IMG/VR virus record: IMGVR_UViG_3300037070_001864
Location: 1 to 49,577 of that record
DNA: 49,577 nt
Source: a virus
Reading direction: 5' to 3' (one strand)
Shown here: positions 1 through 49,577 of the stretch, piece after piece
Layout of the letters: every line of letters begins with the position of its first letter
Position numbering within the stretch: position 1 is the first letter of the stretch
The notes under the pieces: model-generated
Seen by the model: the letters and a program-made list of their open reading frames with translations, nothing else
What the model was told of the DNA's origin: nothing
The model's database searches: none
Position numbers and translations under genes: made by a program

Positions 1-8
1 AGGAGAAG

Positions 9-83
9 GCGAACGACCTAAGCCCCATGGCCTAGGCGGGACGGACCACCACCCCATGCTTTGGGCCTAGGTCCGATGGGTCT
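9..83. repeat. Left copy of 75-bp terminal direct repeat
   Basis: Positions 9-83 are identical to 49484-49558 over 75 bp; the flanks differ at both sides. Inside, CCCCATG followed by CCTAGG occurs twice (23-36 and 52-71), and GACCTAAGCCC (15-25) is an inverted repeat of GGGCCTAGGTC (63-73) with one mismatch, so one strand can fold. It may be a true short terminal repeat of the packaged DNA, or an assembly overlap of a circularly permuted or circular genome. The first 8 bases (1-8) have no counterpart at the other end. Confidence 0.9.
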
Positions 84-211
84 ACACACCTACCCAGGTT
101 TTAGTGGTAGAAATGGCAGAATGAGGGCTCTTGGGGCCCTCCCTGGGGGGTCCAAGGGTTGCCCTAACCCGTAACAGCCAGAAACGCTGTGACCTGCGGA
201 AACGAGATAGG
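84..211. other. Non-coding left end
   Basis: No convincing gene. It contains a small hairpin (AGGGC 124-128 with GCCCT 136-140, 7-base loop) and one TAACAG half-site at 172-177, a word that recurs in the other control region near 38.7 kb. It lies directly upstream of the late promoter motif. Confidence 0.6.
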
Positions 212-235
212 CCCTGACAGAACCTACTATAGTGT
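212..235 (+). promoter_or_regulatory. Late-operon promoter motif P1
   Basis: The stretch CCTGACAGAACCTACTAT followed by AGTG matches three other sites in front of transcription units (35441-35466 minus, 38677-38702 minus, 38827-38853 plus). TACTAT at 225-230 fits a -10 box. No consistent -35 box lies 17 bp upstream; instead the block directly before the -10 is conserved. Transcription would start near 237, giving a leader of about 148 bases before the first gene. Role as promoter is inferred from position and conservation. Confidence 0.65.
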
Positions 236-273
236 AAGGGTCTAACGAAGCGAGGGTACCGAGCTTCGCTGAA

Positions 274-357
274 CTGTTAGCATGGCTACAGCACCAAGAA
301 CAACGTGCTGGCCCTGTTAGGCAAGACTTTCATCTGATGAACGGCTTCGCCTAACAG
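274..357 (+). promoter_or_regulatory. Structured leader with CTGTTA/TAACAG sites
   Basis: CTGTTAGGC (314-322) and GCCTAACAG (349-357) form a perfect 9-bp inverted repeat with a 26-base loop, upstream of the first late gene. A further CTGTTA lies at 274-279. The half-sites resemble the CCTGACAGAAC part of the promoter motif, so this could be either an RNA hairpin in the 5' leader or a DNA operator for the same regulator; the sequence alone does not decide. Confidence 0.5.
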
Positions 358-384
358 AACGCGAAGCCATGGGAGGAACAGACG

Positions 385-693
385 TTGAAGGCGAAGTTCA
401 CGCCTGACAGTGCCAGGGAGGCCGGGAAGCGTTCCGGCGAAGTACGGCGCCGGAAGGCAACGTTGGAGCCAGAAGAGCGTGCGCATGAGGCCATCCGTGG
501 CCGACTCGACAAGCTCACAAGCGAACTCATCGCGGCAGCTCTGGGCGAAGGCGACTTCACCGAGCTGAAGCTGGAGACTCGCGTCTCCGCCCTCCAGCGG
601 CTGCTGGAGTGGGAGCTGGGAAGGCCCCCCGCGGCCAAGCCCGTGGCGACCACCGAGGAGGAGCCCGCAACACCAGACACCCTATTCAGCTGA
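385..693 (+). CDS. Putative small terminase subunit
   Basis: A 102-aa highly charged protein with a basic N-terminal segment (residues about 8-30, rich in Arg/Lys), a helical middle and an acidic tail. It is the first gene of the late operon, two genes before the large terminase, which is the usual place for the DNA-recognition subunit of the packaging motor. The start is TTG at 385, chosen because GGGAGGAAC at 371-379 gives a good ribosome binding site and no ATG/GTG in frame is better placed. No specific helix-turn-helix motif can be proven by eye, so a hypothetical DNA-binding protein remains possible. Confidence 0.5.
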   Translation: MKAKFTPDSAREAGKRSGEVRRRKATLEPEERAHEAIRGRLDKLTSELIAAALGEGDFTELKLETRVSALQRLLEWELGRPPAAKPVATTEEEPATPDTLFS

Positions 694-704
694 GGGAGGC
701 CCCG

Positions 705-1088
705 GTGCCGTTCGGACGTAGGAAGGCCGACGACGGGGGCGCCCAAGAGGGCCCCGCCGCTTCCCTCCGCGCGTCCGACGCGCTCGTTCGACCACCAACC
801 GTGCTCACGAAGGAGCTGCTGGACTGGGCCCTGTCCGCCGTTGAGGCCGTCCTCTCCACACACCAGGTCAAGGCTCTCGCCCCCGGGCGAACGCGCCAGG
901 CCATCACCGAGGGCTACAAGTTCCTCGACCGACTCTACCCGCTCACCGCGGAGGTTCGCTCCGACGCGGTCCTCTACGAGCTGGAGACCCGAGACACAGG
1001 AGTGAGCCGTGAGCGAGACCACGAGGCGAGCGCGAGGCTGGCCACGCACGGGAGTGAGTCAGACAGCATCGACCCCACACACGACTGA
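705..1088 (+). CDS. Hypothetical protein near terminase
   Basis: A 127-aa protein starting at GTG 705, with GAGGGAGG at 692-699 as ribosome binding site; the reading frame is open further upstream but overlaps the previous gene. The middle part (VLTKELLDWALSAVEAVLST region) is amphipathic helical and the last 35 residues are rich in charged and small residues. It sits between the small-terminase candidate and TerL, so a packaging-accessory role is conceivable. Not recognised as a known family. Confidence 0.5.
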   Translation: MPFGRRKADDGGAQEGPAASLRASDALVRPPTVLTKELLDWALSAVEAVLSTHQVKALAPGRTRQAITEGYKFLDRLYPLTAEVRSDAVLYELETRDTGVSRERDHEASARLATHGSESDSIDPTHD

Positions 1089-1230
1089 GACCGGGACTGC
1101 CGCCACGCCGCGCACAGACGACACGGCGCGCAACGTCCGGGAGGCCAAGTGGACCGCCCGCGACGGCTACTCGTCGCAGGGCACCGACGGCCGCACGGCG
1201 TCCGGCAGCATCCACACCGGCCGCGACTGA
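1009..1230 (+). CDS. Small hypothetical protein preceding TerL
   Basis: A 73-aa Thr/Gly/Arg-rich, probably disordered protein. It begins at GTG 1009 after ACAGGAG, overlaps the end of the preceding gene by 80 bp, and its TGA stop (1228-1230) overlaps the ATG of the terminase (ATG 1230), a typical translational-coupling arrangement that supports its being real. No recognised domain. The long overlap with the upstream gene leaves some doubt. Confidence 0.45.
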   Translation: MSETTRRARGWPRTGVSQTASTPHTTETGTAATPRTDDTARNVREAKWTARDGYSSQGTDGRTASGSIHTGRD

Positions 1231-2699
1231 TGCGCCAGCTGAAGCTCAACCCCGGGGCCCAGGAGGGCTTCGTCAAGGGGGACGAGAAGTTCAGCGCTTA
1301 CATCGGGGGCCTAGGCTCGGGCAAGACCTGGGCCGGGGTCGCGCGCGGCATCAAGTTCTCGCTCCAGCCCAAGCCTGAGGGCGTGTTCCACGCACCCCAC
1401 GGCCTCATCGCCGCCTCCTCCTACCAGGCCCTGGACGACATCATCATCGCCAAGCTCCAGGAAATCGTGGACTACACGGGGCTGGCCAACTGGGCCACCG
1501 ACTACAAGAAGTCGAAGAAGGAGCTGACGCTTCGGAACGGTGCCGTCATCCGACTGCGGTCGCTCGACAACCCCGACACCATCATCCGTGGACCCGAGTA
1601 CACGTGGGCCTTCATCGACGAGGGCCGCAACGCCACCCTGAAGGACTGGAAGCTCGTGACCGGCCGTCTGCGCCAGCCTGGCTACACGCGCGGAGCCTGG
1701 GTCGCCTCGACGCCCAACGGGTTCGACTGGATGTACCACGTGTTCCACCCCGACGGCGACCACCACGCCACGGAGTACCCGGACGCGAACTGGTACAACG
1801 CGGCCATGCGGGAGAACATCCACCTGGACGCGGACTACCTGGACATGATGGAGCAGTCCTACTCGGGACGCTTCTACGACCAGGAGGTGCTGGGTCAGTT
1901 CGTCGGCATCGTGGAGGGCGGCGTGTTCCCGGAGTGGGACCCCGAGAAGTATTGCGTCCCACTGGGTTTCAGGCCAGACCTCCCGCTCTACTCGTTCTGG
2001 GACTTCGGCATCGGCGACCCCGGCGTGTGCATCTTCGCTCAGGTGGAGTGGCGCGTCGTGCAGGCGCCCACGCCCGGCGCCAAGCCGGTCAAGATGCCCT
2101 GGCTGTACATCCTGGGCGCCATCGAGGCCCGTGACTGGCCCGCCAGCGCGTGGGCCGAGGCGTACCACGGGTACATCGCGGAGCACTTCCCGCCAGGCAC
2201 GGCTACCCGGGGAGACTACGGGGACCCCGCGGGCATGAACCGCGCCCCGGGCAGCGGCACGTCCGTCATCTCGGACCTGAACGCGGCCCGCGTGCCGGTC
2301 GCGCCCGTCCCGAAGAAGCCGCAGGACTACGCCATCCGCATCCTCACCAACATGATTGCTGGCGGCAGGGTGCTTGTGAACAAGACCGAGGCACAGCGCG
2401 TCTCCGACGCCCTTTCCTCGCACAAGTGGAAGCTGGACAAGAACAGCGTGCGCACGGGGGAGCACCCCGTCCACGACTGGACCTCTCACCTGGTTGACGC
2501 CATCCGGTACGGCGCCACGGTGCTGCTGCCGTTCAACCCGCGCGACCTGGACGCCCCCGATGACACGGAGGGGTTCGCGCCCACCACGTACGGGCACGTG
2601 TTCGAGCAGCTGATGAACAAGCCGCAGACCCGATGGCTCGGGGGCGGCGGCGCGAAGAAGCGCCCGACCTTCATCCCGACCATCACCCCAAGGAGCTGA
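1230..2699 (+). CDS. terL: Terminase large subunit
   Basis: A 489-aa packaging motor: ATPase plus nuclease that pumps and cuts DNA at the procapsid portal. The ATPase domain shows Walker A GGLGSGKT (residues 26-33), Walker B FIDE (D130, E131) and the coupling motif STPNG (160-164). The C-terminal RNase H-fold nuclease begins with WDFGIGD (D258) and has further acidic residues in GDYGDPAG and HDWTSHLVDAIRYG near the end. The start at ATG 1230 is preferred over the longer in-frame opening at 1149 because it overlaps the previous stop and leaves a normal N-terminus. The portal gene follows after 3 bp. Confidence 0.95.
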   Translation: MRQLKLNPGAQEGFVKGDEKFSAYIGGLGSGKTWAGVARGIKFSLQPKPEGVFHAPHGLIAASSYQALDDIIIAKLQEIVDYTGLANWATDYKKSKKELTLRNGAVIRLRSLDNPDTIIRGPEYTWAFIDEGRNATLKDWKLVTGRLRQPGYTRGAWVASTPNGFDWMYHVFHPDGDHHATEYPDANWYNAAMRENIHLDADYLDMMEQSYSGRFYDQEVLGQFVGIVEGGVFPEWDPEKYCVPLGFRPDLPLYSFWDFGIGDPGVCIFAQVEWRVVQAPTPGAKPVKMPWLYILGAIEARDWPASAWAEAYHGYIAEHFPPGTATRGDYGDPAGMNRAPGSGTSVISDLNAARVPVAPVPKKPQDYAIRILTNMIAGGRVLVNKTEAQRVSDALSSHKWKLDKNSVRTGEHPVHDWTSHLVDAIRYGATVLLPFNPRDLDAPDDTEGFAPTTYGHVFEQLMNKPQTRWLGGGGAKKRPTFIPTITPRS

Positions 2700-2702
2700 C
2701 GA

Positions 2703-4571
2703 GTGGCGAAGAACGACGTGTTCCGCGTGTACGCGGACGAAGAGGCCATGCTGAAGGTGTACAACCGTCGGCTCCGCATGACCGACAGCAAGTTCGACAA
2801 GTCAGCCCCGGAGCGCCGGGCGCTCATCGGACGGTACCGCAACGAGGTCGAGGAGGACCAGGTACAGGAAGATGGGCACCGCGTCACGGTGACCAGCGGC
2901 ATCGGCATCATCGACACGATGTTCAGCTCGATGGTGGCGGTGGACGTGGCGTTCATCGTAGACAACATCGGCCACGGGACCCCACTCCAAGCCCTCGCAG
3001 CTACGCGCGCGCTGAACCAGGCGTGGCGCGATACGAAGGGCGGGAAGCGGGCCAAGCGCGCCATCAAGGACTCGCTGCTGGCCGACGTGGGGTGGGTCAA
3101 GGTCTACTACGACTACGTCGAGGACGTGGAAGTACGGGACCTGCCGTCTGAGGCCATCGAGGCCCAGCTCCTGGAGCAGTACGGAGACAAGGCGAGGGAC
3201 CTGACCGAGGCTGAGGTTGCCGAGGCGGTGGACGCCGGTACGCTGGCGCTCACGGAGGACGTGGAGGTGGTCCTGCGGGACCGCGTCTGCATCGACTACG
3301 TGCCGTGGGACCTCGTGCGCTACGACCCGTCGGCCAAGCAAATCGAGGACATGCGCTGGGTGGCCCAGTACACGCTCTACCCCGAGGCTGAGGTGCGCGG
3401 GAACCCCGTGTGGCGCGACTTCGTGAAGGAGCGCTACGGTGTCCGCAAGGGCGCGAAGATGCTCGACGACCTCGCCGGTGACTGCTCCATCAGCACCGGC
3501 CTGGAGGTTGACGCAGAGCTGTCGCGCTCGTTCGGCAAGGAGGCCGAGGGCGACGACACCCGCGTCACCGTCGTGGAGATGTGGGACTTCGAGACCGGCC
3601 TGGTGACCGTGTTCCCGAAGGGTAACACCGAGCTGGTCCTGCACCAGCGGGTCAACCCCCTGATGTTCAACCTGGACCTGGAGGACCGCAACCCCTTCAA
3701 GCCCCTGGTGGTCCGCGACGACCCCGACAACTTCGAGGGCCTGGGCGACATGCGCGTCATCAAGCCCGCGCTCGACGAGCTAGACGAGTACCGCTCGAAC
3801 ACGGCCACGTACGTCAAGCGCACCATCCCCAAGTTCTTCGGTCCGGCGCGCGCCATGACCGCCGAGGGCAAGGCCGCGCTGAAGAGCCCCATCTGGGGCG
3901 AGTACGTGGGCCTGGAGGAGGGCTTCAGCCGCCAGGACGTGGGTGACGCAGCCATCCCGTCCCTGCCGCAGGAGACGTACCAGGTCGCCGAGAGCATCCA
4001 GTACGAGATGAAGGAGGCCACCGGGGCCTCGGAGCCCATGCGCGGCGTGTTCCCCAGCCGCCGGACGACGGCCACGGAGACCCAAATCGTCACCACCGCT
4101 GGCGAGCAGCGCCAGGCGGAGCGGCGCGGGTCCCTGGAGGACTGGTACCTGGACATCGCGCGCACCGCGCTCCAACTCATGCAGGTGTTCTACGACCGGG
4201 ACCGCATGCTCCGGTACACCGACGACCTGGGCAACGACTTCGTGTGGGAGTGGAACAAGGCCGACATCGCCATCGACGCGGACCTGAACATCGCCCTCAC
4301 GCCCCGCGAGAACCTGACGCGGGACCAGCGCATCCAGCGCGCCATCCAGTACATGAACCTCGCACTCCCGCTGCCGGAGACCGACCGCGTGGAGCTGCTG
4401 AAGTGGGTGGCCCGCGAGATGGGCCTGCGCGACGACCAGACCCGCGCGCTCGTCAAGAGCCCCGAGGAGGTCAAGATGGAGGCGCAGCAGGAGCAGGCCA
4501 GCCAGCTGGCAGTCTCCCCGCAGCCCTTCGGCAACAGCCCGGTCGGCCTGGACATCTCCACGTCCGGCTGA
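2703..4571 (+). CDS. Portal protein
   Basis: A 622-aa protein starting at GTG 2703, immediately downstream of TerL. Size, the acidic/helical composition, and a central segment with E-A-T-G-A-S-E-P followed by RRTTATETQ and a long helical stretch (about residues 440-500) are typical of podovirus-type head-tail connectors, which form the dodecameric ring for DNA entry and exit. The C-terminal 100 residues are helical and Gln/Glu-rich, as in portal crown/barrel regions. Position between terminase and scaffold supports the call; the tRNA array starts 41 bp after its stop. Confidence 0.9.
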   Translation: MAKNDVFRVYADEEAMLKVYNRRLRMTDSKFDKSAPERRALIGRYRNEVEEDQVQEDGHRVTVTSGIGIIDTMFSSMVAVDVAFIVDNIGHGTPLQALAATRALNQAWRDTKGGKRAKRAIKDSLLADVGWVKVYYDYVEDVEVRDLPSEAIEAQLLEQYGDKARDLTEAEVAEAVDAGTLALTEDVEVVLRDRVCIDYVPWDLVRYDPSAKQIEDMRWVAQYTLYPEAEVRGNPVWRDFVKERYGVRKGAKMLDDLAGDCSISTGLEVDAELSRSFGKEAEGDDTRVTVVEMWDFETGLVTVFPKGNTELVLHQRVNPLMFNLDLEDRNPFKPLVVRDDPDNFEGLGDMRVIKPALDELDEYRSNTATYVKRTIPKFFGPARAMTAEGKAALKSPIWGEYVGLEEGFSRQDVGDAAIPSLPQETYQVAESIQYEMKEATGASEPMRGVFPSRRTTATETQIVTTAGEQRQAERRGSLEDWYLDIARTALQLMQVFYDRDRMLRYTDDLGNDFVWEWNKADIAIDADLNIALTPRENLTRDQRIQRAIQYMNLALPLPETDRVELLKWVAREMGLRDDQTRALVKSPEEVKMEAQQEQASQLAVSPQPFGNSPVGLDISTSG

Positions 4572-4612
4572 CGGGAATACCCGCCCCCTCTCGGGCGTTG
4601 TACGAGAGGTAT
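4572..4612 (+). other. Portal-tRNA junction with small hairpins
   Basis: A short gap between the portal stop and the first tRNA. CGCCC (4582-4586) and GGGCG (4593-4597) can pair, and TCTC/GAGA could extend a stem. It may be an RNA-processing site at the 5' side of the tRNA array or a weak attenuator. No gene. Confidence 0.3.
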
Positions 4613-4681
4613 GCCGCTCACGACATGGTGTCGTACGGGTCTCCAAAGCCCGGAGGCTGGGTTCGATTCCTAGGGGCGGTG
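4613..4681 (+). tRNA. tRNA-Trp (CCA)
   Basis: Acceptor GCCGCTC pairs with GGGCGGT; anticodon loop CTCCAAA, T-loop TTCGATT, discriminator G. The D arm is unusually short (CGACA, 3-base loop, TGTCG). CCA end not encoded. Decodes UGG. Confidence 0.75.
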
Positions 4682-4685
4682 CTGA

Positions 4686-4758
4686 TTCAGCTAGGTCAAC
4701 GTGGCGGAGACGCGCGGTTGTTACCCGCGAGAGCCTGGTTCGACTCCAGGAGCTGGAG
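4686..4758 (+). tRNA. tRNA-Asn (GTT)
   Basis: Acceptor TTCAGCT/AGCTGGA, anticodon stem CGCGG/CCGCG with loop TTGTTAC, T stem CCTGG/CCAGG, discriminator G as expected for Asn. CCA not encoded. Confidence 0.85.
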
Positions 4759-4762
4759 CTGT

Positions 4763-4837
4763 GGTCCGTTCGACTACCGGAAGGTCACCAGTCCCTCAAA
4801 CTGGCAGGCAGGGGTTCGAATCCCCTACGGACTACCA
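4763..4837 (+). tRNA. tRNA-Glu (CTC)
   Basis: Acceptor GGTCCGT/ACGGACT, T arm AGGGG-TTCGAAT-CCCCT, discriminator A and encoded CCA. The anticodon loop is CCCTCAA, so position 33 is C instead of the nearly universal U. Reads GAG. The overall sequence is otherwise Glu-like. Confidence 0.8.
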
Positions 4838-4910
4838 CGGGAAGTAGCGCAGTGGTCAGCGTACTCGGCTCGGACCCGAGTGGCCGCAGGTTCGAATCCT
4901 GCCTTCCCGA
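4838..4910 (+). tRNA. tRNA-Pro (CGG)
   Basis: Acceptor CGGGAAG/CTTCCCG, D arm GCGC..GCGT, anticodon stem CTCGG/CCGAG with loop CTCGGAC, discriminator A. It starts on the base directly after the CCA of tRNA-Glu. Reads CCG. CCA not encoded. Confidence 0.9.
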
Positions 4911-4912
4911 CT

Positions 4913-4987
4913 GTGGCGCTGGTGTAGAGCTAGCACAGCCCGGCTGTGACCCGGGAGGACGGGGTTGGAATCCCCGGCGTCACCCCA
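4913..4987 (+). tRNA. tRNA-His (GTG)
   Basis: Acceptor GTGGCGC/GCGTCAC, anticodon loop CTGTGAC, discriminator C73 typical of His, encoded CCA. The base at -1 is T, not the G expected opposite C73, and the T loop reads TTGGAAT, so the conserved C56 is G. Reads CAC/CAU. Confidence 0.8.
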
Positions 4988-5004
4988 AGTGAAAGGAGTG
5001 GACC

Positions 5005-5022
5005 ATGAGTAGCACCCTATAG
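5005..5022 (+). other. Five-codon mini-ORF inside the tRNA array
   Basis: GAAAGGAG at 4991-4998 precedes ATG AGT AGC ACC CTA TAG (5005-5022). It has a good ribosome binding site but encodes only five residues; a second GAAAGGAG follows 50 bp downstream before the real gene. It could be a leader or a remnant of a deleted gene. Confidence 0.35.
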
Positions 5023-5053
5023 GGGCCCCTAACGGGCTCCGAAAGGAGCACTC

Positions 5054-5230
5054 ATGGCTACCAAGGACGGTGGCGGCGCGAACCAGCGCCGCAAGTCCCA
5101 GGAGGCCGCCGCCGCGCTTCGCGCGCGGGGCATCCTCCACGGCATGCGTGAGACGACGACCAACGCCCCGCCCGTCCCGAACCCCAAGGACGTAGGCTCG
5201 GCAGCGTACCGTCGCCTCCGCAAGCAGTAA
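5054..5230 (+). CDS. Small basic protein within the tRNA array
   Basis: A 58-aa protein starting at ATG 5054, 5 bases after GAAAGGAG (5041-5048). It is rich in Arg, Lys, Ala and Gly, with two basic clusters (NQRRK near the N-terminus and AYRRLRKQ at the end) and a Pro-rich centre (NAPPVPNPKD). It is the only protein gene among the 23 tRNAs. The composition fits a nucleic-acid-binding or small virion protein. No family recognised. Confidence 0.65.
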   Translation: MATKDGGGANQRRKSQEAAAALRARGILHGMRETTTNAPPVPNPKDVGSAAYRRLRKQ

Positions 5231-5238
5231 CATGGTTT

Positions 5239-5316
5239 GTGTCGCTGGTGTTCAACGGACTAGCACACCTGGCTTCCACCCAGGCGGTAGGGGTTCGAAT
5301 CCCCTGCGACACTCCA
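5239..5316 (+). tRNA. tRNA-Gly (TCC)
   Basis: Acceptor GTGTCGC/GCGACAC, anticodon stem CCTGG/CCAGG with loop CTTCCAC, T arm AGGGG-TTCGAAT-CCCCT, discriminator T, encoded CCA. Begins 8 bp after the stop of the small gene. Reads GGA/GGG. Confidence 0.9.
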
Positions 5317-5317
5317 A

Positions 5318-5392
5318 GCACGGCTAGCTCAGTCTGGTCAGAGCATCTGTCTTACAAACAGAGGGCCCGCGGTTCGAATCCGTGGCCGTGCA
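5318..5392 (+). tRNA. tRNA-Val (TAC)
   Basis: Canonical cloverleaf: acceptor GCACGGC/GCCGTGC, D arm GCTC..GAGC, anticodon stem TCTGT/ACAGA with loop CTTACAA, T-loop TTCGAAT, discriminator A. CCA not encoded. Confidence 0.92.
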
Positions 5393-5393
5393 C

Positions 5394-5468
5394 GGGGTAC
5401 AGACGACGTACTGGAGATGTCAGCTGCCTTGCAAGCAGCAGAGGAGGGTTCGATTCCCTCGTACTCCA
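5394..5468 (+). tRNA. tRNA-Ala (TGC)
   Basis: Acceptor GGGGTAC/GTACTCC with a G-T pair at 3:70, the usual Ala identity position. Anticodon stem GCTGC/GCAGC with loop CTTGCAA, T arm GAGGG-TTCGATT-CCCTC, discriminator A. Only one base separates acceptor and D stem. CCA not encoded. Confidence 0.88.
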
Positions 5469-5472
5469 CTCT

Positions 5473-5543
5473 CTCGTGTGACGCTGCTGGGTGGCGGGTG
5501 GCTTGTCGAGCCAACGAGACGGGTTCGATTCCCGTACACGGGA
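5473..5543 (+). tRNA. tRNA-Asp (GTC)
   Basis: Acceptor CTCGTGT/ACACGGG, anticodon stem TGGC/GCCA (fifth pair mismatched) with loop TTGTCGA, T arm ACGGG-TTCGATT-CCCGT, discriminator A. D stem only CGC/GCG. Reads GAC/GAU. Weaker fold than its neighbours. Confidence 0.72.
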
Positions 5544-5547
5544 CTTC

Positions 5548-5618
5548 CCCCGGCGGTGCCGGATTGCATGGACGTGGCTACGAACCACGGTGGCGGGGTT
5601 CGACTCCTCGGCTGGGGA
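5548..5618 (+). tRNA. tRNA-Arg (ACG)
   Basis: Acceptor CCCCGGC/GCTGGGG, anticodon stem CGTGG/CCACG with loop CTACGAA, T arm CGGGG-TTCGACT-CCTCG, discriminator A. A34 would need the host adenosine deaminase (TadA) to make inosine and read CGC. D stem is weak. CCA not encoded. Confidence 0.8.
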
Positions 5619-5622
5619 CTGT

Positions 5623-5708
5623 GGAAGGTGAAAGCTGAATGGTCGGCTACCGGCTTCGAAACCCGGGGGTGGGCAACCACAGGCGTTCGATTCGTCCTCC
5701 TTCCGCCA
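5623..5708 (+). tRNA. tRNA-Ser (CGA)
   Basis: Class II tRNA: acceptor GGAAGG/CCTTCC, long variable arm GGTGG..CCAC, anticodon loop TTCGAAA in a CCGG/CCGG stem with a C-C mismatch at 31:39, T-loop TTCGATT, discriminator G, encoded CCA. Reads UCG. Confidence 0.82.
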
Positions 5709-5709
5709 C

Positions 5710-5781
5710 GCGGTGCAGGTGTCAACGGCTGCACGTGACCTTGCCAAGGTCAAGGAGCGGGTTCAAGCCCCGCGCATCGCT
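5710..5781 (+). tRNA. tRNA-Gly (GCC)
   Basis: Acceptor GCGGTGC/GCATCGC, D stem GTG/CAC, anticodon stem TGACC/GGTCA with loop TTGCCAA, T arm GCGGG-TTCAAGC-CCCGC, discriminator T. Reads GGC/GGU, the commonest Gly codons here. Starts 2 bp after the previous tRNA. Confidence 0.9.
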
Positions 5782-5785
5782 CTTC

Positions 5786-5857
5786 GGGTCTCAGATGTTT
5801 GAGGCGGCATAGCTGGCTCTTACCCAGCCTGACAGGGTTCGATTCCCTGGAGACCCA
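5786..5857 (+). tRNA. tRNA-Lys (CTT)
   Basis: Acceptor GGGTCTC/GAGACCC, anticodon stem GCTGG/CCAGC with loop CTCTTAC, T arm CAGGG-TTCGATT-CCCTG, discriminator A. Reads AAG, nearly the only Lys codon used in this genome. Confidence 0.9.
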
Positions 5858-5868
5858 CGCAGTAACAC

Positions 5869-5940
5869 GCCCCTGTAGTGCTAACGGCAGAACACTCCCT
5901 TCGTACGGCAGAGGTCGGGGTTCGATTCCTCGCGGGGGCT
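5869..5940 (+). tRNA. tRNA-Thr (CGT)
   Basis: Acceptor GCCCCTG/CGGGGGC, anticodon stem CTCCC/GGCAG with one C-C mismatch and loop TTCGTAC, T arm CGGGG-TTCGATT-CCTCG, discriminator T. Reads ACG. The alternative reading as Arg (TCG) gives a much worse anticodon stem. Confidence 0.8.
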
Positions 5941-5944
5941 CTGA

Positions 5945-6012
5945 CCCGATGAGACTGGACACGCCCTGGCCTCCTAAGCTGGGGGACGGAGGTTCGACTC
6001 CTCCCATCGGGG
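5945..6012 (+). tRNA. tRNA-Arg (CCT), degenerate D arm
   Basis: Acceptor CCCGATG/CATCGGG, anticodon stem CTGGC/GCTGG (two wobble pairs) with loop CTCCTAA, T arm GGAGG-TTCGACT-CCTCC, discriminator G. Only 14 bases separate acceptor and anticodon stem, so no normal D arm can form. Reads AGG. May be a decaying or structurally minimal tRNA. Confidence 0.65.
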
Positions 6013-6016
6013 CGAC

Positions 6017-6085
6017 GGCTCGGCGTCACGGCCGACTCGCCCGCCTGCAAAGCGGGCCGCGCGGGTTCGACTCCCGCCCGGGCCT
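6017..6085 (+). tRNA. tRNA-Cys (GCA)
   Basis: Acceptor GGCTCGG/CCGGGCC, anticodon stem CCCGC/GCGGG with loop CTGCAAA, T arm GCGGG-TTCGACT-CCCGC, discriminator T as required for Cys. D arm short (GTC/GAC, 6-base loop). Confidence 0.82.
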
Positions 6086-6090
6086 CACAT

Positions 6091-6176
6091 GGTAGACCGG
6101 CAACTGGCGACGCGGCTCCCCTGCTAAGGGAGTGGCCCCCACGGGTCTGAAGGTTCGACTCCTTCGTCTACCGCCA
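6091..6176 (+). tRNA. tRNA-Ser (GCT)
   Basis: Class II tRNA: acceptor GGTAGAC/GTCTACC, anticodon stem CTCCC/GGGAG with loop CTGCTAA, long variable arm, T arm GAAGG-TTCGACT-CCTTC, discriminator G, encoded CCA. Reads AGC. Confidence 0.9.
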
Positions 6177-6177
6177 T

Positions 6178-6253
6178 ACCTTCCTGGTGTAATCGGCAAC
6201 ATCCCTGACTCTGAATCAGGGGAGTCCAGGTTCGAATCCTGGGGAAGGTACCA
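6178..6253 (+). tRNA. tRNA-Gln (CTG)
   Basis: Acceptor ACCTTCC/GGAAGGT, anticodon stem CCTGA/TCAGG with loop CTCTGAA, T arm CCAGG-TTCGAAT-CCTGG, discriminator A, encoded CCA. Reads CAG. Starts 2 bp after tRNA-Ser(GCT). Confidence 0.9.
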
Positions 6254-6254
6254 T

Positions 6255-6326
6255 GTCGGGGTGGCTGTTGGAAGCCCAGCCGGTCTCATAAGCCGGTCCT
6301 CGTGGGTTCGATTCCCACCCCCGCCA
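6255..6326 (+). tRNA. tRNA-Met elongator (CAT), or tRNA-Ile2
   Basis: Acceptor GTCGGGG/CCCCGCC with a mismatch at 2:71, D arm GGCT/AGCC, anticodon stem CCGGT/GCCGG with loop CTCATAA, T arm GTGGG-TTCGATT-CCCAC, discriminator A. Lacks the GGG/CCC anticodon stem and unpaired position 1 of initiators. A CAT tRNA lysidinylated to read AUA (Ile2) cannot be excluded. Confidence 0.75.
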
Positions 6327-6327
6327 C

Positions 6328-6400
6328 CGGGCTCTAGCTCATCTAGTGGAGCACCCGTCTGATAAGCGGAAGGTACGGGGTGCAAATCCTCGGAGCCCGA
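6328..6400 (+). tRNA. tRNA-Ile (GAT)
   Basis: Acceptor CGGGCTC/GAGCCCG, D arm GCTC..GAGC, anticodon loop CTGATAA, discriminator A. The T loop reads TGCAAAT instead of TTCAAAT (position 55 is G), and the first anticodon-stem pair is mismatched. Reads AUC/AUU. Confidence 0.85.
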
Positions 6401-6401
6401 C

Positions 6402-6478
6402 GGGCGACTGGCCAAACTGGTAAAGGTGCTGGTCTCAGAAACCAGAGATTCTGGGTTCGAATCCCAGGTTGCCCACCA
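6402..6478 (+). tRNA. tRNA-Leu (CAG) with a short variable loop
   Basis: Acceptor GGGCGAC/GTTGCCC, D arm with ACTGGTAAA loop of Leu type, anticodon stem CTGGT/ACCAG with loop CTCAGAA, T arm CTGGG-TTCGAAT-CCCAG, discriminator A, encoded CCA. The variable region is only AGATT, whereas bacterial Leu tRNAs normally carry a long variable arm. Reads CUG. Confidence 0.82.
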
Positions 6479-6479
6479 C

Positions 6480-6559
6480 GTGTAGGACCCCATGGCGGGG
6501 ACGCGGGCTGTAACCCCGTTGCCGAGGCACCGTAGGTTCGATTCCTACCCTGCACACCA
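6480..6559 (+). tRNA. tRNA-Tyr (GTA)
   Basis: Acceptor GTGTAGG/CCTGCAC, anticodon stem CGGG/CCCG with loop CTGTAAC, extended variable arm (TGCCGAGGCACC) typical of bacterial Tyr, T arm GTAGG-TTCGATT-CCTAC, discriminator A, encoded CCA. Confidence 0.88.
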
Positions 6560-6560
6560 C

Positions 6561-6632
6561 GTCTCTGTAGCTCAGACGGCAGAGCACTCGGTTGAAGCCC
6601 GAGGCGCCCAGGTTCGACCCCTGGCGGAGACA
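6561..6632 (+). tRNA. tRNA-Phe (GAA)
   Basis: Canonical fold: acceptor GTCTCTG/CGGAGAC, D arm GCTC..GAGC, anticodon stem CTCGG/CCGAG with loop TTGAAGC, T arm CCAGG-TTCGACC-CCTGG, discriminator A. Last tRNA of the array; the scaffold gene begins 70 bp downstream. Confidence 0.9.
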
Positions 6633-6702
6633 CTGCACCACCCCGAGGCCCTAGTACAGCGCGCGCCGCGCGCCGAGGCGATGGGTACAGGAGGTACGCA
6701 CC

Positions 6703-7596
6703 ATGGCCACACAGGCCGAGCTACGCGCCGCACTCGCAGAGGCGGTTGAGGACAGCGGATTCCCCACGGACGAGAAGGTTGCGGCCGACTCGTGGGAGGG
6801 CGAGCCGCTTGCAGTAGAAGAGGCAGCACCTGCGGCTGCCGACGAGGCAACGCTCAGTAAGGAGGAGGTCCCCGCGACTCCCGCAGCCCCCGAGGCCGAC
6901 GAGGTACAGGGAGAACTGCCGGACGAGTTCTGGGGAACGCCCCTGGACGGCATCCCGGACGAGCAGAAGCGCGCCATCTTGGAGCGCTTCGAGCAGGCTG
7001 AAAGCACCATCCACCAGCTACAGGCGAAGCTGGCTGTGAAGCCAGAAGAGCCCGAGGTAGCACCCGCACCCGAGTCAGAGGAAATCACGGACGAGGCCAT
7101 CGCCCTGGCGCTTGGCTACGACCCTGATGACCCCTACTCCAAGCCGACGGACCGCGAGTTGACTCTCGCGCGTACCCTCATCGACCTGGAGGACAAGGTG
7201 GACGGCCTCATCCGCAAGGACGAGGTGACCACCGTCGAGGCTCAGTGGAACGGCCAGCTCGACGAGCTGGAGTCCACGTACGGGAAGCTGCCGGGAGACC
7301 GTGTGCAGGTCCTGAAGTACGCCATCGACGAGGGCATCGTGTCCCCGTTCGAGCTGTACTTCCGTCTCACCGCCCCCATCAAGAAGGAGGTGGACGACGT
7401 GGTGACCGCCGCGCGCCGTGAGGCCGCGAAGCGCGCCGAGGCCGGGGGCACCAAGCCCCGAGCCACTTCGGCCGGTTCGCTCCCCATCGACGCCAGCCTG
7501 TCACTGCGCGACGCCACCAAGCTCGCCATGGCGGAGGCAGAGAAGGAGACCGGCTTCACGTTCAAGGGCATCTTCGGTCGCAAGCAGACTGACTAA
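6703..7596 (+). CDS. Capsid scaffolding protein
   Basis: A 297-aa, strongly acidic, Ala/Glu-rich protein directly before the major capsid gene. It has low-complexity acidic N-terminal sequence (residues about 25-70), a coiled-coil-like middle (about 85-115 and 150-185) and a basic, helical C-terminus ending in GRKQTD, the usual capsid-binding end of phage scaffolds. It would shape the procapsid and leave before or during DNA packaging. ATG 6703 is preceded by ACAGGAGGT (6689-6697). Confidence 0.85.
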   Translation: MATQAELRAALAEAVEDSGFPTDEKVAADSWEGEPLAVEEAAPAAADEATLSKEEVPATPAAPEADEVQGELPDEFWGTPLDGIPDEQKRAILERFEQAESTIHQLQAKLAVKPEEPEVAPAPESEEITDEAIALALGYDPDDPYSKPTDRELTLARTLIDLEDKVDGLIRKDEVTTVEAQWNGQLDELESTYGKLPGDRVQVLKYAIDEGIVSPFELYFRLTAPIKKEVDDVVTAARREAAKRAEAGGTKPRATSAGSLPIDASLSLRDATKLAMAEAEKETGFTFKGIFGRKQTD

Positions 7597-7628
7597 GCCG
7601 TAGCACGTCTACGGGAGACAACCCTGAA

Positions 7629-8687
7629 ATGAGCATCTACGCAGACCAGTTCGACGTACTGGTCACCACGACGCTCGACAAGGTTCGCCCCACCCTGAGC
7701 GACCAGATTTCCAACGAGAACATCCTCCTCGCGTGGTTGAACTCGAAGGCTCGCATCACGGTGGACGGCGGTACCGTCATCCGCAGGCCCCTGCTGTTCG
7801 CGTTCAACGACACGGTCGGTACCTACTCCGGTTACGACCTCATCGACGTGACGCCGCAGGAGGGCCTGGGCTGGGTCGAGTACGAGTGGCGCCAGCACGC
7901 CGGTTCCGTCACCATCTCTGGTGAAGAGGTGAAGAAGAACAGCGGCAGCGCTGCTCTCATCAACCTCCTCCAGGCTAAGATGGACCAGCTGAAGCTGTCC
8001 GTCGCGGACGACTTCAACGCCATGCTCTACGGTTCCGGCAACGGAAACGGAGGCAAGGACTTCAACGGCCTCATGGGCATCGTGTCGGACGGCAAGCAGT
8101 TCGGGTCCTCGGACACGGGCGCTGCACTGCCGACCGGCGCATCCGTCACGGACACGCACCTCGGCGGAATCTCCGCCGCGACGTACACGTGGTGGAAGTC
8201 CAACATCGTTGACGAGGCGTCCCCCGTGGACCTCACGTCCTTCGATGGCGTGGACAGCCTGAACAACCTGTACAACAGCATCCGTGTTGACCGCTCCAAG
8301 GTTGACATCGAGCTGACGACGCAGGCGAACTTCGAGGCATACGAGGCACTCGCCGTGCCGAACATCCGCTTCCAGTCGCTGAAGGCTGCCGACCTCGGTT
8401 TCGAGACCATCGCGCACAAGACGGCTGAGGTTGTGTTCGACCCGGACGTGCCCACGAGCGGCGCATGGAACGACGGCGACCACACCGTTTCGGGTGGCGG
8501 CGTCTGGTTCATGCTGAACTCGGACCGCCTGGAGTTCGTCCAGCACGCGGACTCGTGGATTTCCCCCACTGAGTTCGTGCGCCCGTACAACCAGGACGCC
8601 AAGACGGCGCTCGTCCTGTCGATGGGTAACCTCATCACGGACAGCCGTCGCTCGCACGGCATCGTGTACGCGACGACCGTGTCGTAA
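7629..8687 (+). CDS. Major capsid protein
   Basis: A 352-aa protein in the standard slot after the scaffold, followed by a strong hairpin terminator. Sequence character fits an HK97-fold coat protein: an N-terminal helical arm, the segment SGEEVKKNSG followed by a long spine-like helix (about residues 95-125), a Gly/Asn-rich loop (SGNGNGGKDFNGLMG), and a mainly beta C-terminal half. The T7-like order scaffold-capsid agrees. It forms the icosahedral shell. Codon use is strongly biased to C/G endings, as for a very highly expressed gene. Confidence 0.92.
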   Translation: MSIYADQFDVLVTTTLDKVRPTLSDQISNENILLAWLNSKARITVDGGTVIRRPLLFAFNDTVGTYSGYDLIDVTPQEGLGWVEYEWRQHAGSVTISGEEVKKNSGSAALINLLQAKMDQLKLSVADDFNAMLYGSGNGNGGKDFNGLMGIVSDGKQFGSSDTGAALPTGASVTDTHLGGISAATYTWWKSNIVDEASPVDLTSFDGVDSLNNLYNSIRVDRSKVDIELTTQANFEAYEALAVPNIRFQSLKAADLGFETIAHKTAEVVFDPDVPTSGAWNDGDHTVSGGGVWFMLNSDRLEFVQHADSWISPTEFVRPYNQDAKTALVLSMGNLITDSRRSHGIVYATTVS

Positions 8688-8695
8688 CCCTTGAT

Positions 8696-8719
8696 GGGAG
8701 GGGGCTTCGGCCCCCTCCC
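8696..8719 (+). terminator. Hairpin terminator after major capsid gene
   Basis: A perfect 10-bp stem GGGAGGGGGC / GCCCCCTCCC capped by a UUCG tetraloop. No U tract follows, but such GC-rich hairpins terminate or attenuate in Actinobacteria. It probably reduces downstream expression relative to capsid or protects the capsid mRNA 3' end. Confidence 0.75.
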
Positions 8720-8735
8720 ACTACAGGAGGTAGTG

Positions 8736-9194
8736 ATGGAAGAGGGAGAGGTACATCAGAACGTCATCCCCGCGGCCGAGATGCTCGACGAGCTGGTCGG
8801 AGACGCGGTGGGACGGTTCATGAAGAGCATGACCGGCAGCCCCTCGCAGGTCCAGCAGAAGCCGTTGACGCGACGTGAAGAGCGGGACCGGCAGCGCCAG
8901 GAGAACGGGCGCATCGCGCGCGAAGCCGCACAGCGGCGGGTGGCGCGGAAGATGGCAGTCGGCATCGAAGAGAGGGTGGCCAAGGCAGCGAAGCGCCTCA
9001 ACGGCGTGAACGTGGCCGGAGCCATCGACCTAATCCGGGACGCATCTGAGTCTGACCGCGACCTGCTGCTCATCGCAGAGAGGCACGGACAGAACCGCTC
9101 GGGCGTCCTGAAGCAGTTCGGAGCCCCGCGCGCAAGCGTGGAAACCGCCTACCTGGCGGAAGCGGGCCTAGCTAGCCCCGAGCATGGCCCATAA
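8736..9194 (+). CDS. Hypothetical protein after capsid
   Basis: A 152-aa protein, basic and helical in the middle (TRREERDRQRQENGR followed by Arg/Ala-rich sequence, residues about 45-85) with an acidic N-terminus. ATG 8736 follows AGGAGG at 8725-8730; the frame is open upstream through the terminator hairpin, which is not coding. Its place between capsid and decoration-like genes suggests a head-assembly or head-completion role. No recognised family. Confidence 0.6.
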   Translation: MEEGEVHQNVIPAAEMLDELVGDAVGRFMKSMTGSPSQVQQKPLTRREERDRQRQENGRIAREAAQRRVARKMAVGIEERVAKAAKRLNGVNVAGAIDLIRDASESDRDLLLIAERHGQNRSGVLKQFGAPRASVETAYLAEAGLASPEHGP

Positions 9195-9214
9195 GGGGTC
9201 GAGGAGCAAACAAC

Positions 9215-10177
9215 ATGGCAATCAAGTTCAAGTTCGTGGACCTGCTCACGGGTACGTCCCACGTCGGGGCGGGTGCGGCAACGGGCGAAGCCCGCGGCTA
9301 CATCAACCTCGGCAGCAACGGGGACTGCGGCATCGTACGGGCCATCGAGTTCAAGGGCGACGACGACGCCGTGGACAACAACGCGCAGTTCGCGCTGACC
9401 GACAGGGACGGCCGACAGCTCATGGCCGCTCGTGCCGTCGATGCAGGTGGCACCACGTCCGACGAGTACACGCAGCAGCAGAGCGCCATCGGCACCGCGG
9501 TGTCAGCAGTCTCGACGGTCGGCGTGCAGAACGCACTCGGCTACATCGAGACCGCGTACGCAGACGACAACGCTACTCGTGACCTCGCAGCAGACACCGA
9601 GGGTGTTATCCCGGGCGTGTTCGCTCGTGGTCCCATCCTGGTGACGCTCACCGCGGGCTCCGACGGCGACTGGCACCGTGTTGGCGTCTGGGTTGAGACC
9701 GGCATCAAGTACCGCTACGCGGACATCCTGACCGGCACCACCTACGACAACGGTGTTGGCGCGTCGACGGGCACGTTCGTGAAGAACATCGGGCTCGGCT
9801 CAACGTACGGCGAAATCCTCGGCATCGAGTTCAAGGGCGACGACGCCGACGTGAACGCGAGCACCACGTTCGCCTTCTCAGACGCTGACGGGCGCACACT
9901 ACTCCCGGCTATGGTAGTTGACGCGGGAGGTACGACGCGCGACGAGTACACCGACCAGGAGTGCATCATCGGAGCTACGGTAGGCGTAGCCTCCACGGTC
10001 GGGGACTTCCAGGTGCCGGGCTACGACCCGGGCCGCGTGTTCGACTCGGCGGGCGACGTGTCCGCCGCGACAGAGGGCAAGAACATGGGCATCTTCGCCA
10101 AGAGTCCCGTCACCGTGACTGGTGCTGCGGGTACCGACGGCGACTACTTCCGTGTTGGTCTGTGGGTGAGGGTCTAA
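9215..10177 (+). CDS. Two-domain decoration-like virion protein
   Basis: A 320-aa beta-rich protein built of two tandem copies of about 160 residues. Matching landmarks are FVDLLTGT / YADILTGT, IEFKGDD / IEFKGDD, LTDRDGRQL / FSDADGRTL, VDAGGTTSDEYT / VDAGGTTRDEYT and GSDGDWHRVGVWV / GTDGDYFRVGLWV. A one-domain relative follows at 11145. Abundant beta proteins at this position usually decorate the capsid surface. Its TAA stop overlaps the next ATG. Function is inferred from position and repeat architecture. Confidence 0.7.
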   Translation: MAIKFKFVDLLTGTSHVGAGAATGEARGYINLGSNGDCGIVRAIEFKGDDDAVDNNAQFALTDRDGRQLMAARAVDAGGTTSDEYTQQQSAIGTAVSAVSTVGVQNALGYIETAYADDNATRDLAADTEGVIPGVFARGPILVTLTAGSDGDWHRVGVWVETGIKYRYADILTGTTYDNGVGASTGTFVKNIGLGSTYGEILGIEFKGDDADVNASTTFAFSDADGRTLLPAMVVDAGGTTRDEYTDQECIIGATVGVASTVGDFQVPGYDPGRVFDSAGDVSAATEGKNMGIFAKSPVTVTGAAGTDGDYFRVGLWVRV

Positions 10178-11043
10178 TGGCGAACGTAGATAGCAAGCTA
10201 TTCAACACCACGGACCGCTCTCCGGCTGACCGCTCCAGCGAGAAGCCGAAGCGCGCACTCCGGGGGGCGGCCGGTGGCATCTACATCGGCCCGGTCCTGT
10301 CCACGGCAGCCATCGGGGACTCCTCCATCGCGCACGCAACCGGCGCAGCCGGTGGTGGCGTGGAGGACTCCACGGGCTACCGTGAGTCGGACACCTACAC
10401 GATGGGTACCGACGTGACAGCAGCAACCGCGCGCAGCACGGGTCGCACCATGTACCGCGCCGACGGCACGTTCGGCGGCTCGGTACCTGGTTACCCGGCA
10501 CAGCGTACGGGCCAGCGCGCGGCGGCGGCAAGCGGCTCCAGCCTCTCGGCTGAGGGCAACGCAGCGGCGTTCATCGACAAGCGGTCGAACATCTACGGCG
10601 ACGGTGGCGTCGCGCTCGGCCAGGCCGGGCGTGGCACGCGCGTCCTCGCAGGTACGGTTGTGACAGGCGGAGTAGGCCAGGGAACCCAGTCGGGTACCCC
10701 GCGCATCCCTCGCCCCACGGTCGAGGACTCGGACGCTCCGGCAGCAGGCGTGGTCGGCATCATCGCCGGTGACGACCTGTTCACGTGCGACCTGCACGCG
10801 GACGACATCACCGGCGGGGCCAACGGCCTGGCTGGGTGCACGGTCGTTGGGTACCTGCGCGGCAGCGACACGGACGAGGACTCCGGTGACCCGGTGTTCA
10901 AGGCGAGCTTCGACTCCACCACCGAGGCCAACCTCGTGACGGGTCTGGCGAGCGCCACCGCGTACGCGATGTACGTGCAGTTCAAGGACACGGCCGGGAA
11001 CCTCGGCCCCATGTCCGCCAGGTTCGTGAACACCACGACCTAA
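10177..11043 (+). CDS. Virion protein with C-terminal Fn3/Ig-like domain
   Basis: A 288-aa protein. Residues 1 to about 180 are Gly/Ala/Ser/Thr-rich and low in hydrophobics, probably extended or disordered. The last about 95 residues (from VEDSDAPAAG) look like a fibronectin-type III or bacterial Ig-like domain, with the closing pattern TGLASATAYAMYVQFKD then TAGNLGP. Such domains on phage heads and tails bind host-surface sugars weakly. ATG 10177 overlaps the previous stop; the frame is open upstream but not coding. Confidence 0.65.
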   Translation: MANVDSKLFNTTDRSPADRSSEKPKRALRGAAGGIYIGPVLSTAAIGDSSIAHATGAAGGGVEDSTGYRESDTYTMGTDVTAATARSTGRTMYRADGTFGGSVPGYPAQRTGQRAAAASGSSLSAEGNAAAFIDKRSNIYGDGGVALGQAGRGTRVLAGTVVTGGVGQGTQSGTPRIPRPTVEDSDAPAAGVVGIIAGDDLFTCDLHADDITGGANGLAGCTVVGYLRGSDTDEDSGDPVFKASFDSTTEANLVTGLASATAYAMYVQFKDTAGNLGPMSARFVNTTT

Positions 11044-11055
11044 CCATGCGCACTT

Positions 11056-11085
11056 CGAGCCAGGCCCTTGACTGGGCCTGGCTCG
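11056..11085 (+). terminator. Hairpin terminator or attenuator
   Basis: CGAGCCAGGCCC (11056-11067) and GGGCCTGGCTCG (11074-11085) form a perfect 12-bp stem with a 6-base loop, just after a stop codon. No U tract. It divides the late operon between the head-decoration genes. Confidence 0.75.
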
Positions 11086-11144
11086 TTGTGCACTAGCAGC
11101 GCGCGCAACCCGACAGAGCACTTACGGCGCGCTAGGAGACAGAC

Positions 11145-11579
11145 ATGACCATCAAGAAGAGGACCATCAGCACCATCACCATCGGCACCGACGGCGCGAC
11201 GACGACCGGCTCCAAGACGGTGTCGCTGGGCGCGGCCGTAGGGTTCGTACGCAAGATTGAGGTCAAGGGTGACGACGGCAACGTCGAGGCCACGGCCACC
11301 ATCCTCGTGACGGACGCCGATGGACGTATCATCTTCAGCGACTCGGGCCTGGACTTCGGGACGGACGACTCCACGTCGAAGCAGACCGAGCAGTCGTACT
11401 CAACGGTCGGTCTGGGCATCTACCCCATCGCCGTTGAGGCCGAGCACATCAACCGCGTCGGTACGTCCGACGCTGACATGGGTGGTTCCTACATCCCCGC
11501 CGTTTCACCGCTGACGGTGGCGCTGTCGTCCGGCACGGACGGCGACGTGTACCGCGTGCACGTGTTCGTGGAGGTGTAA
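11145..11579 (+). CDS. One-domain decoration-like protein
   Basis: A 144-aa protein homologous by eye to each half of the 9215-10177 product: VRKIEVKGDD, VTDADGRIIF, and the ending SSGTDGDVYRVHVFVEV align with IEFKGDD, FSDADGRTL and GTDGDYFRVGLWV. The N-terminus is Thr/Ser-rich. Probably an outer capsid or tail-surface protein. Start ATG 11145 follows CTAGGAGACAG. The two genes likely arose by duplication. Confidence 0.65.
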   Translation: MTIKKRTISTITIGTDGATTTGSKTVSLGAAVGFVRKIEVKGDDGNVEATATILVTDADGRIIFSDSGLDFGTDDSTSKQTEQSYSTVGLGIYPIAVEAEHINRVGTSDADMGGSYIPAVSPLTVALSSGTDGDVYRVHVFVEV

Positions 11580-11581
11580 CC

Positions 11582-12058
11582 ATGACCGCCATCCACAAGA
11601 GGGAGGTCACGCTGACCATCCCCACGGATGCAAGCGTGACCGCTCCGGCGAGCGCGCGATACGACGAGGAGGAGGTCCGGCTGACCCCGGCCCGCTCCTC
11701 GCGCGTCACGCAGCTGACGGGAGTGGAGGTCACGACCCAGATTGGGTCACCGGCCCTCACCATCCGTGAGCTGGATGTGGACGACGACACGGCGGAGACC
11801 GGCGAGCCGGGCTACGAGACCGAGACCTATCCCGGTCGGCAGCTGTTCTACGTAGAGCAGCCGGACGAGAAGGTGTACTGGCTCGTCGAGACCGAGAGCC
11901 GCGACCTGGCAGTGGACGAGGACGGCGCGGCTGTCTCGGCCCAGTACCGGGCACCCGTCGTGAACACGCAGGAGGTTGTGTGCGAGCTGACCGGCATGCC
12001 CGGTGACTCGCTCACGGTCGGCCTCATCTACGAGACCGCTGGCGACCAGAGGTTCTAA
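11582..12058 (+). CDS. Hypothetical virion protein
   Basis: A 158-aa acidic protein, beta-rich by composition, starting 2 bp after the previous stop with GGAGGTG overlapping that stop region. Contains many Asp/Glu and Thr/Val alternations typical of small structural proteins. Located between decoration-like and tail genes. Not recognised. Confidence 0.55.
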   Translation: MTAIHKREVTLTIPTDASVTAPASARYDEEEVRLTPARSSRVTQLTGVEVTTQIGSPALTIRELDVDDDTAETGEPGYETETYPGRQLFYVEQPDEKVYWLVETESRDLAVDEDGAAVSAQYRAPVVNTQEVVCELTGMPGDSLTVGLIYETAGDQRF

Positions 12059-12067
12059 GGAGACGAC

Positions 12068-13120
12068 ATGGCACATGGTACAGACCAGGCCATCGCGGGT
12101 CTCGGGGACGGCAGCGTCATCGGGACCGGCGGTAACGTGGCCGATGCAGACAACAGGCTCGCCGCCCTGGCGAGCATCTTCGACATCGAGGCGTCCGAGG
12201 TGGACGTGCTCGACACGGAGGGGTTCTACACCGGAACCGACGTGGAGGCGGCGCTCAACGAAATCGGTGAGTCCATCTCCAGCATCGCGGGCATCATCTC
12301 GGAGACCTCCGACGAGGTCCAGACCATCACCCTCTCGTCCTTCGACGAGGGCGACACGGTCAACTTCACCTTCAACGGTCACGAGTCCACTTCGGTGCTG
12401 ACGGCTGGAGCAGCCGGAGCGGCCACGGCCGCTGCGGTGCGCACCGCGCTCATCAGCGTCTCGGACTTCGCGGACGTGGAGACGGCGGACATCGTGGTGA
12501 CGGGCACCGGCCCGTACACGGTGACCTTCGGCGGGCGCTACGCCAACACCGACATGGGGGCCATCACGGTCACCTCCGGTACGGGCTCGGCTACGGGTAC
12601 GGTGGCTGAGACCACCAAGGGAGGGCAGCCTGCCACCCTGGAGACCTACCGCCCTCGGTTCTCGCAAATCACGGCTGACTCAGCCGCGAGGAACGCTACC
12701 ACCACGCTGGCGGACTCCGGCCTGACGGTCACGCTGCCAGCTGTAGGCACGTACGAGCTGGACGCAGTGGTCATGTACATCACGGCCGCTGCTGCCGACA
12801 TCAGCTTCAAGTGGGGTGGAACCGCAACGGTCACCGCTACCGTCGGTACGTCCGACATCGTCGCGTACCCGGGCGCGCTGGCTGGCGGGGACGGCTCGAC
12901 GCCGGGCCTCGGCATCCTGCTCCCGACCTCGTGGACCACGGAGTCTGAGACTCCGTTCGCGAACACGGGTGCACACACGGCAACGCCCGTGTACTTCAAG
13001 GGCATCCTCACCGCGACGGCGGTAGGCACCATCAAGCTCCAGTTCACGCAGGGCACCTCGGACGTCTCGGACACCAAGGTAAAGGCGGGGTCCTGGATGA
13101 AGGTTCAGAGGGTCGCGTAA
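12068..13120 (+). CDS. Minor structural protein, beta-rich
   Basis: A 350-aa protein. Residues about 30-75 contain FYTGTDVEAALNEIGESI, the same short helical repeat type (TGTDVEAAL-E) found four to five times in the fibre protein at 15049. Residues about 85-185 (SSFDEGDTVNFTFNG onward) and 210-350 look like two beta domains, the last resembling C1q/TNF-like trimerising fibre heads (VTLPAVGTYELDAVV and WMKV end). It is probably a trimeric head fibre or tail-associated protein. Start ATG with AAGGAGACGAC upstream. Confidence 0.6.
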   Translation: MAHGTDQAIAGLGDGSVIGTGGNVADADNRLAALASIFDIEASEVDVLDTEGFYTGTDVEAALNEIGESISSIAGIISETSDEVQTITLSSFDEGDTVNFTFNGHESTSVLTAGAAGAATAAAVRTALISVSDFADVETADIVVTGTGPYTVTFGGRYANTDMGAITVTSGTGSATGTVAETTKGGQPATLETYRPRFSQITADSAARNATTTLADSGLTVTLPAVGTYELDAVVMYITAAAADISFKWGGTATVTATVGTSDIVAYPGALAGGDGSTPGLGILLPTSWTTESETPFANTGAHTATPVYFKGILTATAVGTIKLQFTQGTSDVSDTKVKAGSWMKVQRVA

Positions 13121-13121
13121 C

Positions 13122-13448
13122 GTGGCGACCTACGTCTACGAGTGCGAAACAGGGCACCGTCTCCAGTCCACTGCGCATGGGCTGGAGCGGTGCCCTTCGC
13201 ACATGGCGCGCCTGTACCGCGACTACCGCGCGGAGAACGTCAGCATGGCCACCGTGCAGCTCCAGAGGGAGCGGGAGCGCGGCGGCTCCAGCGCGGTGCG
13301 GGACCTATTCCTGCCCACCGCCAAGGAGCTTGCGGGGCCCGGCGACCCGGACGGGTCGAAGGCCATCCGCGACTGGAACGACAACCACGAGCCGCGCGCG
13401 GGCAACAAGCGCCCGATGCGCCCTGAGTCCCCGAAGCAGGTGTTCTGA
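13122..13448 (+). CDS. Small zinc-ribbon-like protein
   Basis: A 108-aa protein from GTG 13122. The N-terminus MATYVYECETGHRL with a later CPSH resembles the short FmdB-type zinc ribbon (Cys-x3-His and Cys-x2-His). The rest is Arg/Glu-rich and helical, then Pro/Lys-rich. FmdB-like small proteins occur in phage head-tail regions without established role. It overlaps the following gene by one base (TGATG). Confidence 0.5.
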   Translation: MATYVYECETGHRLQSTAHGLERCPSHMARLYRDYRAENVSMATVQLQRERERGGSSAVRDLFLPTAKELAGPGDPDGSKAIRDWNDNHEPRAGNKRPMRPESPKQVF

Positions 13449-14188
13449 TGGACCTGGCAGACCTACGCCTCGAAGTGCGTGAGCGCGTGAATGAGCTGGT
13501 CGCCGACTTCTTCACCGACGACGAGGTGGACCGCGCCATCAACGAGGCCGTGCGTCGATTCTGCGCCGAGGAGAAGTGGCCGTTCCTCCTGACCGAGTGG
13601 GAGAGCACACTCGACGCGGACGACCAGGAGCTGACGCTCCCGTCCGATGTGTCCCTCACTCGCGTGTTCAACCTGTCCATCTCCGGCGGCACCCTGAGCA
13701 TCCCCCGGATGCTGGTGCGGGTAGACGGCAACGAAGGCTTCGCTCTCCGGCACCAGTACAGCCTGACCACCGGCACGCCGCGGTGGTACTACATCTCGCA
13801 GTCCAACCAGTCGGCCGACGAGGCACCGCCCGTGACCTACACGGCGAAGCTCATCCCTACGCCAGACTTCGACTACGAGGTGGAGGCGCAGTACATGGCC
13901 GTGCCCGTGCTGTTGACCGGGGCGAGCGACGAGCCCATGGTGCCGACCGAGTACCAGGAGGCAATCGCAGCCTGGGCCACCGGCAAGCTCTTCCTGAAGG
14001 AGCTGGGCATCAGCCAGAAGGCCAGCGAGCAGTTCTCCATCTACGCCAAGGTCCTGGAGCAGGCGCGCGCAGACCTGCGCTCGTTCAGCCTGGACGAAGT
14101 GGTGGCCTGGGGGCGTGAGCACCCCATCACCCACGGGGTGGGGTTCTACGGCGGAGCAGTCCGCCTGCCACCGACCCTCGGGGGGTAA
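13448..14188 (+). CDS. Head-tail adaptor (tail tubular protein A-like)
   Basis: A 246-aa protein. The N-terminus DLADLRLEVRERVNELVADFF..DDEVDRAINEAVRRFC is the hallmark helical segment of gp6/gp11-type adaptors that dock onto the portal ring. The central region is beta (decorated by an RWYYISQ segment), and the last third is again helical (ISQKASEQFSIYAKVLEQARADL). It would form the ring between portal and nozzle in a podovirus tail. Start ATG 13448 overlaps the previous stop. Confidence 0.8.
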   Translation: MDLADLRLEVRERVNELVADFFTDDEVDRAINEAVRRFCAEEKWPFLLTEWESTLDADDQELTLPSDVSLTRVFNLSISGGTLSIPRMLVRVDGNEGFALRHQYSLTTGTPRWYYISQSNQSADEAPPVTYTAKLIPTPDFDYEVEAQYMAVPVLLTGASDEPMVPTEYQEAIAAWATGKLFLKELGISQKASEQFSIYAKVLEQARADLRSFSLDEVVAWGREHPITHGVGFYGGAVRLPPTLGG

Positions 14189-14191
14189 CCC

Positions 14192-15052
14192 GTGACGCTC
14201 AGCTTCGTCACCCATGAGCTGGGTGGTTCGTCCTCGAACGTCACCGACGCCACGCTCTCGTTCTCCGAGATTCCTGACCCCCAGGACCTAATCGTCGTCA
14301 TCGGCGCGTTCGGGGTAAGCCGCAGCGCAAGCGCGCCCTCTGGGTACACGCTCGTGGGGTCGTCGTCATCGGCGGGCGACCTGAACAACTACTGGGAAAT
14401 GGTGTGCTGGAAGAAGGTCGCCGACGGAACCGAGTCGGCGGTGACCGTAGACCCATCAAGCTCGGGTCCCATCGGCATCCACTACCTCCTGTACCGCCCT
14501 CAGGGCACGCTGACGCTGGAGAGCGACGCGGCCCACGTCGGCGAAGGAACGTTCGACTTCCGAAGTGACTTCGACGCCTCAGGCATCGGCTCCCCCGTCG
14601 AGCTGTCGTTCACGGCCCACTCTCTGGCCAACGGTGGACTCAGCAGCGTTGACCTCGTGAACATCCTGGCGGTCATCGGCGCCGGGACCAGCACCACCAA
14701 CATCACCGACACCACTTGGGACGACGGTGCGTTCACCGAGCGGTACTCCGACGAACTGACGTTCTCGGTCGCGTCCAACGGCTTGGTAGACGCGAGCGCC
14801 AGGACCTACTGGTGGTTCGGTGACATGCTGAACATCACCGACGAGACCACGGTAGACGCCACTCCCGCACTGTCCGGCGACCCGACCGACACCCTGGAGG
14901 TGTTCGGCCGCACCTTCACGATTCCGTACACGGACGTGACGGGCGGCGTGGAGCCGGGAGACATCAACCCCCACAGGTACGCGCAGCGCCGCTTCGCAGG
15001 CACCTCGCTGCCATTCGACCTCGTGAACATCCGACTGGGAGGAGAGGCATGA
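14192..15052 (+). CDS. Hypothetical beta-rich virion protein
   Basis: A 286-aa Ser/Thr/Asp-rich, beta-type protein starting at GTG 14192. The end (RYAQRRFAGTSLPFDLVNIRLGGEA) overlaps the fibre start. The pattern of aromatic and Gly turns (YWEMVCWKK, YWWFGDML) resembles sandwich domains of phage tail or adhesin proteins. No specific family recognised. Its position between adaptor and fibre suggests a tail component. Confidence 0.55.
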   Translation: MTLSFVTHELGGSSSNVTDATLSFSEIPDPQDLIVVIGAFGVSRSASAPSGYTLVGSSSSAGDLNNYWEMVCWKKVADGTESAVTVDPSSSGPIGIHYLLYRPQGTLTLESDAAHVGEGTFDFRSDFDASGIGSPVELSFTAHSLANGGLSSVDLVNILAVIGAGTSTTNITDTTWDDGAFTERYSDELTFSVASNGLVDASARTYWWFGDMLNITDETTVDATPALSGDPTDTLEVFGRTFTIPYTDVTGGVEPGDINPHRYAQRRFAGTSLPFDLVNIRLGGEA

Positions 15053-17487
15053 CGCGCAAGGCCCGCTTCAACGCGCTACCGCGCGACCTCACCCAGATGA
15101 ACGAGACGGAGCTGCGAGCGCTCCTGGCGCGCGTCGTCAAGGCTCAGCAGGAGAACAACGACGTTCTGCTCGGGAACCAGTCCGGCGTGGTCGCCGAGTT
15201 CAACCGCCTCGCGGCGGACGTGGCGTACATCATGGAGTACCTGGGCGTGGAAACCGACGCGGCCGGGGAGCCCGAGTACGTGGACGGGCCGAGCATCATC
15301 CTGGATGACATCGACGACCTCGACCCGGATGTGGCCGAGGAGCTGGCTAGCGGGTCTCTGGGCAGGCGGCCGGTAGCGGTCTACCCATCGGAGGCGCCGC
15401 CCCTGATGGCGTTCATCCCGCCGCTCACCGACGCCAGCGAAATCGTCATCACCGACGTAGGCGGGGACTTCACCGCGACGACGGTCGAGGGTGCCCTAGA
15501 CGAACTTCAGTCGGACCACGAGACCGACGCGCAGAACCTGTCTGACCACATCTCGGACACGGGAGACGCACACGACGCTAGCGCCATCAGCATCCTGGAT
15601 TCCGCGAACGACTTCACGGCCACCGATGTTGAGGGGGCCCTGGCTGAGCTACAGGCAGACGCAGAGGCCGACGGCACGGCGCTGTCAGACCACCTCGCGG
15701 ACACGGACGATGCCCATGACGCCTCAGCCATCTCCATCCTGGACGCTGGGGCCGACTTCACGGCTACGACCGTCGAGGGGGCGTTGGACGAGCTTCAGGC
15801 GGACAACGAAGCGCACGTCGCAGCGGCAGACCCTCACACGGGCTATCGGCTGGAGTCGGCTGACCACACGCACCAGACCACGGGAGCGCAGGCCGGTCAG
15901 CTGACCGTCGCCGCGCTGTCGGACTCGCCCGGCGGCGAGCTGGGCGGGACGTGGGCGTCGCCGACGGTGGACGCGACGCACTCAGGCTCGACGCACTCGG
16001 CGGCGACCGACACGCACATCGCCGACAGCAGCGCGGCTCACGCGGCGTCGGCCGTGAGCGCCGACAGCACCACGCTCGTCGGAACAGGCACCGACGTGCA
16101 GGCCGTGCTGGAGGAGCTGGACGACGGCATCGCCAACCACCTAGCAGACACCGACGATGCCCACGACGCTAGCGCCATCTCCATCGCCGACGCCGGAAGT
16201 GACTTCACGGCGACGACGGTGGAAGGCGCGCTAGACGAGCTTCAGGCCGACAACGAAGCGCACGCGGCGGCGGCCGACCCGCACGCGGGCTACGTACTGG
16301 AGTCTCTGGCTGCCGCGAAGGGAGACATCTACGGCGCGTCGGCCGACAACACGCCAGCAATCACTACCGTCGGCACAGACGGACAGATTCTGTACGCCGA
16401 CTCGGGTCAGACTTCGGGCCTAGCCTGGGACGACCCGCCCGCAGCCAGCGAAGGCGGCGGAGGCGGCGACGGTGTGCCCTACTTCCCGCCGCCACCGGAC
16501 CCGGGGTTCGGCATGTGGGTACCGCCCAACCAGGAGCAGAGTGCCGTCGTTGACATCCAGGAGTTCACCACGCCTGGGGCCACCACGTGGACGAAGCCAC
16601 CCGGCGCCGTCTGGGTTCATGTCCTCGCCATCGGCGGGGGCGGAGGCGGCGGTTCCGGCCGCAAGGGAGCCGACGGCTCGGACCGCTTCGGTGGGGGCGG
16701 CGGGGCTGGCGGCCAGGTGGCCATCACATGGATTGACGCCGCGGACCTAGGAGCTACCGCAGACGTACAGGTAGGCGCGGGCGGCACGGGTGGGTCCGCC
16801 GCAGGCGCGAACGACACGAACGGAAACGCCGGTGACCCCGGCGGCGAGTCCTACCTAGAGGACGACACGGTTTGCTGGGCTGGTGGCGGCGAGGGTGGTA
16901 ACGCCGGAACCGCAGCCGCTGGTGCTGGAGGCGCCGACGGCGACATCACGGCAGCAACCGGAACGATTGGCGTTCCGGGTGGCGGGGGCGGGTCCTCAGC
17001 CACCGGCGGGAGCGCGACGGACGGAGACAGCGGCCCGACCCCCGGCGGCGGCGCCGGTGGCGGCGGAGGCGGAGGCATCTCCAGCGCCGACAACGACCGC
17101 GAAGGCGGTAACGGCGGGTCGGTTCTGGGCCAGGTCGGCGGTTCGTTCGGCGCTGATGGTGCCGGTGGGTCGGCCACGGCAGGTACAGCGGGCGACAGCT
17201 CGACCGTGTTCCCCGCAGCGGGCGCTGGGGGCGGCGGTGGTGGTGCTGCCAGCACGAACACCTTCAACGCAGGCGCGGGCGGAGCAGGCGGTTCGTACGG
17301 CGGTGGCGGTGGTGGAGGAGGTGCTGTCCGAAACGGAGCCGGGCTCGCTAAGGCCGGGGGCAACGGAGGGGGCGGTGTCGTTGTCGTCACCACGTTCCTG
17401 TCCGGGCCGCAGGGAGAGCCGGGTCCGCCCGGAGCCGACGGCGTAACGCCTACGGCCGTGGAGTACATGATGTGGGGGAGTGACTGA
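15049..17487 (+). CDS. Tail fibre/adhesin with repeats and Gly-rich tip
   Basis: An 812-aa protein. Residues 1-135 form a helical attachment domain. Then come repeats of DFTATTVEGALDELQ type at about residues 141, 188, 236 and 385, with a variant near 345, each joined by SDH..DTDDAHDASAISI linkers, predicting a trimeric stalk. From about 505 (FTTPGATTWTKPPGAVWV) to 780 it is extremely Gly-rich, like polyglycine-II adhesin tips, and ends with a collagen-like GPQGEPGPPGADG stretch. It should bind the host surface. ATG 15049 overlaps the previous stop by 4 bp. Confidence 0.8.
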   Translation: MTRKARFNALPRDLTQMNETELRALLARVVKAQQENNDVLLGNQSGVVAEFNRLAADVAYIMEYLGVETDAAGEPEYVDGPSIILDDIDDLDPDVAEELASGSLGRRPVAVYPSEAPPLMAFIPPLTDASEIVITDVGGDFTATTVEGALDELQSDHETDAQNLSDHISDTGDAHDASAISILDSANDFTATDVEGALAELQADAEADGTALSDHLADTDDAHDASAISILDAGADFTATTVEGALDELQADNEAHVAAADPHTGYRLESADHTHQTTGAQAGQLTVAALSDSPGGELGGTWASPTVDATHSGSTHSAATDTHIADSSAAHAASAVSADSTTLVGTGTDVQAVLEELDDGIANHLADTDDAHDASAISIADAGSDFTATTVEGALDELQADNEAHAAAADPHAGYVLESLAAAKGDIYGASADNTPAITTVGTDGQILYADSGQTSGLAWDDPPAASEGGGGGDGVPYFPPPPDPGFGMWVPPNQEQSAVVDIQEFTTPGATTWTKPPGAVWVHVLAIGGGGGGGSGRKGADGSDRFGGGGGAGGQVAITWIDAADLGATADVQVGAGGTGGSAAGANDTNGNAGDPGGESYLEDDTVCWAGGGEGGNAGTAAAGAGGADGDITAATGTIGVPGGGGGSSATGGSATDGDSGPTPGGGAGGGGGGGISSADNDREGGNGGSVLGQVGGSFGADGAGGSATAGTAGDSSTVFPAAGAGGGGGGAASTNTFNAGAGGAGGSYGGGGGGGGAVRNGAGLAKAGGNGGGGVVVVTTFLSGPQGEPGPPGADGVTPTAVEYMMWGSD

Positions 17488-17813
17488 TGGCAGATGTGGC
17501 AGTAAACGTCTACGGCCCAGCAGAGCCGAGCACGTCCGACGACACGAGTACGTTCGCTGCGCCGTCGGGAGAGCTAATCATCGTTCGCTCCATCCACGTG
17601 TCGAACCCCACGGGGTCGGCGGCCACGTTCACGCTCGCCAAGACCGCGAGCGGCACCAGCGCTAACTGCTTCTTCGAGGCGTTCAGTGTGCCCGCGGGTA
17701 ACACGTTCGACTGGTCGGGCTTCCTGGTCATCGAGGATGGGGAGACCTGGTACATCAAGCAGGGCACGTCAACCGCCCTGACAGTGACGGCCAGCGGGGT
17801 AGAGGTTAGCTGA
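17487..17813 (+). CDS. Small virion protein, paralogue of 18587 gene
   Basis: A 108-aa beta-rich protein. The core IIVRSIHVSNPTGSAATFTL and the later FSVPAGNTFDW align by eye with VRQIHLVNTDASARTVSIF and SIAAGAVYDL of the protein at 18587, indicating a duplicated small fold flanking the lectin-like gene. Coupled TGATG junctions on both sides. Possibly a fibre-tip or capsomer-surface subunit; function unknown. Confidence 0.6.
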   Translation: MADVAVNVYGPAEPSTSDDTSTFAAPSGELIIVRSIHVSNPTGSAATFTLAKTASGTSANCFFEAFSVPAGNTFDWSGFLVIEDGETWYIKQGTSTALTVTASGVEVS

Positions 17814-18577
17814 TGCCTAACCAGGCTGACAGCGTTCGGCTGTGGTATCCGGGCAAGAACGCCTACTTCGGTACTGGGCGGCTCTCGGACCCGGTGAACT
17901 ACTACGGCCCGCGACTGGGCTTCGCAGACGGCCTAAGCGGCAACCCGGACACGTTCGCTGCGTGGGGATGGTGGGACGCCACCGCACTGGGTCTCGGCAA
18001 CGGGGACGCAGTGACCGCCCTCAACGACACCTCTGGTAACAGCCGTAACCTCTCGAACAGCGGTGCGGTTACCTACGTGACCGGCATCCAGAACAGCCTG
18101 GGCGGAATCAACATCGACGCAAGCCGGTACATGACACTAGGCGCTGCTGGCCCGGCTCAGCCGTACACAGTGATGTGGATTGGCAAGCGTGTGGCTGATG
18201 CTACAGGAGGTCCGTGGGCCGATGGAGCTGGAACACCCCCGCAGGGTGACTTCACAACCTCTGCTGTGACCGGCGCCGCCGGGGCCACCCTTTCGGCCAC
18301 ACTATCTACATTCGGAGCAGACGACACAGATGTTCACCTGTTCATGTGGGAGTTCAATGGTGCTTCATCCAAGCTTTACCTAGACGCTGAAACCGCCGTA
18401 GCCACAGGTAACATGGGCACCACGGCGTTCGCTGCGGACCTACGATTCGGCCACTCTTCGTCGAACGACATCTACATGCAGGAAGCTGCTATCTGGGCCG
18501 CCGTGCTAACCACCTCGCAGATTACTGCTCTAGCCACCTACGTCGAGAACAAGTACGCCTTCAGTATCGGGGCGTAA
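17813..18577 (+). CDS. LamG/concanavalin-like surface protein
   Basis: A 254-aa protein whose second half has the beta-sandwich pattern of LamG-type lectin domains: WWDATALGLGNGD, LNDTSGNSRNL, YMTLGAAGPAQPYTVMWIG, then LFMWEFNGASSKLYLD and the closing YMQEAAIWAAVLTTSQITALATYVENKYAF. These domains bind glycans or surface polymers, fitting a tail adhesin. The stretch 18180-18420 uses many A/T-ending codons, unlike its neighbours, suggesting more recent acquisition. Starts at ATG 17813 within TGATG. Confidence 0.7.
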   Translation: MPNQADSVRLWYPGKNAYFGTGRLSDPVNYYGPRLGFADGLSGNPDTFAAWGWWDATALGLGNGDAVTALNDTSGNSRNLSNSGAVTYVTGIQNSLGGINIDASRYMTLGAAGPAQPYTVMWIGKRVADATGGPWADGAGTPPQGDFTTSAVTGAAGATLSATLSTFGADDTDVHLFMWEFNGASSKLYLDAETAVATGNMGTTAFAADLRFGHSSSNDIYMQEAAIWAAVLTTSQITALATYVENKYAFSIGA

Positions 18578-18586
18578 GGAGGACCT

Positions 18587-18922
18587 ATGTCAACCCCGTT
18601 CATCGACGGACCCGCGTACGTCACCACCTCGTCCGACGACCTCTACGTCGCCGCGTCATCGCTGGTGTACGCACTGGTCCGTCAGATTCACCTAGTCAAC
18701 ACAGACGCCTCAGCCCGCACGGTCTCCATCTTCTACGGCGCCACGGGCGCTGAGGCTGGAGGCACGGAGCTGCTGAAGGACAAGAGCATCGCGGCAGGGG
18801 CGGTGTACGACCTGTACTTCCCCTCGGGCCTGAAGGTCCTGTCCACCACGTTCCTGGTTGGTGACGCCTCTCAGTCGAGCACCATCACCGCCACCATCCT
18901 TGGTGAGCTGTACGCGGTCTGA
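18587..18922 (+). CDS. Small virion protein, paralogue of 17487 gene
   Basis: A 111-aa beta-rich protein preceded by AAGGAGGACCT. Related to the 108-aa product of 17487-17813 (shared I-H-L/V-N-x-D/T core and AAGAVYDL-like turn). Its TGA overlaps the nozzle ATG. Likely a small structural subunit; not recognised further. Confidence 0.6.
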   Translation: MSTPFIDGPAYVTTSSDDLYVAASSLVYALVRQIHLVNTDASARTVSIFYGATGAEAGGTELLKDKSIAAGAVYDLYFPSGLKVLSTTFLVGDASQSSTITATILGELYAV

Positions 18923-20961
18923 TGGTAATCGAGGTAGCCCCGAACCGAATCGAGCTGAGCGACCTGACCGGCGGGTACGCACCCGACCCGGCTCAGGCCG
19001 CCATCGCCGTCAACGCGACGCCGAACGTCAACAACATGCTGCCGGAGCCGTGGGGTTCCGAGCTTCGGCTGCGCGCGGGGTTCGCCCGCCTGAGCGCGGG
19101 ACGCATCGCGCTGACCACTCACTGGCTGCGCCACCTGAACTACTACGAGACCATCGACAGCGGCGCGCGCAAGCGGTACCTCATCGCCGTGCTCACGAAC
19201 GGCACCGACGCCGCTGCGAACAACATCCGCATCTACGCCTACGACCTCATCGCGGACACGTTCACGCGCATCGACACGGTAGGGCGCTCGTGGGCGAAGG
19301 CCAACACGGAGCACTGGTACGCCATCGTAGAGGGCACGTACTACGGCGGCACTCGCGGGGAAGAGGTGTACTCGTGGCACCCGACGAACGGGTGGGATGC
19401 CACGGCCACCACGCCGGGCAACAGCCTGGGTACGTGGGTGGACTCACTGAACCCCGGCGGCAGTGAAATCGCGCGCGACTACGCCTTCAAGAAGGGCCAG
19501 GTCGTGCTGTACGGCGGCGCCTACTACAAGGCCGGACGGGACATCCGGTACAAGACCTGGGAGAGCGGCCAGGAATACACGCGCGGTGAGAAGGTCAGCC
19601 GTAAGATTGACGAAGGCACGGGTGACACGTACTGGCACAGCTACGAGTGCACCAAGGGCCACACAGCGGCCTCCGCGACCGCGCCGGGAACCGGCGCAGA
19701 CTACGCAGCCAAGTGGAAGAAGGTCCGACTCCAGAACATCCTCGACGACGACTCTGACCTAACCAACGACTGGTTCTACCAGCCGGTCGCGGCCAAGGCC
19801 AGCGTAGGCGCGTACCATGGCAACCGCATGTGGGTACGCCGGGACGACAACGATAACTGGGCGCGACTCCAGTACAGCGCCCCGGCCAAGCCCGAGCGCG
19901 ACGCGCTCATCGCCGACCTGGACTTCGACCCCACCGACTGGGCCGCGGTGGACGACAACGAGGGCGACGGTGGCGGCTGGCTGACCATCCCCTTCTCGGG
20001 CAAGGGCGACGCCATCCGCGCGCTGTACTCGCTCGGCAACTACCTCATCATCGCTGGCCGTTGGCAGAGCTACGTCCTCTCCGGCCTGAACGAGAGCACG
20101 TGGACGCTTCGCAAGCTGGGGAACTACGGCGCCACGTCGGTGCAGTCCATCACAGAGCTGGACGGCCTCGTGTACATGCTCGGGCGCCATGGTGTCCTGG
20201 CCATGACCGATGGCACGGCCATCCAGGAAGTGCCCGGCATGGAGAAGATTCGGAAGTACCTCAAGAACCAGCTGGACCTGGTGCTGGAGGCCAGTACCCC
20301 GTCCTCGGGCGAGAACTGGTTCCCCACCCTGTCGTCCCACGACGGCCGCATCTTCATCTCCCTCCCGCAAGGCGACGCGCCGAGCAGCAGCACGACGCTC
20401 GTGTACGACCCACGTACCCAGAGCTGGTGGTCGCTGGACATCCCCATCTTGGACATGGCCACGGGTGAGGCCGGAGGCACGGAGAAGCTGTGGTTCTCCA
20501 CGACCCAGCACGCTACGGGCTCGCAGAACCCGACGGCCTTCCTGTACCAGGACGACCCCGGGAACGAGGTCTACACCGACGACGACTGGCAGGGCGTGAG
20601 CGGCACGCCGTCCACCAGCGACATCGCTTGGGTTCACAAGAGCGCCTGGTTCCAGTACGGCACCACGAGGAACGAGCGGCGCCTGCGGAAGGCGTGGGTG
20701 CTCATCGCGGGCGAAGAGGACGACACGGTCGCAGTAACCATGTATCGTAACTTCGTCTCGTCCGCGCGCACCACCGTGACGCGCACGCTCCTAGGCACGA
20801 ACGACTACGAGGCGGAGTTCATCGAGGGTGTCGTAGGGCAGGGAGACGGGACCACGTACGCCACGGCCATCCAGGTGGCCGGGTCGGCGAACGACCGCAT
20901 CTCGCTCCACGGCTACGGCGTGGACACCGAGCCGGTACGCTCCGGCCGCTTCCACCGATGA
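18922..20961 (+). CDS. Tail nozzle protein with carbohydrate-binding insert
   Basis: A 679-aa protein with the size and sequence style of podovirus nozzle proteins (T7 gp12 / P22 gp10 class), including beta-propeller-like blades: YLIAVLTNGT, VGAYHGNRMWVRR, LYSLGNYLIIAGRWQSYVLSG, LDGLVYMLGRHGVLAMTDG, LVYDPRTQSWW. Residues about 180-270 form an insertion rich in Trp/Tyr (VVLYGGAYYKAG, W-ESGQEYTRGEKV, YECTKGHTA, AAKWKKV) that resembles CBM5/12 carbohydrate-binding modules. It forms the distal tail tube. ATG 18922 overlaps the previous stop. Confidence 0.8.
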   Translation: MVIEVAPNRIELSDLTGGYAPDPAQAAIAVNATPNVNNMLPEPWGSELRLRAGFARLSAGRIALTTHWLRHLNYYETIDSGARKRYLIAVLTNGTDAAANNIRIYAYDLIADTFTRIDTVGRSWAKANTEHWYAIVEGTYYGGTRGEEVYSWHPTNGWDATATTPGNSLGTWVDSLNPGGSEIARDYAFKKGQVVLYGGAYYKAGRDIRYKTWESGQEYTRGEKVSRKIDEGTGDTYWHSYECTKGHTAASATAPGTGADYAAKWKKVRLQNILDDDSDLTNDWFYQPVAAKASVGAYHGNRMWVRRDDNDNWARLQYSAPAKPERDALIADLDFDPTDWAAVDDNEGDGGGWLTIPFSGKGDAIRALYSLGNYLIIAGRWQSYVLSGLNESTWTLRKLGNYGATSVQSITELDGLVYMLGRHGVLAMTDGTAIQEVPGMEKIRKYLKNQLDLVLEASTPSSGENWFPTLSSHDGRIFISLPQGDAPSSSTTLVYDPRTQSWWSLDIPILDMATGEAGGTEKLWFSTTQHATGSQNPTAFLYQDDPGNEVYTDDDWQGVSGTPSTSDIAWVHKSAWFQYGTTRNERRLRKAWVLIAGEEDDTVAVTMYRNFVSSARTTVTRTLLGTNDYEAEFIEGVVGQGDGTTYATAIQVAGSANDRISLHGYGVDTEPVRSGRFHR

Positions 20962-22070
20962 ACATCACGCAGGCGCAGAAGCTGGGGAACCGGCTGAGCC
21001 GCCAGCTCTCCGGCATCCTCGGGGTGCAGCCCCAACGGGTGTCGTTCTCCTGGGACCCCGCGACGGCCATCGCGCAGTCAAGCGCGCAGACCCAGAGCGT
21101 TGGGCTGAACCGGCAGTACATCCAGAACGCCAGCCGCCGCGAGGTGGCCGGAGTCATCGCTCACGAGCTGGGCCACGTGTACGACCCGCGGGCCAACAAC
21201 CCAGGGTCGGCGAAGCGCACGGAGGCGTTCGGCGACGCCGCCCGGCTCGCGCTCACAGGACAGACGAAGGACTGGCAGGCCAGTCCAGAGGCGCGCGCCA
21301 TCGCGCAGAAGAAGGGATGGGACATGGGCGTCGAAGGACCGAGCCTACCGGGCCTCGGCAAGCACGGTGGCCGGATGCGGAACACGTTCGCCAACGTGCT
21401 GTCGAAGAACAAGGTGGACTACACCAACAAGGGTGGCGCTCAGGCGCTCCCGTCGCTGTCCCCCGCCTCGACGGCGAACTACTACGGCCAGCTCGCTGGC
21501 CTGTACGCCGGGTACCAGTCTCAAATCACGGCGCTCCGCAACCAGCGTGTCGGCCTGCGGGCCGACTTCCACGAGGCGGTGACGGGTGCACGCGGCGAGA
21601 AGCTGGCGGGGCTCGCCGCCGTGGAGAACCAGTCCATCGAGCGCGGAGTGCTCGGGTCGAGCGCGGACCTACAGGAGCGCTCGGACGTGCGCGGCACGGC
21701 CGAGGCGCAGATTCGCGCCGCCGAGCGTGCACGCCTAGAGGGCGTCGCAGCCAACCGCCTGTCCCAGCAGCAGGCCGGGCTGGACTACTACATGGGAGCG
21801 CAGGGCCTGGAGGCCCAGAAGCTCGCCGAGCAGCAGCAGCTGCTCGCGCAGCAGCTCCAGCAGAACAGCATCATCTCCGGCCAGGAGAGCCAGATGGACG
21901 TGCTGAAGGCCATCTACGAGAGCCTGAGCGGCGGAGGCGGAGGACGCGGTCCGGGCGGCGGAGGCGGGCCCGTTCCTCCCTCCACGGGGCTACCCATCCC
22001 ACGTCAGTACCTGCCTAACCGCATGCTCAACGCGCAGGTCCGCTACGGCCTCAGGCCGGGAGGTGCATGA
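20958..22070 (+). CDS. Internal virion protein with zinc-protease motif
   Basis: A 370-aa protein. Residues 64-93 carry VIAHELGHVYD (H69, E70, H73) and a downstream RTEAFGDA with E89, the arrangement of gluzincin-type metallopeptidases. The rest is Ala/Gln-rich coiled coil (about 175-320) followed by a Gly/Pro-rich linker. Placed with two further Ala/Gln-rich proteins after the nozzle, it fits an ejected internal core protein, with the protease acting in virion maturation or cell-envelope penetration. Overlaps both neighbours by 4 bp. Confidence 0.7.
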   Translation: MNITQAQKLGNRLSRQLSGILGVQPQRVSFSWDPATAIAQSSAQTQSVGLNRQYIQNASRREVAGVIAHELGHVYDPRANNPGSAKRTEAFGDAARLALTGQTKDWQASPEARAIAQKKGWDMGVEGPSLPGLGKHGGRMRNTFANVLSKNKVDYTNKGGAQALPSLSPASTANYYGQLAGLYAGYQSQITALRNQRVGLRADFHEAVTGARGEKLAGLAAVENQSIERGVLGSSADLQERSDVRGTAEAQIRAAERARLEGVAANRLSQQQAGLDYYMGAQGLEAQKLAEQQQLLAQQLQQNSIISGQESQMDVLKAIYESLSGGGGGRGPGGGGGPVPPSTGLPIPRQYLPNRMLNAQVRYGLRPGGA

Positions 22071-23272
22071 TGGCCAAGACGACGCCGGGGCTCCAGCAGG
22101 CGCTGAAGAGCGTCCGCCAGCTGGGCCGTCAGATGACACGTGAGAACAACGCCGACTACAAGGTGGCGCTGTCCGCGAGCGCCGCAGGCCAGGCCAACCT
22201 CGCCAAGCAGACGCAGCGCCTCACACGCGGCCTCGTACTAGGCCAGCGCCAGAACGTGCTGGCAGTGAAGAGCCTCGCGCACCGGGCGCGCGCGGGCGTG
22301 GCCGAGACGGCCGAGCGCCAGCAGGACACGGTGCAGCGCTACGGCGCCGCGCTGGGCGCGAGCGTGGGCAAGAGCTACGCCGAGGCACGCCAGTCGGCGG
22401 AGTCCTCAGCTCGCACCACCATCGCAGCCAGCCGCGCCGCGGGCCGACAGAAGGCCATCGCAGGCACGGTGGCGGGCATCGCAGCGCAGGGCGTCGCGGC
22501 CCAGCAGGCCGCCGCCGAGTACAGCCTGAACCAGGCGCTCATGGCGCGCAACGCCGTCAGCGCGGAAACCCTGGCAGGGCTCACCGGCCAGCTCTACCAG
22601 ACGGCCATGGAGTACAACCAGCAGTGGGAGATGTGGAAGAAGCAGCAGAACTACGCCCTGAAGCAGGCCAAGAAGCAGGAGGACAAGGCCGCGCTGGGCA
22701 TCGCCTCGGTGCTGCCCGAGCTGGCTCCGCAAATCGGACTGGAGGCGTACCGCGCTCTGGACGACGCAGAGGACATCAACGCCGTCAACATCACCGAGCT
22801 GACGAGTCAGTGGGCAACGAGCATGGGATACGACCCGGCGGGGTCCGAGGCTGGACTGTACGCAGCCACGCTTCGCAACCTGCTGGCACAGGGCCGTGAC
22901 CCCACACAGTACGACACCAACGCTGCCCTTCAGGCGTCCATCAACCAGCTGTTCGGCCGCACCAAGGGCTGGGACGAGGCGTACGGCGCGGCCGTGCGCT
23001 CATCGGTCGATGCTGGGACGACGACCGCGTTCACGAGTTTCTTCGGCGCCACGCAGGACCAGTCCGGTGGCGGGGAGGTGGGTAACTACCCGCAGTCGGA
23101 CCCGGGCGTACTGCCGGGTGGGTCGCAGACCGCCAACATGCGAGCCATGCTGAAGGACGCCAAGGACCGCGGGTTCTCCCGCGAAGAGGTTCTAGGCCAG
23201 CTTGGGTTCCAGGGTCTACAGGGGTTCACCAAGGCACAGGTTGACACGCTGCTGCGCGAAGCAGGATTCTAA
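22067..23272 (+). CDS. Internal virion core protein
   Basis: A 401-aa protein dominated by long Ala/Gln/Arg helices (residues about 1-230), then a globular part and a Gly-rich linker, ending in a small helical bundle (ANMRAMLKDAKDRGFSREEV..LGFQGLQGFTKAQVDTLLREAGF). Composition and gene order resemble the middle internal core proteins of T7-like virions, which are ejected into the host to form a conduit. No catalytic motif seen. ATG 22067 overlaps the previous TGA. Confidence 0.65.
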   Translation: MMAKTTPGLQQALKSVRQLGRQMTRENNADYKVALSASAAGQANLAKQTQRLTRGLVLGQRQNVLAVKSLAHRARAGVAETAERQQDTVQRYGAALGASVGKSYAEARQSAESSARTTIAASRAAGRQKAIAGTVAGIAAQGVAAQQAAAEYSLNQALMARNAVSAETLAGLTGQLYQTAMEYNQQWEMWKKQQNYALKQAKKQEDKAALGIASVLPELAPQIGLEAYRALDDAEDINAVNITELTSQWATSMGYDPAGSEAGLYAATLRNLLAQGRDPTQYDTNAALQASINQLFGRTKGWDEAYGAAVRSSVDAGTTTAFTSFFGATQDQSGGGEVGNYPQSDPGVLPGGSQTANMRAMLKDAKDRGFSREEVLGQLGFQGLQGFTKAQVDTLLREAGF

Positions 23273-23284
23273 GGGAGGACATAG

Positions 23285-26200
23285 ATGCAGGGACCGCTCA
23301 GTGCGGTGATGCAGGAAACGGACCAGAGCAACCCTCTGGCCTACGCACCAGCTCCGCTGTTCGGGCTAACGCAGAACGACCGTGCCGTGCAGGCTGTGGT
23401 GCCGGGAGCAAGGGGAACGTCCACCGCGTTCACCGCTCCCGCCCCGGCGTTCGGCACGTCCTCAGCCCTGGCAGCTCTGACCGACAACGCCATCACGGAC
23501 GACCCGTCGCAGTGGACGCCGGAGGAGGCAGCGGCCCAGACCGACCGCGCCCTGGCGCGCATCGCCACGGCCAACCCGGAGCTGGCGCAGTCGCTCGCCG
23601 CCGAGCGCGGCAAGAGCGAGGGTGAGGACCTGCCCTGGTACAAGGACATCCTGAAGGGGGTCGGGGACTTCCTCCACGCCACCAAGCTAGACGTGGCGTT
23701 CGAGGTGCTGTCCCGCCCCAGCCACATCCTGCCCGAGGTCATCCACGACTGGGGCAAGCAGGACGTGTGGACCAACATCGGGGAGGCCCTGACGGGCAAG
23801 TCCACGGTGTCGTGGGACGACGTGCTTGCCGACAACCTGGGCATGGAGAGGAACATCTTCACGTCCATCCTGGGGTTCGCTGGCGACGTGGCCACTGACC
23901 CGCTGACGTACCTGACGTTCGGCACCGGCGGCCTAGGCCGCGCAGCCAGCTCGAAGGCGGTCACGGAGGCAGGGCTGGTCTCGGTCCTGGAGCGCGGCAC
24001 CATCCAGACCTCCAAGGGTCTGTCGGACCTCAACCCGCTCATCTCCCTGGTCCAGTCGCGCCTCCCCGAGGGCTACCGCACCATGGACGACGTGGCCCGC
24101 GCCCTCCTGGGCGAGGCCGACATCGGCAAGAAGCTGACCGAGCGCGCTAGCGCCGGGCTCGTCGCGCGCACGCGCGCCCACCTGGGCATGGTGCACCCGG
24201 ACGCCCGCGCAGGCGCGCTCTTCAGCATCAACGAGCGCGCGACGACGCTGGGCCTCCAGGAGGTCCTGAGCCTGAGCGACAACCTGTTCCGCCAGGCATC
24301 GACCGGCGGCTGGCAGCGCGTGACGGCCGACGCCGCGCGCACGCTGGGCGTCGAGAAGGGCGCCGTGGACGACGTGCTCCGCGGCTGGGTGTCAGAGGGC
24401 ACGGGCGTCGGCGTAGGCCGAGCCGCGTACCAGAAGGGCAAGGAGGCCGCTGCCGGACTGGGCGGGTGGCGCTTCCGCTTCTCCATCCCAGGCTTCGACG
24501 TGCGCGCCGCAGGCATGCGGCTGCCGTTCATCCCGAAGCGCCTCGACTTCTCCATGGGGCGCCGCATGTTCGCAGGCATCTCCGGCCAGGTCAGGCTGAT
24601 GAAGATGGTCGGGGACAGCTCGGCCACCATGGAGGACATGCGCATCTTCTGGGAGGAGGGCTTCAGCGCCCTAAAGAAGAAGAGCCCGCGGGTGGCGGAG
24701 CAGCTGGGTCGTGGCACACGCGGCCTGTTCTACACCACCTCCGAGGGCCTGGGCAAGGCCACGTCGAAGTTCAGCGCGCACTCTCAGGTGCTGCGCGGCG
24801 GCGGCCTGGCCGCCAAGGTTGCGGCCGACGCGGCTGTCGTCGGACGCCACATCAAGCAGCAGGTCGGCGACAGCATGCAGACCGTCATCCTGAAGGACGG
24901 CACGTACCTCACGCCCGACGAGGCGCTGAAGCGCGTCGTGCAGGGCACCCAGCGCGCCAACGAGCTGGGCGCCGATGCTACCGGCCGTCTGACCGACGAC
25001 CTCAACGAGTTCCGCGTCCTGGTCCCGGACCCGGGCGTGTCCGCCGCTGAGCACTACGACCCTCTCATCAAGGAGGTCATCGAGGCCAACGCGGGGAAGG
25101 GCAACCTGCCGACAATCGGAGGGGCCGTCAACCCCTCGTACTCAGAGAACTTCGACGACACCCTGCACCTCCTGCGCAAGCGCAAGAAGCGCGCCGAGGA
25201 GCTGGAGAAGAGTATCGACGAGATGACCGGCGACCCTGACCACGCGGACCTGTGGCGCTCCATCGCCACCAACCGCGACTTCGAGGAGATGAACGCCAAC
25301 ATCATCCCGGACGAGGCCAGCGACACGGTCGCGGCCATCAACGACGTGAACCCCGCCGACCGCGCCCGCCACGGGTCGGTCGAGACCTACCGCTCGGACA
25401 CCGTCCCGACCGGCGGCGACATCGGGGTGGAGACCCTGACCGCTGCTGAGGTGGCGCCGGGCGTGTGGCTGCACGGCACCCAGGTGTCCCTGCGCGAGGA
25501 GGGCGTGGAGTACATCAGCAAGGCCGAGCTGGACGAGCTGGTACGCGACGCGAGCGGAGGCGTAGGCGCCATCGGCATGTTCGCTGGCACGGTGCCCGAG
25601 GGCTCGCTGGGGTACAAGCTCATGGAGGCCCAGGCCGGACGCCTGGACAAGGCGTTCGAGGGCCTGAGCGCGGCGGAGGCCGAGGAGGCCACGCAGATGC
25701 TGGCCCGCCTGCGCAGCGACAAGGGCGTCATCGGCGCCGCACGCGCCCCGGCCGTCGAGGCGGGCGAGGAGGCTACGAGGTCCCCCGCGCAGAAGATGAT
25801 GGACGACCTGGTGGCCAGCATGGAGGTGACCGAGGCTGCCGAGTCCCGTCGCCTCGTGGTCCTGTCCCCGGAGGAGTCCCGCCAGCTGAGCGACCCGGAC
25901 ATCGCCCTGATGGGTCCACGCAACGACTACGTCCAGGACCTGCGCGCTGCGCCCGCGGAGGGCGGGGCGACGGAGGCCACGGAGGCCGTCAACCGCGTGA
26001 CCGAAATCCAGGGCGAGTACCAGGAGCTGCTGCGTCGCCTGCACGAGGGCGAGGAGTGGCCGGACGACATCGCCGACGACGTGCGGGAGAACGTCGAGAA
26101 CATCCTGCTGGAGGAGGGCACGTACGGCGACCAGCTCGGCCGCCTGACCAGCCGTATCCTCCAGAGCGAGGGCTACACGGGCGTCAAGACCATCACCGAC

Positions 26201-29200
26201 GAGGGCACCTTCGTCACGGTGTTCGCCAACGACGCTGGCCAGATTCCGCTGGCGCGTGTGAACCCCCGCGCCGCCCGCGCCCTGGACATCGGGGGCTCGC
26301 AGCTGCGCGCCGTGACCGACGGGGCGCGCGAGTCCATCCTGGGCAAGCACGGCGACAGCGGCAACAACATCATGTCGCGCATCGCGCGCTCCACGCGCAA
26401 CGACCCGCGCCCGGTGGCCGAGGCCAAGGCCCGTGCCATCCTGGCGGAGCACAGCATCACTCTCCGTGAGACCATCCCGTACTACGAAACGGACCCGGTG
26501 AAGGTGCTGCGCTCGGTTACGGACGAGACGGCGCGCAAGGTGACGAAGCGCTACCTGGGCGACGCCGCCCGCGAGGCCGAGAGCCTGGGCCTGACGCGGG
26601 GCGCGTTCGGTGAGGGAGCCGCCGGTATCGGCCGGTACCAGTTCGTACTCAACGAGACCAGCCTGAAGGTCGTAGAGAAGATGACGGCCGAGGAGAAGAA
26701 GGCCGCGAAGGTCGTGACGCGCCTGGCCGACAAGCAGATTCCCACCATGACCCGTGAGTACAACCAGCTGGCGGAGGTGGCCGAGGAGGCCAGCGCCGCG
26801 CTGGACGACCTCATCGAGTACGGCGACGCACGCACGGCTGGCATCCTGACCACCATCGCCCGCCGCGCCGAAGAGAAGAAGTATATGTTCGACCCGGAGC
26901 TGATTGAGCGCACCATGGCTCGCAGCACAGAGGACCTGCGCCTGGCCGACGAGGCCGTGGTCGGGCCGGTACAGGCCAGCGGCGTCACCGACCGGCCGCA
27001 CATCCTGTGGCGCGGAGAGAACCCCAGCATCCCGCGCAAGAACGACGGGACGCAGGAGTGGTACAAGGCCATGTTCACCTCCCACGACGAGGAGGTGGCT
27101 GCCCGCTACGCTGGAACGCGCGGCAAGAACCAGCGCTGGGAGCTGAAGCCGGGGGCCAACGTCCTGGTTGAGGGCTCGCCGGAGTTCGACGAGCTGATGC
27201 CGAACTGGCTGGACGACACCCGCGCGGAGACCCTGGACGAGCTTGTCATCAAGGCCAAGAAGGCGGGCTACGACGCCATCCAGATGACTGACCAGGACGG
27301 GCTGGGCACCGCCGTCCTGAATCGCCAGATGGTTCGCTCGCTGCGCGACGCCGACGATGTCGGCGAAATCGTGAAGGTGGGCGAGAACATCTGGAGGCAG
27401 TCTTTCATCCGTCCGGGCGGCACGCCGGTGCTGGTGAACAAGTTCATGTACGGGGTGCGCGACGCCGACGGCCACCTGACCGTCGTCGGAGAGCGCGAAA
27501 TCCAACAGGTCCTGGTGAAGAACCAGGCCGGGGAGTGGGTCGCCGACGAGACGGCGCCGTGGGTCGTGGGTCACGCCATGACCGCGCCGGAGTTCCGCGT
27601 GAAGCCGCCCCGCGGCCAGCTCACCATCGGCGACCAGCTGCTGGACAAGCACTGGGCCGAGAAGGGCGTGGACACCCACGAGAAGATGGCCGAGAACATC
27701 GAGCTTCAGACCTTCTCGGGCAGCGGCGGCGCCCTGAACCAGCGCGCCGTTGAGCGCAACGCCAAGCGCCTCCTGGCCGACGCCAGGAAGCGCTCCGGCC
27801 GACTGGGCGAAGAGGCTAAGCAGGCCAAGGCACGCCTGGACCGCGGCCTCATCCAGCTCCAGGAGGCCACGAACGAGATGAACCGCCTGACCGCGCGCAC
27901 CCAGAGCGAGCGCGCGCCGGTGCTGACGGCCATGGTCCCGGCCGAGAACGCGCTGAACATGGAGGGCATGTCCAAGCTGAGCATCCCGGGCTTCGAGGGC
28001 TTCGCCATGCCAGCGTTCATGGCCGAGGAGTTCGAGCGCGCCATCCGCGGGTACCCCAAGCTGGACGGTGTGCACGCCGCCTTCCGCACCTTCAACGGGT
28101 GGTGGAAGAGCATGGCCACGTGGCTCATGCCTGGGTTCCACATCCGAAACTTCCAGGGCGCTTGGTTCAACAACTGGCTGGGAGGTGTGGGCATCCGCGA
28201 CTACATCACCGCCGGTCGCATCAGGATGGCCGAGCGCGAGCTGTCCAAGAACCAGGGGGCCAAGTGGTCCACCATGCGCATCATCGACAAGGACGTTGAC
28301 CTGGCCGAAGCCCTGCACCTGGGCGAGCCGGGCGGGTTCCTGATGGGCAAGCCCATCGACGAGCTGACGTACGGCGACCTCGCTTCGCTGTCCGGCGGCC
28401 TGAACGTCACAGCCTCCAACGGCCGCCTGTTCGCTGAAGCACAGCTTACGGTTGAGGCCGCGGAGAAGCGGTACAAGGGAGGGAAGGGCTATCTCGGCAG
28501 GCTCCCGAGTCCGTACACTAAGGCCATGCGAGGGGCGGGGACGATGACCGAGAACATCTTCCGTACGGCCGCCCTGGTTCGTGGCATGCGAGACGGCCGG
28601 AGCATCATCGAGAGCCGCGCGTTCACGATGATGCGCCACGGCGACTACGAGGACATGACGGACTGGGAGTACACGTTCGTGCGCGACCTGCTGCCGTTCT
28701 ACAAGTGGATGCGCACCAACACCCCGCTCCAGATTCACCAGCTGCTGGAGTCCCCGGGCAAGCTGCTCGCGGTCGAGAAGGCGCAGCGCGCCGTGTTCAC
28801 CGCGTACGGCAAGGACTGGGACGAGGAGCGTCGGAAGATGCCGGAGTGGATGCAGGAGTCCTTCGTCATCCCCAAGGACTTCGGTCCCGACGGCGCGTTC
28901 AACGCCGTGATGCTGGACCTCCCGATGTCGGACCTGTTCATGTCCGGCCGGGAGTTCATCAGCTCCTTCCTCCCGACGGTGCGGCCGTTCCTGGAGAGCT
29001 ACGTGTTCGAGAAGCAGACGTTCTCGGGGGCGCCCATCGAGGGCAAGCCGGTCCCGATGAACCCGCTGTTCTCGCCCATCGCTGGCATCCTCGACGCCGT
29101 GGGCCTGGTGGAGCAGGGACCCGACGGGGCGTTCATGTCCGACAAGACGCAGAACCTGCTCGGCATCATCCCGCTGTACTCGCGCTTCAAGAACTTCATC

Positions 29201-29458
29201 TACGAGGACCCGGACAGGGTCAAGCAGCGCGGCAACATCCTGTGGTCCGCCGTCGGCGGCATCGGGCTGCGCCCGGTGGACACCGAGACGATGGCCGACA
29301 CGGAGCTGGACTTCTACTACAACCAGGTGCTGCCCGCAGTGGAGTACCTGAAGGGCATCGGCTACAAGCTGCCGACCACGGCTGAGCTGGCCGACGCAGG
29401 GAGGACGAGCGACATGGTACTAGCGAACCTTGGTATCACGCCCGGGGTGGCGGCATGA
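23285..29458 (+). CDS. Giant internal virion protein with two ART-like regions
   Basis: A 2057-aa protein, the largest in the genome, after GGGAGGACATAG. Residues about 724-990 run from GVWLHGTQVSL to GYTGVKT..FVTVFANDAGQI, and about 1238-1350 from HILWRGENP through FTSHDEEVAARYAG to KKAGYDAIQMTDQD; both match the general pattern of ADP-ribosyltransferase-like domains in phage polyvalent proteins (inference from motif style). Residues about 1605-1635 (LMPGFHIRNFQGAWFNNWLGG) and 1780-1822 are typical of large podovirus ejection proteins. It is probably carried in the head and injected with DNA. Confidence 0.7.
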   Translation: MQGPLSAVMQETDQSNPLAYAPAPLFGLTQNDRAVQAVVPGARGTSTAFTAPAPAFGTSSALAALTDNAITDDPSQWTPEEAAAQTDRALARIATANPELAQSLAAERGKSEGEDLPWYKDILKGVGDFLHATKLDVAFEVLSRPSHILPEVIHDWGKQDVWTNIGEALTGKSTVSWDDVLADNLGMERNIFTSILGFAGDVATDPLTYLTFGTGGLGRAASSKAVTEAGLVSVLERGTIQTSKGLSDLNPLISLVQSRLPEGYRTMDDVARALLGEADIGKKLTERASAGLVARTRAHLGMVHPDARAGALFSINERATTLGLQEVLSLSDNLFRQASTGGWQRVTADAARTLGVEKGAVDDVLRGWVSEGTGVGVGRAAYQKGKEAAAGLGGWRFRFSIPGFDVRAAGMRLPFIPKRLDFSMGRRMFAGISGQVRLMKMVGDSSATMEDMRIFWEEGFSALKKKSPRVAEQLGRGTRGLFYTTSEGLGKATSKFSAHSQVLRGGGLAAKVAADAAVVGRHIKQQVGDSMQTVILKDGTYLTPDEALKRVVQGTQRANELGADATGRLTDDLNEFRVLVPDPGVSAAEHYDPLIKEVIEANAGKGNLPTIGGAVNPSYSENFDDTLHLLRKRKKRAEELEKSIDEMTGDPDHADLWRSIATNRDFEEMNANIIPDEASDTVAAINDVNPADRARHGSVETYRSDTVPTGGDIGVETLTAAEVAPGVWLHGTQVSLREEGVEYISKAELDELVRDASGGVGAIGMFAGTVPEGSLGYKLMEAQAGRLDKAFEGLSAAEAEEATQMLARLRSDKGVIGAARAPAVEAGEEATRSPAQKMMDDLVASMEVTEAAESRRLVVLSPEESRQLSDPDIALMGPRNDYVQDLRAAPAEGGATEATEAVNRVTEIQGEYQELLRRLHEGEEWPDDIADDVRENVENILLEEGTYGDQLGRLTSRILQSEGYTGVKTITDEGTFVTVFANDAGQIPLARVNPRAARALDIGGSQLRAVTDGARESILGKHGDSGNNIMSRIARSTRNDPRPVAEAKARAILAEHSITLRETIPYYETDPVKVLRSVTDETARKVTKRYLGDAAREAESLGLTRGAFGEGAAGIGRYQFVLNETSLKVVEKMTAEEKKAAKVVTRLADKQIPTMTREYNQLAEVAEEASAALDDLIEYGDARTAGILTTIARRAEEKKYMFDPELIERTMARSTEDLRLADEAVVGPVQASGVTDRPHILWRGENPSIPRKNDGTQEWYKAMFTSHDEEVAARYAGTRGKNQRWELKPGANVLVEGSPEFDELMPNWLDDTRAETLDELVIKAKKAGYDAIQMTDQDGLGTAVLNRQMVRSLRDADDVGEIVKVGENIWRQSFIRPGGTPVLVNKFMYGVRDADGHLTVVGEREIQQVLVKNQAGEWVADETAPWVVGHAMTAPEFRVKPPRGQLTIGDQLLDKHWAEKGVDTHEKMAENIELQTFSGSGGALNQRAVERNAKRLLADARKRSGRLGEEAKQAKARLDRGLIQLQEATNEMNRLTARTQSERAPVLTAMVPAENALNMEGMSKLSIPGFEGFAMPAFMAEEFERAIRGYPKLDGVHAAFRTFNGWWKSMATWLMPGFHIRNFQGAWFNNWLGGVGIRDYITAGRIRMAERELSKNQGAKWSTMRIIDKDVDLAEALHLGEPGGFLMGKPIDELTYGDLASLSGGLNVTASNGRLFAEAQLTVEAAEKRYKGGKGYLGRLPSPYTKAMRGAGTMTENIFRTAALVRGMRDGRSIIESRAFTMMRHGDYEDMTDWEYTFVRDLLPFYKWMRTNTPLQIHQLLESPGKLLAVEKAQRAVFTAYGKDWDEERRKMPEWMQESFVIPKDFGPDGAFNAVMLDLPMSDLFMSGREFISSFLPTVRPFLESYVFEKQTFSGAPIEGKPVPMNPLFSPIAGILDAVGLVEQGPDGAFMSDKTQNLLGIIPLYSRFKNFIYEDPDRVKQRGNILWSAVGGIGLRPVDTETMADTELDFYYNQVLPAVEYLKGIGYKLPTTAELADAGRTSDMVLANLGITPGVAA

Positions 29459-30111
29459 CCGCGCGCATCCCGGAGTCCGCTGACGTAGTCAAGTGGCAGC
29501 GGGACACGACCAACGGCCGCATCCCCCGCAACCTACTGGACGAGGTGGGCATGTTCGACATCGACCTGGGCGCGACCGGCCTCATGTACCCACCCGCCGC
29601 CGTCGCGTTCAAGGCGATGGTGGCCGACGCCAAGGACGACGGGGTCACCCTGTCGGCCCGCCGGTTCTACCGCACCATCGAGGACCAGAACGAGAAGTGG
29701 GCTGCGTACGTGGCGCGAGGCAAGACGCCGCCGGTCGTGGCGGCGCCGGGCACCAGCAACCACGGCGAGGCCCTGGCGCTGGACTTCATGATTGACAGCT
29801 TCGCCAGCGCCGCGTACAAGTGGCTAGCGCAGCACGGAGCGAAGTACCGATTCGACAACAACGACGCACCAAGCGAGCCCTGGCACTGGACCTACCGGGG
29901 AGGATACGAGGGAGACGACATGACGCCAGAGGAGAAGGAGCGCCTGAAGGCCGTGGAGCGATTCGTCGAAGCGGTGGTCAACGAGCTGAAGGCCAACGGC
30001 GACGCCGCCGCTGGTGCTCGCGTTGGCAAGGCGACCAAGAAGGTGGAGGCTGGGGACGGTCCGTTCGCGGTACCGGCTCACGTCCACACGGTGACGGGCA
30101 AGGCCGAGTGA
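29455..30111 (+). CDS. M15-family peptidase endolysin
   Basis: A 218-aa cell-wall hydrolase. SNHGEALALDF (about residues 101-111) supplies the His and Asp zinc ligands of D-Ala-D-Ala carboxypeptidase / L-Ala-D-Glu endopeptidase enzymes, and EPWHW (about 141-145) the catalytic Glu and third ligand. The C-terminal 65 residues (MTPEEKERLKAVERFVEAVVNEL..) form a helical extension rather than a known cell-wall-binding domain. It could act as endolysin or as a virion lysin, being coupled (ATGA) to the giant internal protein. Small membrane proteins follow, favouring endolysin. Confidence 0.85.
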   Translation: MTARIPESADVVKWQRDTTNGRIPRNLLDEVGMFDIDLGATGLMYPPAAVAFKAMVADAKDDGVTLSARRFYRTIEDQNEKWAAYVARGKTPPVVAAPGTSNHGEALALDFMIDSFASAAYKWLAQHGAKYRFDNNDAPSEPWHWTYRGGYEGDDMTPEEKERLKAVERFVEAVVNELKANGDAAAGARVGKATKKVEAGDGPFAVPAHVHTVTGKAE

Positions 30112-30112
30112 C

Positions 30113-30349
30113 ATGGAGCTGGGAGCACTTGCTGCCATCCTCGCCGCGCTTGGCGGCGTCATCAAGCTAGTGCTCGATGCTATGGGAAAGCAGACCGACA
30201 AGCACATCGCCGCCATGCGAGAGCAGGAGCTGCGGCAGGAGAAGTTCCTGGGCAACCACATGAGCGGCAACACCGCTGCGCTGGCCGCACTGGTGGAGGT
30301 CGTGAGTGAGCTAGTGGAGGCCGTCCATGCAAGCGACGACGTGGAGTGA
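30113..30349 (+). CDS. Small membrane protein, holin candidate 1
   Basis: A 78-aa protein with one hydrophobic segment at residues 3-22 (LGALAAILAALGGVIKLVL) and a charged amphipathic C-terminal region, an N-in or N-out single-span layout. One base separates it from the lysin stop. The position suggests holin, antiholin or pinholin function. Confidence 0.65.
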   Translation: MELGALAAILAALGGVIKLVLDAMGKQTDKHIAAMREQELRQEKFLGNHMSGNTAALAALVEVVSELVEAVHASDDVE

Positions 30350-30596
30350 ACGATGGAAGAACGCCTTCGTCTACGGGCTCGTGGCTACGGTCATGGTGCT
30401 CGGTAGCGCGTCGGTTCTTGCGGCGTACTTCGGCGACGCCACTGACAGGCTGGTCCAAGTGGCAGTCGATGAAGCCACCCACACGCGGCTCCTAGTGTGT
30501 GGCATCCTCATCAACGCGGAGAGCCGCGACATCCGAGAGGCGGTCCGGCTGTACTGCCCTGAGCTGACGCTGCCGGAGCGAGAGGTGACGCCATGA
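30327..30596 (+). CDS. Small membrane protein, lysis cassette 2
   Basis: An 89-aa protein with one transmembrane segment at residues 13-35 (AFVYGLVATVMVLGSASVLAAYF) and two Cys in the extramembrane part. It overlaps the previous gene by 23 bp and the next by 4 bp, so the four small genes are translationally linked. Similar in layout to the following 91-aa product. Possible spanin-like or antiholin partner; unproven. Confidence 0.6.
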   Translation: MQATTWSERWKNAFVYGLVATVMVLGSASVLAAYFGDATDRLVQVAVDEATHTRLLVCGILINAESRDIREAVRLYCPELTLPEREVTP

Positions 30597-30868
30597 GCGT
30601 GAAGGGCTTCAACAGGGACGGTCGCAGGAACGGGTTCAGCAGGTGGAGCGACATCCTAGGCTACTTCGTCATCATCGCGGTGATGGTGGCGGGGTTCGCG
30701 TACGTGAACGCCAGCCGACAGGAGGCCACCGACCAGGGTCGCCGCATCCTGTGCACAGGCATCATCGCCAACACCAGCAGCTCCGCGCGCGACGACTCGT
30801 TCGTCATCAAGGCGTGCGGGGATGTCGGTGTGTACCGGGCGGACTTCCCGCCCACCGTCAAGCCCTAA
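30593..30868 (+). CDS. Small membrane protein, lysis cassette 3
   Basis: A 91-aa protein with a basic N-terminus, a single span at residues about 20-38 (DILGYFVIIAVMVAGFAYV) and a soluble C-terminal region with two Cys. N-in/C-out topology is predicted by the positive-inside rule. It shares the span plus ILCTGIIAN-type stretch with the upstream 89-aa protein (LLVCGILIN), so the two look like paralogues. Confidence 0.6.
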   Translation: MSVKGFNRDGRRNGFSRWSDILGYFVIIAVMVAGFAYVNASRQEATDQGRRILCTGIIANTSSSARDDSFVIKACGDVGVYRADFPPTVKP

Positions 30869-30879
30869 AGGGGGGTAGC

Positions 30880-31092
30880 ATGACAGTAAAGGACGCATTC
30901 GTACGTAGCGCCCGTACGGCGCTACAGGCGTTCGTCGGCCTGGCCATCATCGGCCCGGTCGCCAGCGTGGGAGACATCAAGGGCACCGCTGTGACGTTCG
31001 GCTACGCCGCGTTCGCCGCGCTGTGCATCGGCGTGGTCGCGTTCGCGCAGAACCTGGCCGAGGACAACACGGCGTTCCAGCTGCCCAAGTAA
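30880..31092 (+). CDS. Two-span holin candidate
   Basis: A 70-aa protein with two hydrophobic segments (ALQAFVGLAIIGPVASV and FGYAAFAALCIGVVAFA), the classical class II holin layout. Start ATG 30880 follows AAAGGGGGGTAGC. Last gene of the late operon, 27 bp before the terminator. It is the best holin candidate of the four. Confidence 0.7.
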   Translation: MTVKDAFVRSARTALQAFVGLAIIGPVASVGDIKGTAVTFGYAAFAALCIGVVAFAQNLAEDNTAFQLPK

Positions 31093-31094
31093 CC

Positions 31095-31148
31095 TACCCG
31101 TTCCTCCCCGGGTAGCAGAAAGCCCGCCCCCACAAAGGGGCGGGCTTT
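31095..31148. terminator. Bidirectional terminator between convergent operons
   Basis: AAAGCCCGCCCC (31119-31130) and GGGGCGGGCTTT (31137-31148) make a perfect 12-bp stem flanked by A and T runs on opposite sides, so it works in both directions. A smaller stem TACCCG/CGGGTA lies at 31095-31114. It separates the plus-strand late operon from the minus-strand operon ending at 31169. Confidence 0.9.
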
Positions 31149-31168
31149 CGTTTGCCTACAGCGTTGGG

Positions 31169-31807
31169 TTACAGCTGGGTGTCGAAGGTCAAGGTGATGG
31201 GACCCTTGCCCTTCAGGCGCGACCAGGTCTCGACGTTGAGACCCAGGCCGGACACCCGGAGCACCGTGCCACGACCAGGCTTGGCCGCGTAGCGGACGGC
31301 GCAGCTGCCCTCGGGTCCGTCGATGACGGCCTTCAGGTAGCCAGGCGCCCGCGTGATGCGGACCTTCACGTCGTCACCGACGTAGCCGGTCAGCACGCAG
31401 GAGAACGGAGCGCCAGGCACCCCGCGCTGCATGTTGGACCGGACGTTGATGACGCCCTCGGTCCGCTGGCGGCACTCGCCTTCGACGGCGAACTGCTTGG
31501 AGCTGGTGGCCTCCACCGACCCGTTCGGGTAGAAGATGGTGGCCGTCACCGTGCCGGACTTGGCGCTACCGCTGAACGGCACCGTCACGTTGTGGCTCTG
31601 GCCCGGCTCCGTGATGGTGCCGGTGTCGAACCCCGGGGCGGTGACCCGGTACTTGTGGTTGTCGAACACGTTGAGCACAGCGCTGCCGCTGTACCCCTCG
31701 CAGTCCGCCTCGACCGACACGCTCACCACGTGATGCGCGAGAGCCGGTGCGGCGCCTGCGAGCAGCATGCTGGCCGATAGGGCCAGCGCTGTCAGGAGCC
31801 TCTTCAT
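31169..31807 (-). CDS. Secreted Ig-like protein of unknown role
   Basis: A 212-aa protein with a clear Sec signal peptide: MKRLL, a hydrophobic core, and cleavage after AGAAPALA (about residue 24). The mature part is beta-rich with four Cys (VEADCEGYS, EGECRQ, FSCVLTG, GSCAVRY), suggesting two disulphides and Ig-like folds. Last gene of the leftward operon, so it is made by the infected cell and exported. A role in blocking superinfection or altering the surface is possible but not shown. ATG overlaps the upstream TGA. Confidence 0.8.
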   Translation of the reverse strand: MKRLLTALALSASMLLAGAAPALAHHVVSVSVEADCEGYSGSAVLNVFDNHKYRVTAPGFDTGTITEPGQSHNVTVPFSGSAKSGTVTATIFYPNGSVEATSSKQFAVEGECRQRTEGVINVRSNMQRGVPGAPFSCVLTGYVGDDVKVRITRAPGYLKAVIDGPEGSCAVRYAAKPGRGTVLRVSGLGLNVETWSRLKGKGPITLTFDTQL

Positions 31808-32103
31808 ACGTCGTCCTTTCCCTGTCCGTAGTACGGGGCGGTGTCCGCCTCGTCCTGTCCCTCGGCCTCCTCAGCCAGCGCCTGAGCCCGAGAAATCTGC
31901 TCGGCCTCCTCGGCACTGATGTCCTCCAGGTCCTCGGCTTCCACCTTCTGCACCTCCGTGATGCCCACGTAGAAGTGCAGCCCATCGACCGACAGGACGG
32001 CGGCGGCTTGCGCTCCGTCATCACCAAGCGGGTCGATGGCCTCCAGGTCCTGACCGAGGCCAGCGGCGAGACGGTCCAGGAGGCGCTGCGGGCTGGCTGT
32101 CAT
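31804..32103 (-). CDS. Acidic hypothetical protein
   Basis: A 99-aa strongly acidic protein (pattern EVEAEDLEDISAEEAEQ, then EEAEGQDEADT) with a short hydrophobic beta-like section (AAAVLSVDGLHFYVGI). Coupled by TGATG to the upstream gene and by ATGA to the secreted protein. Could be a DNA-mimic or chaperone-like acidic protein; no family recognised. Confidence 0.55.
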   Translation of the reverse strand: MTASPQRLLDRLAAGLGQDLEAIDPLGDDGAQAAAVLSVDGLHFYVGITEVQKVEAEDLEDISAEEAEQISRAQALAEEAEGQDEADTAPYYGQGKDDV

Positions 32104-32273
32104 CGGATGATGCCCAGCAGGGCGAGCGCCCGCTTGGCCGTGATGCGGCCGGGGCCCTTGGGTCCGCCGACGCGCGTGCGCGGCTCAACCGTCTGGAGCA
32201 TCGTGATGAAGTCGGCCTTCGTCAGGCCCTTCCACTCGGTGTCCAGCGACTTCTTCAGCTCGGTGTACGTCAC
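32100..32273 (-). CDS. Small basic hypothetical protein
   Basis: A 57-aa protein starting at GTG 32273 after GGAGGAAAGCT. It reads MTYTELKKSL..EWKGLTKADF, then PRTRVGGPKGPG and ITAKRALALLGIIR; the charge is basic and the ends helical, resembling a compact DNA-binding protein. Junctions overlap both neighbours by 4 bp. Not recognised. Confidence 0.6.
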   Translation of the reverse strand: MTYTELKKSLDTEWKGLTKADFITMLQTVEPRTRVGGPKGPGRITAKRALALLGIIR

Positions 32274-32575
32274 AGCTTTCCTCCTTCAAGACCAGCAACG
32301 CCGGTCCACCACTCGGGGTCGGCCTTCTTCATCTCTGCCACGATGGCGCGCCGGAAGGCCCGGTTGGGCGGCGTGCTATCGTCGATGCGCCGGGTCGGGA
32401 TGGTCACCAGTTCCTTGGCAATCATCTCGGACACCCGGCGCCGCGTGTAGCGGTCCTGGCTCCAGATGAACAGCAGCTCGGGCTGCTGCATCATCCAGCC
32501 GTGGAGCTTGTCGAACAGGCGCTCGACGGCAAGCTCCGCCTCAGCCTCGGACCCAGCCTCAGTGTACTTCGCCAT
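32270..32575 (-). CDS. Hypothetical protein, helical
   Basis: A 101-aa protein with two Trp-rich stretches (LHGWMMQQPELLFIWSQ and DPEWWTGV) and a basic middle (RYTRRRVSEMIAKEL) that could be a DNA-contacting helix. It overlaps the upstream gene by 17 bp. Located in the nucleotide-metabolism operon. No family recognised. Confidence 0.55.
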   Translation of the reverse strand: MAKYTEAGSEAEAELAVERLFDKLHGWMMQQPELLFIWSQDRYTRRRVSEMIAKELVTIPTRRIDDSTPPNRAFRRAIVAEMKKADPEWWTGVAGLEGGKL

Positions 32576-32744
32576 CGGCTAGCCTCTCGTATCGGTCGAG
32601 GTCGATGCCCTTCAGCATCTTCCGCATCTGGTCGCTGTGTCGCGCGGCGAACGTGCTGTCCGGCCGCGCCTCCTTCGCCTCGCGCTTCTCGCGCAGGCGG
32701 GCAGCGTGGATGTGTCGCTTCGTGTTGAGCCTGAGCTTAGTCAA
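32559..32744 (-). CDS. Small Arg/Lys-rich protein
   Basis: A 61-aa very basic helical protein (LNTKRHIHAARLREKREAKEARP..). The TTG start at 32744 is chosen because GGGAGGA lies 8 bases upstream and it overlaps the kinase stop (TTGACTAA). A longer reading from 32795 would be embedded in the kinase gene. Likely nucleic-acid-binding. Confidence 0.5.
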   Translation of the reverse strand: MTKLRLNTKRHIHAARLREKREAKEARPDSTFAARHSDQMRKMLKGIDLDRYERLADGEVH

Positions 32745-33342
32745 GAGCGGGGTCCTCCCAGAAGGGGGTCGTGATGGAGATTGCCGAAGGGTCAAGAGCG
32801 TGCACCACGGTCTGGCGCGCCAGCTCGCGCAGCTCCTCGACGCCCTGGTCGTTCAGGAGGGTACGGCTGGTGGGCAGGTACTGGATGTGCTGCTCGCTCG
32901 CGTGCCACAGCCCGATGCCGTTGTCGAAGCCGGGGCGCGACACGAGCCATACCTCTCCGCCCTCGTTGTGGACCCAGGCGGCCTCGTTGGGGAAGCGCAC
33001 ATCCGAGATGACCACGTTGTCCTGCTTCATCTTCAGGGCCGCAGCTGCAACCCACACGTCCTCGCCAAGGACCTGACGGGCCCGTGTGCCCACCTCCTGG
33101 TACAGGCGCCGCACCTCGGCCAGCTCCGTCTTGGCGCGCTCGGGACCCAGGTCCTGTAGCACCTGCGACAGGCGCACGGCCTTGTCCTCTTCGTCTTGCC
33201 CGACGTACGGGTTCACCTTCAGCGTCAGCTCCTTCAGCGCGTCGGCGAACGCCACCCGCTGGAAGCCGTACTCGTGCACCAGGACGGCGGCCACGGTGTC
33301 CTTCCCGTGCTGCGCGTACCCGGTGAGTCCGATGATGGTCAA
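32737..33342 (-). CDS. Deoxynucleoside monophosphate kinase
   Basis: A 201-aa P-loop kinase: GYAQHGKDT (residues 8-16) is the characteristic Walker A of the phage T4 gp1-like/AAA_18-type dNMP kinase family, followed by a LID-like basic segment and VVISDVRFPNEA, a conserved family motif. It phosphorylates dNMPs for phage DNA synthesis. TTG start at 33342, coupled to the upstream nucleotidase (TTGA). The open frame upstream belongs to a different gene's strand-mate and is not used. Confidence 0.85.
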   Translation of the reverse strand: MTIIGLTGYAQHGKDTVAAVLVHEYGFQRVAFADALKELTLKVNPYVGQDEEDKAVRLSQVLQDLGPERAKTELAEVRRLYQEVGTRARQVLGEDVWVAAAALKMKQDNVVISDVRFPNEAAWVHNEGGEVWLVSRPGFDNGIGLWHASEQHIQYLPTSRTLLNDQGVEELRELARQTVVHALDPSAISITTPFWEDPALD

Positions 33343-33917
33343 GCCTCCACCTCCTCCATCAGGGCCACGGTGTCCATGACACCCTGCCAGTCGAACGCGC
33401 GGACGGTGCGCTCGCCCAGGTCCACGTCCCGGTTCCAGGGCTGGTCGAACAGGATGCCCAGCCGGTCCTCGGCCGAGTCCACCCACCCCTGGATGTTCGA
33501 GAGCTTGTCGTCCACCAGGATGTCGGCCTGGCTCACGCTGTGCTTCGGGTTCTCCAGGTCCACGATGGTGACCTGGTTGAACGGCACCCGCCAGCGGCCC
33601 AGCCAGCGCCAGACCATGGGCTCCGCCCACTCCGGCTTGCTGGTCAGGCACTCCACCCAGTGGCCCTTCGAGCGCAGCGCGTGGACCCCGCCGACGGCGC
33701 CGGGGACCGCGGGGAACGTGGCCCACAGCCAGTCCCTCTCGCGCAGCCAGTGCCACCAGTCCTTGTACCCGTACTCCGTCCACGGCAGGGCCGTGTGGAA
33801 ATCCCATGTCTCGCCGGGGATGAACAGACCGAACTCCCGGTACATCGCGTCGATGTTCCCCTTGGTGAACTCCAAGGTCACGTCGTCAAGGTCGATGGCG
33901 ATGCTGAGCTGGTCCAC
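33339..33917 (-). CDS. 5'(3')-deoxyribonucleotidase, HAD family
   Basis: A 192-aa HAD-superfamily phosphatase. Motif I is AIDLDDVTLEF (D9, D11), motif II LTSKP, and motif IV ILVDDKLSNIQGW. Many Trp in the cap region are typical of NT5C-like enzymes of phages. It likely dephosphorylates specific deoxynucleotides, balancing the pool with the adjacent dNMP kinase. Overlaps the helicase end by 40 bp and the kinase by 4 bp. Confidence 0.8.
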   Translation of the reverse strand: MDQLSIAIDLDDVTLEFTKGNIDAMYREFGLFIPGETWDFHTALPWTEYGYKDWWHWLRERDWLWATFPAVPGAVGGVHALRSKGHWVECLTSKPEWAEPMVWRWLGRWRVPFNQVTIVDLENPKHSVSQADILVDDKLSNIQGWVDSAEDRLGILFDQPWNRDVDLGERTVRAFDWQGVMDTVALMEEVEA

Positions 33918-34891
33918 TCTTCCTCCGCTTCCTTCTCGGTCAGGGTCATGCTGTCGTCGTTCGACAGCAGCTCGACGCCTCGCTCCTCGGTCAGCGTGCC
34001 GGGGCGGTTCTTCAGCAGCTGGAGGAACGTGCTGTGCTCGTACTTCTTGGCGCGGTTCCGGGCGGCGAAGTAGTCCTCGTCGTCGAACCTGTCGCCGAGC
34101 ACCGTCTTGGCCACGTCGATGGACATGGCCGCGAGCGGGTCCTTGCTCGGGCGGTACGTGCCGAGCACGATGTCGGCACTGTCCTCGCCCCCGTACATCA
34201 GCTGGGCCAGGGTCATCGGGATGTGCCCCGCGTTCCGGCTGTTCTGGCCGCCGTGTTCATCGTTCCGGTTGAGCTGATGGAGCGCGACCACCGTCACCTG
34301 GTTCTCCGTGCTCCAGATTTGCAGCTCTTCGACCAGCTGCGGGATGCGGCTGTTGTCGCCGTACCCGTAGCTGCCCCTCCGTGACATCAGCTTCACGTAG
34401 TCGATGAACACCACCGCCGGGGGCAGCGCGTAGCTGCTGACCGGAGAGAGCAGGGCGTCCAGATGGGACGGTGCCGGTCGCTTGCCGCCGTACACCTGGA
34501 CGTACGGCCGGGCAAGGGACTTGTACTCCTCCCGCAGCTCTAGGCCCTGCTCGTCGTCCCACCTGCCCTCAATCCATTCCTGCGACCGGCCGGACCAGGC
34601 GGACATGACCTTCAGTACGTACTGCCACGGCTGCTCGTCCAGCCCTAGAAGAGCCACGGGGATTTCGGCCTTCGCCATGCTCGCCACCATGTTCACTGTC
34701 ACGGTGGTCTTGCGGGTTCCCGTGCGGCCTCCCATCAGGACGAGGTTGCCGGGCAGAAGGCCACCCCGACGGAGCAGCGAGTCGATGCCCGCGAACCCAG
34801 TCGGGATGGCCCGGCGCTCGTCGTGCACACTGTCGGAGACCAGCTCAACCTGCTGCTCCGCAGTGTACAGGGTTACGCCGTCGGACATCAC
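33878..34891 (-). CDS. RecA-fold replicative helicase (DnaB-like)
   Basis: A 337-aa single-domain helicase. The P loop is GRTGTRKT (55-62) with Arg where a Gly normally precedes Lys. Catalytic Glu is in GLDEQP (E86), Walker B VVFIDYVKLM (D164), and the sensor motif is ALHQLNR (Q206). The layout fits DnaB C-terminal/RadA-type helicases of actinophages, which unwind the fork in front of the phage polymerase. Starts ATGATG at 34891; the first gene after the small protein at 34888-35403. Confidence 0.8.
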   Translation of the reverse strand: MMSDGVTLYTAEQQVELVSDSVHDERRAIPTGFAGIDSLLRRGGLLPGNLVLMGGRTGTRKTTVTVNMVASMAKAEIPVALLGLDEQPWQYVLKVMSAWSGRSQEWIEGRWDDEQGLELREEYKSLARPYVQVYGGKRPAPSHLDALLSPVSSYALPPAVVFIDYVKLMSRRGSYGYGDNSRIPQLVEELQIWSTENQVTVVALHQLNRNDEHGGQNSRNAGHIPMTLAQLMYGGEDSADIVLGTYRPSKDPLAAMSIDVAKTVLGDRFDDEDYFAARNRAKKYEHSTFLQLLKNRPGTLTEERGVELLSNDDSMTLTEKEAEEEWTSSASPSTLTT

Positions 34892-35403
34892 TCGTACGAG
34901 ATGCCCTCTGCGTCAGCGATGACGCGAGCACGTGTGCCCACGAAATCGTTGTTGTTGTTCGACCCGGCCAGCCAGGAGATGTAGTCCCTACCGGACTTTT
35001 CCCCATCGCCGTAGCCGTAGTCATCGAAGCACTCGTCAACCGACAGGTTGAGGATGGTCTCCAAGGTCTCACCCTTGAAGGCACCCCACGACAGGTCGAG
35101 CGAGAGCGCGTCCTTCAGAGCCGGGGCCTTGCCCCCGCCCTTGCTGCCGCCGCCGGTCTTGGCCGAGCGGCTGGCGCCGTTCGACTTCGCCTTGGGCGTG
35201 GAGCCGTTGTCCGCTGCCGCGAAGGCCGCGTTGTCAGCGTCCACGACGGCCGACAGGTCAGCGAACAGCTGCTCGCGCAGACTGTTGAACGCCACCACGG
35301 CCTCGTCGATGCTGTTGAAGCGGTCCGCGAATGCGGCGACCACGGTGGCCGAAGCGTTTGCCGCTGTCTGGGCCGACCCGGTCTTGTCCTTTACGAACGC
35401 CAT
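34888..35403 (-). CDS. Unknown replication-operon protein
   Basis: A 171-aa protein: helical N-terminal half, a Ser/Gly/Lys linker (residues about 70-95), and a C-terminal domain with LSWGAFKGETLETIL and GRDYISWLAGS, a pattern like the short GKYKG..YLxWL domain found at ends of ExoX-type exonucleases and in phage proteins. First gene behind promoter motif P2, with GAAAGGAG upstream of ATG 35403. Possible single-strand-DNA or helicase accessory role, inferred from position only. Confidence 0.6.
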   Translation of the reverse strand: MAFVKDKTGSAQTAANASATVVAAFADRFNSIDEAVVAFNSLREQLFADLSAVVDADNAAFAAADNGSTPKAKSNGASRSAKTGGGSKGGGKAPALKDALSLDLSWGAFKGETLETILNLSVDECFDDYGYGDGEKSGRDYISWLAGSNNNNDFVGTRARVIADAEGISYE

Positions 35404-35440
35404 GCGTCCTCTCCTTTCGGGGGGAATCCTCTTTCCCCTC

Positions 35441-35466
35441 CACAATAGTAGGTTATGTCAGGGTCT
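35441..35466 (-). promoter_or_regulatory. Leftward promoter motif P2
   Basis: On the minus strand it reads AGACCCTGACATAACC then TACTATTGTG, matching P1, P3 and P4. The -10-like TACTAT (35450-35445) predicts a start near 35438, 35 bases before the helicase-operon gene. It overlaps the last codon of the gene ending at 35465. No -35 consensus. Confidence 0.65.
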
Positions 35467-35683
35467 ATTCTTCATCTTCGTACAACGCCGTACCCATATC
35501 CAGTGCGGCGTAGAGCATCCCGGTCCGAGTCCAGTTTGGCAGCTCGGGGGACACCTCGTGATGCAGGCACACGGTGCCGTCCTCCTCCACGCTTTCGTAC
35601 ACCAGCACCCACGCCGTGCAAACCTCGCCCGCTCGGGACAGGGCCTGCTCGACGGTCTGCTGAACGTCGCTGCTGTAGCTCAC
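35465..35683 (-). CDS. Small hypothetical protein
   Basis: A 72-aa protein from GTG 35683, coupled (GTGA) to the exonuclease stop. The sequence (VEQALSRAGEVCTAWVLVYESVEEDGTVCLHHEVSPE) suggests one small alpha/beta domain with two Cys and paired His. The stop codon lies inside promoter P2. Not recognised. Confidence 0.6.
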   Translation of the reverse strand: MSYSSDVQQTVEQALSRAGEVCTAWVLVYESVEEDGTVCLHHEVSPELPNWTRTGMLYAALDMGTALYEDEE

Positions 35684-36663
35684 TCGTTCTCCCACACGTA
35701 CCCGCCGGGCAGGGTCCGCGCGGTGCACGTCGGCAGCTTGCACAGCGGGGGGCCGGGGCACACCCAGGTGGCCGGGCCACCGAACACGTGCTCGAAGGTG
35801 TACGTCTCGCCGTCGTCCGGGTTGGTCCACGGCTCGGGCCACTCGGGGTACGCGGCGAACGCCGCCTCCATCAGGTGGAGCCGGGCGCGCATGCCGCCCT
35901 TCGCCCGCATCTTGTCGTCGTACCCCGCCAGCACCTGCTCGTCGTTCCATACGTACGGCCGGTTGACTTCCCGCTCGTGACCCGCAGGCGTGACGATGAT
36001 TTGCTTGGCGTTGTACTGGATGACCTTCGGCCCCTTCGGCGCCAGGTACACGATGGCCACGCCGGTGGCGCGCTCCTCGCGCGGGTCGAACGGGAGGCTG
36101 GGGTTCAGCTCCCCGTCCGCGCCCTGCCAGTGCTCCGCGTGGCGCAGGATGAAGGCGTTCATCATCAGCTGCTCGGTCTGGTGGCGGAAGGGGTAGCCGA
36201 ACGGGGGCACCCCGCTCTGGTCGGTCGGCACCTTGTAGTCGAACACGGTGCTCGTCGTCACCAGGTCGGGGGACCCGGAGATTTCGATGCCGTCGATGGT
36301 GGCGAAGAAGCGGTGCTCGGCGATGGCACCCTGCCGGGCGTACGCCTCCAGCGTGCGGTGCACCATCGTCCCGCGCAGCGCTGCGTACAGGCCGTCGAGG
36401 GTCCCGATGTACGGCTCCATGCGCTCGATGACCGCAGCGCGCGGGCACGCGGACACGAGGGCCGTCGTGCTCAGTCGGTCGCCGCGCTCCTGATACTCCC
36501 CGAGCACGGCCTGGATGAGTTCGAACGTCCACGGCGACCACTTCGGGTCCGGCGCCTGCGACTTCAGCAGCAGCTCCTCCAGCGTCAGCCACTGCGGCAG
36601 CCTGCCGTACGTGTCGTGCGACCGCTCGTAGTGCGACGGGTCTACCATTCCGACTAGGGGCAT
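35680..36663 (-). CDS. Cas4/RecB-like PD-(D/E)XK exonuclease
   Basis: A 327-aa nuclease. GTMVHRTLEAY (H102), GSPDLV (D133) and FDYKV (D142, K144) form the active site of RecB/Cas4-type exonucleases. C73 (SACPRA) and three Cys near the C-terminus (C302, C308, C313 in WVCPGPPLCKLPTC) match the four-Cys Fe-S cluster of Cas4/AddB-like proteins. It probably resects DNA ends in phage recombination or replication. It lies between the primase and the helicase operon promoter. Confidence 0.85.
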   Translation of the reverse strand: MPLVGMVDPSHYERSHDTYGRLPQWLTLEELLLKSQAPDPKWSPWTFELIQAVLGEYQERGDRLSTTALVSACPRAAVIERMEPYIGTLDGLYAALRGTMVHRTLEAYARQGAIAEHRFFATIDGIEISGSPDLVTTSTVFDYKVPTDQSGVPPFGYPFRHQTEQLMMNAFILRHAEHWQGADGELNPSLPFDPREERATGVAIVYLAPKGPKVIQYNAKQIIVTPAGHEREVNRPYVWNDEQVLAGYDDKMRAKGGMRARLHLMEAAFAAYPEWPEPWTNPDDGETYTFEHVFGGPATWVCPGPPLCKLPTCTARTLPGGYVWENE

Positions 36664-36819
36664 CTAGACTTCCTCCACTTCCACGACTTCGATGTCCTCG
36701 ACACGGTATGTGTCCCACTGGCTCACTTCGTACATGATGTCCTCGGCCAGGTTCTCGGCCGTGAGTCCGTTCAGCCCCACCCGGAGGCGAAGCAGCACCT
36801 CGTACGGTTCGTACGTCAT
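36664..36819 (-). CDS. Small acidic protein between primase and exonuclease
   Basis: A 51-aa protein (ATG 36819 to TAG 36664) reading MTYEPYEVLLRLRVGLNG then LTAENLAEDIMYEVSQW and a Glu/Val-rich acidic tail. It overlaps the primase stop by 4 bp and its stop directly precedes the exonuclease ATG. Similar small proteins with paired start and end strands occur across phages; no function known. Confidence 0.65.
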   Translation of the reverse strand: MTYEPYEVLLRLRVGLNGLTAENLAEDIMYEVSQWDTYRVEDIEVVEVEEV

Positions 36820-37871
36820 TCCTGGTCCTTCAGCTTCGGCGCGGGCGACGCCAGCACGGCGCGGCCCTGCGTCATGTCAGGGTGCTTCAGCTCCACGAGG
36901 GTCCCGCCCTCGGTCCGGCTGGTCACCTCGACCACGATGCCCTCACCCTCGGCCGCCCACTTCAGGGCGCCGGGCTTGGTCCACAGGGCACCGTGCTTCG
37001 TGAGGATGCACGCCTCGCCGCAGTGCACGCTGTCGTCCAGCTGCCCGCAGATGGGGCCGGAGTACGCACTGTTGTCGATGATGTTCCGCAGCTCCTCGGC
37101 CGGGAGCGGGCCGTCGGGCGACAGGTTGTTCGCCCGCTCGACGATGGTCTCGATGTTCTCCTCGGAGATGCTGAACCGGCGGAGCATCACAGCCAGCTGG
37201 AACAGGTGGATGTTGCGGCCACCCTCCTTCACGCCCTCCTGGATGTCGTGCACGCAGGGGTACGTGATGACCACCGGGGCGTCGCCCTTACGGGCGCGCA
37301 GCCCTACCTCGGGGTACTTGTCGGCAGCGTGGGTCAGGTACTCCACGGCCACGGGCTCGGGGAAGTCGGTGATGAAGTCGTTCGGGTTGCCGGTCACCCG
37401 GTGCACACCGCCGGGGAGCTTGACCAGGTTGCCCAGGTCCCGCACCTCGACCTGCTTGGGGAACACCTCCAACGCCGGGAGCCCGGCCTCCTCGCGCACG
37501 CCACGGCCCAGCCGGTACAGCACGCCCGCGGACATGAAGTCCACGGCCAGGACCCACACGTGCATGCCCTTCCGGCCGGACTCCTCGACCCCGTAGCCGA
37601 TGCCCAGGTCCGTGAGGATGGTGCCGATGGACTTGGTCATCGCTCGCTGCTCGGCGCCGGACGGGTGGTCGATGTCGAACACCAGCGTCCTCGCCTGGTC
37701 GGGCGGGCGCACGATGTACGTGCCCACGGTGATGTCGCCAGCCCGGTGGGCCTTGATGACCTTGGGCGTCAGCTCCTCCCGGACCGGGGTCCAGGCACCG
37801 TCCTCGTGCTGCACGGCGTACACGTCGGGGTTGCCGACGAGCGCGAGCAGCTGCCTTCCGGTGGGCTTCAT
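36816..37871 (-). CDS. Archaeo-eukaryotic-type primase (PrimPol-like)
   Basis: A 351-aa protein. VFDIDHPS (D66, D68), GRKGMHVWV (H104) and VKLPGGVHRVTG (H157) are the three catalytic motifs of AEP/LigD-polymerase-type primases. A C-terminal Cys region (SGPICGQL..HCGEACIL) may bind Zn or an Fe-S cluster, as in primase helical domains. It would prime the phage fork together with the helicase and polymerase. ATG 37871 follows GAGGAGGACCG; the longer open frame to 38009 overlaps another gene and is rejected. Confidence 0.85.
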   Translation of the reverse strand: MKPTGRQLLALVGNPDVYAVQHEDGAWTPVREELTPKVIKAHRAGDITVGTYIVRPPDQARTLVFDIDHPSGAEQRAMTKSIGTILTDLGIGYGVEESGRKGMHVWVLAVDFMSAGVLYRLGRGVREEAGLPALEVFPKQVEVRDLGNLVKLPGGVHRVTGNPNDFITDFPEPVAVEYLTHAADKYPEVGLRARKGDAPVVITYPCVHDIQEGVKEGGRNIHLFQLAVMLRRFSISEENIETIVERANNLSPDGPLPAEELRNIIDNSAYSGPICGQLDDSVHCGEACILTKHGALWTKPGALKWAAEGEGIVVEVTSRTEGGTLVELKHPDMTQGRAVLASPAPKLKDQE

Positions 37872-38029
37872 CGGTCCTCCTCCTCCACGATGCGGTACGC
37901 CTTGTACCCCACGAGCACACCCGCTACCGCCGGTGGGATGAACCACGGGGGTGGGGTGAAGAGCGAGACGAAGATGAGGATGGCCGACAGGAAGCACCAG
38001 CCCAGCCAACGCAGCTCCTGCGGGGTCAT
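37868..38029 (-). CDS. Small two-span membrane protein
   Basis: A 53-aa protein (ATG 38029). Two hydrophobic segments, WCFLSAILIFVSLF and FIPPAVAGVLVGY, joined by a Pro-rich turn (TPPPW), end in a charged tail. It overlaps neighbours by 4 and 2 bp, so it is expressed with the replication genes. May anchor replication at the membrane or act in exclusion; unknown. Confidence 0.65.
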   Translation of the reverse strand: MTPQELRWLGWCFLSAILIFVSLFTPPPWFIPPAVAGVLVGYKAYRIVEEEDR

Positions 38030-38343
38030 CGGTCTCCGAACCCTTCGTCCGTCATGGCTTGCGCGTCCTCGTCGTTGGCAGGAGTTCGTAGCGGCTCCTC
38101 GGTAGGGGTGGGGGCGAGGGAAGCGAGGAAGGCGCGGGCGGCGCGGACCGTTGGGGACTCGTACTCCATGTCGGCGTTGCGCTTGACGTGTTCCAGTACG
38201 GCTCTCAGGTGCTCTACCGCTGCCTCACGGGTGGCAAGTAGGCGGGATATGTCGTCGTCGGTCCATCGGAACGGAGACGTGATGTGCGTCACGGCGGACT
38301 TCATGCCCAGCGCTTCATCGTCGGTGACGTACCGCTCGCTCAC
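38026..38343 (-). CDS. Hypothetical protein
   Basis: A 105-aa protein from GTG 38343, helical (ISRLLATREAAVEHLRAVLEHVKRNADMEYES), acidic at both ends. Coupled by GTGA to the nuclease gene and by ATGA to the membrane protein. No recognised domain. Confidence 0.55.
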   Translation of the reverse strand: MSERYVTDDEALGMKSAVTHITSPFRWTDDDISRLLATREAAVEHLRAVLEHVKRNADMEYESPTVRAARAFLASLAPTPTEEPLRTPANDEDAQAMTDEGFGDR

Positions 38344-38663
38344 CGGGAGCCCCCAAACTTCTTCTCGAAGATGGTGTGGAGGGCGAAGCGGGCGTACCGC
38401 TTGACCTCGATGTGCATGACCCGCTCGTCGTCGATGGTGAGGGAGATGAAGTCCTTCTCGCGCAGGGTGTACAGGCGCTCGCCCCTGTCGGGACGGGTCA
38501 CGAGTACGTCGATGGGGTCATCCCTGAAGTCCCCCTCCACGATGATGTCGTAGGTTGATGATGCCGGGGTACGGCGAGCAGCGGGCATACCGTAGCCCTC
38601 GTTCAGCGCCGTCACCACGGCGGTCTCCTCGGCGGTGCCCTTCTGCTTGCTTGGGTTTGCCAT
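38340..38663 (-). CDS. Hjc-like Holliday junction resolvase/nuclease
   Basis: A 107-aa PD-(D/E)XK-fold candidate. GTAEETAVV (E13), ARRTP, YDIIV (D39) and HIEVKRYARF (E86, K88) follow the order of archaeal Hjc-type and related phage resolvases: a first Glu, an Arg pair, an Asp, then E-x-K. It may resolve branched DNA before packaging. First gene behind promoter motif P3, with AGGAGGATTCG directly upstream of ATG 38663. Confidence 0.65.
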   Translation of the reverse strand: MANPSKQKGTAEETAVVTALNEGYGMPAARRTPASSTYDIIVEGDFRDDPIDVLVTRPDRGERLYTLREKDFISLTIDDERVMHIEVKRYARFALHTIFEKKFGGSR

Positions 38664-38676
38664 CGAATCCTCCTCT

Positions 38677-38702
38677 CACAATAGTGGGTTATGTCAGGGT
38701 CT
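38677..38702 (-). promoter_or_regulatory. Leftward promoter motif P3
   Basis: The minus strand reads AGACCCTGACATAACC then CACTATTGTG, one base different from P2. The predicted start near 38674 leaves only about 11 bases, which include the AGGAGG site, before ATG 38663. Drives the nuclease-primase-exonuclease genes leftward. Confidence 0.65.
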
Positions 38703-38724
38703 AGTTTCCCTTGCGCACGGTTAT

Positions 38725-38829
38725 CTGTTACAGAGCCTAAGGGCCCTGTTATGAAGCTAACAGACTTGCGCGTGCGTGCGCGCTCCTTATATGGATGTGT
38801 GACAGTATCACACTCAACCTGAGATTGAG
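38725..38829. promoter_or_regulatory. Divergent control region with three inverted repeats
   Basis: Between the divergent P3 and P4: CTGTTACAG (38725-38733), CTGTTA/TAACAG (38746-38763), GTGTGA-CAGTA-TCACAC (38797-38813, perfect) and CTCAA/TTGAG (38813-38829). The CTGTTA/TAACAG words also occur upstream of the late operon. These are likely operators for a repressor or activator acting on both promoters. No gene of credible length lies in 38664-38850. Confidence 0.6.
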
Positions 38830-38853
38830 CCTGACAGAACCTACTATTGTGTG
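38827..38853 (+). promoter_or_regulatory. Polymerase promoter motif P4
   Basis: GCCTGACAGAACC then TACTATTGTG, as in P1. With TACTAT at 38842-38847 the start would be about 38854, six bases before ATG 38860, so the polymerase mRNA would be nearly leaderless, common in Actinobacteria. If GTG 38851 is the start, the real transcription start must be further upstream. Confidence 0.65.
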
Positions 38854-40908
38854 GAAACCATGTTCCTGGACATCGAGACGAAGATTGGGCACCCGAGGCC
38901 GGATGGCCTGCTGCTCGTGGGGTGGGCTCTGAACGCTGGCCCTGTGCGGTTCGACTACCAAACCCCCGAGTTCTGGTCCGCGCTGGCTGCGCGAGACGTG
39001 GTGAAGGTGACCCAGACGAAGTACGACCTGCGGTACCTGAAGCTGCTCGGGTGTGACGTGGGTGGGGACCTGCACGACACCACCGTGATGGCCCACCTCC
39101 TCAACGAGAACACCCCCCTCGACATCGAGTGGCTGGCCTGGCGGTACAGCAACGTCGAGATGGACAAGCGCCTGGTCCGGGTGAGCGGCGCGGTGTACTT
39201 CCGCGACGACGATGACACGCGCTACGACCTGGAGGTGTACGAGACCTGGCCGCCGTACGTAGCCGGTCGGTTCCGGGCGTACTGCATGCGCGACGTGGAC
39301 ACGCTGCGCGTCCTGTACACCGACCTGCGCCAGTACCTCAGCGAGTCGGAGTGGCTGGCTCCCTTCCTCGACGAGCGTGTGCCCTACACCAACACCCTCG
39401 TGAACCTGGAGACCCGCGGCCTGCCCGTCAACGTGGCCGCCGTCGAGGCGCTGGCCGAAGAGTACCGGCCGCAGAAGGAACAGCTGGGCAGGGAGCTGAT
39501 GGAAGAAGCGTCGCTCCCGCCCAGCTTCAACCTGAACAGCGGCGACCAGCTGTGCGGCTACCTGTTCTCGCGCGTGCTCACGTTGACGGACGTGCTGGTG
39601 TACGACAAGGAAACCATCGAGTGCTTGAAGTCCTGCCTCGACGGGGAGCACGAGGACTGCGACGTGCACGCACCGGGTGTTCCGTACCCGACACCGCTCG
39701 ACGTGCTGGACGACATGCCCATCGTCGAGTACGTCCACGTGGTGGACCTGCTGCCCGAGGGGTTCGTCCTCGACAAGCTCGGGCGCGACCGGGTGCACGG
39801 GCACTGGACGGTGAAGGGTCGGGGCCTGAAGCCCACGCCCCCCACCCGCAACAAGGTGACGGGAGAGCTTGGCAAGCGGCCGAGCACGGCCAGCCCCGAG
39901 CTGCTGTACGCCCACGCTGCGGACCCGTGGGTACGCAAGCTGTGCCTGGAGTACCGCAAGCTGGAGAAGCTGCTGACCACGTACCTCACGAAGTGGCCGG
40001 TCGAGCAGCACGAGGGTCGCCTGTACGGCAGGTTCAACCAGACCGGCACCGTGACCGGACGCCTGTCCTCCGCCGGGCCCAACCTTCAGAACGTCCCGTC
40101 GCGCGGCGACCGGGGTAAGGAGGTGCGCGGTCTGTTCCAGGGGCACCTGGTGGTGGGCGACTACGACCAGCTGGAGATGCGCCTGATGGCGCACTTCAGC
40201 CAGGACGCCAACATGATGCGCATCTTCCGGGAGGGGAAGGACCCGCACCTCATCACGGCGCAGGGCATCTTCGGCTCGGGCATCGCCGACGATGGCGAGG
40301 AGCGGGGCATCGGCAAGACGCTGAACTTTGCCATGGGGTACGGCGCTGGGCCGAAGAAGGTGGCGCAGGTCCTGTCGCTGGCGGGCTACGCCACGACGAA
40401 GGACACGGCCGCTGGCTACCTCGCAGAGATGGCGCACTTCTACCGGGGGTACTTCCGGTGGAAGGAGGAGGTGGCGCGCAGGGCCAAGCGCACCGGCACG
40501 GTCGCCACCATCGGTGGGACCCGGCGTCGGCTGCGCGCGAACTTCAAGGACACGGCCAACTGGAAGCTCGTCGCGTACGGCGAGCGGCAGGCCGTCAATG
40601 CGGTCATCCAGGGGTCGGCGGCCGACATCATCCGCCGGGCCATGGTCCTGTACGACGCCTCCCCCATCTCCATCATGATGCCCATGCTGGCACAGGTCCA
40701 CGACGAAATCGTGTTCGAGCTGCTGGGTGCGTACGACGGGTACCAGGGGCCGACGGTGGCCGACGCGCTGGCCATGACGAAGGAGATGTTCGAGACCGGG
40801 CACGGGTTCGACCTCCGCGTCCCGCTCCTGTTCGACCCGCACTACGGGGACAGCTGGGCCTCCGCCAAGGCGGGCGCCGACCTGGAGCTAGAGGAGCTGA
40901 TGGCCTGA
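38851..40908 (+). CDS. Family A DNA polymerase with proofreading domain
   Basis: A 685-aa replicative polymerase (682 aa if ATG 38860 is used, as the near-leaderless promoter suggests). Exonuclease motifs: FLDIET (D7, E9), TKYDLRYL, and YCMRDVDTL. Polymerase motifs: A VGDYDQLEMR (D437), B GKTLNFAMGYG (K489, F493, Y497), C QVHDEIV (D618, E619), plus TGRLSS and GPNLQNVPSR. All catalytic residues are present. The length fits T7 gp5/Pol I-like phage enzymes lacking a 5' nuclease domain. First gene of the short rightward replication operon. Confidence 0.95.
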   Translation: METMFLDIETKIGHPRPDGLLLVGWALNAGPVRFDYQTPEFWSALAARDVVKVTQTKYDLRYLKLLGCDVGGDLHDTTVMAHLLNENTPLDIEWLAWRYSNVEMDKRLVRVSGAVYFRDDDDTRYDLEVYETWPPYVAGRFRAYCMRDVDTLRVLYTDLRQYLSESEWLAPFLDERVPYTNTLVNLETRGLPVNVAAVEALAEEYRPQKEQLGRELMEEASLPPSFNLNSGDQLCGYLFSRVLTLTDVLVYDKETIECLKSCLDGEHEDCDVHAPGVPYPTPLDVLDDMPIVEYVHVVDLLPEGFVLDKLGRDRVHGHWTVKGRGLKPTPPTRNKVTGELGKRPSTASPELLYAHAADPWVRKLCLEYRKLEKLLTTYLTKWPVEQHEGRLYGRFNQTGTVTGRLSSAGPNLQNVPSRGDRGKEVRGLFQGHLVVGDYDQLEMRLMAHFSQDANMMRIFREGKDPHLITAQGIFGSGIADDGEERGIGKTLNFAMGYGAGPKKVAQVLSLAGYATTKDTAAGYLAEMAHFYRGYFRWKEEVARRAKRTGTVATIGGTRRRLRANFKDTANWKLVAYGERQAVNAVIQGSAADIIRRAMVLYDASPISIMMPMLAQVHDEIVFELLGAYDGYQGPTVADALAMTKEMFETGHGFDLRVPLLFDPHYGDSWASAKAGADLELEELMA

Positions 40909-41141
40909 TGGGTGAGCCCTTCGACCTCCCGACCCCTCACCCGTACGACGGGCAGTGGTTCCGGTACGAGTGGGCTGTGTCGGGCGCGCAGGCGGCAGAC
41001 CTCGCGCGCGCTGGGCTCGTGGTGTTCGGGCCTGGTCCTCGTCACTGGACGGCGTACGACCTGGACGGGCACACGGCCAGCTACCTGCTGCTCGGGTGCG
41101 TCAACGGGGTGTGGAGGTTGAGGTTGGAATGGGAGTCTTGA
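40908..41141 (+). CDS. Small hypothetical protein after polymerase
   Basis: A 77-aa protein from ATG 40908 in a TGATG overlap with polymerase. Trp/Tyr-rich (QWFRYEWAV, HWTAYDLDGHTASYLLLG, WRLRLEWES), it looks like a small beta domain. No family recognised. The larger open frame upstream is inside polymerase and not coding. Confidence 0.6.
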   Translation: MGEPFDLPTPHPYDGQWFRYEWAVSGAQAADLARAGLVVFGPGPRHWTAYDLDGHTASYLLLGCVNGVWRLRLEWES

Positions 41142-41299
41142 CCGACTGCCCGGTGTGCGGGCTGCCGTCCGAGCCAGTGGACGTGTACGGGCTGAAGGGT
41201 GTGGGCACGGAGGGCCAGGCCATCATCGTCTGGTTCGAGAAGCGGTGGTGTCCGGCCCGGCACTACTACCAAGTCGAGTTGTACGAGGAGGATGCGTGA
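41129..41299 (+). CDS. Small zinc-ribbon-like protein
   Basis: A 56-aa protein from ATG 41129 (GGAGG at 41113-41117), overlapping the previous gene by 13 bp. CPVCG at residues 7-11 and a later WCPARHYY could form a zinc site. It may be a small DNA- or RNA-binding accessory. Confidence 0.6.
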   Translation: MGVLTDCPVCGLPSEPVDVYGLKGVGTEGQAIIVWFEKRWCPARHYYQVELYEEDA

Positions 41300-41532
41300 C
41301 CGACGACGAGTACGATGACGAAGCAGAGTACCGTGTCACCCGGAAGGGGTTCGAAACCATCTGGGCGTGGATGCGGCTGGAGAACCAGGTCCACGACATG
41401 GACTGCGCCCCACAGGACATCGGCATGGGTGACGACGGGTGCCCCATGTCCCACATGGTGGCGTTCATGCTCGTGATGGTCATCCCGACCGTCGAGACTG
41501 CCATCGCTCGGGGCCTGTTCGATGACGAATGA
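41296..41532 (+). CDS. Hypothetical protein, His/Met-rich
   Basis: A 78-aa protein from GTG 41296 (GTGA overlap). The N-terminus is acidic (DDEYDDEAEY); the C-terminal half is rich in Met and His (HDMDCAP, CPMSHMVAFMLVMVI) and may contain a short hydrophobic helix. Unrecognised. Confidence 0.55.
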   Translation: MTDDEYDDEAEYRVTRKGFETIWAWMRLENQVHDMDCAPQDIGMGDDGCPMSHMVAFMLVMVIPTVETAIARGLFDDE

Positions 41533-41917
41533 ACCCCTGAGGGGGTGCCCGACGTGCCTCACCAAGGTGACGGAGACACAGCTGGGGCTGCGCGACTACC
41601 GCTGGCTCCAGGATGCGCTGCCGGGGAGGGTGGCGCCGATGGACGTGGACGCCATGCTGGAGAGGAAGGGTCGCTTCCTCGTGCTGGAGTTCAAGCCGCA
41701 GGGTGCGCCGCTCCCGATGGGTCAGCGGCTCACGCTGAAGGCGCTCGTGCGCCTGGGCATGGACGTGTGGGTTGTGCACGAGCTGAAGGGTGGGAAGGTG
41801 AAGGTGGGCGCGATGGACCGGAACGGCAACGTGCCCTTCTCGGACACGGTGACGGTCGCCCGACTGCGCGCGAACGTGGCGGAGTGGTTCCGCTCGGCGG
41901 ATGAAGGGGGAGATTGA
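41522..41917 (+). CDS. PD-(D/E)XK nuclease, VRR-NUC-like
   Basis: A 131-aa protein. MDVDAMLERKGRFLVLEFKPQG carries D43, E56 and K58 followed by Q68 in MGQR, the D..E-x-K..Q core of small restriction-like nucleases. A CPTC pair (9-12) precedes it. The pattern resembles VRR-NUC or RecB-like accessory nucleases in phage replication operons. ATG 41522 overlaps the previous gene by 11 bp. Confidence 0.65.
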   Translation: MTNEPLRGCPTCLTKVTETQLGLRDYRWLQDALPGRVAPMDVDAMLERKGRFLVLEFKPQGAPLPMGQRLTLKALVRLGMDVWVVHELKGGKVKVGAMDRNGNVPFSDTVTVARLRANVAEWFRSADEGGD

Positions 41918-42252
41918 TGGACACGCTGATGGCAGGGCTCTGGCTCCTCGCACTGCTCGTCCCCATCTCGGTGGTCACGCTCGTGTTCCTCGGGCTGTAC
42001 GCCCTGGCGAAATACGTCCGCTACCGCGCGTTCATGGCGGAGAGAGACATGCAACTGGAGGTCCTGCGCAAGAACTGGGGGACCCTGATGGAGATGAACC
42101 GGGCTCTGGAGGGGACCCTGAAGAAGCTCCAGGAGGTTGAGGTGCGGGAGGAAGTGAACACTCCCGAGGTGGTCGAAGTGAGGAGCAAGCTCACGGGCGC
42201 CGTCGAGCAGGTGCTGCGAGACTCCGGCAGCCTACCCGAGGGGTGGAAGTGA
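41917..42252 (+). CDS. Membrane-anchored coiled-coil protein
   Basis: A 111-aa protein with an N-terminal span (LMAGLWLLALLVPISVVTLV FLGLYA, residues about 5-30) and a charged helical remainder that could form a coiled coil (LEVLRKNWGTLMEMNRALEGTLKKLQEVE). TGATG junction with the nuclease. Function unknown; a membrane-tethered host-interaction protein is plausible. Confidence 0.65.
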   Translation: MDTLMAGLWLLALLVPISVVTLVFLGLYALAKYVRYRAFMAERDMQLEVLRKNWGTLMEMNRALEGTLKKLQEVEVREEVNTPEVVEVRSKLTGAVEQVLRDSGSLPEGWK

Positions 42253-42440
42253 GGGTCCGGTTCGAACACACGGACTTCATCGAGGACCCGGACCTGTTCC
42301 GTCGGCTGGAGTACGCCTGGAACAGCCAGGACCCAGCCATCTGGGCGTCAGTCTTGGGACTGGTCCCTGACGGCCGGGTCCTGGCCACGCATGATGACCT
42401 CGGAGTGACGTTCCACTTCAGGGCCGCCGTCCTCTGTTGA
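42249..42440 (+). CDS. Small hypothetical protein
   Basis: A 63-aa protein from GTG 42249 (GTGA overlap). It begins VRFEHTDFIEDPDLFRRLEYAW and ends in a short beta hairpin. Its last 23 bp overlap the 3' end of the convergent gene on the minus strand. Unrecognised. Confidence 0.55.
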   Translation: MRVRFEHTDFIEDPDLFRRLEYAWNSQDPAIWASVLGLVPDGRVLATHDDLGVTFHFRAAVLC

Positions 42441-42999
42441 GGTAGACGAACAGCACCCGGCGGGCGCTGCGGTTCTCGGCGTCGTGGTCCCGGCGCCGTC
42501 CGTCTGCGGGCTCCCGCCACAGCGGGTCGTCGCGGGCGATGAGACGGGTCAGGTCCTGGAACGCACGCTTCACGCTCTCGTGGGCCGACTGCCTCTTCAC
42601 TCCCGCGTAGTCAGCGATTTCCTGGTACGTCCGACGGTCGTTGATGAACTGCCGAACCAGGTTGCCCTTGGGTCGGGGCAGCAGGGCCATGTACGGCTCG
42701 AAGAAAGCGTCGAGCTGTTCGACCCACGACTGCTCCTCTCGGCTGCGCTGTGGCCACGGGAGCTTCTTGTCCTCCCACCACCACGTGTTCGCCGGGGTGG
42801 GGTCCGTGGAGCGCACCGCCGTAGTCCGGCGCCGCTCTCCGACGGTCCCCTCCCGCTCGGTGCTGTACTCGGGCGCTTGGACCTGCGGTCCGGCGCTCTC
42901 GCCGGTCTCGTAGTCCCTCTCGCCCCAGTCCTGGCGCTCGAAGGGAACGCCGTGCTCGTGGTACCAACGCTTGATGTCCTTCAGGATGTCACCGTCCAC
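42418..42999 (-). CDS. Helix-turn-helix protein, sigma region 4-like
   Basis: A 193-aa protein from GTG 42999. Residues about 110-165 (LVRQFINDRRTYQEIADYAGVKRQ SAHESVKRAF) form a helix-turn-helix of the sigma-70 region 4 / TrfA type: Y-x-E-I-A-x-x-x-G-V-x-x-x-S-x-x. The N-terminal half is charged and likely disordered. It is the only clear sequence-specific DNA-binding candidate here and therefore the best candidate for the regulator of the P1-P4 motif. Last gene of the right-arm operon. Confidence 0.6.
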   Translation of the reverse strand: MDGDILKDIKRWYHEHGVPFERQDWGERDYETGESAGPQVQAPEYSTEREGTVGERRRTTAVRSTDPTPANTWWWEDKKLPWPQRSREEQSWVEQLDAFFEPYMALLPRPKGNLVRQFINDRRTYQEIADYAGVKRQSAHESVKRAFQDLTRLIARDDPLWREPADGRRRDHDAENRSARRVLFVYLNRGRRP

Positions 43000-43120
43000 G
43001 GCGACCTCGCTTGACCAGCCACTTGGCACCGTCCAGCAGGGCGTAGCCCACTGGGTACAGCACGAGCACGAACAGCAGGAACCAGAACAGCGCTACGTCC
43101 ACGCTTAGGTCCAGACTCAC
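42989..43120 (-). CDS. Membrane micro-protein, 43 aa
   Basis: GTG 43120 to TGA 42989. A hydrophobic stretch (VALFWFLLFVLVLYPVGYALL) is followed by a very basic tail (KWLVKRGRRGR), giving a single span with cytoplasmic C-terminus. Overlaps both neighbours. Similar tiny spans recur in this arm (43778, 48589). Confidence 0.65.
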   Translation of the reverse strand: MSLDLSVDVALFWFLLFVLVLYPVGYALLDGAKWLVKRGRRGR

Positions 43121-43470
43121 GCGCTCACCTCCTTCTCTCGCTTCTTCGCGGCCTTCGCGCGCTTGCGCTTGACCTCCGCCTTCTCGTGCGCGTTCTTCTG
43201 CGTGATGTACGAGTCGTAGTACCGCACCAGGACGTTGGCCAGGCGTGGCTTGCCGTCCTCCATCACGCCGTCCTCTGCCTCGTCCCAATGGGCGAGCAGC
43301 GCCTGCTTGCGGGCCTCGTGCGCCTGGTCGAACTCGCTCTCCGCCTGACGAACGAGCTTGGAGTCGGACCGCTTCTCGCCGCGGACTTCGAGCAGCACCT
43401 CGTACGTGCTCTTCATCACCGCGACGGCAGCCTGCACGTCCTCCCAGCCTTGCATGACGAACTTGCTCAC
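43117..43470 (-). CDS. Charged helical protein
   Basis: A 117-aa protein from GTG 43470. Long charged helices (LLEVRGEKRSDSKLVRQAESEFDQAHEARKQALLAHWDEAE..) and a Lys/Arg-rich C-terminus (KRKRAKAAKKREKEVSA) suggest a nucleic-acid-binding coiled coil. Unrecognised. Confidence 0.6.
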   Translation of the reverse strand: MSKFVMQGWEDVQAAVAVMKSTYEVLLEVRGEKRSDSKLVRQAESEFDQAHEARKQALLAHWDEAEDGVMEDGKPRLANVLVRYYDSYITQKNAHEKAEVKRKRAKAAKKREKEVSA

Positions 43471-43778
43471 GTGTTGTCCTCTCCCCAGCCCTCGCGCATG
43501 AGCGCGCGGGCCAGCCTCAGCACCTCCGGTGGGTGGATGCCGACGGCCATCGGTAGGTACCGGCAGCCCGTCACCTCGCCTGCGTTGGCCTCCTGGGCCG
43601 CGAGGATGGCCTCCAGCCCCGTGTCACAGGTGTACCCACCGTGAGACACGTGCGGGTTCTCCTCGGACCCGACGCACGCCACCACGTAGATGGTGCAGTG
43701 CCCGGTGTCGAGGTCGAGAGCCGCCGAGCGAGTCATGCTCGTCAACGTCTCGTCGATGTCGATGTCGAACTCTGTCAT
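43467..43778 (-). CDS. Hypothetical protein
   Basis: A 103-aa protein from ATG 43778, overlapping the stop of the gene before it (TGATG). Acidic N-terminus (MTEFDIDIDETL), then a Cys-containing domain (TGHCTIYVVACVG, GGYTCDTGLEAI, TGCRYLPMAVGIH). Looks like a small alpha/beta domain. Unrecognised. Confidence 0.6.
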   Translation of the reverse strand: MTEFDIDIDETLTSMTRSAALDLDTGHCTIYVVACVGSEENPHVSHGGYTCDTGLEAILAAQEANAGEVTGCRYLPMAVGIHPPEVLRLARALMREGWGEDNT

Positions 43779-43930
43779 CAGTGACACTTCTCCTCTCCCG
43801 CCACGCAACGTGGCGTGTGCCCGTCGTCCTCGTGCTTGTAGCCCCGCCAGACCTTCCAATGGTACCAGCCTGACACGGCCACGCCAACCGTCAGGATGAC
43901 GGCGAAGAACACCACCGCCCCGTCAAGCAT
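43778..43930 (-). CDS. Small membrane protein, 50 aa
   Basis: ATG 43930 after GGAGGTGGCCG. One span at residues about 5-21 (AVVFFAVILTVGVAVSG) then a charged tail with Cys/His (YKHEDDGHTPRC..EKCH). Probably inserted with the N-terminus outside. Unknown role. Confidence 0.6.
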   Translation of the reverse strand: MLDGAVVFFAVILTVGVAVSGWYHWKVWRGYKHEDDGHTPRCVAGEEKCH

Positions 43931-44075
43931 CGGCCACCTCCTCCATCTCGTGGAACCACTCGGCGGTCAGCAGGTCCAGGTCGTCCGTCACCGCGCCCTT
44001 CCAGACGATGGTGCCGGTGCCCAGCCCGTTGGCCAGGCGCTCGACGTGGTTCAGCCAAGGCACCAGGGCGCTCAT
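43923..44075 (-). CDS. Small acidic protein, 50 aa
   Basis: ATG 44075 (ATGA overlap with the previous stop). Sequence MSALVPWLNHVERLANGLGTG then TIVWKGAVTDDLDLLTAEW and an acidic end. Not recognised; good coupling on both sides supports it. Confidence 0.6.
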   Translation of the reverse strand: MSALVPWLNHVERLANGLGTGTIVWKGAVTDDLDLLTAEWFHEMEEVADA

Positions 44076-44281
44076 GGCCTCCCCTTCCGACTGTTGATGG
44101 TGACCAGCCAGGCGCGAAGCACCTCGCCGGTCTTGGGCAGCGCCTTCAGCATGGACTTGGTCCCGCCGAGACGACAGACCATGCACTTGCCACAGTCCTC
44201 GTACTCGAAAGCGCGGTCCTGCGTCCAGCCGGACGCGAAGTGCGGCTTCAGTCGGCCGCACTCGGTGCACCTCGTGCCCAT
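44072..44281 (-). CDS. Zinc-finger-like protein, 69 aa
   Basis: ATG 44281. Two CxxC pairs (CTECG at residues 5-9 and CGKCMVC about 30-36) separated by 21 residues, then a basic helix, predict a treble-clef or zinc ribbon. Coupled by TGATG. One of a run of Cys-rich small proteins at 43.8-45.1 kb. Confidence 0.65.
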   Translation of the reverse strand: MGTRCTECGRLKPHFASGWTQDRAFEYEDCGKCMVCRLGGTKSMLKALPKTGEVLRAWLVTINSRKGRP

Positions 44282-44394
44282 CACTCCTCCTCGCAGTCGT
44301 GGCCGAAGTAGAACTCGTCGGCCTGGTCCTCGTCGAACAGGTCGAACACCCGTCCGCATTCCCGGCAGCGTCCCGTGTGCTGTACGAGGTTCAT
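44281..44394 (-). CDS. Zinc-knuckle-like micro-protein, 37 aa
   Basis: ATG 44394 to TGA 44281. CRECG near residue 9 and H-D-C near the end give a C-x2-C...H-x-C set that could bind one zinc. Too short for confident assignment, but coupled at both ends. Confidence 0.55.
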   Translation of the reverse strand: MNLVQHTGRCRECGRVFDLFDEDQADEFYFGHDCEEE

Positions 44395-44615
44395 CGTGCC
44401 TCCTCGTACCACTCCACGGCGTGGAACGGGTAGACGGTCCACATCCGCGCGTCCTCCTCGGACTGCACGTGCAGGCCGGTGAAGTTGGCCCACATCTTCG
44501 GCACACACACCCCACTGCTGGGGCGGTAGTCGAAGGGGATGGCCTCCAACGCTGCGTTCGTGTGGAAGATGATGGTGTCACCCTCGTCCAACACCTTGGC
44601 TCGTGTGACTGTCAT
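44391..44615 (-). CDS. Hypothetical protein, 74 aa
   Basis: ATG 44615 after GAGGAGGTGACGACCG. Beta-rich with conserved-looking aromatic positions (TIIFHTNAALEAIPFDYRP, MWTVYPFHAVEWYEEAR). No family recognised. Confidence 0.6.
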   Translation of the reverse strand: MTVTRAKVLDEGDTIIFHTNAALEAIPFDYRPSSGVCVPKMWANFTGLHVQSEEDARMWTVYPFHAVEWYEEAR

Positions 44616-44836
44616 CGGTCGTCACCTCCTCTCAGGAACGGCGCCGGGTAGGTGTGCGCGCCTTCGGTGCGCGTGCTCACCGGACACCGGCGACAGTGGA
44701 ACCAGGCCCCGCCTCCCTCGACGAAGTGCGCGAGGAACCAGCGGTGCTTCTTGTCTCTCGCGTTGCAGTCCAGCCACGCGGGCGCGTTGTTCTGCGCGCG
44801 CAGCGCGTCGTTCTGGTCCTTGATGAGGTCACCCAT
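44612..44836 (-). CDS. Cys/His-rich protein, 74 aa
   Basis: ATG 44836 chosen; GTG 44845 in frame is an alternative. Cys and His in LDCNARDKKHRWFLAHF and WFHCRRCPVS form a C..H..H..C-x2-C arrangement, suggesting zinc binding. Overlaps the previous gene by 8 bp. Confidence 0.6.
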   Translation of the reverse strand: MGDLIKDQNDALRAQNNAPAWLDCNARDKKHRWFLAHFVEGGGAWFHCRRCPVSTRTEGAHTYPAPFLRGGDDR

Positions 44837-45119
44837 CAATGACACCCCCGTTCTTCTCGCCGCACTTCGGGTCGGTGTACGGCTCGGACAGCTCCTCGCT
44901 ACAGCTCGCGCAGTACACCCCTACGGTGCACTCGCAATCCGACACGTGCTGAGCCCCGTCCACCTCGTAGTCGTAGAAATACTCCCACACGCTCTGGTCA
45001 AACTCGTCCACCTCGTACCGTGAAACCGGCCGGGCGTTGTCGTCCCAGCAGCGCAGGCAGCGCAGCTCGCCGTACTCTGTCAGCACGGCGACCGTCTCGA
45101 CCTGGTAGCTCGTCAGCAT
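44829..45119 (-). CDS. Cys-rich acidic protein, 96 aa
   Basis: ATG 45119 preceded by GAGGAGGTGAGAAC. Seven Cys, in ELRCLRCWDD, SDCECTVGVYCASCSEE and PKCGEK, suggest two zinc sites. The middle is acidic and aromatic (FDQSVWEYFYDYEVD). Unrecognised. Confidence 0.65.
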   Translation of the reverse strand: MLTSYQVETVAVLTEYGELRCLRCWDDNARPVSRYEVDEFDQSVWEYFYDYEVDGAQHVSDCECTVGVYCASCSEELSEPYTDPKCGEKNGGVIDG

Positions 45120-45131
45120 GTTCTCACCTCC

Positions 45132-45485
45132 TCAGCAGTAGTGGGGACGGTGCTCCGGCATGTACTCCGGCACGTCCCACCTCTGAACGCGGTACTCGGG
45201 GCGGACGTTGCCGTCCTCGTCCCACAGTTCGTCTCCGCCGTGGCACCCGTAGTCCCGGTACTCCGGCTTCAGCTCCCACCGCCCAAGCTCGACCACGGTT
45301 GCCCGCGGCTGCTCGTCGGGTTGCAGGAACTCGTTGTAGTGCTGCGCCATGTCCCAGGCAATCTCCTCGGACACGTCGCCCGCAACCACGTCCTCCAACT
45401 CGTACGTGGAGTACCACCAGCCGCCCTCTTCGGGGCCGCCGTAGCTTTGGTCGCGGTAGTATGTCGCAACCGCGAAGTAGCTCAT
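45132..45485 (-). CDS. Hypothetical protein, Tyr/Trp/Glu-rich
   Basis: A 117-aa protein with GAGGAGGTGAACAC upstream of ATG 45485. Very aromatic and acidic (YGGPEEGGWWYSTYELEDV, RPEYRVQRWDVPEYMPEHRPHYC), net negative, possibly a nucleic-acid mimic or host-protein inhibitor. No family recognised. Confidence 0.6.
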   Translation of the reverse strand: MSYFAVATYYRDQSYGGPEEGGWWYSTYELEDVVAGDVSEEIAWDMAQHYNEFLQPDEQPRATVVELGRWELKPEYRDYGCHGGDELWDEDGNVRPEYRVQRWDVPEYMPEHRPHYC

Positions 45486-45497
45486 GTGTTCACCTCC

Positions 45498-45674
45498 TCA
45501 CCCCTCCTCGTCGTACTCGACGATGGCGATGAACTTCTCTTCACCCACGGTGAACGAGATGCCGAACCCGCCCTCGAAGTTCACACGCTCCAAGTTCTGG
45601 AGGGTGTCCGAGCCAGCGCCGCGCGCGGCGGCCTTGACTAGATTGTCCCTTGCAACGTACGTACCAATCTCCAT
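45498..45674 (-). CDS. Hypothetical protein, 58 aa
   Basis: ATG 45674 directly follows the stop of the previous gene. Sequence starts MEIGTYVARDNLVKAAARGAG and continues with a beta pair (GGFGISFTVGEEKFIAIVEYDEEG). Its upstream spacing includes GAGAAGGTGTTCTAG as a weak ribosome binding site. Confidence 0.6.
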   Translation of the reverse strand: MEIGTYVARDNLVKAAARGAGSDTLQNLERVNFEGGFGISFTVGEEKFIAIVEYDEEG

Positions 45675-45836
45675 CTAGAACACCTTCTCGTCGTCGTTCC
45701 GCGCGTCGTAGTCCGTCGGGTCGTGCGGGCAACCGGACTGATGTCCGTTCGCCTCGCACCACTCGTCGTCCTCGCTCACCTGCTGCGCGGCAGCCTCGGT
45801 GCGAAAGTCCATCCAGAACCTGTCGTATGCGCTCAC
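45675..45836 (-). CDS. Hypothetical protein, 53 aa
   Basis: GTG 45836 to TAG 45675. Acidic, with a C-x10-C and CPHD motif (EDDEWCEANGHQSGCPHDP) that could bind metal. Coupled by GTGA to the upstream gene. Unrecognised. Confidence 0.6.
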   Translation of the reverse strand: MSAYDRFWMDFRTEAAAQQVSEDDEWCEANGHQSGCPHDPTDYDARNDDEKVF

Positions 45837-46120
45837 TCGTCCTCCACCTCCTCAGAGTCTACCAGAAACCCTTGAAGGTGCCACGCCTCGATGCACGCCC
45901 ACGCCGGGGCGTAGTCTTGGTCGCGGTACGTCACACCTGCCGGGAGCGGAATGTCTCGGTCCCAGTCCTCCTGCTCCCCGGCGATGATGGCCTCAACTGC
46001 GGCCTCGTACACCTCGGGGATGGGCGGAAAGTGGTTGCTGTTGAGGTGCCAGCTCAGGGCTCGTTCCCTGTCGGCAACCTCCAGCATGCCTTGCAGTGCA
46101 AGACTCCCCACGTTACTCAC
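45833..46120 (-). CDS. Hypothetical protein, 95 aa
   Basis: GTG 46120, its ribosome binding site GGAGGAGGTGAG being the end of the upstream gene. Alpha-helical with acidic tail; segment YRDQDYAPAWACIEAWHLQGF resembles the YRDQ start of the 45132-45485 protein only weakly. Unrecognised. Confidence 0.6.
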   Translation of the reverse strand: MSNVGSLALQGMLEVADRERALSWHLNSNHFPPIPEVYEAAVEAIIAGEQEDWDRDIPLPAGVTYRDQDYAPAWACIEAWHLQGFLVDSEEVEDE

Positions 46121-46640
46121 CTCCTCCCCTCACGTGCGTCCACACCACCGCTTGAAACTGCGCGGTGGTCAAAGCGGTCATGCTCGCGGCCTCTCTCAAA
46201 GCAGCCGCACACCTTTCGTACTCTTTCGCGCTACACCCGCGCTTTCCCCAATCCAGCGCGTGCAGCATCCACGTGTCGATGACGGCCGCGTCCTCGTGGC
46301 CCATCATCGCCCTGTAGAAGTTCGTCACCTTGGGTCCACCTAGCACCCGCAGTGGTCGCTCGCCCTGCCAGATACGCCAAGCCTTCAGCTCGTTCGCACC
46401 CGTCTGGCCGGTGCACGTTCCGGTGGCCATCATGTCGGCGGCCATCGCCTTGTTCCGGTGCCACTGCACCTGGGGCGACAGCGCCGCGATGATGCCCGCG
46501 GGTCGCGCGAGTCCACCGCCGTGCTCGCGTGCCAGGGAGCGTGCGAACCTCCGCGACTCCCGGTACCAACCGGCGGCCTCGTCGTGCCCCGCGTCCTCGT
46601 AGTGCCCGAGGAGCCGAAGCACCATGTCGTCGTGCTCCAA
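46113..46640 (-). CDS. HhH-GPD-like / DUF7178-type protein
   Basis: A 175-aa protein. TTG 46640 is chosen: GGAGGTGAG lies 4-8 bases upstream and the first ATG is 15 bases further in. IIAALSPQVQWHRNK (about 48-62) and GGPKVTNFYRAMMG..DAAVIDTWMLHAL (about 100-127) resemble a phage family distantly like helix-hairpin-helix DNA glycosylases, with the Asp of VIDTW in the catalytic position. A base-excision or DNA-binding role is an inference. The reading frame extends upstream through a structured intergenic region, which is not coding. Confidence 0.6.
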   Translation of the reverse strand: MEHDDMVLRLLGHYEDAGHDEAAGWYRESRRFARSLAREHGGGLARPAGIIAALSPQVQWHRNKAMAADMMATGTCTGQTGANELKAWRIWQGERPLRVLGGPKVTNFYRAMMGHEDAAVIDTWMLHALDWGKRGCSAKEYERCAAALREAASMTALTTAQFQAVVWTHVRGGGE

Positions 46641-46670
46641 CCGTCTCACCTCCTTCCTAGTGCCGAAGGC

Positions 46671-46732
46671 CGAGCAAGTAAAGCGGGCGTCAAAGCCGGT
46701 ACTCCCGGTCAGTGCCCGTACGGTCTTGCTCG
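46671..46732 (-). other. Nested inverted repeat in intergenic region
   Basis: CGAGCAAG (46671-46678) pairs with CTTGCTCG (46725-46732); inside, CGGGC pairs with GCCCG and CCGG with CCGG, giving a 62-base structured RNA between two minus-strand genes. It is preceded by GCGGTG after the stop codon, as at the other right-arm junctions. Confidence 0.6.
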
Positions 46733-46741
46733 ACCCACCGC

Positions 46742-47140
46742 CTAGGACGGCGTTATCTGCGTGATGTCCACCTCGATGTCCGCGCCCAGCCCTGCGTCGC
46801 GGATGTCCTCCAACGCCCCCTCCAGGAGCGCGTCCCCGAACACCACCTCGATGTTGTACGGTGAGAGGTCCCCGCCCAGTTCTTCCAGGTCGAGGTCCCA
46901 CTCGTTGGCGTTCACGTCGAAGTCCCCTGTCAGGGTGTACCGGACGTTGAACTTCAAGTTGGACGGTGCCACCTCTGTCGCGTCGGTCACGACCAGCCGC
47001 TCCGCGAGTACCTCGCGGACCGCGTCGGCCAAGAACGAGTGACGTGAGGTGTCCACCTCCAGGTTCACGAACGAGAACGACACTAGCTCGTCGTCGTCGT
47101 CCTTGACCCCGGTGAAGTACCCATGCCCGTTCACCTTCAT
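46742..47140 (-). CDS. Hypothetical protein, 132 aa
   Basis: ATG 47140 with GGAAGGAGGTGACAAC upstream, a perfect Shine-Dalgarno. Acidic beta-rich protein (YFTGVKDDDDELVSFSFVNLEVD, TLTGDFDVNANEWDLDLEELGGD). Flanked by hairpin junctions on both sides, hence translated independently rather than by overlap. Unrecognised. Confidence 0.7.
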   Translation of the reverse strand: MKVNGHGYFTGVKDDDDELVSFSFVNLEVDTSRHSFLADAVREVLAERLVVTDATEVAPSNLKFNVRYTLTGDFDVNANEWDLDLEELGGDLSPYNIEVVFGDALLEGALEDIRDAGLGADIEVDITQITPS

Positions 47141-47163
47141 GTTGTCACCTCCTTCCGTCGGTC

Positions 47164-47190
47164 AGCGCAGGGGCCCGTGGCCCCCACGCT
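47164..47190 (-). other. Intergenic hairpin A
   Basis: AGCG-CA-GGGGC / GCCCC-CA-CGCT stem with CCGTG loop, between two minus-strand genes; its 5' side follows CGGTGAGCG including the upstream stop codon, and AAGGAGGTGA follows on the 3' side. Confidence 0.7.
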
Positions 47191-47459
47191 CACCGCCGGA
47201 CCAGTGTGCCGATGTACCGGCCCACCTGCTCCCACGCGGTCACGGTCTCGACCCTCGCGGCCCTGATGACCTCCAGGTTCTCGTAGTCCGAGTCTAGACG
47301 GCCAGTGTCGATGGCCGTGCGGTACTCCCGCTCGGCCGACGCCAGGGTCAGCCGTGCCGACTCTAGGTGCGCCCACGCGCGCTCGCGCGCGTGCCGCGAC
47401 CGTTCCAACGGCGAGTACGTTGATTCAGCGTACTCTGTCACGTCCTCCAGGTTCGTCAT
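47190..47459 (-). CDS. Helical hypothetical protein, 89 aa
   Basis: ATG 47459, five bases after AAGGAGGTGA. Long amphipathic helices (SRHARERAWAHLESARLTLASAEREYRTAIDTG..) predict a two-helix coiled coil. The stop TGA lies in the CGGTGAGCG junction motif. Unrecognised. Confidence 0.7.
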   Translation of the reverse strand: MTNLEDVTEYAESTYSPLERSRHARERAWAHLESARLTLASAEREYRTAIDTGRLDSDYENLEVIRAARVETVTAWEQVGRYIGTLVRR

Positions 47460-47472
47460 GTCACCTCCTTCC

Positions 47473-47508
47473 GACTGTCACCGCCCGGCACCGTGATGCC
47501 GGACAGTC
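47473..47508 (-). other. Intergenic hairpin B
   Basis: Outer stem ACTGT/ACAGT and inner stem CCGGCA/TGCCGG, with GCGGTGA on both sides of the element on the minus strand, followed by CGGAAGGAGGTGA and ATG. Confidence 0.7.
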
Positions 47509-47529
47509 ACCGCCGCAGGGGCTGCGCTG

Positions 47530-47700
47530 TCAGCGCCAGTCCACCTTCACGTCGATGCCCATCTCCGCGAACAGTCGGGCGTAATCGTCCTTGTCCGCAG
47601 GAGACAGCGCCTTCACCTGCTTTGCGAAGTCCGTCAAGGACTCGCCCGGTAGGCGCAGGTTCTGGTTCAAAGCCTTGATGAGCGTCACCTCGTCGGCCAT
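47530..47700 (-). CDS. Small helical protein, 56 aa
   Basis: ATG 47700 after AAGGAGGTGAGGCAAG. Sequence MADEVTLIKALNQNL, LPGESLTDFAKQVKALSPADK and DDYARLFAEMGIDVKVDWR: a compact helical domain of unknown role. Clear coding signals and flanking hairpin junctions make it real although short. Confidence 0.75.
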   Translation of the reverse strand: MADEVTLIKALNQNLRLPGESLTDFAKQVKALSPADKDDYARLFAEMGIDVKVDWR

Positions 47701-47735
47701 CTTGCCTCACCTCCTTCCACCTGAACGTTGGCGGC

Positions 47736-47760
47736 CTCCCCTCGACGGTGGTGAGGGGAG
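47736..47760 (-). other. Intergenic hairpin C
   Basis: CTCCCCTC (47736-47743) and GAGGGGAG (47753-47760) form a perfect 8-bp stem with a 9-base loop between minus-strand genes. This copy lacks the GCGGTGA word seen at the other junctions. Confidence 0.7.
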
Positions 47761-47771
47761 ACCGTCAGTGC

Positions 47772-48089
47772 TCAGACGAACACCACCTTGCCAGCGGTGT
47801 ATTCGCTGCTCACTGCCACCGCCTCCTGCCGGTAGCTCACACCCAGGAGCGCGAGCACGCGCTCCATGTCGGCGTGCACCTCCCTGCTGGGCGCGTCCTC
47901 CGCGATGATGGTGTACGCGGTTTCGAACCCCCACTGCGGGCTCCAACCCGTACCCTCGCCGAAGAAGTAGACGGCCTCGCAGTGCTCATCGACGATGCCG
48001 AACAGGCTGTCCCGGAAGGATGCCCAGGTCTCGTCGTTGAGCGGCGCGCCGTCGGCCACGTTGCGGCCGATGGTCACGGTCGTTGTCAT
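47772..48089 (-). CDS. Hypothetical protein, 105 aa
   Basis: ATG 48089 after GAAGGAGGTGAGACC. Alpha/beta character (ATG TTTVTIGRNVADG.., VYFFGEGTGWSPQWGFETAYTIIAED, DMERVLALLGVSYRQEAVAVSSEYTAG). Small single-domain early protein; no family recognised. Confidence 0.65.
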   Translation of the reverse strand: MTTTVTIGRNVADGAPLNDETWASFRDSLFGIVDEHCEAVYFFGEGTGWSPQWGFETAYTIIAEDAPSREVHADMERVLALLGVSYRQEAVAVSSEYTAGKVVFV

Positions 48090-48118
48090 GGTCTCACCTC
48101 CTTCACCTCAGTCGGTCG

Positions 48119-48151
48119 GCGTTTCCCCGTGCCCGTCGAACGGGGAAGCGC
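48119..48151 (-). other. Intergenic hairpin D
   Basis: TTCCCCG (48123-48129) pairs with CGGGGAA (48141-48147), extended by GC pairs at the base. On the minus strand the order is TAG stop, GCGGTGAGCG, hairpin, then GAAGGAGGTGA and ATG 48089. Confidence 0.75.
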
Positions 48152-48158
48152 TCACCGC

Positions 48159-48317
48159 CTAGATGGCCGCGCCGGTAGAGTACGTCACCTGCTCCAACGT
48201 GGCCAGCTGCTCCAGCGCCACGTCGTCCGGCAGCTCCAGGATGCCCGCGTACGGGTCCCAGCCGTGCACCTCCACGGCCTCAACGGCCGCAGGGTCGATG
48301 TAGTCTCGCACCATCAT
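48159..48317 (-). CDS. Small acidic protein, 52 aa
   Basis: ATG 48317 (a second ATG follows) with GAGGAGGTGAC just upstream. Sequence MMVRDYIDPAAVEAVEVHGWD then PYAGILELPDDVALEQLATL and ending STGAAI. Acidic and helical; unrecognised. Confidence 0.7.
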   Translation of the reverse strand: MMVRDYIDPAAVEAVEVHGWDPYAGILELPDDVALEQLATLEQVTYSTGAAI

Positions 48318-48336
48318 GTCACCTCCTCAGGTAGTC

Positions 48337-48375
48337 AGCGCCGCGCACCGTTGCCGGTGGATGGTGCGCGACGCT
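48337..48375 (-). other. Intergenic hairpin E
   Basis: CGCGCACC (48342-48349) pairs perfectly with GGTGCGCG (48363-48370); AGCG/CGCT extend the base. Minus-strand order: TGA stop, GGCGGTGAGCG, hairpin, CGCTGAC, GAGGAGGTGAC, ATG. Confidence 0.75.
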
Positions 48376-48382
48376 CACCGCC

Positions 48383-48574
48383 TCAGATGATGCCCAGTAC
48401 CAGGAGCGGGGAGCGGTAGCCTTCGGGGCACACCCCGTCAGGCTCGACCGAGCACCCGTCGTACGTCTCGTACGGTCCGTCGGCCAGCTCGTCCCACTCG
48501 GCCGTCTCCAGCCACTCGGCCGCGTACTCGGCCTCCAGCTCGCGCCTCTCGGCCGCGGTAAGGTCGTAGTCCAT
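48383..48574 (-). CDS. Acidic protein, 63 aa
   Basis: ATG 48574 after GAGAGGGGGTGACGAT. N-terminal helix (MDYDLTAAERRELEAEYAAEW) then an acidic segment with two Cys (GCSVEPDGVCPEG) and a hydrophobic end (LLVLGII). Could be a small inhibitor of a host nucleic-acid enzyme; unproven. Confidence 0.65.
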   Translation of the reverse strand: MDYDLTAAERRELEAEYAAEWLETAEWDELADGPYETYDGCSVEPDGVCPEGYRSPLLVLGII

Positions 48575-48588
48575 ATCGTCACCCCCTC

Positions 48589-48666
48589 TCAGGATGCCAG
48601 GGCGAACACGACCGACAGCACGAACACGACCACGCTCAACACGAGCGCTGTCACGAACCCCGTCAT
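48589..48666 (-). CDS. 25-aa transmembrane micropeptide
   Basis: ATG 48666 to TGA 48589, with GGAAGGTGG 5 bases upstream. Almost entirely one hydrophobic helix: TALVLSVVVFVLSVVFALA flanked by MTGFV and S. It overlaps the previous gene stop by 4 bp, which supports translation. Possibly an early membrane-acting peptide. Confidence 0.55.
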   Translation of the reverse strand: MTGFVTALVLSVVVFVLSVVFALAS

Positions 48667-48842
48667 CGCGTCCACCTTCCGTCTCGTTGCACCTTCTGAA
48701 CCAGCGCGTCGCGCTCGCGCGCGACGTGCCACCCGTACCGCCACCCTGCTAGGGTGCCGTCGGGAGTCTGTAGCGGCACGACGTGAAGCGCGGCGGTCGC
48801 CCGCCGCGCCTCCGCGCGCCTCGTGTGGTCGGTCCTACTCAT
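48663..48842 (-). CDS. Small basic protein, 59 aa
   Basis: ATG 48842 inside the end of the upstream gene (ATGAGTAG). Arg-rich N-terminus (SRTDHTRRAEARRATAALH) then a beta hairpin with Trp (GTLAGWRYGWHVARERDAL). Probably nucleic-acid-binding; unrecognised. Confidence 0.6.
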   Translation of the reverse strand: MSRTDHTRRAEARRATAALHVVPLQTPDGTLAGWRYGWHVARERDALVQKVQRDGRWTR

Positions 48843-49206
48843 CGGCCAGCCAGTCGGCCGTGCCGACGGTCCGACGCTCCGCCGCGCGCTTGTCCTCGCG
48901 CTGGATACGCCGTACGTCCGCGTCATACTTCCGTAGCCGCGCGCGTTCCGCGGTGTCGCGTTCGCGCGTTGCCGTACGGTCCCGGTCGCGATTCTCACGG
49001 TGGGCGAGCATCTCCACGATGCGCCAGCCGCGCTCGACTTGTAGCGAGTGCTCGCGCGCCGTCCGACGCTCGTCGCGGACGATGCGCGCCTGTCGCGTGC
49101 ACTGTTCCTTGACGGCCTCGGCCGGGCGCGTCACCCGAACGGACCTAGCCTCCACCAGCGACATCGTCACTAGTTGAGGCCGACCCGATGCGTGATAGCG
49201 TGCCAT
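48835..49206 (-). CDS. Arg-rich coiled-coil protein, first right-arm gene
   Basis: A 123-aa highly basic helical protein (many RxxR repeats such as RENRDRDRTATRERDTAERARLRK). ATG 49206 after GGGAGTGAGGACCG. As the promoter-proximal gene of the leftward early operon it may act first in infection, perhaps binding DNA or RNA. Composition bias makes family assignment impossible by eye. Confidence 0.6.
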   Translation of the reverse strand: MARYHASGRPQLVTMSLVEARSVRVTRPAEAVKEQCTRQARIVRDERRTAREHSLQVERGWRIVEMLAHRENRDRDRTATRERDTAERARLRKYDADVRRIQREDKRAAERRTVGTADWLADE

Positions 49207-49483
49207 CGGTCCTCACTCCCTCGCGTCCCTCGCGTCTCGGCCGAGGGTCCCGGCGCCGTCCGTTGGTCGGTGGCGCTTCGCTGAGTATGGCAGGGTCGGG
49301 CGCCCGTGGCAGTGTCGCGCATCACTAGGGCGGCGTGCCGTTGGTCACATGGTGGCAGTGTTAGGCATCACTCGCACACGGTGACGCAGGGCACAGGCAC
49401 GGTGTGACGTACGACACAGTCCTCCGTACTAGTACGTATGCGTGTGGGTGTGTGGGGGCACAACAGCTTTCGCACGTTGGTGC
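49207..49483 (-). promoter_or_regulatory. Right-end control region for the leftward operon
   Basis: No gene. It contains two 21-bp direct repeats GTGGCAGTGT-NNN-GCATCACT (49306-49326 and 49352-49372, 18 of 21 identical), 46 bp apart, and a perfect 12-bp palindrome CGTACTAGTACG (49425-49436), plus G/T-rich tracts. It sits upstream of the first minus-strand gene, so it should hold the early promoter and operators. No good -35/-10 pair is evident, and the P1-P4 motif is absent. Confidence 0.6.
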
Positions 49484-49558
49484 GCGAACGACCTAAGCCC
49501 CATGGCCTAGGCGGGACGGACCACCACCCCATGCTTTGGGCCTAGGTCCGATGGGTCT
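49484..49558. repeat. Right copy of 75-bp terminal direct repeat
   Basis: Identical to 9-83. After it come TTTTCCCC and the adapter-like end, while the left copy is followed by ACACACC. See the left copy for internal structure. Confidence 0.9.
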
Positions 49559-49566
49559 TTTTCCCC

Positions 49567-49577
49567 AGATCGGAAGA
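49567..49577. other. Illumina adapter remnant
   Basis: The final 11 bases AGATCGGAAGA equal the start of the common Illumina TruSeq adapter sequence. This is untrimmed library adapter, not phage DNA; it shows that many fragments ended close to here or that the contig end was not trimmed. Confidence 0.9.

Follow-up and report, generated by a model that had tools for sequence, protein, structure and literature searches.

Phage tRNA gene clusters were surveyed by Morgado and Vicente in 2019 (PMC6409571), who found that clusters with 15 or more tRNA genes, at two or more per kb, occurred only in genomes of 72 to 617 kb, with about 2 to 10 tRNAs per kb and a complete 20-isotype set in 8 of 228. 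The jumbo phage XacN1 (384,670 bp) covers all 20 amino acids with tRNAs located in its 66-kb terminal repeats, and carries seven tRNA-processing or translation ORFs (PMC5852040). The tRNA-rich region of T5 and SP15, active against retron-Eco7, is about 8 kb long, has a strong promoter of its own for tRNA-Tyr and is present or absent in close relatives (PMC11555353), while in T6 the homing endonuclease SegB, of the GIY-YIG type, lies beside tRNA genes and drives recombination that amplifies tRNA-Tyr (PMC13096335).

The window analyzed here is a whole IMG/VR record of 49,577 bp with a 75-bp end repeat, and between its portal and putative scaffold genes it holds 23 tRNA genes in one orientation within 2021 bp (4613-6633), at a cost of 2 kb or 4% of a 50-kb genome. 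As in the surveyed clusters, this is a dense array in a tailed phage, with the isotype order kept among relatives and with HNH endonucleases in one of them. However, it has 11.4 tRNAs per kb, lies among structural genes and belongs to a 49.6-kb genome, below the surveyed size range, which is empirical and not part of the definition. The preliminary description had called a full set unexpected in such a small genome, and the survey agrees. Like XacN1, the array covers all 20 amino acids, but none of the tRNA-processing or translation ORFs of that phage was found here. With the T5/SP15 region it shares optional presence and the proposed mechanism, the supply of tRNAs cut by a defense, although those phages are larger and the likeness found between the two regions was general tRNA similarity only. 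The parallel with T6 is limited to the array of one relative, L017, in which two HNH endonuclease ORFs lie between tRNAs; we saw none in the window, L013 or L014, and no amplification.

Two relatives of 50,155 and 50,209 bp (ca. 50.2 kb) also have overlapping ends, and the owner of the cassette is a tailed phage of ca. 50 kb without a visible integrase. A chimeric assembly was ruled out, because contigs from other samples show the array in the same context. The features of the locus are listed below, with tRNAs called by ARAGORN at default thresholds unless marked as relaxed.

2703..4571, + strand: portal protein gene (PHROG 156, E 1.2e-13), left cassette border
4613..4682, + strand: tRNA-Trp (CCA); RF01852 27.9 bits; homologous slot in L013, L014, L017 and L018
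4686..4759, + strand: tRNA-Asn (GTT); also cmscan; 0.91 identical in L013
4763..4837, + strand: tRNA-Glu (CTC), CCA encoded
4838..4911, + strand: tRNA-Pro (CGG); 71.2 bits
4913..4987, + strand: tRNA-His (GTG), CCA encoded, discriminator C73, T-loop TTGGAAT; also cmscan
5004..5056, + strand: conserved RNA hairpin enclosing the Shine-Dalgarno and ATG of the 58-aa ORF
5054..5230, + strand: conserved 58-aa ORF, 60-61% aa identity at the same place in L013 and L014
5239..5316, + strand: tRNA-Gly (TCC), CCA encoded
5318..5393, + strand: tRNA-Val (TAC); 67.8 bits
5394..5469, + strand: tRNA-Ala (TGC); G3.U70 in 4/4 arrays
5473..5544, + strand: tRNA-Asp (GTC); also cmscan
5547..5619, + strand: tRNA-Arg (ACG); slot is ACG in L013 and L014, TCG in L017
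5623..5708, + strand: tRNA-Ser (CGA); relaxed; RF01852 34.4 bits; 0.94-0.95 identical in L013 and L014
5710..5782, + strand: tRNA-Gly (GCC); 0.95 identical in L013
5786..5858, + strand: tRNA-Lys (CTT); RF00005 25.7 bits, E 0.016; 0.93 in L013
5869..5941, + strand: tRNA-Thr (CGT); 0.97 in L013
about 5942..6013, + strand: tRNA-Arg (CCT); relaxed; 28.9 bits; default-level call in L013
6017..6086, + strand: tRNA-Cys (GCA); also cmscan
6091..6176, + strand: tRNA-Ser (GCT), long variable arm, CCA encoded; also cmscan
6178..6253, + strand: tRNA-Gln (CTG), CCA encoded
6255..6328, + strand: tRNA-Met (CAT), non-initiator anticodon stem
6328..6401, + strand: tRNA-Ile (GAT), T-loop TGCAAAT
6402..6478, + strand: tRNA-Leu (CAG), short variable region, CCA encoded
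6480..6559, + strand: tRNA-Tyr (GTA), CCA encoded
6561..6633, + strand: tRNA-Phe (GAA)
6634..6702, + strand: conserved leader of the next gene, starting CCGAGGCCCTAGTACAG; right cassette border, also at empty sites
6703..7596, + strand: putative scaffold gene, 297 aa, placed between portal and MCP; 50-54% identical in L010 and L013
7629-8687: MCP gene, downstream of the putative scaffold

The scaffold name is positional only, the profile scan having given no family match, and no sigma-70 promoter or + strand terminator was seen within 2600-8800. In searches for isolated relatives, the portal had no match among GenBank phages at E 1e-5 and the MCP reached identities of only 24-32%, while portal alignment recovered no prophage relative in 84,980 genomes and a host search by exact match to 23 nt of the L014 tRNA-Leu came up empty. 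Two candidate phages were set aside: the Sinorhizobium podovirus AP-20-A (49.4 kb), which has no tRNAs and 43% GC, and the Stenotrophomonas phage QDWS359 (61.9 kb), a BLAST match at its tRNAs with only two of them in the stretch seen.

The default ARAGORN run predicted 21 tRNAs, all on the + strand and confined to 4613-6633, with the rest of the window free of calls; relaxed thresholds added Ser-CGA and Arg-CCT (the -ps80 setting, with 103 hits, was too permissive and was left out of the counts). Isotypes assigned by anticodon cover all 20 amino acids with one or two genes each. The isotype list, count, strand and site given in the preliminary description all agree with the predictions, two units being recovered only at the relaxed threshold. 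By cmscan, 22 of the 23 units had a tRNA-clan match, with E values from 5e-15 to 0.016. Three of them fell just below the RF00005 gathering score of 29, namely Cys and Arg-CCT at 28.9 bits and Lys at 25.7, and Trp and both Ser matched RF01852 only, under its cutoff. Arg-ACG had no listed cmscan match and is supported by the default ARAGORN call and its homologues. For each amino acid there is a tRNA with a cloverleaf and a matching anticodon, although the Leu body is atypical: its variable arm is short in the window, L013 and L017 and long in L014, and a short arm is unusual for bacterial tRNA-Leu.

Comparison with related phages, proposed as a check on the preliminary description, found homologous arrays of 23, 23 and 24 tRNAs in three uncultured phages (L013, L014 and L017, respectively). 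They occupy the same position, downstream of the portal gene, and their order is nearly the same. All of them retain the 20 isotypes, while tRNA bodies diverge to background similarity. In five relatives the site is empty (62-83 bp) and in some others it holds one or two tRNAs, giving a patchy presence, scattered on the portal tree, that is compatible with a benefit under some conditions but also with gain and loss by chance. Between the window and L017, 157 stem pairs have changed on both sides and 138 of them still pair, against a mean of 61.7 and a maximum of 84 in 5000 shuffles. Identity along the array is a mosaic. L013 and L014 have portals 90.4% identical, yet their Leu (71%), Arg-CCT (73%) and Gln (76%) tRNAs are far less similar and keep their anticodons, so some tRNA genes have evidently been replaced with isotype and anticodon retained. 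In general, the anticodon is nearly always conserved, and cloverleaf and isotype persist while bodies change or are replaced. Because of these homologous arrays, stem covariation, empty sites and isotype-keeping replacements, the array is, as judged by sequence comparison, a real, selected and optional cassette.

The preliminary description had gone further, to strong selection for translation independence, for example after host tRNA destruction. Selection on the complete set is supported by the 20 isotypes kept despite divergence and by the stem covariation. Translation independence in the literal sense is overstated, because 23% of late codons are uncovered and no charging or processing enzyme appeared among the proteins scanned. 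Under standard wobble the array reads 76.7% of late codons, leaving CUC, CCC, ACC, UCC, GCC and GUC without a reader, and the share rises to 86.6% if U34 reads all four bases. The scan, which took in part of the smallest ORFs, found no synthetase, CCA-adding enzyme, RNA ligase or polynucleotide kinase.

Destruction of host tRNAs could plausibly account for the array, and is favored indirectly by the equal codon usage of close relatives with and without it. Phage tRNAs counter retron-Eco7 and PrrC170 (PMC11555353) and have been proposed to evade tRNases (PMC10264068). Taken as a whole, we lean toward a genuine cassette that provides a phage tRNA pool replacing host tRNAs cut by defenses; such substitution is the best-supported function, still unproven. 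The array would share one precursor transcript with the structural genes and be cut by host RNases, the host CCA-adding enzyme would finish those tRNAs without an encoded CCA, and host synthetases would charge them. The resulting pool might then serve virion protein synthesis during a shortage of host tRNAs, brought about most likely by defenses that cut them. The cassette would be useful only under some conditions and hence be a module that is retained, lost or exchanged. That relatives keep the whole set or do without it suggests a swappable protection against the loss of host tRNAs. The unread codons and the lack of tRNA enzymes among the scanned proteins count against this depletion model. 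Charging of each unit is also not certain, given the short variable arm of Leu-CAG and several low Rfam scores, and the cassette, sitting among structural genes, could be expressed too late to help early translation.

Codon compensation, in which the array supplies tRNAs for codons used more by the phage than by its host without any tRNA destruction, is a serious alternative but a rather unlikely one. For 15 of 18 degenerate amino acids, the late codon used most often has its cognate tRNA in the array, and codon matching has been reported for XacN1 (PMC5852040). However, compensation needs no complete set that extends to Met and Trp, with one codon each, and to two-codon isotypes that every host must have, and abundant C-ending four-box codons go unserved (CUC 29%, CCC 35%, ACC 45%, GCC 45%). 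Moreover, the array-less L010, L011 and L012, whose hosts may differ, have the codon usage of the window (RSCU r of 0.97-0.98); among close relatives, array presence does not track codon usage. A selfish or neutral module, spread by homing endonucleases and recombination to a tolerant intergenic site with little benefit, would fit the HNH ORFs of L017, the patchy presence and the mosaic identity, but we hold it to be very unlikely, as compensatory stem changes, kept anticodons and isotype-preserving replacements point to selection on each tRNA and three of the arrays show no endonuclease ORF. We give little credence to a broad host range, that is, translation in hosts with different tRNA pools, as argued for XacN1 (PMC5852040): relatives do vary in GC content and codon usage, but the array-bearing phages are alike in both. 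Decayed pseudogenes or false predictions, suggested by the two units missed at default and the several below the Rfam gathering score, are almost certainly not the answer for the array as a whole, whatever the status of single units, considering the strong covariation, the homologous arrays, and the 21 default ARAGORN calls made here against zero in the rest of the window or in 100 first-order Markov randomized arrays.

A complete phage tRNA set thus needs no large genome; surveys had until now recorded such sets in larger phages only, and this one in ca. 50 kb is a minimal case for the old question of why phages carry tRNAs. Near relatives whose codon usage is the same but whose site at this position is empty offer a natural contrast that could separate codon compensation from defense evasion better than large phages. 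The lone tRNAs of array-less relatives are weakly supported as relics of an array: the lone Phe gene in L019 shares 0.81-0.84 identity with two of the array Phe genes, and most of the others are at background.

A more elaborate reading, which we consider unlikely, is that of a portable one-per-amino-acid set with slots defined by isotype and not by sequence, whose bodies would be swapped or diversified fast while the 20 isotypes are all maintained, in response to broad tRNA cutting by the host, and in which the hairpin and a 5-codon leader would control the 58-aa protein by translation state. This protein has no PHROG or Pfam match. The 5-codon mini-ORF, with its own SD, begins at the 5' arm of the hairpin, and a role as sensor of tRNA supply was set aside as speculation only, given that the ATGs of the two ORFs are complementary arms of one hairpin. 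Two pairs of the hairpin show compensatory change, a result reached in 57 of 500 shuffles, and its fold z is -3.6 in the window and -4.6 and -4.7 in L013 and L014, respectively.

With default settings, ARAGORN placed 21 tRNA genes, all on the + strand, in positions 4613-6633, between the portal gene and a gene labeled putative scaffold from its position only, with no tRNA elsewhere in the 49.6-kb window and no default match in 100 first-order Markov versions of the array. A relaxed threshold added Ser-CGA (5623-5708) and Arg-CCT (about 5942-6013). The tRNA array is thus real, and its 23 genes cover 20 amino acids, with Gly, Arg and Ser represented twice each, a list identical to that of the preliminary description, which had been drawn up from the sequence alone. 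Rfam tRNA or tRNA-Sec models matched 22 of the 23 units: 16 scored high enough for the RF00005 gathering cut-off, which Arg-CCT, Cys and Lys narrowly missed, and Trp and both Ser genes matched only tRNA-Sec, under that model's cut-off. No match was listed among the Rfam results for Arg-ACG.

A portal search of IMG/VR recovered 28 loci from uncultured relatives, and a broader search recovered 41. The comparison with related phages proposed in the preliminary description revealed arrays at the same site, directly after the portal gene, in L013, L014 and L017 (portal identity to the window of 68%, 68% and 63%; 23, 23 and 24 tRNAs, respectively), and the L018 contig breaks off past the first three tRNAs of its array. 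In L013 and L014, ARAGORN called the first tRNA Val-AAC and missed Val-TAC; by sequence, the first is Trp-CCA with G73 and Val-TAC is present with an odd T-loop, so that both arrays likewise cover 20 amino acids. The tRNA order is identical in these two and the window; in L017 the Ser slots (places of single genes within the array) have moved, Arg-TCG replaces Arg-ACG and there is an additional Lys-TTT.

Other relatives indicate that the array behaves as a unit. The portal-scaffold gap is just 62 to 83 bp in L010, L012, L016, L026 and L031, and further relatives have one, two or no tRNAs within a gap of 300 to 570 bp. The portal tree requires the array to have been gained or lost at least three times, and well-supported branches force two of these events. 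On its right side the array is bordered by a conserved leader (CCGAGGCCCTAGTACAG...) common to filled and empty sites. The leader of the putative scaffold gene (6640-6700, GAGGCCCTAGTACAG...GAGGCGATGGGTACAG) is conserved across the group. The head protein of the window (7629-8687) is 90 to 91% identical to those of the array-less L010 and of L043, which has a single Gly tRNA after the portal, and only 63% identical to those of the array-bearing L013 and L017, both of the 316-aa form; therefore, the genes adjoining the array have been shuffled.

Covariation in the stems indicates that selection acts on the array tRNAs. Between the window and L017, whose portal genes are 74.5% identical, the tRNAs are 58 to 81% identical, many slots being at the level of unrelated tRNAs, and 138 of 157 stem pairs altered on both sides still pair (62 expected; maximum of 84 in 5000 shuffles). 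The corresponding figure against L013 is 86 of 102 (40 expected), and G3.U70 of tRNA-Ala is retained in the alignment of all four arrays. Most slots of L013 and L014 (portals 90.4% identical) are 94 to 100% identical, with the exceptions of Leu (71%), Arg-CCT (73%) and Gln (76%). The Leu slot of L014 has the usual long variable arm; the other three arrays carry a short one, atypical for bacteria:

Window 6402-6478, + strand, tRNA-Leu-CAG with short variable region
L013 6767-6843, tRNA-Leu-CAG with short variable region
L017 14909-14983, tRNA-Leu-CAG with short variable region

Since this change could hardly be gradual, we infer that tRNA genes have been replaced with retention of isotype and anticodon. 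Identity between the window and L013 is bimodal along the array, high for Ser-CGA, Gly-GCC, Lys and Thr (93 to 97%) and low for Arg, Asp and Ile (63 to 68%); this mosaic pattern suggests that blocks have been exchanged. Two HNH endonuclease ORFs lie between tRNA genes in the L017 array (13865-14176 and 14652-14918; PHROG E values of 1e-26 and 2e-25) and may drive such exchange, much as SegB does in T-even phages (PMC13096335).

An attractive role for the array would be the replacement of host tRNAs destroyed during infection, with the phage set standing in for those lost. Such replacement has been proposed for mycobacteriophages (PMC10264068), and phage tRNA-Tyr and tRNA-Lys counter retron-Eco7 and PrrC170 (PMC11555353). 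A one-per-amino-acid set, retained or lost as a unit, is consistent with conditional defence, although no proof of it. Codon compensation would explain why the anticodons fit the most used codon in 15 of the 18 degenerate amino acids; however, as the main driver it is spoken against by the array-less close relatives L010, L011 and L012, which have the codon usage of the window (RSCU correlation of 0.97 to 0.98) and nearly equal GC content, a comparison confined to the phages themselves. By standard wobble, the array reads 76.7% of late and 76.7% of early codons, leaving CUC, CCC, ACC, UCC, GCC and GUC to the host. The phage is therefore not translation-independent, and of the strong selection for translation independence initially proposed, the selection is borne out by the stems and the independence is not.

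An element, CCTGACANAACCTACTAT, occurs four times in the window (0.03 expected), each time just before a gene cluster, with two copies per strand:

213-230, + strand, CCTGACANAACCTACTAT, preceding the structural genes
38830-38847, + strand, CCTGACANAACCTACTAT
35445-35462, - strand, CCTGACANAACCTACTAT
38681-38698, - strand, CCTGACANAACCTACTAT

It is probably a phage-specific promoter, of a shape that is not sigma-70. As the structural genes have one copy in front of them and the array has none beside it, the array would belong to the structural transcript. Within the array, between tRNA-His and tRNA-Gly, a basic 58-aa ORF of no known family (5054-5230) is conserved at 60% aa in three arrays. 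Its Shine-Dalgarno sequence and ATG are buried in a conserved RNA hairpin (window 5004-5056, L013 5148-5201, L014 4583-4636), the 5' arm of which contains a Shine-Dalgarno sequence and a 5-codon mini-ORF. The L014 copy has two compensatory changes; the hairpin had no match in Rfam, and its exact core was not found in other IMG/VR contigs.

Phage tRNA clusters are already known, and the small genome size here is a variant on them. In one survey, clusters of at least 15 tRNAs came from genomes of 72 to 617 kb, at about 2 to 10 tRNAs per kb and with all 20 isotypes in 8 of 228 (PMC6409571), whereas the present array has 11.4 tRNAs per kb in a 49.6-kb genome. No precedent in a smaller genome was found in the literature searched, where most subscription journals were missing. 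The window is a complete IMG/VR record with an exact 75-bp repeat at both ends (9-83 and 49484-49558), and two relatives with records of 50,155 and 50,209 bp have end overlaps of 99 and 157 bp; thus, genomes in this group are typically about 50 kb long. The genome encodes a large terminase, portal, major head protein (PHROG 9953), tail proteins, a VanY-type peptidase, 5'-nucleotidase, DnaB-like helicase, primase and family A DNA polymerase. The proteins scanned, which took in part of the small ORFs, included no integrase, synthetase, CCA-adding enzyme, RNA ligase or kinase, and no isolate in the phage collection had a related portal at an E value of 1e-5. The 75-bp end repeat is internally complementary, and the nucleotides after its right copy (49559-49577) are Illumina adapter-like (AGATCGGAAGA). 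In a tail-fibre-like gene, a 169-nt direct repeat occurs three times (15545-16304).
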